64,000 nucleotides of DNA from Actinophytocola sp. GTDB lineage: Bacteria; Actinomycetota; Actinomycetes; Mycobacteriales; Pseudonocardiaceae. Below are positions 1-64,000 of this stretch, piece after piece. The stretch lies in assembly GCA_009377395.1 (NCBI GenBank), contig WHUB01000005.1, positions 1,768 through 65,767 on the forward strand, written 5' to 3'. The notes beneath the pieces are model-generated. The model had not been told where the DNA came from. It searched no databases and saw only the letters and a program-made list of their open reading frames with translations. The position numbers were made by a program, and so were the translations under genes. How positions within the stretch are numbered: position 1 is the first letter of the stretch; the number at the start of each line of letters is the position of its first letter.

Positions 1-276
1 CGCGATCCAGCAGATCGCGCCGATCACGATGATCGCGATGACGGTGAGCACCCAGGTCATCCCGGTCGCCATGGAGAACGCGGCGCCGGGGTTGCGCAGC
101 AGCTGAAGGTAGACCGCGCCGCCGAGCACGCGGACGGGTGGCTGTCCTTCGAGCAGGGCGACCGCGAGGATCTTCGTGGCGAGGTCGAGCCCCAGGACGA
201 CCAGTGCGATCAGGGCGACAAGACCGACCCTGCGCCGAGGTTGCTGCTCGGTGTTCACCCCGTCATTGTCCACCAC
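1..276 (-). CDS. lspA: Lipoprotein signal peptidase (signal peptidase II), N-terminal part; gene runs off the left edge
   Basis: Manual minus-strand translation: VNTEQQPRRRVGLVALIALVVLGLDLATKILAVALLEGQPPVRVLGGAVYLQLLRNPGAAFSMATGMTWVLTVIAI, with LspA-like D-x-x-T-K and R-N-P-G-A-A-F-S motifs. Start may be GTG at 276, 273 or 258. Confidence 0.85.
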   Translation of the reverse strand, partial: MVDNDGVNTEQQPRRRVGLVALIALVVLGLDLATKILAVALLEGQPPVRVLGGAVYLQLLRNPGAAFSMATGMTWVLTVIAIIVIGAICWIA

Positions 277-282
277 GGCAGC

Positions 283-1761
283 TCAGCTACCGGTCTCGCC
301 CCGCCAGCGGGCGAGCCTGCCCGCCCGGTCGACGGCCTTGATGCGGCGTTCGGCCGCCGCCCGCACGCTCGCGGTCGCCACGACGAGCAGCTGGTCGCGC
401 TCCTGTAGCCGGGTGGTGTCCTGCGGCGTGAACCCCTTGCCGTCGCGCACGATCAGGCTCACCGTCGCTCCCTTGGGCAGCCGCAGCTCAGCGAGGTAGA
501 CGCCGTGCAGCCGCGAACCGGACTGGATCCTGACCTGCAGCAGTTCGGCGCCGAGCTCGTCGAGCGGGGCGGCGTCGACCTCCACCTCTTTCGGCTCGGC
601 CCGTGCGGCGAGTCCGAGCAGCCGGACCAGCGGCGTCATCGTCGCGCCCTGCACCAGGGTGAACACGATGACCAGCACGAACACCGTGTCCACCAGTCGG
701 TCGGCGCCCTCGATGCCCTCGGCGAGCGGGATCGTGGCCAGCACGATCGGCACCGCGCCCCGCAGTCCCGCCCAGGAGACGAAGACCTGCTCCCGCCACG
801 GCACCCGGAACGGCAGCAGCGCCAGCAGCACCGACAGCGGCCTGGCGAGGAGCAGCAGCACCGCGCCGGCGATCAGGCCGGGCACGATCGCGTCGAGCAG
901 CCGCTGTGGCGAGGCGAAGATCCCGAGCAGCACGAACAACCCGATCTGAGAAAGCCAGCCGAGTCCTTCGGCGAACGACGCGGTATCCGAGCGGTGCGGC
1001 AGCCGCGAGTTGCCGAGCACCAGCCCGGCCAGGTACGTGGCCAGTAGTCCGGAGGCATGGATGACCTGGCCGGAGGCGAACGCGAGCACGCACACCGCGA
1101 CGGTGGCGAGCGGGTACAGACCGGTGGCGGGTAACGCGGCCCGCCGCAACGTCCACGCCCCGAGCCAGCCGAGACCGATGCCGATGAGCCCGCCCACAGC
1201 GAGCTCGTACACGAGCAGCGGCAGAAATGACCAGGTGATCGGCTCCTCGGCGGCCAGCAGCACGACCAGGATGTAGACCGGGGCGTCGTTGACACCGGAC
1301 TCCAGCTCCAGCGTGCCGCGGAGCCTGCGGCTGATGCCCGCCCCGCGCAACACGCTGAACACGGCGGCGGCGTCGGTGGACGACAGCACCGCGCCCCACA
1401 GCAGCGCGACACGCCAGTCCACCCCGAGCAGCCAATGCATGGCGGCACCGGTGACCGCCACACTGATCCCCACCGACAACGTCGAGAGCGCGATGCCGGG
1501 CCCGAGCGAGGGCCGCACGTCCCGCCACCGCGTCGTCAACCCACCTTCGGTGAGGATCATGACCAGCGCGGCGAGGCCGAGCGACTGGGTCAGCATCGGG
1601 TCTTCGAACTCGATCCCGAAGCCTTCCTCGCCGAGCAGCACCCCGATGCCGAGGTAGAGCACGAGCGAGGGGAAGCCGAGCCTGATAGAGACCCGCACGG
1701 CGACCACAGACACGAGCAGTACACCGGCACCGATGCCGAGGATGATCGGGAGCTGCTCCAC
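283..1761 (-). CDS. NhaP-type potassium/proton antiporter with C-terminal TrkA_C-like domain
   Basis: Multi-TM protein with FPSLVLYLGIGVLLGEEG, SSTDAAAVFSVLR and SWAGLRGAVPIVLA motifs of the CPA1/NhaP family; C-terminal RLHGVYLAELRLPKGATVSLIVRDG. Confidence 0.88.
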   Translation of the reverse strand: MEQLPIILGIGAGVLLVSVVAVRVSIRLGFPSLVLYLGIGVLLGEEGFGIEFEDPMLTQSLGLAALVMILTEGGLTTRWRDVRPSLGPGIALSTLSVGISVAVTGAAMHWLLGVDWRVALLWGAVLSSTDAAAVFSVLRGAGISRRLRGTLELESGVNDAPVYILVVLLAAEEPITWSFLPLLVYELAVGGLIGIGLGWLGAWTLRRAALPATGLYPLATVAVCVLAFASGQVIHASGLLATYLAGLVLGNSRLPHRSDTASFAEGLGWLSQIGLFVLLGIFASPQRLLDAIVPGLIAGAVLLLLARPLSVLLALLPFRVPWREQVFVSWAGLRGAVPIVLATIPLAEGIEGADRLVDTVFVLVIVFTLVQGATMTPLVRLLGLAARAEPKEVEVDAAPLDELGAELLQVRIQSGSRLHGVYLAELRLPKGATVSLIVRDGKGFTPQDTTRLQERDQLLVVATASVRAAAERRIKAVDRAGRLARWRGETGS

Positions 1762-1834
1762 CCCACCTCCACGTCACGCCGACCCTTGGGCTCACATTCT
1801 CCCGCATGTGATCGCCAGCAGCTCGCTGCTGTGA

Positions 1835-2113
1835 TCAGCGGCGCGTCAGCAGCTCGGCGAGCCGGTCGCCTGCCCCGTCCGGCGCCGGGTCGACCTCGAT
1901 GAGCTTGTCCCGGCTGCGGTGTCCCCGCACCACGGCGACGTCGGCCGCCCGGACGCCGAGCGCGGCGGCGACGGCCTTACGCACCGCCTCGGTCGCCTTA
2001 CCGTCGACGGCGGGCGCGGCGACCGCGACGATCAGCGCGCCCTGCCACGACCCGCCGACGGCGGTGCGTTTCGCCCCGGGCTTGACCCGCACGGCGAACC
2101 GCAACGCTCCCAT
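1835..2113 (-). CDS. DUF167/YggU family protein
   Basis: RFAVRVKPGAKRTAVGG...VDGKATEAVRKAVAAALGV...VRGHRSRDKLIEV is typical of YggU/DUF167. Confidence 0.85.
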   Translation of the reverse strand: MGALRFAVRVKPGAKRTAVGGSWQGALIVAVAAPAVDGKATEAVRKAVAAALGVRAADVAVVRGHRSRDKLIEVDPAPDGAGDRLAELLTRR

Positions 2114-2120
2114 GCCGGGG

Positions 2121-5100
2121 CTACGCCTTCGTCACCCGCACCCGGGCCGCGTGCCCGTCGCCGACGCTGCCCTGGAACGCGTCGTCACCTGTGACCGCGC
2201 CGTAGGACACCGCATGCGCCAGCGCCTCGCTGGCCAGGAACGCCTCGTGCGCCTTCGCCGCCGCGACCACGTCGTCGGGGGCGTCGACGGTCAGCGTGAT
2301 CCGGTCGGAGACGTCGAGCCCGGCCTCGCGGCGAGCCTGCTGCACCACCCGGAGCAGGTCGCGGGCGATGCCCTCGGCGGCGAGCTCCGGCGTCACGTCG
2401 GTGTCGAGGATCACCAGGCCCGACCCGCCGGGCAGCGCCTCGGCGGCGCCCGGGTCCTTCGACACCAGCCTGCGCTCGTACTCGCCGTCGAGCAGCTCGA
2501 TGCCCGCCGCGGCCACGGCGCCGTCCGGGGTAAGCGACCACTCCCCCGCCTTCACGGCCTTGATCACCTGCTGCACGTCCTTGCCGAGCCGAGGGCCCGC
2601 GGCGCGGGCGTTGACGACGACCTCGAACCCGCCGTGCTCGGCGACGTCGGTGGTCAGCTCGACCGCTTTGACGTTGACCTCGTCGCGAATGATGTCCGTG
2701 AAGTCGCGCAGCCGCTCGGCGTCCTCGGCCGCCACGAGCAGCCTGGCCAGCGGCAGCCGCACCCGCAGCGTGTTGGCCTTGCGCAGCGCGAGCGCGCACG
2801 AGGCCACCTGGCGCACCCGGTCCATCGCGCCGACCAGTGCCGGGTCAGACGGCAGCCGCGCGAAGCGCGCCGTTGAGGGGTGGTGGTCGGGTGAGGGGCT
2901 GGCGAGCTCGTCGAGGTACGGCCAGTCGGCCAGGTGCACCGAACGGCCGCCGGTCAGGCCGCGCCAGACCGCCTCGGTGGTCAGCGGCAGCAGCGGCGCC
3001 GCCACCCGGCAGGTCACCTCGAGCACGGTGTGCAGGGTGTCGACCGCGTCGGCATCCCCGGCCCAGAACCTGTCCCGGGAGCGGCGCACGTACCAGTTGG
3101 TCAGGACTTCGAGGAACTCCCGCACCGTCTGGCAGGCACCGGCGAGGTCGTACGCGTCGAGCTGCGACTCGACGTCGGTGACCAGTTCGTTGGTCTTGGC
3201 GAGGATGTAGCGGTCGAGGACGTGCTGACTGTCGGTGCGGACCTTGCCCTCCATGCCCTCAGCGTTGGCGTAGAGCGCGAGGAAGTAGTACGAGTTCCAC
3301 AGCGGCAGCACGGCCTGGCGGACCGCGTCGCGGATGCCGCGTTCGGTGACGATCAGGTCGCCGCCGCGCAGGATCGGGCTCGCCATGAGGAACCACCGCA
3401 TGGCGTCGGAGCCGTCGCGGTCGAACACCTCGTTGACGTCCGGGTAGTTCTGCCGCGACTTGGACATCTTCTGCCCGTCGTCGCCGAGGACGATGCCGTG
3501 CGCGACGCAGTTGCGGAACGCGGGCCGGTCGAACAGCGCGGTGGCCAGCACGTGCAGCGTGTAGAACCAGCCCCTGGTCTGCCCGTTGTACTCGACGATG
3601 AAGTCACCCGGGTAGTGGTGCTCGAACCAGTCGGCGTTCTCGAACGGGTAGTGCACCTGCGCGAACGGCATCGAGCCCGACTCGAACCAGCAGTCGAGCA
3701 CCTCGGGCACCCGCCGCATGGTGGCGGCGCCGGTCGGGTCGTCCGGGTTGGGCCGGGTCAGCTCGTCGACGTGCGGCCGGTGCAGGTCGGTCGGCCGGAC
3801 GCCGAAGTCGCGCTCCAGCTCGGCGAGCGAGCCGTAGACATCGACCCGGGGGTAGTTCGGGTCGTCGGAGACCCACACCGGGATCGGCGAGCCCCAGTAC
3901 CGGTTCCGCGAGATCGACCAGTCGCGGGCGTTCTCCAGCCACCGGCCGAACTGGCCGTCCCTGATGTGGGTCGGCACCCAGTTGATCTGCTGGTTCAGCT
4001 CGACCATCCGGTCGCGGAACTTGGTGACCGCGACGAACCACGAGGACACCGCCCGCTGGATCAGCGGGTTGTCGCAGCGCCAGCAGTGCGGGTACGGGTG
4101 ATCGTAGGTCTCGTGCCGCAGCAGCGCGCCGTCCTGCTTGAGGTCGGCGATGATCTGTTTGTTCGCGGCGAAGACCTGCAACCCCTCGTACGGCGGCACC
4201 TGCGCGTCGAACTCGCCGCGCGCGTTGACCGGCGTGACCGGCTCGATGCCCGCCGCATCGGTGACGACCTTGTCCTCCTCGCCGTAGGCGGGTGCGATGT
4301 GGACGATGCCGGTGCCGTCCTCGGTGGTGACGTAGTCGGCGAGCAGGATCTGGTGCGCGGCGGCCTGCTGCCCGGCGAAGAAGCCGAACGGCGGCGTGTA
4401 GCGGGTGCCGAGCAGGTCGGTGCCGACGAACCGCGCCAGCACCTCCGGCTCCTCGCCCAGCTCGCGGGCGTAGCCGGCTACCCGCTCTTCGGCGAGCAGG
4501 TAGCGCTCGCCGTCGGCGCCGCGCACCGCCACGTAGCCGACCTCGGGGTGCACGGCGGCAGCGAGGTTCGACGGCAGCGTCCACGGCGTGGTCGTCCACA
4601 CCAGCGCGCGGGCGCCGTCGAGGTCGGGGTTGCCGGAGCTGATCCGCAGTCCGACGGTGACGGCCGGGTCCTGCCGCTGCCGGTAGACGTCGTCCATTTT
4701 GGTCTCGGTGTTGGACAGCGGCGTCTCGCAACGCCAGCAGTACCACAGCACCCGGAAGCCCTCGTAGACCAAGCCCTTGTCCCACAACGACTTGAACGCC
4801 CACATGACGCTTTCCATGTAGTCGAGGTCGAGCGTCTTGTAGTCGTTGTCGAAGTCGACCCAGCGGGCCTGCCGGGTGACGTAGTCCTGCCACTCGCCGG
4901 TGTAACGCAGCACGGAGGCGCGGCAGGCGTCGTTGAACGCGGCGACACCCATCTCCTCGATCTCGTTCTTGTGCGAGATGCCGAGCTGCTTCTCGGCTTC
5001 GACCTCGGCGGGCAAGCCGTGGCAGTCCCAGCCGAAGCGACGCTCGACCCGGCGCCCGCGCATGGTCTTGTAGCGCGGCACGACGTCCTTGACGTAGCCG

Positions 5101-5321
5101 GTCAGCAGGTGGCCGTAGTGCGGCAGGCCGTTGGCGAACGGCGGACCGTCGTAGAAGACGAACTCGTTGCCGCCGTGCTCGCCCGGCTCGCGCGCCTCGA
5201 CGCTCGCCTCGAAGGTCTTGTCCTTGGACCAGTACGCCAGCACGTCCTGCTCCAGCTCCGGGAAGGACGGCTGGGCCGGGACGGCGCCGCTGTCGCCGTG
5301 GCTGACCTTCGGGTACGGCAT
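2121..5321 (-). CDS. ileS: Isoleucyl-tRNA synthetase
   Basis: Long ORF with [36 protein letters not shown] and [11 protein letters not shown]. Start taken at [10 protein letters not shown] behind an SD-like GAGGAG; the ORF track extends upstream into the T-box leader. Confidence 0.97.
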
Positions 5322-5570
5322 GGGTCGTGCTCCTCGCGGGTGTCGTGCTCGCATGTGACCATCTCTGATCCACGCGGGGACGACGCGCACGCCGGTCGGC
5401 CTGCGCTCCGCGGTACCACCCCGCTTGTCCGCGCACACGGCACGGACCGCTCATCGCGCGGCTGTGACGGGCCGCTCCCGTCCGGGTCTAATGAGGCCGC
5501 CCGAGTGGGCGTCCCGTTCTTCCGGATGGCTCCCCGGTGATGGCCGGATCACTGCCGTTGGTGACTCCAG
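5322..5570 (-). promoter_or_regulatory. T-box leader (Ile specifier) upstream of ileS
   Basis: Minus strand carries GATCCGGCCATCACCGGGGAGCC-ATC-CGGAAGAACGG (specifier candidate ATC at 5525-5527) and the T-box motif AGCGGGGTGGTACCGCG (about 5409-5425). No U-tract terminator is evident, consistent with an actinobacterial translational T-box. Confidence 0.9.
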
Positions 5571-5753
5571 GTTAACGCCGTCGGGCAACGGGATTGTTCC
5601 AGGGGCCAGAACGGCCGAAGTCCGAAGGCCAACGGCGGCTTGGTCTTCGTCATGCGTCAAGAAGTTGGCAGGGTTTGATCTTGGGGACCGATGAGTTTTC
5701 CGCGCCGTGCTGGTCTATATATGCCGAGGACCGACTCACGGGAGGCTGACGCC

Positions 5754-6317
5754 GTGCGGAAACTGACCTTCGGCATGAACATGAGCCTGGACGGCTACAT
5801 CGCTGCGCCCCGCGACGACCTCGGCTGGAGCGTGCCGAGCGACGAGCTGTTCCAGTGGTGGTCCGACCGGGTGGACGCGACAGGCCTGGCGCTGTACGGA
5901 CGCAAGCTGTGGGAGACGATGAGCTCCCACTGGCCGACCGCAGCCCAGCAGCCCGGCGCCACACCGGCGGAGATCGAGTTCGCCCGCCGCTGGCGGGACA
6001 TGCCAAAGGTGGTGTTCTCTTCGACGACCAGCACGGTCGACTGGAACACCCGCCTGGTCACCGGCGACGCGGTCACCGAGATCACCAGGCTCAAGGCCGA
6101 GGATGGCGGCCCCATGGACATCGGCGGTGCCACGCTCGCCGCGGCGGCCATGCGGGCCGGGCTGATCGACGAGTACGTGCTGGCCACCGCACCGGTCTTG
6201 GTGGGCGGCGGCACGCCGTTCTTCACAGCCCTGGACACCTGGGTGAACCTGAGCCTGGTGGAGACCCGGACGTTTCCCGACGGCGTCGTGCTGACCAGGT
6301 ACGAGACCAGGCGCTGA
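5754..6317 (+). CDS. RibD C-terminal/dihydrofolate reductase-like family protein
   Basis: MRKLTFGMNMSLDGYIAAPRDDLGWSVPSDELFQWWSD...PVLVGGGTPFF; GTG start after GGGAGG chosen over upstream ATG. Confidence 0.85.
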   Translation: MRKLTFGMNMSLDGYIAAPRDDLGWSVPSDELFQWWSDRVDATGLALYGRKLWETMSSHWPTAAQQPGATPAEIEFARRWRDMPKVVFSSTTSTVDWNTRLVTGDAVTEITRLKAEDGGPMDIGGATLAAAAMRAGLIDEYVLATAPVLVGGGTPFFTALDTWVNLSLVETRTFPDGVVLTRYETRR

Positions 6318-6412
6318 CTCTCCCCGGCTGGTGAGGGACGCCTGTCGCGGCGTCGAGTCGTCGAATACTTGGCTGCGATCTAATCACCCAGGCGGCCCTT
6401 CGCTTGCGTCGA

Positions 6413-6428
6413 TCGAACATACGTTCTA
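6413..6428. promoter_or_regulatory. Putative LexA (SOS) box upstream of DUF222-HNH gene
   Basis: TCGAAC-ATAC-GTTCTA, 11/12 match to actinobacterial consensus TCGAAC-N4-GTTCGA; ends 10 nt before the ATG at 6439. Confidence 0.7.
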
Positions 6429-6438
6429 GTACGAGGTC

Positions 6439-7749
6439 ATGTCGGAGCCCGCCAGTCTTCCGTTCGCGCCCGGTGCCGCGTGGCATCGGGCGGATCGGGC
6501 TGCGTTGGTGACGGCGCTGCGCGAGACCGAGACGATGATTCGGCGCGCCCAGGCCATACAAGGCGAGATCCTGGCGGAGATGCAGTCACGCGGCGTGCCG
6601 CAGACCTTCGGCTACGCCGATGTCGAGGCGGTGGTCAAGGACCTGGTGCGCTGCGACCGGCCGGAAGCCAAAGCTCGGGTCCGCCGCGCCCTGGCGTGCA
6701 ACGAGTACACCGAGGGCGCCCATCGCATCGCTGCTTCGGCTCCGGCCACGGCAGCGGCATATGCCGAGGGCGCGATCGGTTCCCGCCACATCGATTCCAT
6801 CGTGAAGACGCTTGCCGAGATGCCGGGCGCCGTGCCGGAGGAAGAACGCCTCGGCTACGAGAAGATCCTGGCCGACCTGGCCCGCGAGTCGTCGCCGGCG
6901 GCGGTGGATCGGGCCGGGCGGCATCTGCTGGAACGGATCGAACAAGATCACCTCGCCCGCGGTCCCGCCAAACCACTGCCGCCACCCCCACGCGAACTCA
7001 ACTGGGCCTGGAACCGGGACCGGCAACTGTGCGTCGCCGGCCGTCTCGACGCGGTTTCCGGTGCGCTGTTCGAGAAACTGTTGTCACCGCTGGCCAAACC
7101 GCGACTTGGTCCGGACGGTGAACGCGACACCCGCCCGATCGACCAACGCCACGGCGACGCCTTCGCCGAACTACTCGACCACGCTCAGCGGGCCGCAGAC
7201 CTCCCGACGGAAGCCGGTGAGACACCGGCGCTGGTCCTGACCATGAACCTGGCCGATCTGATTCCGGCCCAGCGCACCGGCAGCGACGGCGGCACGATGC
7301 GCGGACAGCAGCCGCCGATGGTCAACGGCGACATGCCGATCCCCGCAAGCGAGGCCCGACTGCTTGCCTGTGATTCCCGGGTCATTCCCGCTGTGCTCGG
7401 CAGCAGCGGCGAAGTGCTGGACCTCGGTCGCGAGACTCGGCTGGCCACCACGCCACAGCGCCGCGCACTCGGGCTCCGGGACCGTGGCTGTGTCTTCCCC
7501 GGCTGCACCAGACCCAGCAACTGGTGCCACGCCCACCACGCCATGGACTGGTCCCAGGGCGGATCATCTGACTTAAACAACCTGATCTTGTTGTGCGGGA
7601 TGCATCACCGGCTGATCCACCACAGCGAATGGACCATCCGCATGGCCGCTGACGGCAAACCCGACTGCATCCCGCCCCCGTGGCTGGACATCAAGCAGCG
7701 ACCACGCCGCAACCACACCTTCCACCCCATCGCACCCGACACGAGTTGA
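6439..7749 (+). CDS. DUF222 domain-containing HNH endonuclease (13E12-like family)
   Basis: N-terminal DUF222-like region; C-terminal RALGLRDRGCVFPGCTRPSNWCHAHHAMDWSQGGSSDLNNLILLCGMHHRLIHHSEWTI is an HNH motif typical of the family. Confidence 0.93.
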   Translation: MSEPASLPFAPGAAWHRADRAALVTALRETETMIRRAQAIQGEILAEMQSRGVPQTFGYADVEAVVKDLVRCDRPEAKARVRRALACNEYTEGAHRIAASAPATAAAYAEGAIGSRHIDSIVKTLAEMPGAVPEEERLGYEKILADLARESSPAAVDRAGRHLLERIEQDHLARGPAKPLPPPPRELNWAWNRDRQLCVAGRLDAVSGALFEKLLSPLAKPRLGPDGERDTRPIDQRHGDAFAELLDHAQRAADLPTEAGETPALVLTMNLADLIPAQRTGSDGGTMRGQQPPMVNGDMPIPASEARLLACDSRVIPAVLGSSGEVLDLGRETRLATTPQRRALGLRDRGCVFPGCTRPSNWCHAHHAMDWSQGGSSDLNNLILLCGMHHRLIHHSEWTIRMAADGKPDCIPPPWLDIKQRPRRNHTFHPIAPDTS

Positions 7750-7771
7750 GAGTGCCATGAATTGGATCGCG

Positions 7772-8425
7772 CTACTCCCGGCCGGACCTGCCGAGCGAGC
7801 GCTTCTTCTTCCTCGCGCGGGCCACCAGCGTCGCGTCGGGCCCGCAGCGCGCGCAGGGGGTGAAGCCGAGCTCGCGGGCCTCGGACACCGTGATCGGGAT
7901 GGTGTCCTTGTCGGTGAGCCAGCCGCACTCCGGCAGGTGGTACCGGGGTTGCTCGTCGATGACCATCACCTGGTCGTCGAGCTCGGACACCAGCAGCACG
8001 TCGGCGACGTCGGTGTCCTCCTCGCGGGGCGGGATGTGGGGATCATCGCCGGGGACGGTCGATGCCCGCTCCTGCGGGCCCGGGACCGGCTCCGGCTCGG
8101 CGTCGGTCTCCTCGTCGGCCGCAGTCTCGGTGTCCTCCGCCGCGGACTCGGTGTCCGGCTCGTCGGCACCAGCGGCGTCCTCGTCCGCCGGCTCCTCGTC
8201 GGTGTCCGACAGGGACACAGCGACCTCAGCCGTCTCGTCGGCTGCCTCCGCTGCCGCGTCCTTGCGCTGCCGCTTGCGCCTGCGCAGCCAGTCGAGGAAC
8301 AGCGCGGCCGCCGCGAGCAGCGAGACCGCGATCGACAGCCACGCCCACAGTGACGACCCGGTGGCCAGCGCGGTGACCAGCAGCCCGAGCGCCGCCAGCA
8401 CCAAGATCAGGACTACAGAGAGCAC
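7772..8425 (-). CDS. Actinobacterial membrane protein with acidic central region
   Basis: N-terminal TM pair MLSVVLILVLAALGLLVTALATGSSLWAWLSIAVSLLAAAALFLDWLRRRKRQ, acidic linker, then a DDQVMVIDEQPRYHLPECGWL domain. Confidence 0.7.
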   Translation of the reverse strand: MLSVVLILVLAALGLLVTALATGSSLWAWLSIAVSLLAAAALFLDWLRRRKRQRKDAAAEAADETAEVAVSLSDTDEEPADEDAAGADEPDTESAAEDTETAADEETDAEPEPVPGPQERASTVPGDDPHIPPREEDTDVADVLLVSELDDQVMVIDEQPRYHLPECGWLTDKDTIPITVSEARELGFTPCARCGPDATLVARARKKKRSLGRSGRE

Positions 8426-8482
8426 AACGAATTACATCACGACAGACGAACACGCTTCAGCCACGACACCCCGGACATGCCT

Positions 8483-8513
8483 GGTTCCGGCCCCCGATCG
8501 GAGGGCCGGAACC
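8483..8513 (-). terminator. Intrinsic terminator-like hairpin downstream of wag31
   Basis: Perfect 11-bp inverted repeat GGTTCCGGCCC-(9 nt)-GGGCCGGAACC. Confidence 0.7.
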
Positions 8514-8536
8514 GGCGTGAGGTTCAGTGCGTGGCG

Positions 8537-9421
8537 TCAGCCCGCCTCTGCGCGCGGGCCGAACGAGAATCCTTGGTTGCCCCCGCTGGGGCCGTTGTCC
8601 GATCCCGCTGACGTCGCCGCCGAGGCGGGTGCGGCCGAACCACGGTCGTCCAGCTCGCGTAGCTGCGATTCGAGGAACCCGCGCAGCCGGGTGCGGTACT
8701 CGCGCTCGATCGTGCGCAGCTCGTCGATCTTCTTGCCGAGCGCGTCCTTCTCGGCGTTGAGGTTGTTCATGGCCTCGGTGTACTTGCGCTGCGCCTCGCG
8801 CTCCATCGACGTCGCCTTGTCGCGCGACTGCCGCTCGATCGTCTCCGCGCGGGTCCGCGCGTCGTTGAGCATGGTCTCGGCCCGGGTGCGGGCCTCGTTG
8901 ACCATCGCGTCCGCCTTGGAGCGCGCTTCGGAGAGCAGCTGCTCGGACTTGGTCCGCGCCTCGGACAGCATGCCGTCGGACTCGGCCTTGGCCTCGCCGG
9001 TGAGCCGGTCCGCCATCTCCTGCGCGAGCCCGAGCACCTTGGCGGCCTGCACGTTCGGCTCACCGGACTCGGCGCCGGCACCCGCCGCGAGCGCGGCCGC
9101 GTGGGCCTGCGTCTGCTCGAGCGCCGTCTGCGGCGCGGGCACCGAAGCCAGCCGCCGCGGCGGCTCCTCGTGCCGCGCGGGTGGAGCCGGTGGCGGGCTC
9201 GGCGCCTGGGCGGACGACTGCGCGTCGCTGCGCGCGGCCTCCAGCTCGGCGTCGAGCTGCTCGACCTGCTGTCGCAGCTCGTTGTTCTCCTCGATCAGGC
9301 GGGCAAGCTCGGTCTCCACCAAGTCGAGGAAGGCGTCTACCTCGTCCTCGTTGTAGCCCCGTTTGCCTATCGGTGGCTTGCTGAACGCGACGTTGTGCAC
9401 GTCAGCGGGGGTCAAGGACAT
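8537..9421 (-). CDS. wag31: DivIVA/Wag31 polar growth protein
   Basis: [56 protein letters not shown]; long coiled coil. Confidence 0.97.
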
Positions 9422-9466
9422 CTGATCACCTCACGCACTCCAGGCCTGCAGGGTACCCAGGCTCCG

Positions 9467-9751
9467 TCACCCGGGATATGCCAGTTGCATCATTATGAAC
9501 ACAACCAACAGCAGCACCATAATCGATAGGTCCAGTCCCACGTTGCCGATTCGCACCGTCGGGATGATCCGGCGGAACAACCGAACAGGTGGGTCGGTCA
9601 CTGTGTAGATGGTCTCAAGCGTCACCGCAACCCCGCCTACGGGACGCCACTCGCGCGAGAAAGATCGCACCATCTCGACCACCAGCCTTGCCAAGATGAA
9701 CAGCCACAGGGCGAACAGCACCCAGTACACAATGATCCGGACGGCATCCAC
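9467..9751 (-). CDS. YggT family membrane protein
   Basis: VDAVRIIVYWVLFALWLFILARLVVEMVRSF...TDPPVRLFRRIIPTVRIGNVGLDLSIMVLLLVVFIMMQL; dcw-flanking YggT position. Confidence 0.88.
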   Translation of the reverse strand: MDAVRIIVYWVLFALWLFILARLVVEMVRSFSREWRPVGGVAVTLETIYTVTDPPVRLFRRIIPTVRIGNVGLDLSIMVLLLVVFIMMQLAYPG

Positions 9752-9867
9752 GGCTCCACTCTGCCATAGTGCTCGATCCGGCACGCAGGCCACTCATGGC
9801 GTGTCCGTGATCCGCGTCCTCACGTGCTGGTCCTGCCCACCCCCGCCGCGAAACTGATCTTCGCTGA

Positions 9868-10497
9868 TCAGCGGCGGAGGAACATCCCGCCCTCGGCGAG
9901 CCGCCTGCGGTCCTCGGCCGTCACGTCGATGTCAGGCGGTGAGAGCAGGAACACCTTGTTCGTCACCTTGTCCATCGCGCCACGCAACGCGAACGCGAGA
10001 CCCGCGGCGAAATCGACGAGCCGCTTCGCGTCCGCATTGTCCATTTCGGTCAGGTTCATGATCACCGGGTTGCCGTCACGGAACGCCTCGCCGATGTCAC
10101 GCGCCTCACTGTACCCAGTCGGGTTCAGGGTGACGATCCGGCTGAGCGGATCCCGGGCGACGGGCGCCTGGTGCTCGGCGACCGGCCGCAGCTGACGCAC
10201 CGGCTCCGGCTGGCGATCCATCGCCAGCGCACCAGACACTGCAGGCTCGGGCCGCGCCCTGCCCCGCCCGCGCGCGGGCGGGTAGGGCGCCTCGTCGTCG
10301 ATGTCGTCCGCAGCGCGATAGCCGGCCCGCCGGAGCCCGCCCCGGCTGGCGGGACGCTCGGGATAGTCGTACTCGTCGTCGTAGCCGCGACCGTATCGAT
10401 CGTCCTGCCGGTACTCGTATCCGTCGTGGATATCGTCCATACCGTCGTCAGCCGGGACCATCCCGAAGTAGGCCTTCAGCTTCTCCAGCGCGCTCAT
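9868..10497 (-). CDS. sepF: Cell division protein SepF
   Basis: MSALEKLKAYFGMVPADD...NPVIMNLTEMDNADAKRLVDFAAGLAFALRGAMDKVTNKVFLLSPPDIDV. Confidence 0.96.
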   Translation of the reverse strand: MSALEKLKAYFGMVPADDGMDDIHDGYEYRQDDRYGRGYDDEYDYPERPASRGGLRRAGYRAADDIDDEAPYPPARGRGRARPEPAVSGALAMDRQPEPVRQLRPVAEHQAPVARDPLSRIVTLNPTGYSEARDIGEAFRDGNPVIMNLTEMDNADAKRLVDFAAGLAFALRGAMDKVTNKVFLLSPPDIDVTAEDRRRLAEGGMFLRR

Positions 10498-10528
10498 GCC
10501 TCTCCCTCACTGCCGGCATGTCCCGTCG

Positions 10529-11275
10529 TCACTTCCGCGAGGCTAGCTCTCGACCCCCGAGCAGCGCGGTTCCGACACGCACACAGGTTGAGCCATGCGC
10601 TACGGCACGTTCCAGATCACCGCTCATCCCGGCCGACAGCTCGACGACGCCTGGATGATCACGTCGGACCTGCTGAAACAGTCTTTCCAGCCGAGCGAAC
10701 GTGGCGTCCTGGCCGGAGTCGATGGGCGCGACCGTCATCAGCCCGGTGAGCCGCAGTTCACTCGTTCGGTCCACGCGCGCCACCAGCTCGGGCACCTCGT
10801 CGACCGGGCAGCCGCCACGCGCTGGGTCGGCGTCCATGCTGACCTGCACCTGCACGTCGAGCGGCCCGCTGCGCTCGCCCCGCTCGATCCGGTTCGCCAC
10901 CGCGCGGGCGAGCGCGTCCGCGAGCGGCGCCGAGTCGACCGACTGCACCTCGTCCGCCCAGCGCACCACGGTGCGCGCCTTGTTGCGTTGCAGCCTGCCG
11001 ACCATGTGCCAGCGCACCTCCGCGCCGGGGCGCAGCCGGGCCACCTCGCCCGCCTTCCGGCCGCCCTCCTGGTCCTTGTTCTCGGCGAAGTCGGACAGCC
11101 CGAGGTCGATCAGCGCGGCCACGTCGGTCGCGGGGAAGGTCTTGGTCACCGCGAGCAGTCGCACCTCGGCCGGGTCCCGGTCGGCGGCGGCGCAGGCGGC
11201 GGCGATCCTGGCGCGCACGGCGTCGAGCGAGCGGCGCAGCTGATCGAGGCGGCTGGTGCCCTCGGTGCCGGTCAT
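10529..11275 (-). CDS. yggS: YggS family pyridoxal phosphate homeostasis protein
   Basis: LLAVTKTFPATDVAALIDLGLSDFAENKDQE...WHMVGRLQRNKAR...LSAGMSGDLERAVAHGSTCVRVGTALLG. Confidence 0.94.
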   Translation of the reverse strand: MTGTEGTSRLDQLRRSLDAVRARIAAACAAADRDPAEVRLLAVTKTFPATDVAALIDLGLSDFAENKDQEGGRKAGEVARLRPGAEVRWHMVGRLQRNKARTVVRWADEVQSVDSAPLADALARAVANRIERGERSGPLDVQVQVSMDADPARGGCPVDEVPELVARVDRTSELRLTGLMTVAPIDSGQDATFARLERLFQQVRRDHPGVVELSAGMSGDLERAVAHGSTCVRVGTALLGGRELASRK

Positions 11276-11979
11276 TCCGGTTCGGTCCACGTCACGGCGG
11301 CGATTCTGCCGGTCGTGCCCTGGCGCCGGTAGCTGAACAGCGAGTCGTCCTCGACGGTGCAGCGTGGGTCGACGCCGACCTTGCCGACGCCGAGCTCGGC
11401 GAGCTGCTCCCACAGCCCGGCCCGCAGGTCGATGCCCGCCGTGCCGGACCTGGTCTTCGCCGCGCTGCCGGGCAGGTGGGTCGCCACGTCGGCGGCCATC
11501 TCCGGTGGCACCTCGTAACACTCACCGCAGATGGCAGGCCCGAGCAGCGCCTCTATCCGAGACGGCTCGGCGCCGAGCTCGATCATCGCCTTGACGGCGG
11601 CGGGCAGGATGCCCACCCTCGCGCCGACCCGGCCCGCGTGCACTGCGCCGACCACGCCAGCAGCGGGATCGCCGAGCAGCACCGGCACGCAGTCGGCGAC
11701 GAGCACCGCGAGCGCGAGTCCCGGCGTCGCGGTCACCAGCGCGTCGGTCACCTCGACCGGCTGGGTGACGGGCTCCTCGACGACGCCGACGGTGCGGCCG
11801 TGCACCTGCTCCATCCAGACGAACCGGTCCGGCGCGACGCCGAGCTCGGTGGCGAGTCTGGCACGGTTGGCCGCGACCGCGTCCGGGTCGTCGCCGACGT
11901 GGTCGCCCAGGTTGAACGCGTCGTACGGCGGACGAGACCGGCCGCCTTCGCGCGTGGTGACCACCCGCCGAATCCGCAC
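11272..11979 (-). CDS. pgeF: Laccase-domain/YfiH family protein (peptidoglycan editing factor PgeF)
   Basis: YDAFNLGDHVGDDPDAVAANRARLA...WMEQVHGRTVGVV...ADCVPVLLGDPAAGVVGAVHAGRVGARVGI...GPAICGECYEV; GTG start 11979 inferred. Confidence 0.92.
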   Translation of the reverse strand: MRIRRVVTTREGGRSRPPYDAFNLGDHVGDDPDAVAANRARLATELGVAPDRFVWMEQVHGRTVGVVEEPVTQPVEVTDALVTATPGLALAVLVADCVPVLLGDPAAGVVGAVHAGRVGARVGILPAAVKAMIELGAEPSRIEALLGPAICGECYEVPPEMAADVATHLPGSAAKTRSGTAGIDLRAGLWEQLAELGVGKVGVDPRCTVEDDSLFSYRRQGTTGRIAAVTWTEPE

Positions 11980-12022
11980 CCTGGCTGTCCTCCCGTACTC
12001 GTCCCGCAGTGCCCACAGCGTC

Positions 12023-12058
12023 GCACACGGCCCGGGTTCGGGGTGCCCGGGCCGTGCG
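12023..12058 (-). terminator. GC-rich hairpin downstream of ftsZ
   Basis: GCACACGGCCCGGG-(8 nt)-CCCGGGCCGTGCGC, 13/14 paired. Confidence 0.6.
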
Positions 12059-12070
12059 CGCGGGGAGCGC

Positions 12071-13387
12071 TCAGCGGCGCATGAATGGGGGGACGTCGAC
12101 CTCGTCGTCGTCGGTGTCGTCGACCGGAACGGCCCGGTTGGGCAGGCTGCCCCGGTTGGGCGGGGCTCCCATGCCTCGGTTGGCATGCGGTGGCGCGCCG
12201 CGGGAGTAGCCCCCGCCGTCGCCGCCACTACCCTGGGTGCTCGCCGGCTGCGGTGGCACCGGCTGCTGCCGGCCGGCTGCCGGCCGGTCCTGTCCGCCCT
12301 GCTGCTGGGCGGGCTGTGGGCTCGGCGCCGGTCGCTGCTCGCGCGGGGCTGCGCCGTTGCCGCCGACCGAGCCCGCCTCGGCCGAGGCCGTCGCACCGCG
12401 CGAGCCCACGGTGGGCGGGTCGAGCTTCTTGTGGGTGGGCGCGCCGGCGTCGAACCCGGCCGCTATCACCGTCACGCGCACCTCGTCGCCGAGCGAGTCG
12501 TCGATGATGGTGCCGAAGATGATGTTCGCCTCGGGGTGGGCGGCCTCCTGCACCAGCGAGGCCGCCTCGTTGATCTCGAAGAGGCCGAGGTCGGAGCCTC
12601 CCGCGATGGACAGCAGCGCGCCGTGCGCCCCGTCCATGGACGCCTCCAGCAGCGGCGAGTTGATGGCCTTCTCGGCGGCCTGCACCGCCCTGCCCTCGCC
12701 GCGCGACGACCCGATGCCCATCAGCGCGCTGCCCGCACCCGACATCACGCTCTTGACGTCGGCGAAGTCCAGGTTGATCAGGCCGGGCGTGGTGATCAGG
12801 TCGGTGATGCCCTGCACACCGGAGAGCAGCACCTCGTCGGCGGAGCGGAACGCGTCCATCAGCGAGACGCCGATGTCGCCGAGCTGGAGCAGCCGGTCGT
12901 TCGGGATCACGATCAGCGTGTCGCACTCGTTGCGCAGCTGCTGGATGCCGTCCTCGGCCTGCTTGCCGCGTCGCTTGCCCTCGAACGAGAACGGCCGGGT
13001 GACGACGCCGATGGTCAGCGCGCCGAGCTTACGGGCGACCTGTGCGACGACGGGCGCGCCGCCGGTGCCCGTGCCGCCGCCCTCACCGGCCGTCACGAAG
13101 ACCATGTCGGCGCCCTTGAGCACCTCCTCGATCTCCTCACGGTGGTCCTCGGCGGCGCGCTCACCGACGTCGGGCGCGGCACCGGCGCCGAGACCACGGG
13201 TGAGCTCCCTGCCGATGTCCAGCTTGACGTCGGCATCGGACATCAACAGGGCCTGCGCGTCGGTGTTCACCGCGATGAACTCGACGCCCTTGAGGCCGAC
13301 CTCGATCATGCGGTTCACGGCGTTGACACCGCCACCGCCGATTCCGACGACCTTGATCACCGCGAGGTAGTTGTGCGGGGGCGTCAT
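12071..13387 (-). CDS. ftsZ: Cell division protein FtsZ
   Basis: [29 protein letters not shown]...[16 protein letters not shown]...C-terminal [13 protein letters not shown]. Confidence 0.99.
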
Positions 13388-13471
13388 CGGGTCCGCCTTC
13401 CTCATCGTGATTGAACTACTGCAACGTCGCACCGGCCGAAGCCGCCCGCGTCCGGGTGGCAAAACCCTAGA

Positions 13472-13500
13472 CCTCTACATGAGGGTTAGAGTTATGTCAA
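13472..13500 (-). promoter_or_regulatory. Candidate ftsZ promoter
   Basis: Minus strand TTGACA-N17-TAGAGG about 85-115 nt upstream of the ftsZ ATG. Confidence 0.5.
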
Positions 13501-13598
13501 CTTCTGACCTTGCCTCTGGACGGTAAGCACCTCATCCCGACGAATCCAGCAGCCACGCCGCGTGTCGTGGGGTTTGTACTGTGCCGGTAGCCACCCCG

Positions 13599-14378
13599 CT
13601 ACCGCGACACCGTCGGCAGCTCGGGGCTCGACACGTCGTAGACCCTGCCCGGCCGGTTGAGCAGCACGGCGAGCACCCGCGACTTGCGGCCCATCCGCTC
13701 GGCGTCGCCCCAGTGCACCACCTTGCCGGTGCTCAGCCGCAGCACGACGTCGACCGAGCTCGACGCGACGACGGTGTCCACCCGCTCGGCGAGCCGCCGT
13801 GGGATGCCGGTCAGCACCCTCGTCGCGGCGCGGGTGGCGGGGTCGTCGGTGGCGACCGTTCTCACCTTCAGGTGCGGCAGCCCCTTCGGCGGCGTCGCGA
13901 CCTCGTGGAACGGCACTCCCTCCCGGTCGACGAGCCGGATGCCGTCGTAGGCGGCGAAGTACGCGATCGGCTCGCGCTCGGTGATCTCGATGCGCACCGT
14001 CGACGGCCACGACCGATCCACCGAGACGCTGTCCACCTCGGGCAGCGTCGCCACCCGCTGCTCCACCGCGTCGGTGTCGAGCAGCAGCATCGAGCGCAGC
14101 ATCGGGATCTTGGCCAGCTCGACGACCTCGTTGCGCTGGATCCGCGTGGTCTTGCCGACCTCGACGGCCTTGACGCCGACCATCGGTGTGAACAGCAGCA
14201 GATAGCCGAGGCCGAGGAGCGATAGCACGCTCAGCACGGCGACCGCCCGCCTGCGCACGATCTTCCACCTGATCTTGCGCTTTGGCCGTTTCGCGGTCGC
14301 CGAGCGGGCTGTGTCCGACCGCCTGCCACGCACCGAACGCGGGTCGCTCGTGCCCCGGCGCTTGCGTGTGGTGGTCAA
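13599..14378 (-). CDS. ftsQ: Cell division protein FtsQ (POTRA domain)
   Basis: Single TM then VKAVEVGKTTRIQRNEVVELAKIPMLRSMLLLDTDAVEQRVATLPEVDSVSVDRSWPSTVRIEITEREPIAY; between murC and ftsZ. Confidence 0.95.
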   Translation of the reverse strand: MTTTRKRRGTSDPRSVRGRRSDTARSATAKRPKRKIRWKIVRRRAVAVLSVLSLLGLGYLLLFTPMVGVKAVEVGKTTRIQRNEVVELAKIPMLRSMLLLDTDAVEQRVATLPEVDSVSVDRSWPSTVRIEITEREPIAYFAAYDGIRLVDREGVPFHEVATPPKGLPHLKVRTVATDDPATRAATRVLTGIPRRLAERVDTVVASSSVDVVLRLSTGKVVHWGDAERMGRKSRVLAVLLNRPGRVYDVSSPELPTVSR

Positions 14379-14379
14379 C

Positions 14380-15828
14380 CTACTCCCCCGGCGCTGTCGT
14401 GCCGCCTCTGCTGTCCAGCTCCCTGATGATCTCGGGCCCGAGCTGCGTCACGTCGCCCGCGCCCATTGTGACCAGCAGGTCACCCGGCCGCGCGAGGCCG
14501 GCGACCAGCGTCGCCGCCCGGTCGAACGCGGGCTCGTAACGGCACTTCGCGCCGGTGACCCGGTTGGCGATCAGCGCGCCGGACACCCCGGGCTCCGGCT
14601 CCTCCCGCGCGCCGAAGACGTCGAGCACCACCACCTCGTCGGCCAGCCCGAGCGCATCGGCGAACTCGGCCGCGAACGCCTTGGTGCGCGAGTACAGGTG
14701 CGGTTGGAACACCACCACGACCCTGCCGTCACCGGCCGACTGCCGCACCGCCCGCAGCTGAGCGGCGACTTCGGTGGGGTGATGGGCGTAGTCGTCGTAG
14801 ACCCTGACCTCACCGGAGCGGCCCTTGAACTCGAACCGCCTGCGCACCCCGCCGAACGCGGCGACACCCTCGGCCAGGCACTCGGCGGGCGCGCCCAGTT
14901 CCTCGCCCGCGAGCAGCGCCGCGATCGCGTTGAAGGCCATGTGCTCGCCGGGCACCGCGACGTGGATCTCGGTCTCGTCGCCGCGCAGCGCGACCCGCAC
15001 CACCCCGCCGTCATCGGGCACCGGCCGGTAGTCGAGCACCCGGACATCGTCGAAACCGGGCGCCGTGCGCCCGTAGCGGCGCACCCGCACCCCGTCGGCG
15101 AGCAGGCCGTCGGTGGCGGCGCGGGTGGCCAGCTCGTCGGCCGCCGCGTCGTCGGCGCACACGATCAGCGCGCCGCCCGGCGTGACCCTGCTGACGAACT
15201 CGGTGAACACCGAGGAGTAGGCGTCCGGGGTGCCGTGGTGGTCGAGGTGGTCCGGCTCGATGTTGGTGATCACCGCGACGGTCGGCTCGAAGGCGAGGAA
15301 CGAGCCGTCGCTCTCGTCGGCCTCCGCGACGAACATCTCGCCGCTGCCGTGGTGCGCGTTGGCGCCGGACTCGTTGAGGTCGCCGCCGATCGCGAACGAC
15401 GGGTCGAGCCGGCAGTGCTGCAACGCGACGGTCAGCATCGACGTCGTCGACGTCTTGCCGTGCGTGCCCGCGATGCAGGCGACGGTGTCGCCCGTCATCA
15501 GCTCGGCCAGTGCCTCGGCGCGGTGCAGCACGGGGATGCCGCGCTCGCGGGCGCGCACCAGCTCGGGGTTGGTGTCGCGGATCGCGGTCGACACGATCAC
15601 CGCGGACGGCGGCGAGGTGAGGCGGTCGATGTTCTCCGCGCGCTGCCCGACGGAGATGTCGGCGCCCTGGGCGCGCAGCGTCAGGAAGCTGCGGGAGTCC
15701 TTGGCGTCCGAACCGGACACCTCGGCGCCCCGCGCGAGCAGGATGCGCGCGATCCCGCTCATTCCCGCCCCGCCGATGCCGATCAGATGCGCGCGGCGCA
15801 GCACCTCGGGAACGCCGTTCTCAGCCAC
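14380..15828 (-). CDS. murC: UDP-N-acetylmuramate--L-alanine ligase
   Basis: [31 protein letters not shown]...[12 protein letters not shown]; start taken at [10 protein letters not shown]. Confidence 0.97.
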
Positions 15829-16924
15829 CGCAAGCCTCCAGCACGATCTTGGCGAGCACTTCGTCGGCCTCTCGGTGCCCGAGACCAACCGCAGCGGCAC
15901 TCATTGTCTCCAATCGCGCACGGTCACGGACCATCGGGACGACATGCTCGGCCACCCACTCCGGTGTCAGCCGTGCGTCGTCGACCATGACGGCCGCTCC
16001 CGCCTTGACGGCGGGCTCGGCATTGAGCGCCTGCTCGCCGTTGCCGTGCGGCAGCGGTACGAACACCGCGGGCAGGCCGACCGCCGACACCTCGGCCACC
16101 GTCATCGCGCCGGACCGGCACAGCACCGCGTCGGCCGCGGCGTAGGCGAGGTCCATCCGGTCCAGATACGGCACCGGCACGTACGCGGGCGCGCCGGGGA
16201 ACTCGCGCACCGCGAGGGTGTTCTTCGGGCCGTGGGCGTGCAGCACCCCGATCCCGGCCTCGGCGAGCTCGCGCGCCGCGCCCGACACCGCGTCGTTGAG
16301 CGAGCGGGCGCCCTGCGAGCCGCCGAAGACGAGCAGCGTCGGCGCGTCGGGGTCGAGCCCAAACTCCGCCCGCGCCTCCTTGCGCAGCGCGGCCCGGTCC
16401 AGCGCGGTGATGGCCCGCCGCAGCGGGATGCCGATGGTCTCCGCACCGGGCAGGGGGGTGCCGTCCGCCGCGCCGAAGACCCGCTGGGCGAACCGGGCGC
16501 CGACCTTGTTCGCCAGCCCGGCGTGCCGGTTCGCCTCGTGCACGAAGATCGGCACCCGGCCGCGCGCGGCGAGATACGCCGACAGCGCGACGTAGCCGCC
16601 GAAACCGACGACGACATCGGCGCCGACCCGGTCGAGCACCTCGCGGGTGCGCCGGACCGAGTGCATCACCTTGCCGGGCATCCGCAGCAGCTCCGGGGTG
16701 AGCTTGCGCGGCAACGGCACCGGCGGCACCAGCTCGAGCCGGTAGCCGCGCGCGGGCACCAGCGTGCTCTCCAGGCCGCGCTCGGTGCCGAGGGCGACGA
16801 CGCGCGCCTGCGGCCGCAGCCGCATCACCGCATCCGCCAGCGCGAGCGCCGGCTCGATGTGGCCGGCCGTCCCGCCACCGGCAACGACAACCGTCGGTTC
16901 GGTAACGGTGATTGCCTCGCTCAC
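15821..16924 (-). CDS. murG: UDP-GlcNAc:undecaprenyl-PP-MurNAc-pentapeptide GlcNAc transferase
   Basis: [23 protein letters not shown]...[13 protein letters not shown]...[15 protein letters not shown]...[34 protein letters not shown]. Confidence 0.97.
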
Positions 16925-18387
16925 CTTCGTCCTCCACGTCGTGGCTCACTCCGCCGCACGGCCCTGCTCTGGCGCGCCGTGGTGCGGCTGCGGGTCGCGG
17001 ACGCGTTGCGCGCGGGGGGCCCGCCCCGCCTCGGCTGCCGCCTGCCCGGCTTGGGCCTGGTCGGTGGCCGGTACGCCTCGGGGGCCTGCAACCGGAAGAT
17101 CGTGCCGAACTTGCCCGGTCCCTGGGTGCGCAACGCGGCGACCGCCTCCGGTTCGTGCCGGGCGCAGTTGGCCAGGATGCCGAACAGCCCGAGCGTGATC
17201 ACCAGCGAGGTACCGCCGTACGAAATCAACGGTAGCGTGAGCCCGGTGACGGGCAGCAACCCGGCGACGTAGCCGATGTTGATGGCGGCCTGCGAGACCA
17301 GCCACGCGGTCAGCGTGCCCGCGACGATGCTGATCCACGGGTCGATGTTGCGGTTGGCGATGCGGAGCCCGACGACGGCGACCCCGGCGAACAGCGCGAT
17401 CACCACGGCGCAGCCGACGAAGCCGAGCTCCTCACCGATCAGCGCGAAGATGAAGTCGTTGTGCACGTTGGGCAGGTAGCTCCACTTCGAGCCGCCCTGG
17501 CCCAGGCCGCGGCCGAACAGCCCGCCGTCGGCGAGGGCGTACTGCGCCTGCGCCGCCTGGTAGCCGGCACCCATCGGGTCGGCGGTCGGGTGGAGGAAGG
17601 ACATGATCCTGGCGATGCGGTAGTCGGAGATCAGCGCGAGACCGATCACCCCGGCGATACCGCCCGCGATGAGCGCCGTGAACAACCCTCTCGGCGCGCC
17701 GCCGAACCACAGCAGCGCGACGAGCACGACGCCGAGGCTGACGGTGCCGCCGAGGTCCGGCTGTGCCATCAGCAGCGCGAACATCACCAGCGCCACCGGC
17801 ACCAGCGGCACCAGCACGTGCCGCCACAGATGCGTCAGCCGCGCCTTGACCACAAGGATGTGCGCGCCCCACAGTGCGAGCGCGCCCTTGGCGACCTCGA
17901 CCGGCTGCAGCGAGAAACCGGCGACGACGATCCAGCCGCGCGAGCCGTTGACGACCGACCCGGCCGGGGTCAGCACGGTGATGAGCAGTCCGATCGAGAC
18001 GATCACCAGCATGCTGGACGCGCCCCTGACCACCCGCAGTGGCACCCGCAGTCCGATCCAGAACGCGACCATGCCGAGCCCGACGAAGGTGATGTGCTTC
18101 TGGAACAGCGTGTAGGCGCTCGCGCCGTCGGTGAGGAAGGTCGACTCGACCGACGATGCCGACAGCACCATCACCGCGCCGATCGCGGTGAGACTCCCGC
18201 ACAACGCGAGCACGAGGTGGAACGAGGCCAGCGGTCGCGACAGCCACGCCGTCAGCGCGCCGCGCAGGGCGGCCAGCTTCGCGGCGAGCCCGCCGCGCCT
18301 GTTCCGCCGCCCGGCACGGGGCCGCTTGCCCTGCTTCGTGCCCGATCCGGCGCTCGCCGTCCTGCCTGTCTGCTCAATCGTCGCCAT
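16921..18387 (-). CDS. ftsW: Peptidoglycan polymerase/division protein FtsW
   Basis: SEDS family: [10 protein letters not shown]...[22 protein letters not shown]...[16 protein letters not shown]...[26 protein letters not shown]. Confidence 0.97.
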
Positions 18388-19759
18388 CTGCCGACTCCCC
18401 CGCCAGCGCACGTACCGCATCGGCGAACGCCTCACCGCGGTGGGCGTAGTCGCGGAACATGTCCAGCGAAGCAGCGGCAGGGGCGAGCAGCACGACGTCA
18501 CCTGGCCGTGCCCATGCGCTCGCCGCGTTCACCGCCGCAACCATGGGGTTATCGTCACCCGGATCGAGCGTGGTCATGGGGACATCCGGCGCGTGTCGGG
18601 AAACCGCGTCACTGATCACAGCCGCATCGGCGCCCAGCAGCACGACGCCGCGCAACCGGTCGGCGGCCTCGGCGACGAGCGTGGCCACCTCGGCGCCCTT
18701 GAGCTGCCCGCCCGCGATCCAGACCACGTGCTCGTAGGACAGCAGCGAGCCGGACGCCGCGTGCGGGTTGGTGGCCTTGGAGTCGTTGATGTAGCGCACG
18801 CCCGCGACGGTGGCGACCTCGGCGGCCCGGTGCGCGCCGGGGGTGAAGCCGCGCAGCCCGGCGCGCACCGCCTCGGGCGCGACGCCGTAGGCGCGGGCCA
18901 GCGCGGCGGCGGCCAGCGCGTTCGCGACGTTGTGGTCACCCTCGGGGCGCACGTCGGCGACGTCGGCGAGCACGACTGGCTCGTCCGAATACGCGGCGTC
19001 GACCAGGCTGCCGTCGACGACGCCGAGCTGGCCGGGCTTCGGCTTGCCGAGGGTGAAGCCGACCCACTGCGCGTCGGGAGCGGCGTGGTCGGCGACCAGC
19101 CGCGTCGAGATCTCGTCATCGGCGTTGGCGACGGCGACCTGGGTCGCGGCGTGCAGCGTGCCCTTGGCGGCGGAGTAGGCGTCGAGGTCGCCGTGCCAGT
19201 CGAGGTGGTCCTCGGCGACGTTGAGCACCACCGACGCGCGCGGCGCGAGGCTGTTCGACCAGTGCAGCTGGAAGCTGGACAGCTCGACGGCAAGCACCTC
19301 GTACCCGGCGTGGACGGCGTCGAGCACGGCGAAACCGACGTTGCCGCAGGCCACGGCGTTGGCCCCGGACGCACGCAGCATCGCGGCGAGCATCCCGACG
19401 GTGGTGGTCTTGCCGTTGGTGCCGGTGACCGCGAGCCACACCGGCGGCGTCTCCCGCTCGCGGCCGATGCGCCACGCCAGCTCGACGTCGCCGATCACCT
19501 CGATGCCCGCCGCGGCGGCTGCGGCCAGCAGCGGCGAGTCGGGCCGCCAGCCGGGGCTGGTCACCACGAGTTCGGTGCCGTCAGGGGGCGTGGTGAGGCT
19601 CTGCTCGATCCGCGCCGGGGTGTCGGAGAGCCCGGCGAGCCGCCCCGCGTCGGCGTCGGTGACGGTGACCCGCGCGCCTGCCTCGCACAGCGTCGTGACG
19701 ACCGAGCGTCCCGTCACGCCCGCTCCGGCGACGAGCACCTCGCGACCGCGCAGGTCCAC
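18374..19759 (-). CDS. murD: UDP-N-acetylmuramoylalanine--D-glutamate ligase
   Basis: LAVTGTNGKTTTVGMLAAMLRASG...LNVAEDHLDWHGDLDAY...YINDSKATNPHAA. Confidence 0.97.
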   Translation of the reverse strand: MDLRGREVLVAGAGVTGRSVVTTLCEAGARVTVTDADAGRLAGLSDTPARIEQSLTTPPDGTELVVTSPGWRPDSPLLAAAAAAGIEVIGDVELAWRIGRERETPPVWLAVTGTNGKTTTVGMLAAMLRASGANAVACGNVGFAVLDAVHAGYEVLAVELSSFQLHWSNSLAPRASVVLNVAEDHLDWHGDLDAYSAAKGTLHAATQVAVANADDEISTRLVADHAAPDAQWVGFTLGKPKPGQLGVVDGSLVDAAYSDEPVVLADVADVRPEGDHNVANALAAAALARAYGVAPEAVRAGLRGFTPGAHRAAEVATVAGVRYINDSKATNPHAASGSLLSYEHVVWIAGGQLKGAEVATLVAEAADRLRGVVLLGADAAVISDAVSRHAPDVPMTTLDPGDDNPMVAAVNAASAWARPGDVVLLAPAAASLDMFRDYAHRGEAFADAVRALAGESADGDD

Positions 19760-20842
19760 CTAACCTCCCACGAAGGACAGCTGCTCGCTGTAGAACAGCC
19801 CGAGCCCGAACATGCAGCAGATGCCGGCCAGCAGCCAGAACCGGATGATCACGGTGGTCTCGGCCCAGCCCGCCAGCTCGAAGTGGTGGTGGAACGGCGC
19901 CATGCGGAACAGCCTGCGCCGGGTGGTGCGGAACACCGCGATCTGGATGACGACCGAGACCATCTCGACCACGAACAGGCCGCCGATGACGATGGCGAGC
20001 AGCTCGGTGCGGGTGGTCACCGACAGCCCGGCGACGAGCCCGCCGAGCGCGAGCGAGCCGGTGTCCCCCATGAAGATCTTGGCGGGCGCCGCGTTCCACC
20101 ACATGAAGCCGATACAGGCGCCGGTCGCGGCGGCGGCGACGACGGCGAGATCGAGCGCGTCCCGGACGTGGTAGCAGGCGTCCTGCGGCACCGGGGTGCA
20201 CGACAGCCGCGCCTGCCAGAACGAGATCACCACGTAGGTGCCGAGCACCATCGCCGACGCGCCACCGGCGAGGCCGTCGAGGCCGTCGGTGAAGTTGACC
20301 GCGTTCGACCACGCCGAGATCAGCAGGTAGCAGAAGATCACGAACACCGGGACCGGGAAGGTGATCAGAGCGAGGTCGCGCACGTAGGACAGTTGCAGCG
20401 AGGCCGGGGTGAGGCCGTTCTCGTCGGCGAAGTTGATCGACAGGATCGCGAAGCTGACCGCGATGACGAGCTGTCCGACCAGTTTGGACGTCTTGTTCAG
20501 GCCGAGGTTGCGCTGCTTGCGGATCTTGATGAAGTCGTCGAGGAAGCCGACGACGCCGAGCCCGACGGCGAGGTAGAGCACGACGAAACCGGACGCGGAC
20601 GGCCCGGTGCCGTCGGTGGCGAAGGCCCGCAGCAGGTGCGCGGTGAAGTACCCGGCAACCGTCGCGACGATGATCGCCACGCCGCCCATCGTCGGCGTGC
20701 CGCGCTTGGAGCGATGCCCCTGCGGGCCCTCTTCCCTGATCTCCTGGCCGAAGCCCTGCCTGGCGAACACCCGGATGAGGTACGGCGTGAGCAGAATCGA
20801 GACGAGCAGACCAACCGAAGCGGCGATCAGAATGCTGATCAC
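19760..20842 (-). CDS. mraY: Phospho-MurNAc-pentapeptide translocase
   Basis: [14 protein letters not shown]...[15 protein letters not shown]...[15 protein letters not shown]...[14 protein letters not shown]. Confidence 0.98.
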
Positions 20843-22332
20843 GCGTTACCACCATCCCGTGTTCCTGTGCCGACCGCCCCGAGCAGCGCGTCGGCGACCC
20901 GCCAGAGCCCGGCCACTTTAGACGCCTTCACCAGCACGGCGTCATCGGGCCCCGCCTGCTCGGCGAGGACCGCGATGGCCTCGTCCGCGTCCGCGACGAG
21001 CATCGACTCGTCGCCCCAGGAACCTTCGTGGCACGCGCCGTGGTGCATTGCCTCCGCCCGCTCGCCGACCACGACCAGCCGGTTGATGTTGAGCCGCACC
21101 GCGAGCCTGCCGATCTCGTCGTGCGACCTGACGCTGTCCGCACCGAGCTCGGCCATCTCGCCGAGCACGGCCCAGGTCCGCCGTCCCCGACCGATCGACG
21201 CGAGCGCCTTCAACGCCGCCCGCGTCGACTCCGGGTTCGCGTTGTAGGAGTCGTTGAGCACGACCATCCCGTCGGCGCGGGTGCTGACGTGCATCCGGCG
21301 CTCCGAGCGCCGCTCCGCCGCCGCGAGCCGCTCCGCCACCTCGTCGACCGAGGCGCCCAGCTCCAGTGCGACGGCGGCCGCGGCGAGCGCGTTGCCGACG
21401 TGGTGCTCGCCGTGCAGCCCGAGCGTCACCTCGGCCTCGCCGTGCTCGCTGACCAGCCGGAACGACGGCCGCGCCAGGTCGTCGAGCCGGACGTCGACCG
21501 CCCGGACGTCGGCGCCGGGTGACTCCCCGACCCGCACCACCTTCGCGCTGGTGCGCTCGGCCATGGCGGCGACCAGCGGGTCGTCGGCGTTGAGCACCGC
21601 GACCCCACCCCGCTCGGCGGGCGGCAGCGCCTCGACCAGCTCGCCCTTGGTGGCCGCGATGCCCTCCCGGGAGCCGAACTCACCGACGTGGGCGGTGCCG
21701 ACGTTGAGCACGACGCCGAGCCGGGGCGGCGCTATCCGGGCCAGCTCGGCGATGTGGCCCGGCCCGCGCGCCGACAGCTCGAGCACCAGGTGCCGGGTCT
21801 CGGCGTCGGCGAGCAGCGCGGTCCAGGGATGGCCGAGCTCGTTGTTGAACGACCCGGGCGGGGCGACCGTCGGGCCCATCGGCTCCAGCAGCTGCGCGAT
21901 GACGTCCTTGGTCGACGTCTTGCCCGACGAGCCGGTCACACCGACGACGGCGAGCCCGGTCTCGGCCAGCTCGCCGACCACATGGCGCGCCAGCGCGCCG
22001 AGGGCGGCGAGCACAGCGGCGCCGGAGCCGTCGGTGTCGCCGGCGAGCGCGACCGAGCCCGCGTTGGCCGCGCCCGGCGGCAGCGGCGGCACGATCACGG
22101 CGGGCGCGTCGACCGGGCGCGCCGCGAGCACGCCCGCCGCGCCCTTGGCCACGACGTCGCGCGCGAAGTCGTGGCCGTCGACCCGCTCGCCGGGCAGCGC
22201 GACGAACAGCCCGCCCGCCTCGATGCGGCGGGAGTCGAACTCGACCCCGGCGGTGATGAGCTCGCTGCCGTCGCTGTTGTGCAGCGTGCCACCGATGATC
22301 TCGGCCAGCCGGGCCAGCGTCAGCGCGATCAC
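20839..22332 (-). CDS. murF: UDP-MurNAc-tripeptide--D-alanyl-D-alanine ligase
   Basis: [21 protein letters not shown]...[18 protein letters not shown]. Confidence 0.97.
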
Positions 22333-23894
22333 AGCCGTGCCCCTTCCACCGCGGCGCGCAGCGCGGCGGCCAGCTCGTCGCGGTCGGAGAACGGGTGCAC
22401 CACCCCGCCGACGTCCTGACCGGTCTCGTGCCCCTTGCCCGCGATGAACACGGTGTCGCCCGGCGCCGCCAGCGAGACGGCGTGCGCGATGGCCTCCCGG
22501 CGGTCGCCGATCTCGGCCACCTCGCCGCCGTGCGGCGCGCCGTGCCCCTTGGCGCCCGCGAGCACCGCCGCCCTGATCTCGGCCGGGTCCTCGCTGCGCG
22601 GGTTGTCGTCGGTGACGATCAGCACGTCGCTGCGCCTGGCGGCGGCCTCGCCCATCAGCGGGCGCTTGCCGGCGTCACGATCCCCACCGCAGCCGAGCAC
22701 GGTGATCACCTTGCCACTGGTCTGCGCCCGCAGCGCGTCGAGGGCGAGCGCGACGGCGGCCGGTTTGTGCGCGTAGTCCACGACGGCGGTGAACCGCTGG
22801 CCCTCGTCGACGCGCTCCATCCGGCCCGGCACCTGCACCGAGGACAGCCCGGCCGCGATCTGCTCCGGCTCGACGCCGGTGACGTCGAGGATGGCGGCCG
22901 CGAGCAACGCGTTCACCACGTTGAACTCGCCCGGCAGCGGCAGGCTGGTCGGGATCGTGAGCCCGCCCGGGCCGCGCAGCGTGAACGACTGCTCCCCGGT
23001 AGGCGTGGAATCGAGGTCGCTCGCGGTCCAGGCGGCGCCGGTGCCCGCGTCGAGCGCGACGGTGATCGTCTGCGGCGTGACCAGCGTCTGGCCCCACGCG
23101 GTGTCGATGACGACGACCTCCGTCGTCGACCGGCCGTCGAACAGCAGCGCCTTCGCCGCGAAGTACTCCTCCATGTCGCGGTGGAAGTCGAGGTGGTCCT
23201 GCGAGAGGTTGGTGAAGGCGCCGACGGTGAACCGGGTGCCGTTGACCCGGCCGAGCGAGAGCGCGTGGCTGGAGACCTCCATCGGCACGTGGGTGACGCC
23301 GCGCTCCACCATCAGCGCGAACAGCGCCTGCAGGTCGGGGGCCTCCGGCGTGGTGAACGCGCTGGCCAGCCGCTCGCCCGCGACGCGGGTCTCCACCGTG
23401 CCGACCAGGCCGGTCGTCCTGCCCGCCGCGCGCAGGCCGGACTCGACCAGGTACGCCGTCGTCGTCTTGCCCGACGTGCCGGTGATACCGAGCACGGCGA
23501 CGTCGAGCGACGGCTCACCGTAGATCCAGGCCGCGATGTCGCCGAGCACGCCGCGCGGGTCGTCGTGCACCAGCAGCGGCACCTCCGGCTCGGCCAGCCG
23601 GGGCCGCGCCGCGCCGTCGGGATCGGTGAGCACGGCGGCCGCGCCCGCGGCGATGGCCTCGTCGGCGAAGTCGGCGCCGTGCGCCCGGGCGCCGGGCAGC
23701 GCGGCGAACAGGTCGCCGGGCCGCACCTGCTGCGCGCGCAGCACGGCACCGCTCACCGTGGTCTCGTCACCGCGGTCGGCGCCTGCGGCGGGGATGAGAC
23801 GTCCATCCGCGCGCGCGACAAGGGTGGTCACCGGCACCGGTTCCGTCCTGCTCGGACGCCAGCCTGTCATCGACCCAGCACTTCCCATGGACAC
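22329..23894 (-). CDS. murE: UDP-MurNAc-L-alanyl-D-glutamate--2,6-diaminopimelate ligase
   Basis: GITGTSGKTTTAYLVESGL...FTNLSQDHLDFHRDMEEYFAAKALLF...DDNPRSEDPAEIRAAV (DNPR motif of meso-DAP-adding MurE). Confidence 0.97.
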   Translation of the reverse strand: MSMGSAGSMTGWRPSRTEPVPVTTLVARADGRLIPAAGADRGDETTVSGAVLRAQQVRPGDLFAALPGARAHGADFADEAIAAGAAAVLTDPDGAARPRLAEPEVPLLVHDDPRGVLGDIAAWIYGEPSLDVAVLGITGTSGKTTTAYLVESGLRAAGRTTGLVGTVETRVAGERLASAFTTPEAPDLQALFALMVERGVTHVPMEVSSHALSLGRVNGTRFTVGAFTNLSQDHLDFHRDMEEYFAAKALLFDGRSTTEVVVIDTAWGQTLVTPQTITVALDAGTGAAWTASDLDSTPTGEQSFTLRGPGGLTIPTSLPLPGEFNVVNALLAAAILDVTGVEPEQIAAGLSSVQVPGRMERVDEGQRFTAVVDYAHKPAAVALALDALRAQTSGKVITVLGCGGDRDAGKRPLMGEAAARRSDVLIVTDDNPRSEDPAEIRAAVLAGAKGHGAPHGGEVAEIGDRREAIAHAVSLAAPGDTVFIAGKGHETGQDVGGVVHPFSDRDELAAALRAAVEGARL

Positions 23895-23948
23895 GCGCCG
23901 AAGGTTACCGGCGCGACGGTGCTCGCTCGGCTCCGGGATGCACCCGCC

Positions 23949-24974
23949 TCAGCCGAAGAACACCTGGGCTTCCTCGTAGCGGTCCTTCGGCACCGTCTTG
24001 ATCTTGGCGGTCGCCTCGGACAGCCTCACTCGGACGATATCGGTGCCGCGCAACGCGACCATGGTGCCGAAGTCGCCGTCGGCGACCGCCTGGGTGGCCT
24101 GCAGCCCGAACCGGGTCGCGAGCACCCGGTCGTAGGCGGTCGGCGTGCCGCCCCGCTGCACGTGGCCGAGCACGACCGCGCGGGACTCCTTGCCGGTGCG
24201 GTCGGCGATCTCCTCGGCGAGCCACTGGCCGACGCCGCCGAGCCGGACGTGGCCGAAGGCGTCCCGTTCTCCGGAGTGCAGCAGCTCGGCGCCGCCGACC
24301 GGGACCGCGCCCTCGGCGACCACGATGATCGGCGCGTACATCCGCTCGAACCGGCGCTCGACCCACTCGACCACCTGCTCGACGGAGAACTCCCGCTCGG
24401 GCACCAGGATCACGTTCGCGCCACCGGCCAGGCCCGAGTGCAGCGCGATCCAGCCCGCGTGCCTGCCCATCACCTCGACGACGAGCGCGCGGTGGTGCGA
24501 CTCGGCCGTCGTCCGCAGCCGGTCGATGGCCTCGGTGGCGATGTGCACCGCGGTGTCGAAGCCGAAGGTGTAGTCGGTCGCGTCGAGGTCGTTGTCGATC
24601 GTCTTGGGCACGCCGACGACGTTCACGCCGTCGTCGGTGAGCCTGCTCGCCACGCCGAGGGTGTCCTCGCCGCCGATGGCTACCAGCGCGTCGACGCCCT
24701 GCTCGGCGAGCGTCGACTTGATCCGGCCCGCGCCGTCGTTCTCCTTGTAGGGGTTGGTGCGCGAGGATCCGAGGATGGTGCCGCCGCGCGCCAGGATGTC
24801 CTCGACGTGGTCGAGCCCGAGTGGCCTGCTGTCGCCGGTCATCGGTCCCTGCCAGCCGTTGCGGAAGCCGACGAGGTCCCAGTCGTAGTCCTCGATCCCC
24901 TTGCGCACCACCGCCCTGATCACGGCGTTCAGTCCAGGGCAGTCGCCGCCGCCGGTCAGCAAGCCAACACGCAT
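23949..24974 (-). CDS. pfkA: ATP- or PPi-dependent 6-phosphofructokinase
   Basis: MRVGLLTGGGDCPGLNAVIRAVVRKGI...GGTILGSSRTNP...VGVPKTIDNDLDATDYTFGFDTA...EVMGRHAGWIALHSGLAGGAN. Confidence 0.96.
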   Translation of the reverse strand: MRVGLLTGGGDCPGLNAVIRAVVRKGIEDYDWDLVGFRNGWQGPMTGDSRPLGLDHVEDILARGGTILGSSRTNPYKENDGAGRIKSTLAEQGVDALVAIGGEDTLGVASRLTDDGVNVVGVPKTIDNDLDATDYTFGFDTAVHIATEAIDRLRTTAESHHRALVVEVMGRHAGWIALHSGLAGGANVILVPEREFSVEQVVEWVERRFERMYAPIIVVAEGAVPVGGAELLHSGERDAFGHVRLGGVGQWLAEEIADRTGKESRAVVLGHVQRGGTPTAYDRVLATRFGLQATQAVADGDFGTMVALRGTDIVRVRLSEATAKIKTVPKDRYEEAQVFFG

Positions 24975-25090
24975 ACATCCTCCGGGTTCCTCTGTGCGGG
25001 GCCTCACATCGCCGGGTTCAGCCTAGTCACGGCCACTGGATCGGTGCAGCCGACCCACCCCGGGCCACCGGATGTGCGCACCAAGCCTGT

Positions 25091-25096
25091 TACGGT
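25091..25096 (+). promoter_or_regulatory. Candidate extended -10 (TG-T-TACGGT) for the aro leader transcript
   Basis: TANNNT hexamer 7 nt before the ATG at 25104, suggesting a leaderless leader peptide; inferred. Confidence 0.45.
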
Positions 25097-25103
25097 GATG
25101 CCC

Positions 25104-25169
25104 ATGCGGCGCTATTTCTGGTTTAGCGAGCCGGCCCTGGGTGGGCACGGCGGCCGAACCTTGCGCTGA
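25104..25169 (+). CDS. Putative aromatic-amino-acid leader peptide MRRYFWFSEPALGGHGGRTLR (absent from ORF track)
   Basis: ATGCGGCGCTATTTCTGGTTTAGC...TTGCGCTGA; four consecutive aromatic codons Tyr-Phe-Trp-Phe, 70 nt upstream of the DAHP synthase ATG. Confidence 0.8.
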   Translation: MRRYFWFSEPALGGHGGRTLR

Positions 25170-25178
25170 CCTCTCACC

Positions 25179-25222
25179 CCGAGCCGGAACCACAAGCCGG
25201 CTCGGACGCCCGGGGCGGCTTG
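25179..25222 (+). promoter_or_regulatory. Candidate attenuator stems between aro leader peptide and DAHP synthase
   Basis: Stem A: CCGAGCCGG(25179-25187)/CCGGCTCGG(25197-25205). Stem B: CAAGCCG(25193-25199)/CGGCTTG(25216-25222), which abuts the SD GGAGAAAGGAAG. The two share 25197-25199 and cannot form together. Confidence 0.6.
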
Positions 25223-25238
25223 GAGAAAGGAAGACACC

Positions 25239-26327
25239 ATGCCGCCGACCGCAGGCAGAGGCGAAGCGTCCCCCATCGAGTTGCACAACCAGCGCGTCAC
25301 CGGCGTCAGCCCGTTGCTGTCGCCCGCGTTGCTCCGGCAGGAGCTCCCGCTGGCACCGGCCGCCGCCAAGACGGTGAGCCAGGGCCGCGCCGACACCGTC
25401 GGCGTGCTGGGCGGTGACGACGACCGGCTGCTGGTCGTCGTCGGGCCGTGCTCGGTGCACGACCCGGACGCCGCGCTGGACTACGCCGCCAAGCTGGCCA
25501 CGCAGGCCGAGCGGCTGGCCGACGACCTGCACATCGTGATGCGGGTGTACTTCGAGAAGCCCCGCACCACCCTCGGCTGGAAGGGCCTGATCAACGACCC
25601 CGATCTCGACGGCAGCTTCGCCGTCAACCGGGGTCTGCGCATCGCCCGCAAGCTGCTGCGCGACATCTCCGAGCTGGGCCTGCCGGTGGGCTGCGAGTTC
25701 CTCGACCCGATCACCCCGCAGTTCATCGCCGACGCGGTGAGCTGGGGCTCGATCGGCGCCCGCACCGCCGCCAGCCAGGTGCACCGGCAGCTGTGCAGCG
25801 GCCTGTCCATGCCGATCGGCATCAAGAACTCCACCGAGGGCGACGTCCAGGTCGCGGTCGACGCCACCCGCGCGGCGGCGGCGAGCCACGTCTTCCCCGG
25901 CATCAACGACGACGGCCTCGCCGCGCTGCTGACGACGTCGGGCAACGCCGACTGCCACGTCATCCTGCGGGGCAGCGCGGCGGGACCGAACCACGACGCC
26001 GCCACCGTCGCCGCCACGCTCGCCCGGCTGGCGAAGGCGGGCCTGCCGGAGCGCGTGATCATCGACGCCAGCCACGGCAACAGCGGCAAGGACCACCGCC
26101 GTCAGGCCGAGGTCACCGCCGAGGTCGCCGAGCGCATCGCCGCCGGTGAGCGCGGCATCACCGGCATCATGCTGGAGAGCTTCCTCGCCGAGGGCAGGCA
26201 GGACCTCACGCTCGGCAAACGCGACGAGCTCGACTACGGCAGCAGCATCACCGACGCCTGCATGGACTTCGACACCACGAGCGGACTGCTCGACCGGCTC
26301 GCGACCGCCGTCCGCTCTCGCCGCTGA
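25239..26327 (+). CDS. aroG: 3-deoxy-7-phosphoheptulonate (DAHP) synthase, class I (E. coli AroF/G/H type)
   Basis: VVVGPCSVHDPDAALDYAAKLA...LHIVMRVYFEKPRTTLGWKGLINDPDLDGSF...SWGSIGARTAASQVHRQLCSGLSMPIGIKNSTEGD...SSITDACMDFD. Confidence 0.95.
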   Translation: MPPTAGRGEASPIELHNQRVTGVSPLLSPALLRQELPLAPAAAKTVSQGRADTVGVLGGDDDRLLVVVGPCSVHDPDAALDYAAKLATQAERLADDLHIVMRVYFEKPRTTLGWKGLINDPDLDGSFAVNRGLRIARKLLRDISELGLPVGCEFLDPITPQFIADAVSWGSIGARTAASQVHRQLCSGLSMPIGIKNSTEGDVQVAVDATRAAAASHVFPGINDDGLAALLTTSGNADCHVILRGSAAGPNHDAATVAATLARLAKAGLPERVIIDASHGNSGKDHRRQAEVTAEVAERIAAGERGITGIMLESFLAEGRQDLTLGKRDELDYGSSITDACMDFDTTSGLLDRLATAVRSRR

Positions 26328-26330
26328 CGG

Positions 26331-26831
26331 TCAACCGGGCAGCCCGCGCCTGCGGCGTACCTGTTCGAGCGCCTCCCACCGGGCGAGGTTGTGCCGCGCG
26401 TCCGCGAGCGCGTCATGCGCGTTCGCGGGCGGCGGCGGCAACTGCGGCTTACCCAGGTCCTCCCAGCGCTGCCGCAGGTCACGGGTGAAGCGGGGAAGCT
26501 GGCGCGGCAACGCGGGCATCGCGCCCCAGAGCTGCGCCAGCGCGACGTGGTCGTAGGCGGCGAACCAGGCCCAGAGTTGTACGCCGTCGTGCGGCTTTCC
26601 GATGAAGTCGAGCAGGTCCTGCTTGATCCGATCCCGGCTGCGCCATGCCGCGTCGCTCGGCGACGGCAGCTGCGGCAGCACGTGCTCACGCACCCACGAA
26701 CCGGCCCGGCCGGCGTCGAACTCGGTCGACACCGCATAGAACTCGCGGCCGCGTTCGTCGACGACACCGATGGACACCAGGTCGATCGTCCTGCCGTCCT
26801 CGATGAACTCGGTGTCGTAGAAGAATCTCAC
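26331..26831 (-). CDS. RNase AS-like 3'-5' exoribonuclease (Rv2179c-like)
   Basis: MRFFYDTEFIEDGRTIDLVSIGVVDERGREFYAVSTEFD...WAWFAAYDHVALAQLWG...NAHDALADARHNL (DEDD-type active-site motifs). Confidence 0.9.
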   Translation of the reverse strand: MRFFYDTEFIEDGRTIDLVSIGVVDERGREFYAVSTEFDAGRAGSWVREHVLPQLPSPSDAAWRSRDRIKQDLLDFIGKPHDGVQLWAWFAAYDHVALAQLWGAMPALPRQLPRFTRDLRQRWEDLGKPQLPPPPANAHDALADARHNLARWEALEQVRRRRGLPG

Positions 26832-26883
26832 CCGGCAACCCTACGAAGCCTGAGCACCGCCAACTGGCCCGGGGCCGCTCGCG

Positions 26884-27645
26884 TCAGCTCGCCTCGGTCT
26901 CCGGGGTGCGGGTGACGTCACGGCCGCTGCCCTGCCTCGGCACCGCGACCGTCGCCCCGCCTGCCTCGGCCTCGGCGAGCTCCTTGGCCCGCGCGGCGTA
27001 GATGTCGACGTACTCCTGACCGGAGAGCTCCATCAGCGCGTACATCACCTCGTCGGTGATGGAACGCTCGATGAACCGGTCACCGGCGAGACCGTCGTAG
27101 CGGGAGAAGTCGAGCGGCTTGCCGATGTGGATCCGGATGCGCTTGGGCCACCACATCTTGGAGCCGATCGGGTTGACCTTGTCGGTGCCGAGCATCGCGA
27201 CCGGCACGACCGGCACCCGCGCCTCGAGCGCCATCCGCGCGATGCCGGTCTTGCCCTTGTGCAGTCTGCCGTCCGGCGAGCGGGTGCCTTCCGGGTAGAC
27301 ACCGAGCAGCCTGCCCTCCCGCAGCAGCCGGACGCCGGTGTTCAGCGCGGCCTGCCCGGCCGAGCCACCGGACCGGTCGACCGGGTACTGCCCGGTTCCG
27401 GTGAAGAACCACTTCTTCAAGGTGCCCTTGACGCCGGGCTCGGTGAAGTACTCGCTCTTGGCGAGGAACACTATGCGGCGCTTGACGTGCGTCGGCAGGA
27501 AGAAGGAGTCGACGACGGCGAGGTGGTTGCTCGCGACGACCGCGCCGCCGGTCTTCGGGATGTTGTCGAGGCCGGTGATCTTCGCCGGCCAGAACAGTTT
27601 CAGGAGCGGACCTAGCAGGACGTACTTCAAGGTCCAATAGAGCAC
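26884..27645 (-). CDS. 1-acyl-sn-glycerol-3-phosphate acyltransferase (PlsC family)
   Basis: VVASNHLAVVDSFFLP (NHxxxxD-like), GVYPEGTRSPDGRLHKGKTGIARMAL. Confidence 0.92.
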   Translation of the reverse strand: MLYWTLKYVLLGPLLKLFWPAKITGLDNIPKTGGAVVASNHLAVVDSFFLPTHVKRRIVFLAKSEYFTEPGVKGTLKKWFFTGTGQYPVDRSGGSAGQAALNTGVRLLREGRLLGVYPEGTRSPDGRLHKGKTGIARMALEARVPVVPVAMLGTDKVNPIGSKMWWPKRIRIHIGKPLDFSRYDGLAGDRFIERSITDEVMYALMELSGQEYVDIYAARAKELAEAEAGGATVAVPRQGSGRDVTRTPETEAS

Positions 27646-27843
27646 TACACACCCACTTCCGTGCTTTCGCGGCCCGATCAGAGTACGAACCCGGCTGGGG
27701 CGGGCACAATCTCAGCGAGCCGATCACTGTCCGGCGCGCGACCGATCTCACAGCACGGTTACCCCATGACGGCTGCCACCCAATCGGTGTGGTTCATGCG
27801 AACATGGAACCACACCAGCGGATTGCGAGAGACGGAGTCCGGT

Positions 27844-28632
27844 ATGCCTGTCCTCCCCGGCGCCGAGCCGTTCGCCCACTCCGGCTCGTCCGAGATCGGC
27901 GTGCTGTTGTGCCACGGCTTCACCGGCTCCCCGTTCAGCATGCGGCCGTGGGGCAAGCACCTCGCCGACGCCGGGCTGACGGTGCGCGGGCCACGGCTGC
28001 CCGGCCACGGCACCACCTGGCAGGAGATGAACCGCACCACCTGGCAGGACTGGTACACCTGCGTGCGCGAGGAGGCGACCGCGCTGCTCGGGTCGTGTGA
28101 GTCGGTGTTCGTGTTCGGGCTGTCGATGGGCGGCACCCTGACGCTGCGGCTGGCGCAGGAGTTCGGCGACGCGCTCGCGGGCATCGCGCTGGTCAACCCG
28201 TCGGTGATGACGACCCGCAAGAAGGTGCGGCTGCTGCCGGTGCTGTCGCGGGTGTGGCCGTCGGTCGTCGGGCTCGGCGGCGACATCGCCAAGCCGGGCG
28301 CCGACGAGCTGAGCTACGGGCGGGTGCCGCTGCGCGCGGCGGCCAGCCTGGCCCAGCTGTGGACGCTGGTGCGTGCCGACCTGCCGAAGGTGCGCCAGCC
28401 GATGCTGTTGCTGCACTCGACCGTCGACCACGTCGTCGAGCCGGAGAACGCCCGCATCGTCGCCACCGAGGTCAGCAGCACCGACATCACGACGGTGCCG
28501 TTACACCGCAGCTATCACGTCGCGACGCTCGACCATGACGCACCGGAAATTTTCGAGCGCAGTCTCGCGTTCGCCACGCGTATACATGAAGGCAGGATCG
28601 AAACTCCACGCACCGAACTGGGCGCGACATGA
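27844..28632 (+). CDS. Alpha/beta hydrolase (carboxylesterase/monoacylglycerol lipase-like)
   Basis: VLLCHGFTGSPFSMRPWGKHLADAGLTVRGPRLPGHGTTW...VFGLSMGGTLTLRLAQEF (GLSMGG nucleophile elbow). Confidence 0.9.
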   Translation: MPVLPGAEPFAHSGSSEIGVLLCHGFTGSPFSMRPWGKHLADAGLTVRGPRLPGHGTTWQEMNRTTWQDWYTCVREEATALLGSCESVFVFGLSMGGTLTLRLAQEFGDALAGIALVNPSVMTTRKKVRLLPVLSRVWPSVVGLGGDIAKPGADELSYGRVPLRAAASLAQLWTLVRADLPKVRQPMLLLHSTVDHVVEPENARIVATEVSSTDITTVPLHRSYHVATLDHDAPEIFERSLAFATRIHEGRIETPRTELGAT

Positions 28633-29141
28633 GCAGGACCGGTGACGAGCACAACGGCCAGGACGACGTCGACGCGATCTTCGGCGAGATCGTCGCCGAC
28701 CTGCGGGCGGAGGGTGTCGGCACCCGCATGGACACCGACACCCGCGACGACCCCCCGGCGTCGACCCGGGACGACTCGGAGGGCGGGGGCGAGCGCGGCG
28801 CGCAGGCGCCCGCGGCAGGCAGCGACTGGCGTACCAGCGATGTCGGCTGGGACGACACGATGCTGTCCGGCTCGACGTCTGCCGACGACGATGACGAGCA
28901 TTTCGTGCCGCCGGAACCACCGCCGCTGCCGAAGCCGACCCGCAGCATGGGCATCGTGGCGTTGTTCTTCGTCCTCGGGCTGCTGCTGCTGATCGCGCCG
29001 CATATCATCGGCATCTCGGCGACCATCGCGACGCCGCTCGGCATTCTCTCGCTCGCGGCGGGACTCGGGTTCCTGCTGCTCCACGCCCGTGACGACCAGC
29101 GCCCGTCCGGGTCGGATGGCGACGACGGCGCCCAGGTATAG
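28629..29141 (+). CDS. Hypothetical actinobacterial membrane protein
   Basis: Overlaps the hydrolase stop by 4 nt; acidic N-terminus, two C-terminal TM segments (MGIVALFFVLGLLLLIAPHIIG...PLGILSLAAGLGFLLL). Confidence 0.75.
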   Translation: MSRTGDEHNGQDDVDAIFGEIVADLRAEGVGTRMDTDTRDDPPASTRDDSEGGGERGAQAPAAGSDWRTSDVGWDDTMLSGSTSADDDDEHFVPPEPPPLPKPTRSMGIVALFFVLGLLLLIAPHIIGISATIATPLGILSLAAGLGFLLLHARDDQRPSGSDGDDGAQV

Positions 29142-29159
29142 CGGCCGGAGTGTGCGGCG

Positions 29160-29477
29160 TCAGAGATCGATGACGCGATGCTCGCGCGCTTCGAGCGCCC
29201 GCGCGGGACGTTCGTAGCGGTTGACGTCCTCGGCCTTGCGCGGCGGCCGGTCGTTGGCGATGAGCACCGCCACCCACGGCAGCGGCACCGAGAGCAGGAT
29301 GAACCCGAGCGCGAGCCACCAGGTCTGGTAGAAGATCCCGGCCAGGATCAGGCACGGGAACCGCAGGCTCATCATGATCAAGTACTTGCGCTTGCGGGCG
29401 GCGAACTCGTCGTCGTACGAGCGGGCGGCAGCCGTGATCAACACCGGGTTGTCGGCGCTGTAGCTCGACCTGCTCAT
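29160..29477 (-). CDS. DUF3099-like small membrane protein
   Basis: MSRSSYSADNPVLITAAARSYDDEFAARKRKYLIMMSLRFPCLILAGIFYQTWWLALGFILLSVPLPWVAVLIAN. Confidence 0.8.
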   Translation of the reverse strand: MSRSSYSADNPVLITAAARSYDDEFAARKRKYLIMMSLRFPCLILAGIFYQTWWLALGFILLSVPLPWVAVLIANDRPPRKAEDVNRYERPARALEAREHRVIDL

Positions 29478-29604
29478 CTGCTGCCCACCTCCACTCGCGT
29501 ACTCCCCCAACCCTACGCCGCGGGGCCGCTGGTTCCGACAGTCCCGCCGCACCGGTATGAATCCGTGCGGCGACCGGCACGGTGTCCTGGCACGATAAGC
29601 AGCC

Positions 29605-31118
29605 GTGACCACCGATGTGCCCCACTTCTCGTCCGAGTTCTGCGCGCGACTGCGGGAGGCGTTCCAGCGCACCGGCTACGACGCCGACGGCGTGCTCGCC
29701 GCCATCGGCGGGCACGCGCACGCCGCGCTCACCCGCGACGAGCCGGAGCTGGCGCACCGCGCCAGCCTGGACGCGGGCGACCTCGGCACGCTGGTCCGGC
29801 TGTTCCTGCTCGGCGGCGCCGAGACCGGCACGGTCGCCGCGGCGGCGCTGGCACCGCTGTCGCTCGACGAGGCGATCGCGACCGGGCTGCTGCGCGCGGC
29901 GGGTGAGCGCGTCCGGGCCGGGTTCGACGTCCGCCCGCACGCCGACGAGGACGGCTCGTGGTGGGTGATCTCCGATCTGGAACCGGAACACCGCCGCTGG
30001 CTCGACCGCGAGCTGCCGACCGACCACGTGCTCGGCATCGGGCAGGCTTCGATGAGCCTGGTCCGCGCCACCAGCAGGCGGCAGGTGGGCTCGCTGCTCG
30101 ACCTCGGCACCGGCAACGGGGTGCAGGCCCTGCACAGCAGCAGGCACGCCGGCCGGGTCACCGCGACCGACGTCTCCGAGCGCGCGCTCGCGATCGCGGC
30201 GGGCACCTTCGCCCTCAACGGTCTCGACGTCGAGCTGGTCCAAGGCGAGTGGTTCGCGCCCGTCGCTCGCAGGCGGTTCGATCAGATCGTGTGCAACCCT
30301 CCTTTCGTCGTCGGCCCTGCGCGGGTCGACTTCACCTATCGCGACTCCGGGCTCGCCGGTGACGACGCCAGCGCGCTCGTCGTGCGGCAGCTTCCCGGGT
30401 TCCTCGAACCGGGCGGGACGGGCCACGTGCTCGCGTCCTGGCTGCACCGTGACGGCGAGGACTGGACCGACCGGGTCAGCGGCTGGGTGCCGCCCGGCAC
30501 CGACGCCTGGTTCGTGCAGCGCGACATCGCCGACCCGGGGCTGTACGTCGGCACGTGGCTGCGCGACGCGGGCATCGACCCCCGGTCACCGCTGGGACGC
30601 GACCAGGCCGCCGGCTGGCTCGACTGGTTCGCCGAGAACAAGGTCGACGGTGTCGGCTTCGGCTTCGTCACGCTGGGCCGCGGCGATACCGACCACCCCA
30701 CCGTGCTGTGCGAGGACCTACGGCACGCCTACGACGACCCGCTCGGCGACGAGGCGGCAGCCTGGCTGGACCGCGTCGGCTGGCTGCGCGAGCACCCCGA
30801 TCTGCTCGCGGAGACCTTCCTCGTCCCCGACTCGGTGGCGCTGGAGCAGATCTCGGCACCGGGCGAGGATGGCTGGCAGCCGACGATCCGCAGGCTGCAC
30901 CGCACCGACGGTCCCGGCTGGCAGCACGAGGTGGACGAGCTGGTGAGCTCGCTGCTGGCCGGATGCCAGGGCGCGCTGCCGCTGTCGGATCTGCTCGGTC
31001 TGCTGGCGGCGGCATACGGCGAGCCGGTGGACGCGCTGGCCGACGCGGCACTGCCGGTGGTGCGGGAGCTGGTCCGGCACGGCATGTTGCTGCCCGCCGA
31101 TGGGATGCCGGACGCCGG

Positions 31119-31122
<4 letters not shown>
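29605..31122 (+). CDS. SAM-dependent methyltransferase (HemK/PrmC-like class I MTase)
   Basis: LLDLGTGNGVQALHSSRHAGRVTATDVSERALAIA...FDQIVCNPPFVVGP (NPPF motif). Confidence 0.88.
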
Positions 31123-31544
<422 letters not shown>

Positions 31545-31583
31545 CTCCATCGCGCCCCTCTCCGGTTGTATAGCCGACAACTC

Positions 31584-31599
31584 TAGAACACGTGTTCGA
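31584..31599. promoter_or_regulatory. Putative LexA (SOS) box upstream of the sigB-like gene
   Basis: TAGAAC-ACGT-GTTCGA, 11/12 match to TCGAAC-N4-GTTCGA; about 300 nt upstream of the sigma factor ATG. Confidence 0.6.
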
Positions 31600-31790
31600 T
31601 GGAGTCAAACGGAAACCGCCCGACGATCCGGTACGCAATTGCCGGTGTAACACAACGTGTTTCCGGTACGACTGACCAGCAAGAACCCGGATATCCGAGG
31701 TATATTCGCGGCTGTACGTGCGTTCTCAGCAAAAGTTCAGGTTTAGTCGAGGGTGCGCTCGGGAACACAACGGAAAACTTGTTCGCGTCG

Positions 31791-31816
31791 GGAACGATTG
31801 CGTGAGCGGCAGCGTT
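31791..31816 (+). promoter_or_regulatory. Candidate SigH/SigR-type ECF promoter for the sigB-like gene
   Basis: GGAAC-N18-GTT (full context GGGAAC-gattgcgtgagcggcagc-GTTGTT) about 90 nt before the ATG at 31904. Confidence 0.6.
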
Positions 31817-31903
31817 GTTCTGGGTGTCCGGCACTTGAGGAGGCCGGACCGTGGGACGGGAATCCGTCCACGCCTGTTGCCAGGGTGCAAGGGGAGGCTG
31901 AGC

Positions 31904-32929
31904 ATGTCCGTGGAGACTCTCGAGGCTCGCGAGACGCCGATCGAGGCGGCTGCTGACGTGACGGCGGTGGTGCCGATCCAACCGAGTCCGCAGCATGACG
32001 CAGACCTCGACGCGCAGGGCCCGGCAGCTGATCTCGTACGCGTGTACCTCAATGGTATCGGCAAAACGGCACTGCTGACGGCTGCCGACGAGGTCGACCT
32101 CGCCAAGCGGATCGAGGCCGGTGTGTTCGCTCAGCACATGCTCGACACGGAGGAGAACCTCTCCCGCGGGCGGCGCTCGGAGCTGGTGGCGCTGGTGCGC
32201 GATGGCGCGCGCGCCAAGAACCACCTGCTCGAAGCGAACCTGCGACTCGTCGTCTCGCTCGCCAAGCGCTACACCGGGCGCGGCATGCCGCTGCTCGACC
32301 TGATCCAGGAGGGCAACCTGGGTCTGATCCGCGCGGTGGAGAAGTTCGACTACGCCAAGGGCTTCAAGTTCTCCACCTACGCGACGTGGTGGATCCGGCA
32401 GGCCATCACGCGAGGCATGGCCGACCAGAGCCGCACCATCCGGCTGCCGGTACACCTGGTCGAGCAGGTCAACAAGCTGAGCCGGATCAAGCGCGACCTG
32501 CACCAGCGGTACGGCAGGGAGGCGACCCACGCGGAGCTGGCCGAGGAGTCCGGCATCCCCGAGGGGAAGATCGCCAAGCTGCTCGACCACGCGCGCGACC
32601 CGGTGAGCCTCGACATGCCGGTCGGCACCGAGGAGGACGCTCCGCTCGGCGACTTCATCGAGGACTCCGAGGCCATCGACGCCGAGAACGCGGTGATCTC
32701 GGGCATCCTGCAGGACGACCTGCGCCGCGTGCTCGGCACGCTCGAGGACCGCGAGCAGCACGTGATCCGGCTGCGCTACGGCATCGACGACGGTGAGCCG
32801 CGCACGCTGGACCAGATCGGCCGCCACTTCGGCCTCTCCCGCGAGCGGGTGCGGCAGATAGAGCGCGAGGTCATGGCGAAACTGCGGCAGGGCGAGCGCG
32901 CCGACCGGCTGCGCGCCTACGCCAGCTGA
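31904..32929 (+). CDS. sigB: Principal-like group 2 RNA polymerase sigma factor (SigB/HrdB family)
   Basis: [73 protein letters not shown]...[20 protein letters not shown]. Confidence 0.93.
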
Positions 32930-33016
32930 CCCGCTGCTGCCCGGGGCCGATTACGCTCCGGTCACGATGGGAACCCGATCGGACGTTGACTTGTGGTCGC
33001 GATCACGGCACGGTCG

Positions 33017-33043
33017 GGAGGCGATGCGGCAATGATCGCCTCC
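33017..33043 (+). terminator. Hairpin downstream of the sigB-like gene
   Basis: Perfect 9-bp inverted repeat GGAGGCGAT-(9 nt)-ATCGCCTCC. Confidence 0.5.
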
Positions 33044-33244
33044 GGTGACAGGTAGGTCCACGTGGTCGGGCCCGAGCGCCTGCCACGTTCCCCCGGAAGG
33101 TCGGGTCCGTCGGGGTGGGCCCGGCCTTCCGACTACCGAAACGTCGTGGCTCACACCGGCAGCGGGTGGTCGCCGTCCGCACGCCCCGGCACGCGGTACC
33201 GTCTGAGCTACCCGTGTCGGAGCGCGTAGGGAGCCAGCACCACC

Positions 33245-34894
<1,650 letters not shown>

Positions 34895-34903
34895 GGCGGG
34901 GTG

Positions 34904-35680
34904 TCACACCGAGACGCCGTTCTCGGCGAGCCAGGCCACCGGGTCGACCTTGGTCGAGCCGCCCTGCCAGACCTCGAAGTGCAGGTGCGTGCCGGTCGAG
35001 TAGCCGCGGTCGCCGATGGTGGCGATCTGCTCGCCCGCCGAGACCCGCTGACCTTCCCAGGCGGTGATCTCGTTCACGTGGCCGTACATGGTGATCGTGC
35101 CGTCGTCGTGGCGCACCTGCACCCACAGCCCGAAGCCGCTCGCGGGGCCCGCCTCGACCACGACGCCGTCGGCGGCCGCGACGATCGGCGTGCCGAGGTC
35201 GTTGGCGATGTCGATGCCGAGGTGGGCGGTGCCCCAGCGGGAGCCGAAGCCGGACGTCAGCGTGCCGGTCGTCGGCCGGACGACGTCGGGCCGGGCGGCC
35301 TCCCGCCGTTCCCTGGCGCGTTCGGCGGCCTCGCGCCTCGCCCGCTCGGCGGCACGACGCGCGGCCGCCCGGCGCTCCGCGCGCTCCTCCACCCGCAGTT
35401 GCTCTGCCAGGATGACGCGCTTCGTCCGTTCCAGCTCGCGCAGCGGGTCGACCACGGGCTGCGAGGGCGCCGGTCGCGGCTGCTGCACGAACGCCTTGAG
35501 CGCCACCGTGCCCTGCGCCTCGGCGGGCTGGGCCAGCGGCACCAGCGCACCCGCGGCGAGCAGCGCGGCGATGAACTGCCGATGCATCGGCATGAGGGGG
35601 TTGTTGCTGCTGTCCCCGGCGTCCGCCTTGCTGCGCGGCGCCGGGGAGCGTCTATCACCGTCAGAGGGTGTCGCGGGCAT
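34904..35680 (-). CDS. Secreted M23 family metallopeptidase (peptidoglycan hydrolase)
   Basis: GFGSRWGTAHLGIDIANDLGTPIVAAADGVVVEAGPASGFGLWVQVRHDDGTITMYGHV...STGTHLHFEVWQGG; start at MPATPSDG inferred. Confidence 0.92.
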   Translation of the reverse strand: MPATPSDGDRRSPAPRSKADAGDSSNNPLMPMHRQFIAALLAAGALVPLAQPAEAQGTVALKAFVQQPRPAPSQPVVDPLRELERTKRVILAEQLRVEERAERRAAARRAAERARREAAERARERREAARPDVVRPTTGTLTSGFGSRWGTAHLGIDIANDLGTPIVAAADGVVVEAGPASGFGLWVQVRHDDGTITMYGHVNEITAWEGQRVSAGEQIATIGDRGYSTGTHLHFEVWQGGSTKVDPVAWLAENGVSV

Positions 35681-36166
35681 GCTGCTGCCTTCCGTCTCGG
35701 GGAGGTCCGGACCGACACCGGGCGGGGGATCCCGGCGGCGCGGCAGAGCTGCCCGCACCTGTCGTCGTGACCGAACCGTGACGTGCCGAGCGACGGTAAC
35801 CGTGTGCGATCAGGCCCGGCAAACCTCCGGCATGACGGCCGTCACACCAACCCGGGTGCGATGTAACGGCATTCCCGCTGGTCACGATCACTTCGGCCGC
35901 TGATCATCTCGACAGCCGGGGAGAACACCGGCGAATCGGCCCAGGCCGGGCGAACAGCACCCGACGAGCATCGATTTCGCCTGCACAGCAACGGATTCCG
36001 CGCTTGGGCGCCGCCCCGGCACGCCTGACGGTCCGATGTGGAGCGACGGACACGGAGCGTGATCAACTACCCAGAGTTGACCGCACGCCGCGACGCCGGG
36101 ACGACCCGCGCGGCGTGACATACATCATGCCGCCGGTGTGGCGCCCGCGACCCCCAGAAGGCCCAA

Positions 36167-38890
36167 CTACTCCGTCGGCTCGTCGATCGAGCGGAGTCTG
36201 CGCGGCCCGCTGTCGGGACGCGACGGCGGCTCGCCGACGGCGATGCGGGCGCTGACGACGGTGGCGCCGTCCGGCGTGGCGATCACCGGATCCAGCTCGA
36301 GCGCTCGCACCTCGGGGATGTCCTCCGACAGCGCCGCCACCCGTAGCACCAGGCCGGACAGCGCGGCGAGGTCGGCGGGCTCGTCGCCGGTGTAGCCGGC
36401 CAGCAGCGGCGCCATCCTCGGCTCTCGCACCAGGTCGGCCGCGTCGGTGTCGGTCAGCGGCACCGCCCGGTAGGCCCGGTCCCCGATCAGGTCGCCGAGC
36501 ACGCCGGAGAGCCCGAACGTCACCAGCGAGCCGAACGACGGGTCGTCCTGCAGCGTGATCGCGCACGAGCTGCCGCGCGGCCCCATCCGCTGCACGTAGA
36601 CCTCCGGCGCCCCGGACACCTCGAGCAGATCCTCGTGCGCGGTCCGCACCCCGTCCTCGCTGAGCAGGTCGAGCCGGGCGCCGGACAGGTCGGGCCGCCT
36701 GCTCAGCCGTTGATCGACCGACTTCACCGCGACCGGGTAGCCGAGCCGCTCGGCCGCGGCGACGGCGTCGTCCGCCGTGGCGACCCGTTCGAACGGCACT
36801 ACGTCGATGCCGTAGCAGCCCAGCAGCTCCTGGCACTGTGCGTCGGAGAGCCAGTGGTGGACGTCTTCCTCGTCGGCACGCGGCCCGGCCAGCGCGGTGT
36901 GCACCACCTGACCGGCGTGCTCGGGATGCAGCCCATCGGGACGCACGAAGGAGCCGGTCGGCCGCTGCCGCCACGCGGCATAGCGGATCACCCGCGCCAG
37001 CGAGGTCACCGCCCGTTCCGGGCTCGGGTATGACGGGATCGAGCCGAACATCGGGGTTCCGTCCCCGGCGCGCACCGCCAGCTCCTCCGGCACGCCCTCG
37101 ACGGCGAGGAACGTCGACACGATGGGCTTAGCGGCGCGCTGCGACGCGGCGGTGGCGACCTCACGCACCGCGCGGGCGTAGGCGGTGCCCGCGATCGCGA
37201 GCGGCGGCACGAACACCACCACGAGCGCGTCGACGTCCGGATCGTGCAGCGCGTCGCGTACCGCGGCGGCGAACTCCTCGGGTCCGCTCTGCGCCCCGAC
37301 GTCGACCGGGTCGAACGCGAGCGTGAGGCCCTGGGCCATCGCGGTGTCGGCCGCGAGCGCGCCGATCGCGGCCGAGTTGCCGACCACGGCGACGCTCGGC
37401 CCCTCCGGCAGCGGCTGGTTCGCCAGCACCAGCGCGGTGTCGAAGAGCTGCGCCAGCGAGTCGACCCGGATGATGCCCGCCTGCTCGAACAGCGCCTGCA
37501 CGCTGGCCTCGTCGACGTTGGCCGAGGTCGCGGCCAGCTCGCGGCTGACAGCGTGCCGCCCCGACCGCACCGCGACGATCGGCTTGCTGCGCGCGAGCCT
37601 GCGCGCCAGCCGGGCGAACTTGCGCGGGTTGCCGAACGACTCCAGGTAAAGCAGCACCACGTCGGTGTTCGGGTCGGTCTCCCAGTACTGCAACAGGTCG
37701 TTGCCGGAGACGTCGGCCCGGTTGCCCGCCGAGACGAACGTCGACAGCCCGAGCCCGCGCTGCCGAGCGTCGGCGAGGATCGCGATGCCGAGCGCGCCGG
37801 ACTGGCAGAAGAACCCGGTGTTGCCCCGGGGCGGCAGCTGTGGCGCGAGCGAGCCGTTGAACCGCACCGAGGGGTCGGTGTTGACCACGCCGAGCGCGTT
37901 CGGGCCGACCACCCGCATGCCGTGCGCCCGCGCCTCTCCAGCCAGCCGCAGCTCGGCGTGCAGCCCGTGTGGCCCGCTCTCCCCGAAGCCGGCCGAGACG
38001 ATCACCAGCGCGGAGACCCCCTTGGCGAGCGCGCCGTCGAGCACGTCGGCCACCTGCTCGGCGGGCACCGCGACGATGGCGAGGTCCACCTCGCCGGGCA
38101 CGTCGACGACGGAGCGATACGCCCGCACCCCGCGCACCGACTCGTGCGCCGGGTTGACCGGGTACACGGTGCCGGCGAAGTCGGCGGTGAGCACGTTGGT
38201 CAGTACCGCGTAGCCGATCTTGTCCGGGTCGCGGGAGGCCCCGATGACGGCGACCGAGCGGGGATGCAGCAGGTTGTGCACGCTGCGCGCCTCCGCGGCC
38301 TGCTCCCGCGCCCGCGCCACCTCGAGCGACTCCTCGGTGGGGTCGATGTTGAACTCGAGGTGCAGCGTGCCCTGCTCCAGCTCCCGGCTGACCTGGTAAC
38401 CGGCCTCGGCGAACACCCGCGCCATCGCCCGGTTCTCGGCCAGCACCTCGGCGACGAAGCGGTCGATGCCGCATTCGGCCGCCGCGGCGGCGAGATGTTC
38501 CAGCAGGATCGAGCCGAGCCCTCTGCCCTGGTGGGCGTCGGCGACGACGAAGGCCACCTCGGCGTTCGGCCCGTCGTCGAGCCGCTCGTAGCGGCCGACG
38601 GCGACGATCTCGTCACCGATCAGCGCGGTGAAGGCCACCCGGTTGTAGTGGTCGACGACGGTGAACCGCCGCAGGTCGCGGTCGGGGATCCTCGGGTAGG
38701 CGCCGAAGTAGCGCAGGTAGCGCGTCTCGTCGGAGAGCTTGCCGTGGAACGAGACGATCGCGTCGGCGTCGTCCGGCACGATCGGGCGCAGGTGGGCGGT
38801 GCGGCCGTCGGCCAGCACGACGTCGGCCTCCCACCGGCGCGGGTACTCGAACGGGTCCCGCGGGCCGGCTGCGCTCGGTGCGGTCGTCAT
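36167..38890 (-). CDS. Pat-like protein acetyltransferase: N-terminal GNAT + NDP-forming acyl-CoA synthetase/ATP-grasp
   Basis: N-terminal GNAT motif FVVADAHQGRGLGSILLEHLAAAAAE; CoA-binding HNLLHPRSVAVIGASRDPDKIGYAVLTNV; C-terminal ATP-grasp-like GYPVAVKSVDQ. Confidence 0.93.
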   Translation of the reverse strand: MTTAPSAAGPRDPFEYPRRWEADVVLADGRTAHLRPIVPDDADAIVSFHGKLSDETRYLRYFGAYPRIPDRDLRRFTVVDHYNRVAFTALIGDEIVAVGRYERLDDGPNAEVAFVVADAHQGRGLGSILLEHLAAAAAECGIDRFVAEVLAENRAMARVFAEAGYQVSRELEQGTLHLEFNIDPTEESLEVARAREQAAEARSVHNLLHPRSVAVIGASRDPDKIGYAVLTNVLTADFAGTVYPVNPAHESVRGVRAYRSVVDVPGEVDLAIVAVPAEQVADVLDGALAKGVSALVIVSAGFGESGPHGLHAELRLAGEARAHGMRVVGPNALGVVNTDPSVRFNGSLAPQLPPRGNTGFFCQSGALGIAILADARQRGLGLSTFVSAGNRADVSGNDLLQYWETDPNTDVVLLYLESFGNPRKFARLARRLARSKPIVAVRSGRHAVSRELAATSANVDEASVQALFEQAGIIRVDSLAQLFDTALVLANQPLPEGPSVAVVGNSAAIGALAADTAMAQGLTLAFDPVDVGAQSGPEEFAAAVRDALHDPDVDALVVVFVPPLAIAGTAYARAVREVATAASQRAAKPIVSTFLAVEGVPEELAVRAGDGTPMFGSIPSYPSPERAVTSLARVIRYAAWRQRPTGSFVRPDGLHPEHAGQVVHTALAGPRADEEDVHHWLSDAQCQELLGCYGIDVVPFERVATADDAVAAAERLGYPVAVKSVDQRLSRRPDLSGARLDLLSEDGVRTAHEDLLEVSGAPEVYVQRMGPRGSSCAITLQDDPSFGSLVTFGLSGVLGDLIGDRAYRAVPLTDTDAADLVREPRMAPLLAGYTGDEPADLAALSGLVLRVAALSEDIPEVRALELDPVIATPDGATVVSARIAVGEPPSRPDSGPRRLRSIDEPTE

Positions 38891-38894
38891 GCCC

Positions 38895-40076
38895 CTAGTC
38901 TCTCGGATCGTCCGGGTCCAGGCCGTGCAACGGGAACACGGCGCGCCGGGTCTGCTTGATCGCCTCGTCGACGCCGTGCTCGGAGTCCCCGCCCCAGGGC
39001 CGGCTGGTGGCGTCCGCCCCGTCCGACAGCGTGGTCGGCACGACCAGCTGCGGCGCTGCCGAGCGCACTGCCTTGAGCCAGCCCTGCGGCATCGGCGTGT
39101 CGGGCGCGAGGTCCCGGCCGAGCGCGATCGCGAGCAGATGTGTCCACGACCGGGGCACCACCCTGACGAGCTGGTAGCCGCCACCGCCGAGGGCGAGCCA
39201 CTTGCCGCCGCTGTGCCGCTCGGCCAGCTCACGTAGCCGCAGGTAGATGGCGCGGTGCCCGTCGACGGTGAGCGCGAGGTCGGCCAGCGGGTCGTCCCGG
39301 TGCGAGTCGACCCCGCACTGGGTGACGAGGATCTGCGGCTGGAACGCGCCGAGCAGCGACGGCACGACCGCGTCGAACGCGCGCAGCCAGCCGGAGTCGG
39401 AGGTCATCGGCGGCAGCGGCAGGTTGACCGCGCCGCCGAACGCGTGCTCGCCGCCGATCTCGGTCGACAGCCCGGTCCCCGGCCACAGCGTCATCGGATG
39501 CTGGTGCAGCGAGATCGTCAGCACCCTCGGGTCGTCGTAGAACGCGGCCTGCACGCCGTCGCCGTGATGGACGTCGGTGTCGATGTAGGCGATGCGGTCG
39601 AACCCGTTGTCGAGCAGCCAGGAGATCGCGATCGAGCAGTCGTTGTAGACGCAGAATCCCGCCGCGTTGTCGCGCATCGCGTGGTGCAGCCCGCCCGCGA
39701 TGTTGACCGCCCGGCTGGTTCTGCCGGAGGCGATCTGCCGCGCCGCGAGCAGGCTGGACCCGACGACGAGCGAGGCGGACTCGTGCATGTTCTCGAAGAC
39801 CGGGTTGTCGTCGGTGCCGAGCCCGTGGCCCACGTCGTAGGGCGTGTCCGGGGCACGTTTGACGGCGTCGAGGTAGTCGGTGCTGTGGACGCGCAGCAGC
39901 TCGGACTCCGGGGCGTGCTCCGGCACCAGCAGCGAGACGCCGTCGAGCACGCCGAGCTCGGTGGCGAGCCGAATGGTCAGGTCGAGCCGGACCGGGTTGA
40001 GCGGATGGGATCCGCCGAGGTCATAGTCGAGCAGCCCCGAGTTCCACACGACTGCGGCTTCGGTCGGAGTAGACAC
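38895..40076 (-). CDS. acuC: AcuC-like histone deacetylase superfamily protein
   Basis: GLHHAMRDNAAGFCVYNDCSIAISWLLDNGFDRIAYIDTDVHHGDGVQAAFYDDPRVLTISLHQHPMTLWPGTG...LVTQCGVDSHRDDPLADLALT. Confidence 0.93.
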   Translation of the reverse strand: MSTPTEAAVVWNSGLLDYDLGGSHPLNPVRLDLTIRLATELGVLDGVSLLVPEHAPESELLRVHSTDYLDAVKRAPDTPYDVGHGLGTDDNPVFENMHESASLVVGSSLLAARQIASGRTSRAVNIAGGLHHAMRDNAAGFCVYNDCSIAISWLLDNGFDRIAYIDTDVHHGDGVQAAFYDDPRVLTISLHQHPMTLWPGTGLSTEIGGEHAFGGAVNLPLPPMTSDSGWLRAFDAVVPSLLGAFQPQILVTQCGVDSHRDDPLADLALTVDGHRAIYLRLRELAERHSGGKWLALGGGGYQLVRVVPRSWTHLLAIALGRDLAPDTPMPQGWLKAVRSAAPQLVVPTTLSDGADATSRPWGGDSEHGVDEAIKQTRRAVFPLHGLDPDDPRD

Positions 40077-40128
40077 CGTGACAGGGTAGCCGCCAGATCA
40101 CCGGCGGGCACCCGGCCGTCCGGACGGC

Positions 40129-40971
40129 TCAGCCGGGGTCGGCGCCGGTCGCGGCGGGCCGGTCGGGATCGGCGCTCCACTGCGACCACGACCCCGGGTA
40201 CAGCGCGACAGGCTCTGCTCTGCCCGCCGCTGCCAGCGCGAGCACGACGGACGCGGCGGTGACGCCGGAGCCGCAGTACGCGCCGGCCGGGCGGTCGCCG
40301 GACACGCCGAGGGCGGCGAACCGCTCGGCGAGCCGGTCGGCGGGCAGCCAGCGGCCGTTCTCGCCGAGGTGCGCGGCGAACGGCGCGTTCACCGCGCCGG
40401 GGATGTGGCCCGCTCTCGGGTCGACCGGCTCGGTCTCCCCGGCGTAGCGCGCGGGCGCCCTGGCGTCGAGCAGCACCGCCTCCTGGGCGAGCGCGGCGGC
40501 CGCGTCGGTGTCCAGCACCGGCATCCCGCCCGGCGTGACCTCGATGTCGCCCGGCTTGGGGTCGGGCACCTCGGCGGTGACCGGCCTGCCCTCCTCGGTC
40601 CACGCCGCGAACCCGCCGTCGAGCACGGCCACGTTCCGGTGCCCGGCCCACCGCAGCAGCCACCAGGCGCGCGCCGCGGTCGAGCCGTCCGCGTCGTCGT
40701 AGGCGACGACGAGGCTGTCGCCGCGCACGCCCGCCGCGCGCAGCGTGCGTTCCAGTGCGGCGGGGCCGGGCAGCGGGTGCCTGCCGCCGTCGCCCGGCGG
40801 GCCGGCGAGGTCGTCGTCGATGGAGAGGAACACCGCTCCCGGCAGATGTGAATCGGCGTAGGATTCGATCCCGGGAGGGCCGGTCAGCCGCCAGCGCACG
40901 TCCAGTACCACAGGCGGTTCGGCCGAGGCGAGTAGCGATGCGAGTTCCTGGGTGCCGATCAGCGGATGCAT
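40129..40971 (-). CDS. Rhodanese/thiosulfate sulfurtransferase
   Basis: Two rhodanese domains: VVLDVRWRLTGPPGIESYADSHLPGAVFLSIDDDL...VLLDARAPARYAGETEPVDPRAGHIPGAVNAPF...GAYCGSGVTAASVVLAL. Confidence 0.93.
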   Translation of the reverse strand: MHPLIGTQELASLLASAEPPVVLDVRWRLTGPPGIESYADSHLPGAVFLSIDDDLAGPPGDGGRHPLPGPAALERTLRAAGVRGDSLVVAYDDADGSTAARAWWLLRWAGHRNVAVLDGGFAAWTEEGRPVTAEVPDPKPGDIEVTPGGMPVLDTDAAAALAQEAVLLDARAPARYAGETEPVDPRAGHIPGAVNAPFAAHLGENGRWLPADRLAERFAALGVSGDRPAGAYCGSGVTAASVVLALAAAGRAEPVALYPGSWSQWSADPDRPAATGADPG

Positions 40972-41072
40972 AATGCCGATTCTCGCGCATCTGTGCTCCA
41001 CCCGGCCGTTGCCGGATGCGAACTTTCCCGCGTCGACGACTACCATGGAGAAGTGACGAAAGGTTTTGTTCC

Positions 41073-41771
41073 GTGAATGAGCTGATCGACACCACGGAGA
41101 TGTATCTGCGCACCATCTTCGAGCTCGAAGAAGAGGGTGTCGTGCCGCTGCGCGCGCGGATCGCGGAGCGGTTGCAGCAGAGCGGGCCGACGGTGAGCCA
41201 GACGGTGGCGCGGATGGAACGCGACAAGCTGGTCACCGTCGCTGGGGATCGTCATCTGGAGCTCACCGACCACGGCCGGGAGCTGGCGGTGGCCGTGATG
41301 CGCAAGCACCGGCTCGCCGAGCGGTTGCTGGTCGACGTCATCGGGCTGGAGTGGGAGCACGTCCACGCCGAGGCGTGCCGCTGGGAACACGTGATGAGCG
41401 AGGCGGTGGAACGCAAGCTCGTCATGCTGCTGGAGAACCCGAAGACGTCGCCGTACGGGAACCCGATCCCCGGGCTCGACAAGCTGGGTGTCGGCGAACC
41501 GGCGCCGCCCGCCGAGTCCGGCTTGGTGCGCCTCGACGAGTTCGCGCGTTCCGGCGGCGGGTCCGCCGAGATCCGGCGGATTGCCGAGCACGTCCAGATC
41601 GACGAGCCGCTGATGGCGCGGCTGCGCACGGTTGGCCTTGTCCCGGGCGGCACCGTGCAGGTGCTCAAGCCGAAGAACGCGAAGGCGTCGGACATCGAGA
41701 TCACCGGCGACGGCAACGCGCTGGAAGTGGACGCGACCGTGCTGCACGCGGTGCTCGCCGTCCCCGCCTGA
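41073..41771 (+). CDS. ideR: DtxR/IdeR family iron-dependent regulator
   Basis: VNELIDTTEMYLRTIFELEEEGVVPLRARIAERLQQSGPTVSQTVARMERDKLV...LTDHGRELAVAVMRKHRLAERLLVDVIGLEWEHVHAEACRWEHVMSE. Confidence 0.95.
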   Translation: MNELIDTTEMYLRTIFELEEEGVVPLRARIAERLQQSGPTVSQTVARMERDKLVTVAGDRHLELTDHGRELAVAVMRKHRLAERLLVDVIGLEWEHVHAEACRWEHVMSEAVERKLVMLLENPKTSPYGNPIPGLDKLGVGEPAPPAESGLVRLDEFARSGGGSAEIRRIAEHVQIDEPLMARLRTVGLVPGGTVQVLKPKNAKASDIEITGDGNALEVDATVLHAVLAVPA

Positions 41772-41930
41772 CCGTTTCGTTCCCTCTCCCGGGATTCCCG
41801 CTCGGCCGAGCTAACCCGCCAGTGGTACCGCTGGCAGGTAGCGAAGGGTGAACCTCGCCGTCGCTGCTCGGCACGGTACGGTCTGCCGACACAGGGAGGG
41901 GTCAGAGCTACCGCAGCGAAAGGCACGATC

Positions 41931-42908
41931 GTGATCGACAACGAAGGCACCCGTCAGAAGCTCGTGGTCACCGGCGGGGCGGGCTACATCGGCAGCGTCT
42001 GCACGGCCCGGCTGCTCGAGGCGGGCCACGAGGTGACCGTGGTTGACGACCTGTCGACCGGGCACCGCGACGCCGTGCCCGACGGCGCCCGGTTCATCGA
42101 GGGGGACGCGGCCGAGGTCGCGACGACGCTGTTCGCGGAGGGTTTCGACGGGCTGCTGCACTTCGCGGCGAAGTCGCTGGTCGGCGAGTCGATGCAGGAC
42201 CCGAGCAGCTACTGGCACGGCAACGCGCTCACCTCGCTGCGGCTGCTCGACGCGATGCGGGCGCACGGCATCCCGCGGCTGGTGTTCTCCTCGACGGCGG
42301 CCACCTACGGTGAGCCGGAGCAGAGCCCGATCGCGGAGTCGGCGCCCACTCAGCCGACCAACACCTACGGCGCGACCAAGCTCGCCATCGACCACGCCAT
42401 CACCAGCTACGCGCGCGCCCACGGGCTCGCCGCGGTGAGCCTGCGCTACTTCAACGTGGCCGGCGCGTACGGCCGCTACGGCGAGCGCCACACCACCGAG
42501 ACCCACCTGATTCCGATCGTGCTGCAGGTGGCGACCGGCGACCGCACGCAGGTGCAGATCTACGGCGACGACTACCCGACGCAGGACGGCACTGCGGTGC
42601 GCGACTACATCCACGTGGTCGACCTGGCCGACGCGCATCTGCTCGCGCTGGCCAACGCCACGGCGGGCGAGCACGCGATCTACAACCTCGGCAACGGCAC
42701 CGGGTTCTCGGTGCGGCAGGTCATCGACGCCTGCCGCGAGGTCACCGGGCACCCGATCCCGGCCGTCGTCGCGCAGCGGCGGGCGGGTGATCCGGCGGTG
42801 CTGGTGGCGTCGAGCGACCGGGCCAAGGCAGAGCTCGGCTGGAAGCCGGAGCGGGCAGAGCTGTCCGGGATCGTCGCCGACGCCTGGGAGTTCGCCCAGC
42901 GCGGCTGA
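41931..42908 (+). CDS. galE: UDP-glucose 4-epimerase
   Basis: [35 protein letters not shown]...[14 protein letters not shown]...[11 protein letters not shown]...[27 protein letters not shown]. Confidence 0.96.
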
Positions 42909-42914
42909 CGCACG

Positions 42915-43967
42915 CTAGGCCGATGCGTCCAGGTCGTCCTCTCCCGCGCACAGTCCGATCGTGTCGTGCCCGGCGAGCTGGTGCAGCCGACTGGGCGGGA
43001 TGCCGTGCCGCAGCGCCTGGTCGAGCAGCCCGGCGAGCAGGTGGTCCGGGTCGGCGTCGAGCGCCGTGCTGAGCGCGATCGAGGCCAGCGCGCCGTCCCC
43101 TCGCATGTAGGCCGCGTACGCGGCGAGGCTGGCGGGGATGGCGCGTTCCGGCGCGGGCAGCGCGCGGGTCAGAGCCTGCCACAATGCCGCCGCCGCGCCG
43201 GCCCGCTCGGAGTCGGGCGGTAGCGCGGTCGCCAGGCAGGCGTCGCGCACCTCCACATCGGACAGTGCGATGGCCAGCGTGGCGATCTGGGTGTCGGTGA
43301 GCGTCACGCCGTCGCGACGGGCGGCGCAGAGCCCGTATCGCACGATCGCGACGCGGCACGGCAGCGGCCACGTCCCGGTGCCCGCAGCGCGGCGCGCCTC
43401 GATCAGCTCGGCACGTCGCGCCACCCGTGGTTCGCTGTCCGGCGCGAGCAGCGCGACCAGCTCGGATCTGCTGGCGTAGGTGACGTATCCCTTGCTGGCC
43501 ATCACGGCCGCGAGCACGCTGCTGCCCGGGTCGGACATCCGGCCGGTGCGGCCGGGGTCGTCGTAGCAGCGGTACCTGGCGTCTGCGGCCAGTTCGGGCA
43601 CCCAGTACGCCGCGACGTCGGTGACGCCGTGCGCGGCGAGCTCGCGGCGCACGGCGACCACCAGTGGCTCGTGCGGCGGCGCGACGTCGTCGTCGGCGCC
43701 GCCGATGACGATGATGAGGGCAGCGGACGGGTCGTCCTCCGCCAGTGTCGCGATCATGTCGGCCGCGACGGCGTCGACCAGGTGATCCGGCGGCAGGTCG
43801 CCGCGCAGCGTACGGCCGAGCGGCTTGCCGTGCTCGGTGCCGGTGAGCAGCACGATGGAGTCGCTCGGGTGGAAGCCGAGCAGGTGCGGGATGGCCGCGA
43901 GCGTGTCGCCGATGCCGCGCAGTGTGACGGCCGGAGTGCGGTCGTTGTCTCGATGAGTCATGACCAT
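42915..43967 (-). CDS. DUF4192-like protein
   Basis: TLRGIGDTLAAIPHLLGFHPSDSIVLLTGTEHGKPLGRTLRGDLP typical of DUF4192; convergent with galE. Confidence 0.85.
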   Translation of the reverse strand: MVMTHRDNDRTPAVTLRGIGDTLAAIPHLLGFHPSDSIVLLTGTEHGKPLGRTLRGDLPPDHLVDAVAADMIATLAEDDPSAALIIVIGGADDDVAPPHEPLVVAVRRELAAHGVTDVAAYWVPELAADARYRCYDDPGRTGRMSDPGSSVLAAVMASKGYVTYASRSELVALLAPDSEPRVARRAELIEARRAAGTGTWPLPCRVAIVRYGLCAARRDGVTLTDTQIATLAIALSDVEVRDACLATALPPDSERAGAAAALWQALTRALPAPERAIPASLAAYAAYMRGDGALASIALSTALDADPDHLLAGLLDQALRHGIPPSRLHQLAGHDTIGLCAGEDDLDASA

Positions 43968-44060
43968 CAGCGTGCCGCCCTGGACGGCCGCGCACGACGG
44001 TCCGGCGAGCGCTGGCGAACGCTGTGGACAGCCGCTCGATGCGGATAAGCAGGGGCGGGT

Positions 44061-44489
44061 TCAGCCCTGGACGATGTACGCCTGTAGTTGCTCCTGGGCG
44101 TGTTCGAGCTCGTCCATCCGGCTCTTCACGACGTCACCGATGCTGACGATCCCGGCGAGCCGCCCGTTGGACACCACGGGGACGTGCCGGATCCTGCGCT
44201 CCGTCATCAGCACGGTGAGATGGTCGACGGTCTCGTCAGGGGTACAGGTTGCGACGGCAGTGGTCATGATCTCCGAGACCGGCGCCCGTAATGCCGCCGA
44301 GCCGCGTTCGTGAAGACGGCGGACGATGTCTCGCTCGGACACGATGCCGGCGATGCCGTCGTCCGCCAGCACGACCATGGCACCGATGTTGTTCTCGGAC
44401 AGCTCGGCAAGCAGTTCCGACACGATGGCCGTGGGGGAAATCGTCGCTACCTCGGTACCTTTGCTACGCAGTACATCGGCGATCCGCAT
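44061..44489 (-). CDS. CBS domain pair protein
   Basis: MRIADVLRSKGTEVATISPTAIVSELLAELSENNIGAMVVLADDGIAGIVSERDIVRRL...VPVVSNGRLAGIVSIGDVVKSRMDELE. Confidence 0.93.
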   Translation of the reverse strand: MRIADVLRSKGTEVATISPTAIVSELLAELSENNIGAMVVLADDGIAGIVSERDIVRRLHERGSAALRAPVSEIMTTAVATCTPDETVDHLTVLMTERRIRHVPVVSNGRLAGIVSIGDVVKSRMDELEHAQEQLQAYIVQG

Positions 44490-44606
44490 CGAACACCTTC
44501 CCGCTATGACGTGATCCGGTTCACAGCAGGTTAACCCGGATTCGACCGATCGCGGAAGCCACCGGAAGCGTCACATGACTGTATGCGCGACCCTTTCCCC
44601 AGGTCA

Positions 44607-44641
44607 GGGCCGGGGCGTCTGGCGTAGTGGCACCCCGGCCC
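44607..44641 (-). terminator. Hairpin terminator downstream of nrdJ
   Basis: Perfect 9-bp stem GGGCCGGGG/CCCCGGCCC. Confidence 0.55.
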
Positions 44642-44666
44642 CTCCCGGTGGTCGGCGCAGCTGCGG

Positions 44667-48566
<3,900 letters not shown>

Positions 48567-48620
48567 GCCATCTCCCTCACTGCGACGTGCATGGACCGCA
48601 CGCCGTTCGCTGCCTGACTG

Positions 48621-49121
48621 TCATGCTCCTTCGGCGCCGCTGCCCGCCGCTGGGTTCTCCTCCCCGGCCGTCGCCGCACGAAGGCCGGCGATCTCCTTCT
48701 CGAAGTCCTCGATCGACGTGAAGGCCCGGTAGACACTCGCGAACCGCAGGTACGCAACCCCGTCCAGCTCCCGCAACGGGCCGAGGATCGCGAGCCCGAC
48801 CTCGTGGCTCGGGATCTCGGCCAGCCCCGCCGACCGGATCGACTCCTCGACGCGGTGCGCGAGCTGCTGCAGATCGTCGTCGTTGACCGGACGCCCCTGG
48901 CAGGCACGCCGCACTCCCCCGACGACCTTCTCCCTGCTGAACTGCTCGGTGACACCGGAGCGCTTCACGACGGCGAGCACCATCGTCTCCGATGTCGTGA
49001 ACCGCCGCCCACAGCCCGAGCAGGATCTGCGCCTCCTGATCGCCTGCCCGTCCTCGACCTCCCGGGAGTCGACGACCCGGGAGTCCGCGTTGCGACAGAA
49101 CGGACACCGCATGCGAGTCAC
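48621..49121 (-). CDS. nrdR: Transcriptional repressor NrdR
   Basis: [53 protein letters not shown]; Zn-ribbon plus ATP-cone. Start may be 49121 or 49112. Confidence 0.97.
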
Positions 49122-49261
49122 CTACCTCTTCCCGGGCGCCACCACGGAGCACCACGCACACCTGGCGCTGGTGATCGATTTGTGGATCCCCCGTGGACCA
49201 CCGTCGTCGCCCTGTGGACAACCTACGTCGATTCTAACCCAACTTGTGGAACAACTACACC

Positions 49262-49278
49262 CATGTAACTACTACATG
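49262..49278. promoter_or_regulatory. Palindrome upstream of nrdR overlapping an NrdR-box-like sequence
   Basis: CATGTA-ACTAC-TACATG perfect 6-bp arms; minus strand CAACATGTAG resembles the NrdR-box core CWATATATWG. Confidence 0.45.
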
Positions 49279-49380
49279 TTGGGGTCGACCCTAGATCGCC
49301 TCAGCATGATCCGCAACGACCCGAGGGGGTGAAACCCGTCGCATGATCGACTTCACGACTCGGCCACCGCCCAGCCTCGC

Positions 49381-49911
49381 TCATTTGCCCGCGGTCGGCA
49401 CGCTGAGCACGTCGCCGGCGGACACCTGACCCGCGGTGATGTCGTTGAGCGTCTCTATTCGAGTGACAACCGCCGCCGCATCGGCCCCGGGCGCATACCG
49501 CTCGGCCAACTGCCACAACGACTCCCCCGGCGCGACCGCCACCACGGTCGTCGACTTCGGCACGGCGGGCGCCATACCTTCCGCGAGCCCGCCGACGGTC
49601 GACCCGAACCCGACGATCACCGCGAAGACGGCCACCGCGACTGCCAGCGGCCAACGCCAGCCGTCCGCGGGCCGCCGCGACACGGTACACGCCGTCACGA
49701 CGGGACGGGTCGCGCCGGGCAGCCCCCGTGCTCCGCCGCCCGGCCGCTGCCGGCCGGGCACCCGGCCACGGCGCGGTGTCGGCGCGGTGTCGAACGCCGG
49801 GACGACCGCCCTACGCGCCGTCGCCGTCCCGGTGACAGCGGCGGCTCCCGTGGTCACGCCCCTGGCACGCGAGCCGTATCCGCCCGCACGGCCTTCGCTG
49901 AGAACCGGCAT
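49381..49911 (-). CDS. LysM domain protein, ChiZ/DivS-like putative SOS division inhibitor
   Basis: TM segment ([22 protein letters not shown]) then Lys[48 protein letters not shown]; divergent from lexA and next to nrdR as in Mtb Rv2718c-Rv2719c-Rv2720. Confidence 0.85.
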
Positions 49912-49926
49912 CTGACCCTCCTGACA

Positions 49927-49942
49927 TCGAACACGAGTTCTA
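49927..49942. promoter_or_regulatory. Putative LexA (SOS) box upstream of the LysM gene
   Basis: TCGAAC-ACGA-GTTCTA, 11/12 match to consensus. Confidence 0.7.
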
Positions 49943-50064
49943 TCGAACGTCTGAGCGAAGGTGTACCACGCGGCACCGACAAAATCGAGTGCGAGCCGCT
50001 ACCGCGAGGTCGCCGGGGCCGTCACCCGGGCGGCTGGACCGGCCGAAATCACCCGGCGTGTCGA

Positions 50065-50080
50065 TCGAACAATTGTTTGA
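50065..50080. promoter_or_regulatory. Putative LexA (SOS) box upstream of lexA
   Basis: TCGAAC-AATT-GTTTGA, 11/12 match to consensus. Confidence 0.8.
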
Positions 50081-50154
50081 AGTCATGGGCGTGTCGCGCT
50101 ACGGTCGGTAAGCAGCGGGAAACGACCGGGCACGACAACTGGGAGGAAGCAGGC

Positions 50155-50901
50155 GTGGCTGACACGAAGAAGCCCAAGGCGCACGCGGGCGGCAAGGACT
50201 CGTCCGAGCACCCCGCAGGGGACAACGTCCACCCCTTCCCCGAGAAGGCGGATCTCGAGGACCTGACGGTACGCCAGGGCCAGATCCTCGAGGTCATTCG
50301 ATCCTGGGTGAGCAGGCTGGGATATCCGCCGAGCGTGCGCGAGATCGGCGACGCCGTCGGGCTCGCGTCCACGTCCTCGGTCCAGCACCAGCTGCTGGCG
50401 CTGCAACGCAAGGGCTACCTCCGCCGCGACCCGAACCGGCCACGGGCGGTCGGCGTCATCCCCGCCGAGGTCGACCCGGCCACGCTGCGCGGACCCGACG
50501 AGGAAGAGGACCAGGCGTCGCGGCCGTCCCCGACCTACGTGCCGCTCGTCGGGCGCATCGCCGCCGGTGGGCCAGTGCTCGCCGAGCAGGCGATCGAGGA
50601 CATCTTCCCGCTGCCCAAGGACCTGGTCGGCGACGGTGAGCTGTTCCTGCTCAGCGTCACGGGTGACTCGATGATCGACGCGGCGATCGCCGACGGCGAC
50701 TGGGTGGTGGTACGCCAGCAACCCACCGCGGACAACGGCGAGATCGTCGCCGCGATGATCGAGGGCGAAGCCACCGTCAAGACGTTCAAACGCACCGACG
50801 ACCGCGTGCTGCTGCTGCCGCAGAACGACGCCTACGAGCCAATCCCGGGCGAGGACGCCACCATCCTCGGCAAGGTCGTCGCGGTGCTCCGGCGGCTCTG
50901 A
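50155..50901 (+). CDS. lexA: LexA repressor
   Basis: [44 protein letters not shown]...[17 protein letters not shown]...[24 protein letters not shown]. Confidence 0.97.
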
Positions 50902-50914
50902 CCGCTCTGGTCTC

Positions 50915-51947
50915 TTAAGACCGCCTGCGGTACCAGGTCACGCCCGCGTACAGCACGACCACGACGCTCACGGTCACGACGAAGCCGGGAAGCGGCGGCA
51001 TCCCGGCCTTGTCCGCCGCGGTCGGCTCGCTTGCCGTCGCCGAGTCTTGCTCGCCCGCCCGCTGCTCGCGCTCCCGTTTCTCGGCGGCCTGCTCCTGCAC
51101 GGCCTGCGCCATGGCTACCGCGCCGGACACCGAACGGATCGGCTGTCCGCTGCCCTCGCCACCGGACAGCAGCGAGCCGTCCGGGGCCAGCGCGACCGCC
51201 TCGCCCTGTCGCTCGTGCGGCAGCGGGATCCGCACCGGCTGCCGCGACAGGGCGGCCACGATGTCGCCGTCGGGCGCGGGATACAGGTACGCGTCGGTGT
51301 AAGTGCGCAGCGCGACGACCGAACCGTCCGCGCTCACCGCGCCGCCGGTGACCAGCGCCGCGCTCGCGGCGCCTGCGGGGCCGCCGTTGGTCGAGCTGGC
51401 CAGGACGGTGACCTCCGCGACCTTGGTCAGCGGGGTCGGGCCGGGGCTGCGCAGCGGACCGGTCGGCCGGTACACGCCCGCGGTGCCGAGCACGTTCTTG
51501 GTGACGATGTACGGCACCTCGGACGGGCCGAGCAGCAGCGCCTCGGCGTCGTGCCTGCCGTCGGGGTAGGTCAGCCGGTACAGCCGGGCGGTGCCGTCCG
51601 GGCGCAGCGTGTGCACCGCCACCGTGTCGCGCTGCAGGCTGTTGTCGCCGGTGTCGCCGAGCCAGAGCGTCCTGTCGTTGGCGATGGCAAGGTCTTCGAC
51701 GTCGTACGGGTCGATGGCGCCGGTGATGACCTTGCGCAGCGCGCACGAGCGGTCGAGCACGAACACCTTCAGCCTGGCGCCGCCGTCGTTGACTGCGTAG
51801 ATGTTCGTGCCGTCGGCAGCGAGCCCGGACAGCTCCGTCAGCCTGGGGTCGTCGACCGTGCACACCGGCTTCGGTTTCCCGGCCGCCAGCGCGGTCCCGG
51901 GCAGCAGGAACAGGGCGATCAGCGCCGCCACCAGGCAGGCGCGCGAC

Positions 51948-51964
<17 letters not shown>
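50915..51964 (-). CDS. Secreted/membrane-anchored beta-propeller-like protein of unknown function
   Basis: Signal peptide ACLVAALIALFLLPGTALAA, repeated SGLAADGTNIYAVNDGGARLKVFVLD / VEDLAIANDRTLWLGDTGDN, C-terminal TM VVTVSVVVVLYAGVTWYRRRS. Confidence 0.75.
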
Positions 51965-53435
<1,471 letters not shown>

Positions 53436-53498
53436 GCACCGCGGCGAGTGAATTGGTCCAGCGACACGCGGCGACCGGCGGGAGCTGCCCAGTGATCG

Positions 53499-54338
53499 CT
53501 ACGCAGGGTCAACCCACCACGCCTCGTCGAGGGCACCTTCCGCGAGAATCACCGCGGGGCCGGTGAGCGTCGCCCCGTCGGCCTGGACACGCACCGTGAC
53601 CTCGCCGCCGGGAATCCACACGATCCGGGAGCCCGTGTCCTCGCTGGCGGCATAGAGGTCGGCGGCGGCCGCCGCGACGGTCCCGGTGCCGCAGGAGCGG
53701 GTCTCGCCGACGCCGCGCTCGATGACCCGCATCCGCAGCACGTCGTCGCCGAGCCGGTTGACGAACTCGACGTTGCCGCCGCGCGGGAAGTCGGCCGGGT
53801 CGAGTTCCGGCCGGTCGCGCAGGTCGAGCCCGGTCACGTCCTCGTCGAGAACGGTGACCAGGTGCGGGTTGCCGACGTCGACGGTGATGCCGTCGTAGCG
53901 CCTGCCGGACAGTATCGCCGCCGAGCGGCCGGTGACGGTGGCCTTGCCCATGGCGACGGTGACGCTGCGGTCGTCGTGCACCGTGACCGCCCGGTCGCCT
54001 GCCCTGCTGCCGACGACGAACTCGCTCGTCTCGACCAGACCGGCCTCGACCAGGTACCTGGCGAACACTCGCACCCCGTTGCCGCACATCTCGGCGATCG
54101 ACCCGTCGGCGTTGCGGTAGTCCATGAACCACTCGCTCGCCGACCCGGCCGTGCCGGGCACATCGGCGGGCAAGGCGGCCGTGCGCACCACGCGCAGCAC
54201 GCCGTCGGCGCCGAGGCCGCGCTGCCGGTCGCACAGCGCCAGCACCCGGTCCTCGGTCAGCGCGAGCGCCGCGTCGGGGTCGGGCAGCAGCACGAAGTCG
54301 TTCTGCGTGCCGTGCCCCTTCAGGAAGGTGATGCCCAC
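53499..54338 (-). CDS. dapF: Diaminopimelate epimerase
   Basis: FLKGHGTQNDFVLLPD...YRNADGSIAEMCGNGVRVFARYL...ERGVGETRSCGTGTVAAA. Confidence 0.97.
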   Translation of the reverse strand: MGITFLKGHGTQNDFVLLPDPDAALALTEDRVLALCDRQRGLGADGVLRVVRTAALPADVPGTAGSASEWFMDYRNADGSIAEMCGNGVRVFARYLVEAGLVETSEFVVGSRAGDRAVTVHDDRSVTVAMGKATVTGRSAAILSGRRYDGITVDVGNPHLVTVLDEDVTGLDLRDRPELDPADFPRGGNVEFVNRLGDDVLRMRVIERGVGETRSCGTGTVAAAAADLYAASEDTGSRIVWIPGGEVTVRVQADGATLTGPAVILAEGALDEAWWVDPA

Positions 54339-54343
54339 ATGGT

Positions 54344-55249
54344 TCAGGTTACGTGGTGAAGGACGCTGGTCAGCACGCCGGGCTCGGCGGCGTCGAACCA
54401 GCGGACCCGCTCGTCGCGGCGGAACCAGGACCGCTGCCGTCGCACGAACCGGCGGGTCGCCCGCGCGGTGTCCTCTGCCGCCACGGCGAGGTCGCCGTCC
54501 CCGTCGAGCGCGGCGAGCACCTGCTGGTAGCCGAGCGCGCGGGGCGCCGTGGTGCCCTCCCGCAGTCCCCGGCCGATCAGCCCGCGCACCTCGTCGACGA
54601 GACCAGCCTCGAACATGCGGGTGACCCGGAGATCGACCCGCTGGTCCAGCTCGGCGACCTCCCGGTCGAGCCCGACGAGCACGGTGTCGTAGCGGGGCGC
54701 GCCGCGTTCCGGCATGGTCGCGGAGAACGGCCGCCCGGTGATGGTGATGACCTCGAGCGCCCGCACGACCCGCCGGGTGTTACTCGGCAGGATCGCGATG
54801 GCGGCGGCCGGGTCCTGCTCGGCGAGCCGGGCGTGCATCGCCGCCGCGCCGACCTCCTCGGCCTCGCGGGCCAGCCGCGCCCGCACCTCAGGGTCGGTGC
54901 CGGGAAACCGCAGGTCGTCGAGGATGGCCTGCACGTACAGCCCGGAGCCGCCGCAGATCACCGGCACCACGCCGTCGCCGAGCAGCCGTTCGATGCGGGC
55001 GCGGGCGTCGCGCTGGTAGGCGGCGACCGAGGCGGTCTCGGTCACGTCGAGCACGTCGAGCAGGTGGTGCTCGACGCCGCGCCGCTCCTCCGGCGGCACC
55101 TTCGCGGTGCCGATGTCCATGCCCCGGTAGAGCTGCATCGCGTCGGCGTTGACGACCTCGCCGTCGAGCGCGAGCGCCAGCTCGATCGCGACGTCCGACT
55201 TGCCGGTCGCGGTCGGCCCGACGACGGCGACCGGCCGCACGCCGCTCAC
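54344..55249 (-). CDS. miaA: tRNA dimethylallyltransferase
   Basis: [68 protein letters not shown] start. The 607-aa ORF in the track is an upstream frame extension. Confidence 0.96.
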
Positions 55250-55947
55250 CGCGCCTCCCAGGTCGCCACGTGGTAGCCGACGCCGAACGGCGCGCCGGTG
55301 TAGTGCAGCGTGCCGCGCCAGTCGCGCGCCCGCGCCACCCCGCCCGCGACCTGCCAGGCCGCCCGACCAGCCGCGCCGAGCTTGCCCGCCAGCGTGGCGT
55401 CGATGCGGGCGAGCGCGTCCGCGTCCACCTTGTCGAGCGCGTCGGCGATGCCCGCGTCGAACTCGGGCGCCCGGTCGTCCTTGCCGCCGGGCGACTTCTC
55501 GCCGTGCCTGGTGGACCCGTCGGCCAGCACCAGCAGCGCGGTGTCGTCGCCGGTGGCGAGCGCGGCACCGGCGCGCTCGCAGTCGGGCTGCCCGGTCGCG
55601 GCGTCCAGCAGCTCGACCGCCACTGACTCGGCTCCGGCCTGCCCCCGCAGCCAGCCCGCCATCAGCACCGGCAGCGGCAGCGCGGCCGGACCGGCGCCGT
55701 TCGATCCACTCGACAGGGTGACAGTGACGTCGGCGCCGTAGGAGGCGAAACTTCCCCGCTGCCCGGCGTGGCGCGCCCGCCCGCTCTCGTCGGCGGCGAC
55801 GGCGAGCCAGTGCGTCGCACCCTCGGCCAGCCAGCGCACCGCGTTCGAGACCGCCGCCCGCAGCTCGGTGAGCTGCCGGTCGTAGCCCGGGGCCAGCTCG
55901 CCGACCAGCAGCGGCGGATACGGCACGAGGGCAACACGCGCAATCAC
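55246..55947 (-). CDS. Class III extradiol dioxygenase subunit B-like protein (Rv2728c-like)
   Basis: [33 protein letters not shown]...[20 protein letters not shown]...[19 protein letters not shown]; lies between miaA and the DUF349 gene. Confidence 0.8.
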
Positions 55948-56155
55948 GCCGATCGAGCCTACGCGGCAGCGCGGCGAGTGGCCCGAGCAGGGCATTCCCG
56001 GCATTGGAGTACCGGACTCGGCGCTGACCTGCTTGAATGCGGCAAGCACGTAGTGAAGGGTAGACAGCAGGTGAGTCACAACACGGCCCCGCTGCCCGGC
56101 GGGGCGGCCACCGGCAGCACCAGGCCGATGGCACATAGCCGATAAAGGAGCCGTC

Positions 56156-57484
56156 ATGGCGGACCACAAGGCGACCCAGGAGTCAACAACGCACGCGCCG
56201 GCGCCCACCGAGGTGTTACAGGGCCACGTGAGCATCGCGCACGCCGCGCCGCCGGTGCCGAACGCCGAGGCCGCCCCCACCCGCTGGGGCCGCATCGACG
56301 AGGACGGCACCGTGTACGTCACGACGTCCAGCGGTGAGCGCGCGGTCGGCATCTGGCAGGCGGGATCCGCCGAGGCGGGGTTGCTGCACTACGCCCGTAA
56401 GTTCGACGACGTCCGCACCGAGGTCGAGCTGCTCGAGTCGAGGCTGACCACCGGGCGCGGCAACCCGAAGCAGGCGTTGCAGACCGCGGCCCAGCTGCGT
56501 GACGGCCTTGACGAGGCGCCCGTCGTCGGCGACATCGACGCGCTGCGGGCGCGGCTGGACCACGTGATCGAGCACGCCGAGCAGGCCGTCGGCGAGGCCA
56601 GGCAGGAACGCGAGGCCACCCGCACCGCCGCGATCGCCCGCAAGGAGGAGCTGGCGGCCGAGGCGGAGGCCATCGCGGAGAACTCGACACAGTGGAAGGT
56701 CGCGGGCGACCGGCTCAAGGAGATCCTCGACGAGTGGAAGACGATCAAGGGGATCGACCGCAAGACCGACGACGAGCTGTGGAAGCGGTTCTCCAAGGCC
56801 CGCGAGGGTTTCAACCGGCGGCGCGGCTCGCACTTCGCCGAGCTGGACAAGCAGCGCGCCGCCGCGAAGGTGCGCAAGGAGGAGCTGATCGTCGAGGCCG
56901 AGTCGCTGGTCGACTCGACCGACTGGGGTCCGACGGCGAACCGCTACAAGCAGCTGATGAGCGAGTGGAAGGCGGCGGGCAGGGCGCCGCGCGACAGCGA
57001 CGAGGCGCTGTGGCAGCGGTTCCGTGCCGCGCAGGACACCTTCTTCTCCCGCCGCTCCGCCGCGTTCTCCGAGCGGGACGCCGAGTTCACCGAGAACGCG
57101 CGGCGCAAGGAGGAGCTGCTGGCCGAGGCCGACAAGATCGACCCGGCCGCCAACCTGGAGGCGGCCAAGGCACAGCTCCGCAAGATCCAGGACCAGTGGG
57201 ACGAGATCGGCAAGGTCCCGCGCGAGCGGATCCGCGAGCTCGACGGCAAGCTCAAGGCGGTGCAGGACCGGGTCCGCTCGGCCGAGAACAGCAAGTGGCG
57301 CCGCACCGACCCCGAGGCGCTGGCCCGCGCCGCGCAGTTCCGGGAGCGCGTCGAGCAGTTCGAGGAACAGGCGGCGAAGGCGCGCGCCTCCGGCGACGAC
57401 CGGCGGGCCAAGCAGGCCGAGGAGCAGGCCGCGCAGTGGCGCGAGTGGATGCAGGCGGCCGAGAAGGCGGTCGCGGAGCGCTGA
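56156..57484 (+). CDS. DUF349 domain-containing protein
   Basis: Repeated W-K-x-A-G / D-E-x-L-W-x-R-F-R/K modules ([52 protein letters not shown]). Confidence 0.92.
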
Positions 57485-57490
57485 GTCCGC

Positions 57491-58039
57491 TCAGCCGACG
57501 GTGTCCGGCCGCGACCACGCGGTGCGCAGCCAGTTGGCCGCGAGCATGATCACCAGCAGCAGTGCGATGATCATGCCGATGCCGGGGCCCGAGCCTGGCA
57601 CGCCGGAGGCGCCGGACGACTGCTGCGACCAGATCGCGAGCAGGCCGTCGACCGAGGCGATGCAGCAGCCGACGGCGCACACCCACGCCAGCCACCAGCG
57701 CCGCGCGATGAGCGTCAGCGCCGACGCGACCACACCGAACCCGACGGACGTCGCGGCGAACAGCCTCGGGATCGCGGACTCGTCACCGCGCAGCAACACC
57801 TGCCAGCCCGCGCTGTCGCCCACCCAGGGCAGCAGCAGTGCGATGATCATGGCGAAGACCAGCACCGCGATGACGAACCCCCGGCTGCCCGGCTCGATCC
57901 GGCGCGCGACGGCACGCTCCACCTCGTCGATCTCGGCACGCAACTCGGCCACCTCGCGATCCTCGTCCGGCGTCTCATGGTCACCTGACTGGCTGCCCGG
58001 CTCGCTCACCACGGCAGGTTCGCCTCCCTCGTTCAGCAC
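57491..58039 (-). CDS. Hypothetical membrane protein (upstream-of-miaB family, Rv2732c-like)
   Basis: Multiple TM segments: [30 protein letters not shown]...[26 protein letters not shown]; overlaps the miaB stop. Confidence 0.78.
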
Positions 58040-59529
58040 ACCGAACAGCCACCGGTCGCGGGTTCGGACTCGGTCTTCGCCCCGATCGCGGGCATCCCGA
58101 GCCCGACCTGTTCGATGCCGTCGGTGCGCGGCCGCCGTCCCGCCTCCGCGTTGTCACCGGCCGTGGTGCGGCGGTGGGACAGCAGGTCGGCGTCGGCGAC
58201 GAGGTGGTGCGGGGCACCATAGGTGATGGTGGTCGTGACGATGTCGCCGGGCCGGACCGCGCCGTCGACGGCGTCCCCGGTCGGCGTGAAGTGCACCAGC
58301 CTGCCGTCGCGGGCGCGACCGCTCATCCGGTGCGTCGCGGCGTCCTTGCGGCCCTCGCCGCTGGCCACCAGCAGCTCGACCCGCTCCCCGACCAGCCGCT
58401 TGTTCTCCTGCCAGGCGATCTCGTCCTGCAGCGCGACCAGCCGGTCGTAGCGGTCCTGCACGACGTCCTTGGGCACCTGGCCGTCCAGCTCGGCCGCCGG
58501 GGTGCCGGGCCGCTTGGAGTACTGGAAGGTGAACGCGCTGGCGAACCGGGCCTGCCGCACCACGTCGAGGGTGGCTTGGAAGTCCTCCTCGGTCTCGCCC
58601 GGAAAGCCGACGATGATGTCGGTGGTGATGGCGGCGTGCGGCATCCGCTCCCGCACCTTGTCGATGATCGAGAGGAACCGGCTGCCCCGGTAGGAGCGCC
58701 GCATCGCCTTGAGCACCCGGTCCGAACCGGACTGCAACGGCATGTGCAGCTGCGGGCACACGTTCGGCGTCTCGGCCATCGCGTCGATCACGTCGTCGGT
58801 GAACGCGGCCGGGTGCGGCGAGGTGAACCGGAGCCGTTCCAGGCCGTCGATCTCCCCGCAGGCACGCAGCAACTTGCCGAAGGCGTGGCGGTCGCCGAAC
58901 TCGACGCCGTAGGAGTTGACGTTCTGGCCGAGCAGCGTCACCTCGAGCACGCCCTCCGCGACAAGCGCCTCCACCTCGGCGAGCACGTCCCCCGGCCTGC
59001 GGTCGCGCTCCTTGCCGCGCAGCGACGGCACGATGCAGAAGGTGCAGGTGTTGTTGCAGCCGACCGAGATGGACACCCAGCCGGAGTACGCCGAGTCGCG
59101 CCGGGCGGGCAGCGTCGACGGGAAGGTCTCGAGCGACTCGAGGATCTCGACCTCGGCCTCCCGGTTGTGCCGCGCGCGGTCGAGCAGCGTCGGCAGCGAG
59201 CCGATGTTGTGGGTGCCGAACACGACGTCGACCCACGGCGCGCGCTTAACGATTTCGCCACGATCCTTCTGCGCGAGGCAGCCGCCGACGGCGATCTGGA
59301 GGCCGGGGCGCGCCTTCTTCACCCGCGCCAGGTGGCCGAGGTTGCCGTAGAGCCGGTTGTCGGCGTTCTCCCTCACCGCGCAGGTGTTGAACACGATGAC
59401 GTCGGCGTCGTCGTGCCCGCTGCCCTGGGCCAGCACGTAGCCTGCGCCTTCGAGCTGCCCAGCGAGACGTTCCGAATCGTGCACGTTCATCTGGCAGCCG
59501 AAGGTGCGGATCTGGTAGGTGAGTGCCAC
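58033..59529 (-). CDS. miaB: tRNA-2-methylthio-N6-dimethylallyladenosine synthase
   Basis: [24 protein letters not shown]...[24 protein letters not shown] (radical SAM CxxxCxxC)...[17 protein letters not shown]. Confidence 0.97.
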
Positions 59530-59645
59530 GCTCCAAGGGTAGGACGTGGCCCTCCCGCGATGAGCACAGGTCGCCGTCCGGCCGCATGCACGGTTATTGA
59601 TCTTGTGATTAGAGTAACCCGCACGCCGTAGCCCGTCCGGTCGTT

Positions 59646-59667
59646 GTCACGTGGCGATCCAGGTGAC
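59646..59667. promoter_or_regulatory. Inverted repeat upstream of gluABCD (candidate operator)
   Basis: GTCACGTGG-CGAT-CCAGGTGAC, 8/9 symmetric, about 107 nt upstream of the gluA ATG. Confidence 0.35.
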
Positions 59668-59773
59668 ACGTCGGTTGCGGTTGGGGCGAAATGCGCGCAC
59701 GAACGTGCCGCCGGGTGTTGAATCCGGGTGTCGAATCAGATCGAGGAGCGAGGTTCGCCGGTATGGAGGCCAG

Positions 59774-60529
59774 ATGACAGAGGCGGCGTCGACCGGGCCG
59801 ATGATCAAGGTCACCGACGTGAACAAGTTCTTCGGTGACCTGCACGTGCTCAAGGACATCGACTTCGAGGTGCCGCGCGGTCAGGTCGTCGTCGTGCTCG
59901 GACCCTCGGGCTCGGGCAAGTCGACGCTGTGCCGCGCCATCAACCGCCTCGAACCGATCGACACGGGCACGATCGAGGTGGACGGCAGGCAGATGCCCAA
60001 GGAGGGCAACGCGCTCGCCGCGCTGCGCGCCGACGTCGGCATGGTGTTTCAGCAGTTCAACCTGTTCGCGCACAAGACGATCATCGACAACGTGATGCTC
60101 GCGCCGGTCAAGGTGCGCAAGCTGAAGAAGACCGAGGCGCACAACACGGCGATGAAGTTGCTCGACCGGGTCGGCATCGCCAACCAGGCGCAGAAGTATC
60201 CCGCGCAGCTCTCCGGCGGGCAGCAGCAGCGCGCTGCGATCGCCAGGGCACTGGCCATGGCGCCCAAGGTGATGATGTTCGACGAACCGACATCGGCACT
60301 CGATCCCGAGATGGTGCAAGAGGTTCTGGACGTCATGACCGACCTCGCGAAGGAGGGCATGACCATGTTCGTCATCACCCACGAGATGGGTTTCGCGCGG
60401 CGAGCCGCGCACCGGGTCATGTTCATGTCCGATGGTGAGATCGTCGAGGACACCACGCCGGACGACTTCTTCACGAACCCGAAGTCGGACCGCGCGAAGG
60501 ACTTCCTGAGCAAGATCCTCACCCATTAG
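59774..60529 (+). CDS. gluA: Glutamate ABC transporter ATP-binding protein
   Basis: [53 protein letters not shown]...[40 protein letters not shown]. Confidence 0.95.
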
Positions 60530-60593
60530 GAGTCCATGACAGGCGGCCGCACTCCTGGCCGGCTGATGGTAGATCGGAAGGGAACAGAAGAAA

Positions 60594-61460
60594 ATGCGAA
60601 TTGGTCGAGTTCTGCGGGCAGGTGCGGTCGTTGCCGCGACCGGCCTGATCCTCGCCGGCTGCGGCGGCGGCGACGGTGGCGCGGGCGGCGACGAGGCGCA
60701 GGTCGCCGCGGACGCCTGCCCCGGCGGCGGCGGCAAGACGGTCACGATCGGCACGAAGTACGACCAGCCCGGTCTCGGCCTGAAGACGCCGGACGGCTTG
60801 GACGGCTTCGACGTCGCCGTGGGCTGCTACATCGCCAAGGACATCTGGGGCGAGGACGTCAACGTCAAGTGGCGCGAGGCCCCCTCGGAAGAGCGGGAGA
60901 ACCTCATCAAGAACGGTGACGTCGACCTGGTCACCGCCACGTACACCATCGACGCGGAGCGCGACAAGATCGTCGACTTCGCGGGTCCGTACCTGATGGC
61001 GCACCAGGACCTGATGGTGCGCAAGGACTACAACGAGATCAAGACCGAGGCCGACCTCAAGGACTCCGACCTCAAGCTGTGCTCGGTCACCGGGTCCACC
61101 TCGGCGCAGAACGTCAAGCAGGACTTCGCCCCGCAGGCCAACCTGGTCGAGTATGGCGGCTACTCGGAGTGCATGACCGGGCTGCAGAGCGGCGCGGTCG
61201 ACGCGGTCACCACCGACAACTCGATCCTGGCCGGGTTCGCCTCCGACCCGCGCTATCAGGGCATGTTCAAGCTGCTCGGCTTCAACCTCTCCGACGAGCC
61301 GTACGGTGTCGGCCTCAAGGAGGGTGACACCGAGCTGCGCAACAAGGTCAACGAGGCCATCAAGCACATGATCGAGGACGGCTCGTGGCAGGAGTTCTTC
61401 GACGCCCACCTCGGGGAGAGCAACTTCCAGGCCGACCCGCCCAAGATCACCGAGAAGTAG
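60594..61460 (+). CDS. gluB: Glutamate ABC transporter substrate-binding lipoprotein
   Basis: Lipobox LILAGCGG; SBP3-type ENLIKNGDVDLVTATYTIDAERDKIVDFAGPYLMAHQDLMV. Confidence 0.95.
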   Translation: MRIGRVLRAGAVVAATGLILAGCGGGDGGAGGDEAQVAADACPGGGGKTVTIGTKYDQPGLGLKTPDGLDGFDVAVGCYIAKDIWGEDVNVKWREAPSEERENLIKNGDVDLVTATYTIDAERDKIVDFAGPYLMAHQDLMVRKDYNEIKTEADLKDSDLKLCSVTGSTSAQNVKQDFAPQANLVEYGGYSECMTGLQSGAVDAVTTDNSILAGFASDPRYQGMFKLLGFNLSDEPYGVGLKEGDTELRNKVNEAIKHMIEDGSWQEFFDAHLGESNFQADPPKITEK

Positions 61461-61535
61461 GTCGACGGCAGTGAGTGGGTGGCGCGCCGAGCACTGGGCG
61501 CGCCACCCACTCCCCGATTTGGTGAAGGTACGAGA

Positions 61536-62216
61536 GTGATCGAGGAGCTAGCCACGCTGTTCGAGGAGTACCGCATCCTCGGCGCGTTCTGGGTGACCGT
61601 CCAGCTGACCGTGCTCTCGGCGATCGGCTCGCTGATCTGGGGCACCGTCCTCGTCGCGATGCGGGTCAGCCCGGTGCCGGTGATGCGCTGGTTCGGCACC
61701 GCCTACATCAACGTCGTCCGCAACACCCCGCTCACGGTGATCATCGTGGCGACCTCGCTCGGGCTGTGGCAGACCATGGGCGTCACGATGGGCGCCGAGC
61801 GGTTCGACACAATCGGCTTCCGGCTCGCCGTGCTCGGCTTCATCGCCTACACCGCGTGCTTCGTGTGCGAGTCGCTGCGGTCCGGCATCAACACCGTCCA
61901 GGTAGGACAGTCCGAGGCGGCGCGGGCGCTCGGTCTGGGATTCGCGCAGGTGCTCGGCCACATCGTGCTGCCGCAGGCGTTCCGGTCGGTGATCGGACCG
62001 CTGGCGAGCGTGATGATCGCGCTCACCAAGAACACCACGATCGCGGCGGCCATCGGCGTCGGCGAGGCCGCGCTGCTGATGAAGGAAATGATCGAGAACG
62101 AGGCGGACCTGTTGTTCCTCATCACCGGGATCTTCGCGCTCGGCTTCGTGTGCCTGACGCTGCCCACCGGGCTGATTCTCGGCTGGATCTCCAACAGGGT
62201 GGCGGTGAAGCGATGA
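61536..62216 (+). CDS. gluC: Glutamate ABC transporter permease
   Basis: VIEELATLFEEYRILGAFWVTVQLTVLSAIGSLIWGTVLVAMR...SEAARALGLGFAQVLGHIVLPQAFRSVIGPLASVMIALTKNT. Confidence 0.94.
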   Translation: MIEELATLFEEYRILGAFWVTVQLTVLSAIGSLIWGTVLVAMRVSPVPVMRWFGTAYINVVRNTPLTVIIVATSLGLWQTMGVTMGAERFDTIGFRLAVLGFIAYTACFVCESLRSGINTVQVGQSEAARALGLGFAQVLGHIVLPQAFRSVIGPLASVMIALTKNTTIAAAIGVGEAALLMKEMIENEADLLFLITGIFALGFVCLTLPTGLILGWISNRVAVKR

Positions 62217-63109
62217 GTTCTGCGGTTCTGTACGACACCCCCGGCCCGAAGGCGAAGGCGCGCAACGTCCTCTACGCCGTGCTGTTCCTTGTGCTGCTCG
62301 CGCTGCTGGTGTGGTGGGTGCTCAACGCGATGGCCGAGAAGGGGCAGCTCTCTTGGCTGAGGTGGCAGCCCTACCTCGGCGGAACCGAGGCCTGGGAGAC
62401 CTATCTGCTGCCGGGCTTGCAGAACACCGCGAAGGCCGCGGGGCTGTCGATCCTGATCGCGCTGCCGATCGGGGCGTTCTTCGGCATCGCCCGGCTGTCG
62501 GACCACCGGTGGATCAGCTGGCCGGCCAGCGTGGTCGTGGAGTTCTTCCGCGCGGTGCCGGTGCTGATCCTGATGCTCTCGGCGAACGTGGCGTACTCGC
62601 AGTTCGCCGACTTCCCCACCGACACCCGGTATTTGTACGCCGTGGTGACCGGCCTGGTGCTCTACAACGGCTCGGTGCTCGCCGAGGTGGTGCGCGCGGG
62701 CATCCTGTCGATTCCCCGCGGTCAGAGCGAGGCGGCGCTGGCGGTCGGGATGCGCAAGGGCCAGCTGATGACCAACGTGCTGTTGCCGCAGGCGGTGACC
62801 GCCATGCTGCCCGCCATCGTCAGTCAGCTCGTCGTGATCGTGAAGGACACCGCGATCGGCGGCGCTGTGCTCGGCTTCCCCGAGCTGATCAACAGCGTCC
62901 GGCCGGCGGCGGCGTACTACTTCAACGTCATCCCGACCCTGATCGTCGTCGCGGCGATCTACATCGCGGTTAACTTCGTGCTCACCTCGTTCGCGAGCTG
63001 GCTGGAGAAGTGGTTGCGCACCCGCAAACGCGGCACGTCGGTCGTCGCCGGCGACATGATCGAGGAGCAGGCGCCCGGCATGCGGTTCGGCGGCGGCGGA
63101 GGGATCTGA
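62213..63109 (+). CDS. gluD: Glutamate ABC transporter permease
   Basis: TYLLPGLQNTAKAAGLSILIALPIGAFFGIARLSDH...VVEFFRAVPVLILML...QSEAALAVGMRKGQLMTNVLLPQAVTAMLPAIVSQLVVIVKDTAIGG. Confidence 0.94.
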   Translation: MSSAVLYDTPGPKAKARNVLYAVLFLVLLALLVWWVLNAMAEKGQLSWLRWQPYLGGTEAWETYLLPGLQNTAKAAGLSILIALPIGAFFGIARLSDHRWISWPASVVVEFFRAVPVLILMLSANVAYSQFADFPTDTRYLYAVVTGLVLYNGSVLAEVVRAGILSIPRGQSEAALAVGMRKGQLMTNVLLPQAVTAMLPAIVSQLVVIVKDTAIGGAVLGFPELINSVRPAAAYYFNVIPTLIVVAAIYIAVNFVLTSFASWLEKWLRTRKRGTSVVAGDMIEEQAPGMRFGGGGGI

Positions 63110-63117
63110 CAGACACG

Positions 63118-63152
63118 AACGGCCCGGTCGCCAACATGGCGACCGGGCCGTT
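63118..63152. terminator. Bidirectional intrinsic terminator between gluD and sdhB
   Basis: Perfect 15-bp stem AACGGCCCGGTCGCC-AACAT-GGCGACCGGGCCGTT between convergent genes. Confidence 0.9.
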
Positions 63153-63163
63153 GCTCGCTATGC

Positions 63164-63916
63164 CTATTTGCCGCGCTTGAACAGCTTGTTGCCGAGCCAC
63201 ACCACCGGGTCGTAGCGGCGACCGGCGACGCGCTCCTTCATCGGGATCAGCGCGTTGTCGGTGATCTTGATGTTCTCCGGGCACACCTCGGTGCAGCACT
63301 TGGTGATGTTGCAGTAGCCGAGACCGTGGTCGTCCTGCGCGGTGTCGCGCCGGTCGGCGGTGTCGAGCGGGTGCATCTCCAGCTCGGCGATCCGCATCAG
63401 GAACCGCGGCCCGGAGAAGTTGAGCTTGTTCTCCTCGTGGTCACGCACCACGTGGCAGGTGTCCTGGCACAGGAAGCACTCGATGCACTTGCGGAACTCC
63501 TGCGAGCGCTGCACGTCGACCTGCTGCATCCGGTACTCCCCCGGCGCCAGGTCCTTGGGCGGAGTGAACGCCTGCACCTCTCGTGCCTTCTCGTAGTTGT
63601 AGGACACGTCGGTGACGAGGTCACGCACGATCGAGAACGCCCGCATCGGCGTGACGGTGATGACCTCGTCCGTGTCGAACAGCGACATCCGGGTCATGCA
63701 CAGCAGCCGGGGCCTGCCGTTGACCTCTGCCGAGCATGAGCCGCACTTGCCGGCCTTGCAGTTCCAGCGCACCGCCAGATCGGGCGCCTGGGTGGCCTGC
63801 AGCCGGTGGATGATGTCGAGCACGACCTCGCCCTCGTTGACCTCGACCTCGAAGTCTTCCAGCGAGCCGCCGTCCGAATCGCCGCGCCATACCCGGAATT
63901 GGCCCTTGTAGCTCAT
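63164..63916 (-). CDS. sdhB: Succinate dehydrogenase/fumarate reductase iron-sulfur subunit
   Basis: WNCKAGKCGSCSAEVNGRPRLLCMTRM (2Fe-2S)...CIECFLCQDTCHVVRDHEENKLNFSGPRFLMRIAELEMHP...CNITKCCTEVCPENIKITDNALIPMKER. Confidence 0.93.
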   Translation of the reverse strand: MSYKGQFRVWRGDSDGGSLEDFEVEVNEGEVVLDIIHRLQATQAPDLAVRWNCKAGKCGSCSAEVNGRPRLLCMTRMSLFDTDEVITVTPMRAFSIVRDLVTDVSYNYEKAREVQAFTPPKDLAPGEYRMQQVDVQRSQEFRKCIECFLCQDTCHVVRDHEENKLNFSGPRFLMRIAELEMHPLDTADRRDTAQDDHGLGYCNITKCCTEVCPENIKITDNALIPMKERVAGRRYDPVVWLGNKLFKRGK

Positions 63917-64000
63917 GCCCTGTCTCCCTCGGTGGCGGGGTGTGTGGTCAGCTCCGCCTCCGTGTAGTACTTCTCCAGTTCGGACAGTTCGAACAGCTCG

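Follow-up and report, generated by a model that had tools for sequence, protein, structure and literature searches.

Leaders described upstream of related genes

DAHP synthase catalyses the first step of aromatic amino acid biosynthesis. In Corynebacterium glutamicum, the DAHP synthase gene aroF is preceded by AroR, a leader with Phe-Tyr-Phe which is reported to raise aroF transcription under Phe but not under Tyr limitation (PMC11802643, PMC4046766; original report Neshat 2014). The trp attenuators, E. coli TrpL and the trp leaders of Corynebacterium and Streptomyces (PMC1262725), have a short ORF with codons for one amino acid, the pathway's end product, followed by alternating 1:2, 2:3 and 3:4 pairings, with a U-tract terminator as 3:4. 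Actinobacterial ilvB leaders are leaderless ORFs whose codons specify several end products of one branched pathway, in their case the branched-chain amino acids, and they come with candidate terminators; mutating the leader codons in S. coelicolor had no effect (PMC1262725, PMC8079986). The actinobacterial LEU element upstream of leuA (PMC1262725) lacks a terminator, and its leucine codons pair with the Shine-Dalgarno (SD) region in a pseudoknot. In Acholeplasma, a member of another phylum, the uORFC-13-1 motif before aroF includes a candidate uORF with codons for Phe only and is followed by an intrinsic terminator (PMC8632094). A 2005 actinobacterial survey gave no conserved structure for phenylalanine or tyrosine operons (PMC1262725), and among the eight leaders of a Streptomyces lividans survey Trp is the sole aromatic (PMC8079986). 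Our literature search, which covered few subscription papers, returned no report of a pan-actinobacterial element, of a four-segment structure or of a terminator-less form.

The leader described here lies in the window, the whole 64,000-nucleotide stretch of Actinophytocola sp. DNA that was analysed. Like AroR, it is an aromatic leader that immediately precedes a DAHP synthase gene; it differs in containing Tyr-Phe-Trp-Phe, with Trp, rather than Phe-Tyr-Phe, in lacking a terminator, and in a switch for which four alternating segments, the last of them at the ribosome-binding site, are supported. In an order member with a small genome (L191), the leader MWRFYFSKAPEAETS contains the Phe-Tyr-Phe reported for AroR together with a helix of the 1:2 type, features by which it may form a bridge between the two. 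With the trp attenuators, the locus shares a short ORF with a run of end-product codons and the alternating 1:2, 2:3 and 3:4 pairings (3:4 by covariation, 1:2 and 2:3 by permutation), whereas its 3:4 helix in the window is not an intrinsic terminator with a U-tract. It resembles the ilvB leaders in its leaderless ORF and codons for several end products, the LEU element in leader RNA that can pair with the SD region, with no terminator but a different sequence, and uORFC-13-1 in placing Phe codons in a small ORF 5' of a DAHP synthase gene. The sequence-only reading that led to this analysis had contrasted the leader with single-amino-acid leaders such as TrpL and PheL. Codons for all three aromatic amino acids are indeed present, but the contrast is softened by AroR, an aromatic leader already known (PMC11802643).

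The leader ORF and its genomic setting

The class I DAHP synthase gene of the window (aroF/aroG/aroH family; TIGR00034, 484 bits, E=1.5e-145), the presumed target of regulation, occupies 25239-26327 of the plus strand. Its likely SD core is AAAGGA at 25226-25231; relatives keep (GA)AAGG. The gene on the other side of the leader, at 23949-25007, encodes a phosphofructokinase on the minus strand, and the leader therefore lies outside any larger operon coming from upstream.

Read directly from the DNA, the leader ORF (25104-25169, plus strand) runs ATG CGG CGC TAT TTC TGG TTT AGC GAG CCG GCC CTG GGT GGG CAC GGC GGC CGA ACC TTG CGC TGA and encodes a peptide of 21 residues, MRRYFWFSEPALGGHGGRTLR. 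Codons 4-7, TAT TTC TGG TTT at 25113-25124, specify Tyr-Phe-Trp-Phe, and a gap of 69 nt separates the stop codon from the DAHP synthase ATG (25239). Re-reading the sequence bore out the ORF, the aromatic run and the coordinates first proposed for them. When the 530-nt upstream region was simulated 5000 times with a Markov model, 0.24% of the simulated sequences contained a small ORF with four or more aromatic residues in a stretch of six; the aromatic leader is real and beyond chance.

A -10 hexamer, TACGGT (25091-25096, plus strand), lies 7 nt 5' of the leader ATG and would put the transcription start at or beside this ATG. Hexamers of the form TANNNT stand 5-9 nt, almost always 6-7 nt, 5' of the start codon in 105 of 122 actinobacterial leaders, where shuffling expects 2.4. 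The placement of the -10 element thus agrees with the earlier suggestion of a leaderless peptide, and points to a leaderless start across the set.

The sensor motif is a single-copy feature of the Actinophytocola genome, with no second copy within 3 mismatches. The same genome also encodes a class II DAHP synthase, at which no aromatic leader was found, the sole matches falling ~1250-1300 nt into that locus. A fragment on a 719-base contig outside the window (G000:C265:1-333) shares 62% identity with the DAHP synthase of the window, and is either a paralogue or contamination in a fragmented assembly.

Four RNA segments with alternating pairings

The RNA between the aromatic codons and the ribosome-binding site has the make-up of a four-segment attenuator with alternating pairings 1:2, 2:3 and 3:4, as judged from the aligned sequences. 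Segment 1 (25131-25145; CCGGC at 25131-25135 and GGGUGGG at 25139-25145) lies within the ORF right after the aromatic codons, and segment 2 (25173-25187; CUCACCC at 25173-25179 and GCCGG at 25183-25187) lies past the stop codon. These two stretches form helix 1:2. Through CCGAGCCGG (25179-25187), segment 2 can alternatively pair with segment 3 (CAAGCCGGCUCGG, 25193-25205) in the 9-bp stem A, 25179-25187/25197-25205. Segment 3 can also pair with segment 4 (CCGGGGCGGCUUG, 25210-25222) in stem B, whose 7 bp (25193-25199/25216-25222) grow inward past one G-G mismatch by another 5 bp (25201-25205/25210-25214). This yields a GC-strong 12-bp hairpin of about -20 kcal/mol, with its loop at 25206-25209, just upstream of the ribosome-binding site. 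All four segments are on the plus strand.

Stems A and B are present and mutually exclusive, as the sequence-only reading had described them. It had found 2:3 and 3:4 but missed helix 1:2, for which permutation gives support. Of its view that the 3' arm of stem B runs into the SD, only the overlap of one G (25222) with GGAGAAAGG stands, while the likely SD core AAAGGA lies 3 nt past the stem. A further pairing that it had considered, GAGCCGG (25128-25134) with 25197-25203, is not conserved: the GCCGG core belongs to the conserved helix 1:2 and the GAG before it is variable among relatives, and this 1:3 pairing was rejected.

The helices were evaluated in alignment A1, made of 41 terminator-less leaders, and in leaders from across the class. 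In A1, 92% of the cells of helix 3:4 are paired and 37 cells have both sides changed, for example AAGCCG/CGGCUU versus GGACCG/CGGUCC. Its covariation score, calculated with kinship ignored, is 0.321 against 0.180 for shuffled alignments (0/500 reach it) and at most 0.102 when the helix is slid. Helix 2:3 is almost invariant in this close alignment; across the class its two sides change in step (CGAGCCGG/CCGGCUCG, CAGAGCCGGC/GCCGGCUCUG, UUCAGAGCC/GGGUUCUGAA), with a permutation score, again ignoring kinship, of 14.57 against 13.34 +/- 0.165 (0/300). Helix 1:2 occurs as GGGUGGG/CCACCC, GGAUGGG/CCAUCC and GUUGGCUCUGAAGG/CCUUCAGAGCCAAC, with paired changes in its variable columns, and scores 19.48 against 16.33 +/- 0.25 (0/300), significant within each sequence type too, kinship likewise being ignored. 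A possible extra helix, CAGCGC/GCGCUG, joins codons 2-3 (25107-25112, plus strand) to the last codon and stop (25163-25168). It is nearly invariant in A1 and in Pseudonocardiaceae, with zero paired changes and hence no covariation evidence; it is no more than suggestive, and might limit repeated translation of the leader.

Conservation across actinobacteria

Covariance model R1, built from A1, finds a single locus in each of 67 among 151 Pseudonocardiaceae genomes, including one copy in the Actinophytocola genome. In 66 of the 67 the match immediately precedes a class I DAHP synthase gene, and the remaining one is at a contig end. One positive genome has an additional weak antisense match at the same place. 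R1 has zero matches in genomes of the family that lack class I DAHP synthase, and within this one family, Pseudonocardiaceae, the element is tied exclusively to class I DAHP synthase. Searches with Rfam gave no match at gathering level in the window or in 8 relatives, and none up to E=1 at positions 24980-25300; the leader matches none of the cis-regulatory families (riboswitches, T-box, amino acid leaders). Pfam and NCBIfam hold no entry that matches the element.

To follow the leader further, upstream regions were gathered for enzyme relatives in Pseudonocardiaceae genomes, at 80 named loci and in other families of the order and class. The rule for selecting leaders was three aromatic residues in six, which does not demand three different kinds, and gave the set of 122 actinobacterial loci. 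Leaders of the type M(Q/R)RYFWFSxPAxGG...R precede nearly all orthologues of ~65% identity or more. Leaders elsewhere include RAYFWFSRPA in Rhodococcus, RSYRWFRQPA in Micromonospora, YWRFIEAPGGA in Mycobacterium and RSYWRFFEWPA in Kribbella, so that the aromatic run is conserved in Pseudonocardiaceae and beyond, with varying form (YFWF, YRWF, YWRF, WYRF, WYAYF). Absence of the run from relatives, which the sequence-only reading had named as a refutation, was thus checked and did not refute it. The leader was not detected before most of the more distant class I paralogues (~45-62% identity), in Nocardiopsis and in some others. In genus g25 (L113, L115), the aromatic codons or the frame have decayed and the segments near the SD are still partly recognisable; these leaders are a natural loss and a possible control.

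Tyr, Trp and Phe all occur within seven codons in 118 of the 122 leaders; some leaders are without Trp (L182, L187, L201 and L204). The three-way rule is thus strong, if not absolute. An alternative to which we give a little less than even weight is that the leader senses mainly one amino acid, Phe for example, with the other aromatic codons incidental or fine-tuning. The reported response of AroR to Phe and not Tyr (PMC11802643) and the leaders without Trp speak for it, but retention of three residue types in nearly all leaders, in changing order, speaks against it. The codons of the run are also unusual: TAT makes up 113 of 138 Tyr codons (82%) and TTT 125 of 179 Phe codons (70%), compared with 6.5% and 8% in the downstream genes. 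Such rare U-ending codons may reflect selection for slow, supply-sensitive decoding.

Proposed mechanism

In the model that we infer from these sequences, transcription would start on the leader ATG or directly beside it, and translation by a ribosome would begin in leaderless fashion. When the aromatic tRNAs (Tyr, Phe, Trp) are charged, the ribosome would pass quickly and segment 1 would pair with segment 2, which would leave segment 3 free for segment 4, form the hairpin against the ribosome-binding site and turn the enzyme off. When these tRNAs are scarce, the ribosome would stall on Tyr-Phe-Trp-Phe and cover segment 1; segment 2 would then take segment 3 (stem A), so that 3:4 would not form, the start region would be exposed and the enzyme would be made. 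That there is a stalling switch as such is highly likely, and it is probable that it takes the form of an attenuator that couples aromatic aminoacyl-tRNA supply to class I DAHP synthase synthesis. The direction of the switch in the earlier reading, stalling as on and fast passage as off, is consistent with this arrangement. Its proposal that a ribosome finishing the peptide would mask the 5' arm of stem A finds no support, as a normal footprint reaches only ~25181; helix 1:2 appears to be the conserved means of freeing segment 3.

Folding calculations show a near tie between the off state (-60.0 kcal/mol) and the on state (-61.5 kcal/mol). When a ribosome is modelled on Trp or Phe4 of the complete leader, the folding programme still prefers 3:4, which goes against the switch model. 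During co-transcriptional folding, 1:2 is predicted to reach 92% before segment 3 has been transcribed, and with a ribosome on Trp or Phe4 stem A is predicted at 100% when the transcript reaches 25206; at this point stem A also wins in the ribosome-free equilibrium, again against the model. Since the energies give no clear winner, the model leans on co-transcriptional order. We discarded folding energies as proof of the switch, the energy model being bistable and not deciding between the states. A further point against the model is that the 3:4 hairpin abuts the SD core without covering it.

Translational or transcriptional output

A search of the window for a terminator-like site with a U-tract returned none. 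By strict search, 35 relatives have a terminator, which in every case separates segment 2 from segment 3 (as does GGCAGAGGCGAAUCGCCUCUGCCUUUUGUUUUG; one false call, L114, is excluded). At L061, L062, L127, L202 and ~30 other loci, a conserved hairpin, GGCAGNGA...UCNCUGCC, and a short U-run lie between these segments. Leaders with and without a terminator alike retain helices 1:2, 2:3 and 3:4, and in most of them 3:4 finishes near the ribosome-binding site. Translational control is therefore favoured in the window, and we consider it somewhat the better supported output in this genome; the terminator would then best be seen as an added or lost layer.

The same sensor could also act on transcription, with 3:4 or the untranslated stretch after the leader ending transcription via Rho or a U-less hairpin terminator, after the manner of a classical attenuator. 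This is less likely than not: the hairpins with T-runs in the ~35 relatives, the transcriptional attenuation reported for AroR-aroF (PMC11802643) and the strength of the 3:4 hairpin all fit it, but the window has no terminator-like site and the constant position of 3:4 beside the SD points to translation. Antitermination in the terminator-bearing relatives was tried and rejected, as ViennaRNA gives similar terminator formation without a ribosome, with a stalled one and with one at the stop codon (mean 0.85, 0.86 and 0.85). Returning to translational control in the window, we tentatively propose that one conserved actinobacterial leader reads Tyr, Phe and Trp jointly to control the entry enzyme of the pathway and that its output differs by lineage, with a terminator and a start-site hairpin in many actinobacteria and the start-site hairpin only in most Pseudonocardiaceae and Rhodococcus/Nocardia, this genome included.

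Conservation reaches past the aromatic run and includes the C-terminal Arg, as might be expected of a TnaC-like arrest, in which the nascent leader would stall the ribosome by binding free aromatic amino acids within the exit tunnel. However, the residues past the run shift from GG to DG, SG or NG along with changes in segment 2. They follow the RNA pairing with no fixed peptide motif, and this part of the peptide is therefore probably constrained by pairing and not by peptide function. The leader ends likewise fit an RNA helix, the run itself varies and the rare U-ending codons suit control by decoding, which makes peptide-sensing arrest quite improbable. A chance small ORF with palindromes can be dismissed, for even though stems arise easily in GC-rich DNA, stem A itself being a perfect GC-rich palindrome, the rarity of the aromatic run (0.24%), the conservation, the covariation and the unique genomic placement contradict it.

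The element is thus real, conserved and mechanistically legible, and an aromatic leader at aroF was already known from C. glutamicum. A case known from one Corynebacterium is extended to an element of clear architecture in actinobacteria, with no Rfam match in the loci tested. A single leader that has codons for each of the three end products of a branched pathway is an unusual type of sensor for the first enzyme that they share. A terminator that some leaders have and others lack, between segments that are otherwise conserved, makes a change of output testable. Amycolatopsis and its relatives produce aromatic-derived natural products, which makes the element a practical target where precursor supply is to be raised.

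Small ORFs with many aromatic codons also occur upstream of class I DAHP synthase genes at nine proteobacterial loci, among them SFYFWYYGFPMPLAEEG in Xanthomonas, RYYFWFYGYPMPLAEVG in Dyella, AFYFYFYGFLKPLAEEG in Bordetella and MSAKFYFYFFWHLRPLADREG in the Burkholderia group. Six of these loci were compared with Rfam and gave no match; the ORFs are possibly a parallel system.
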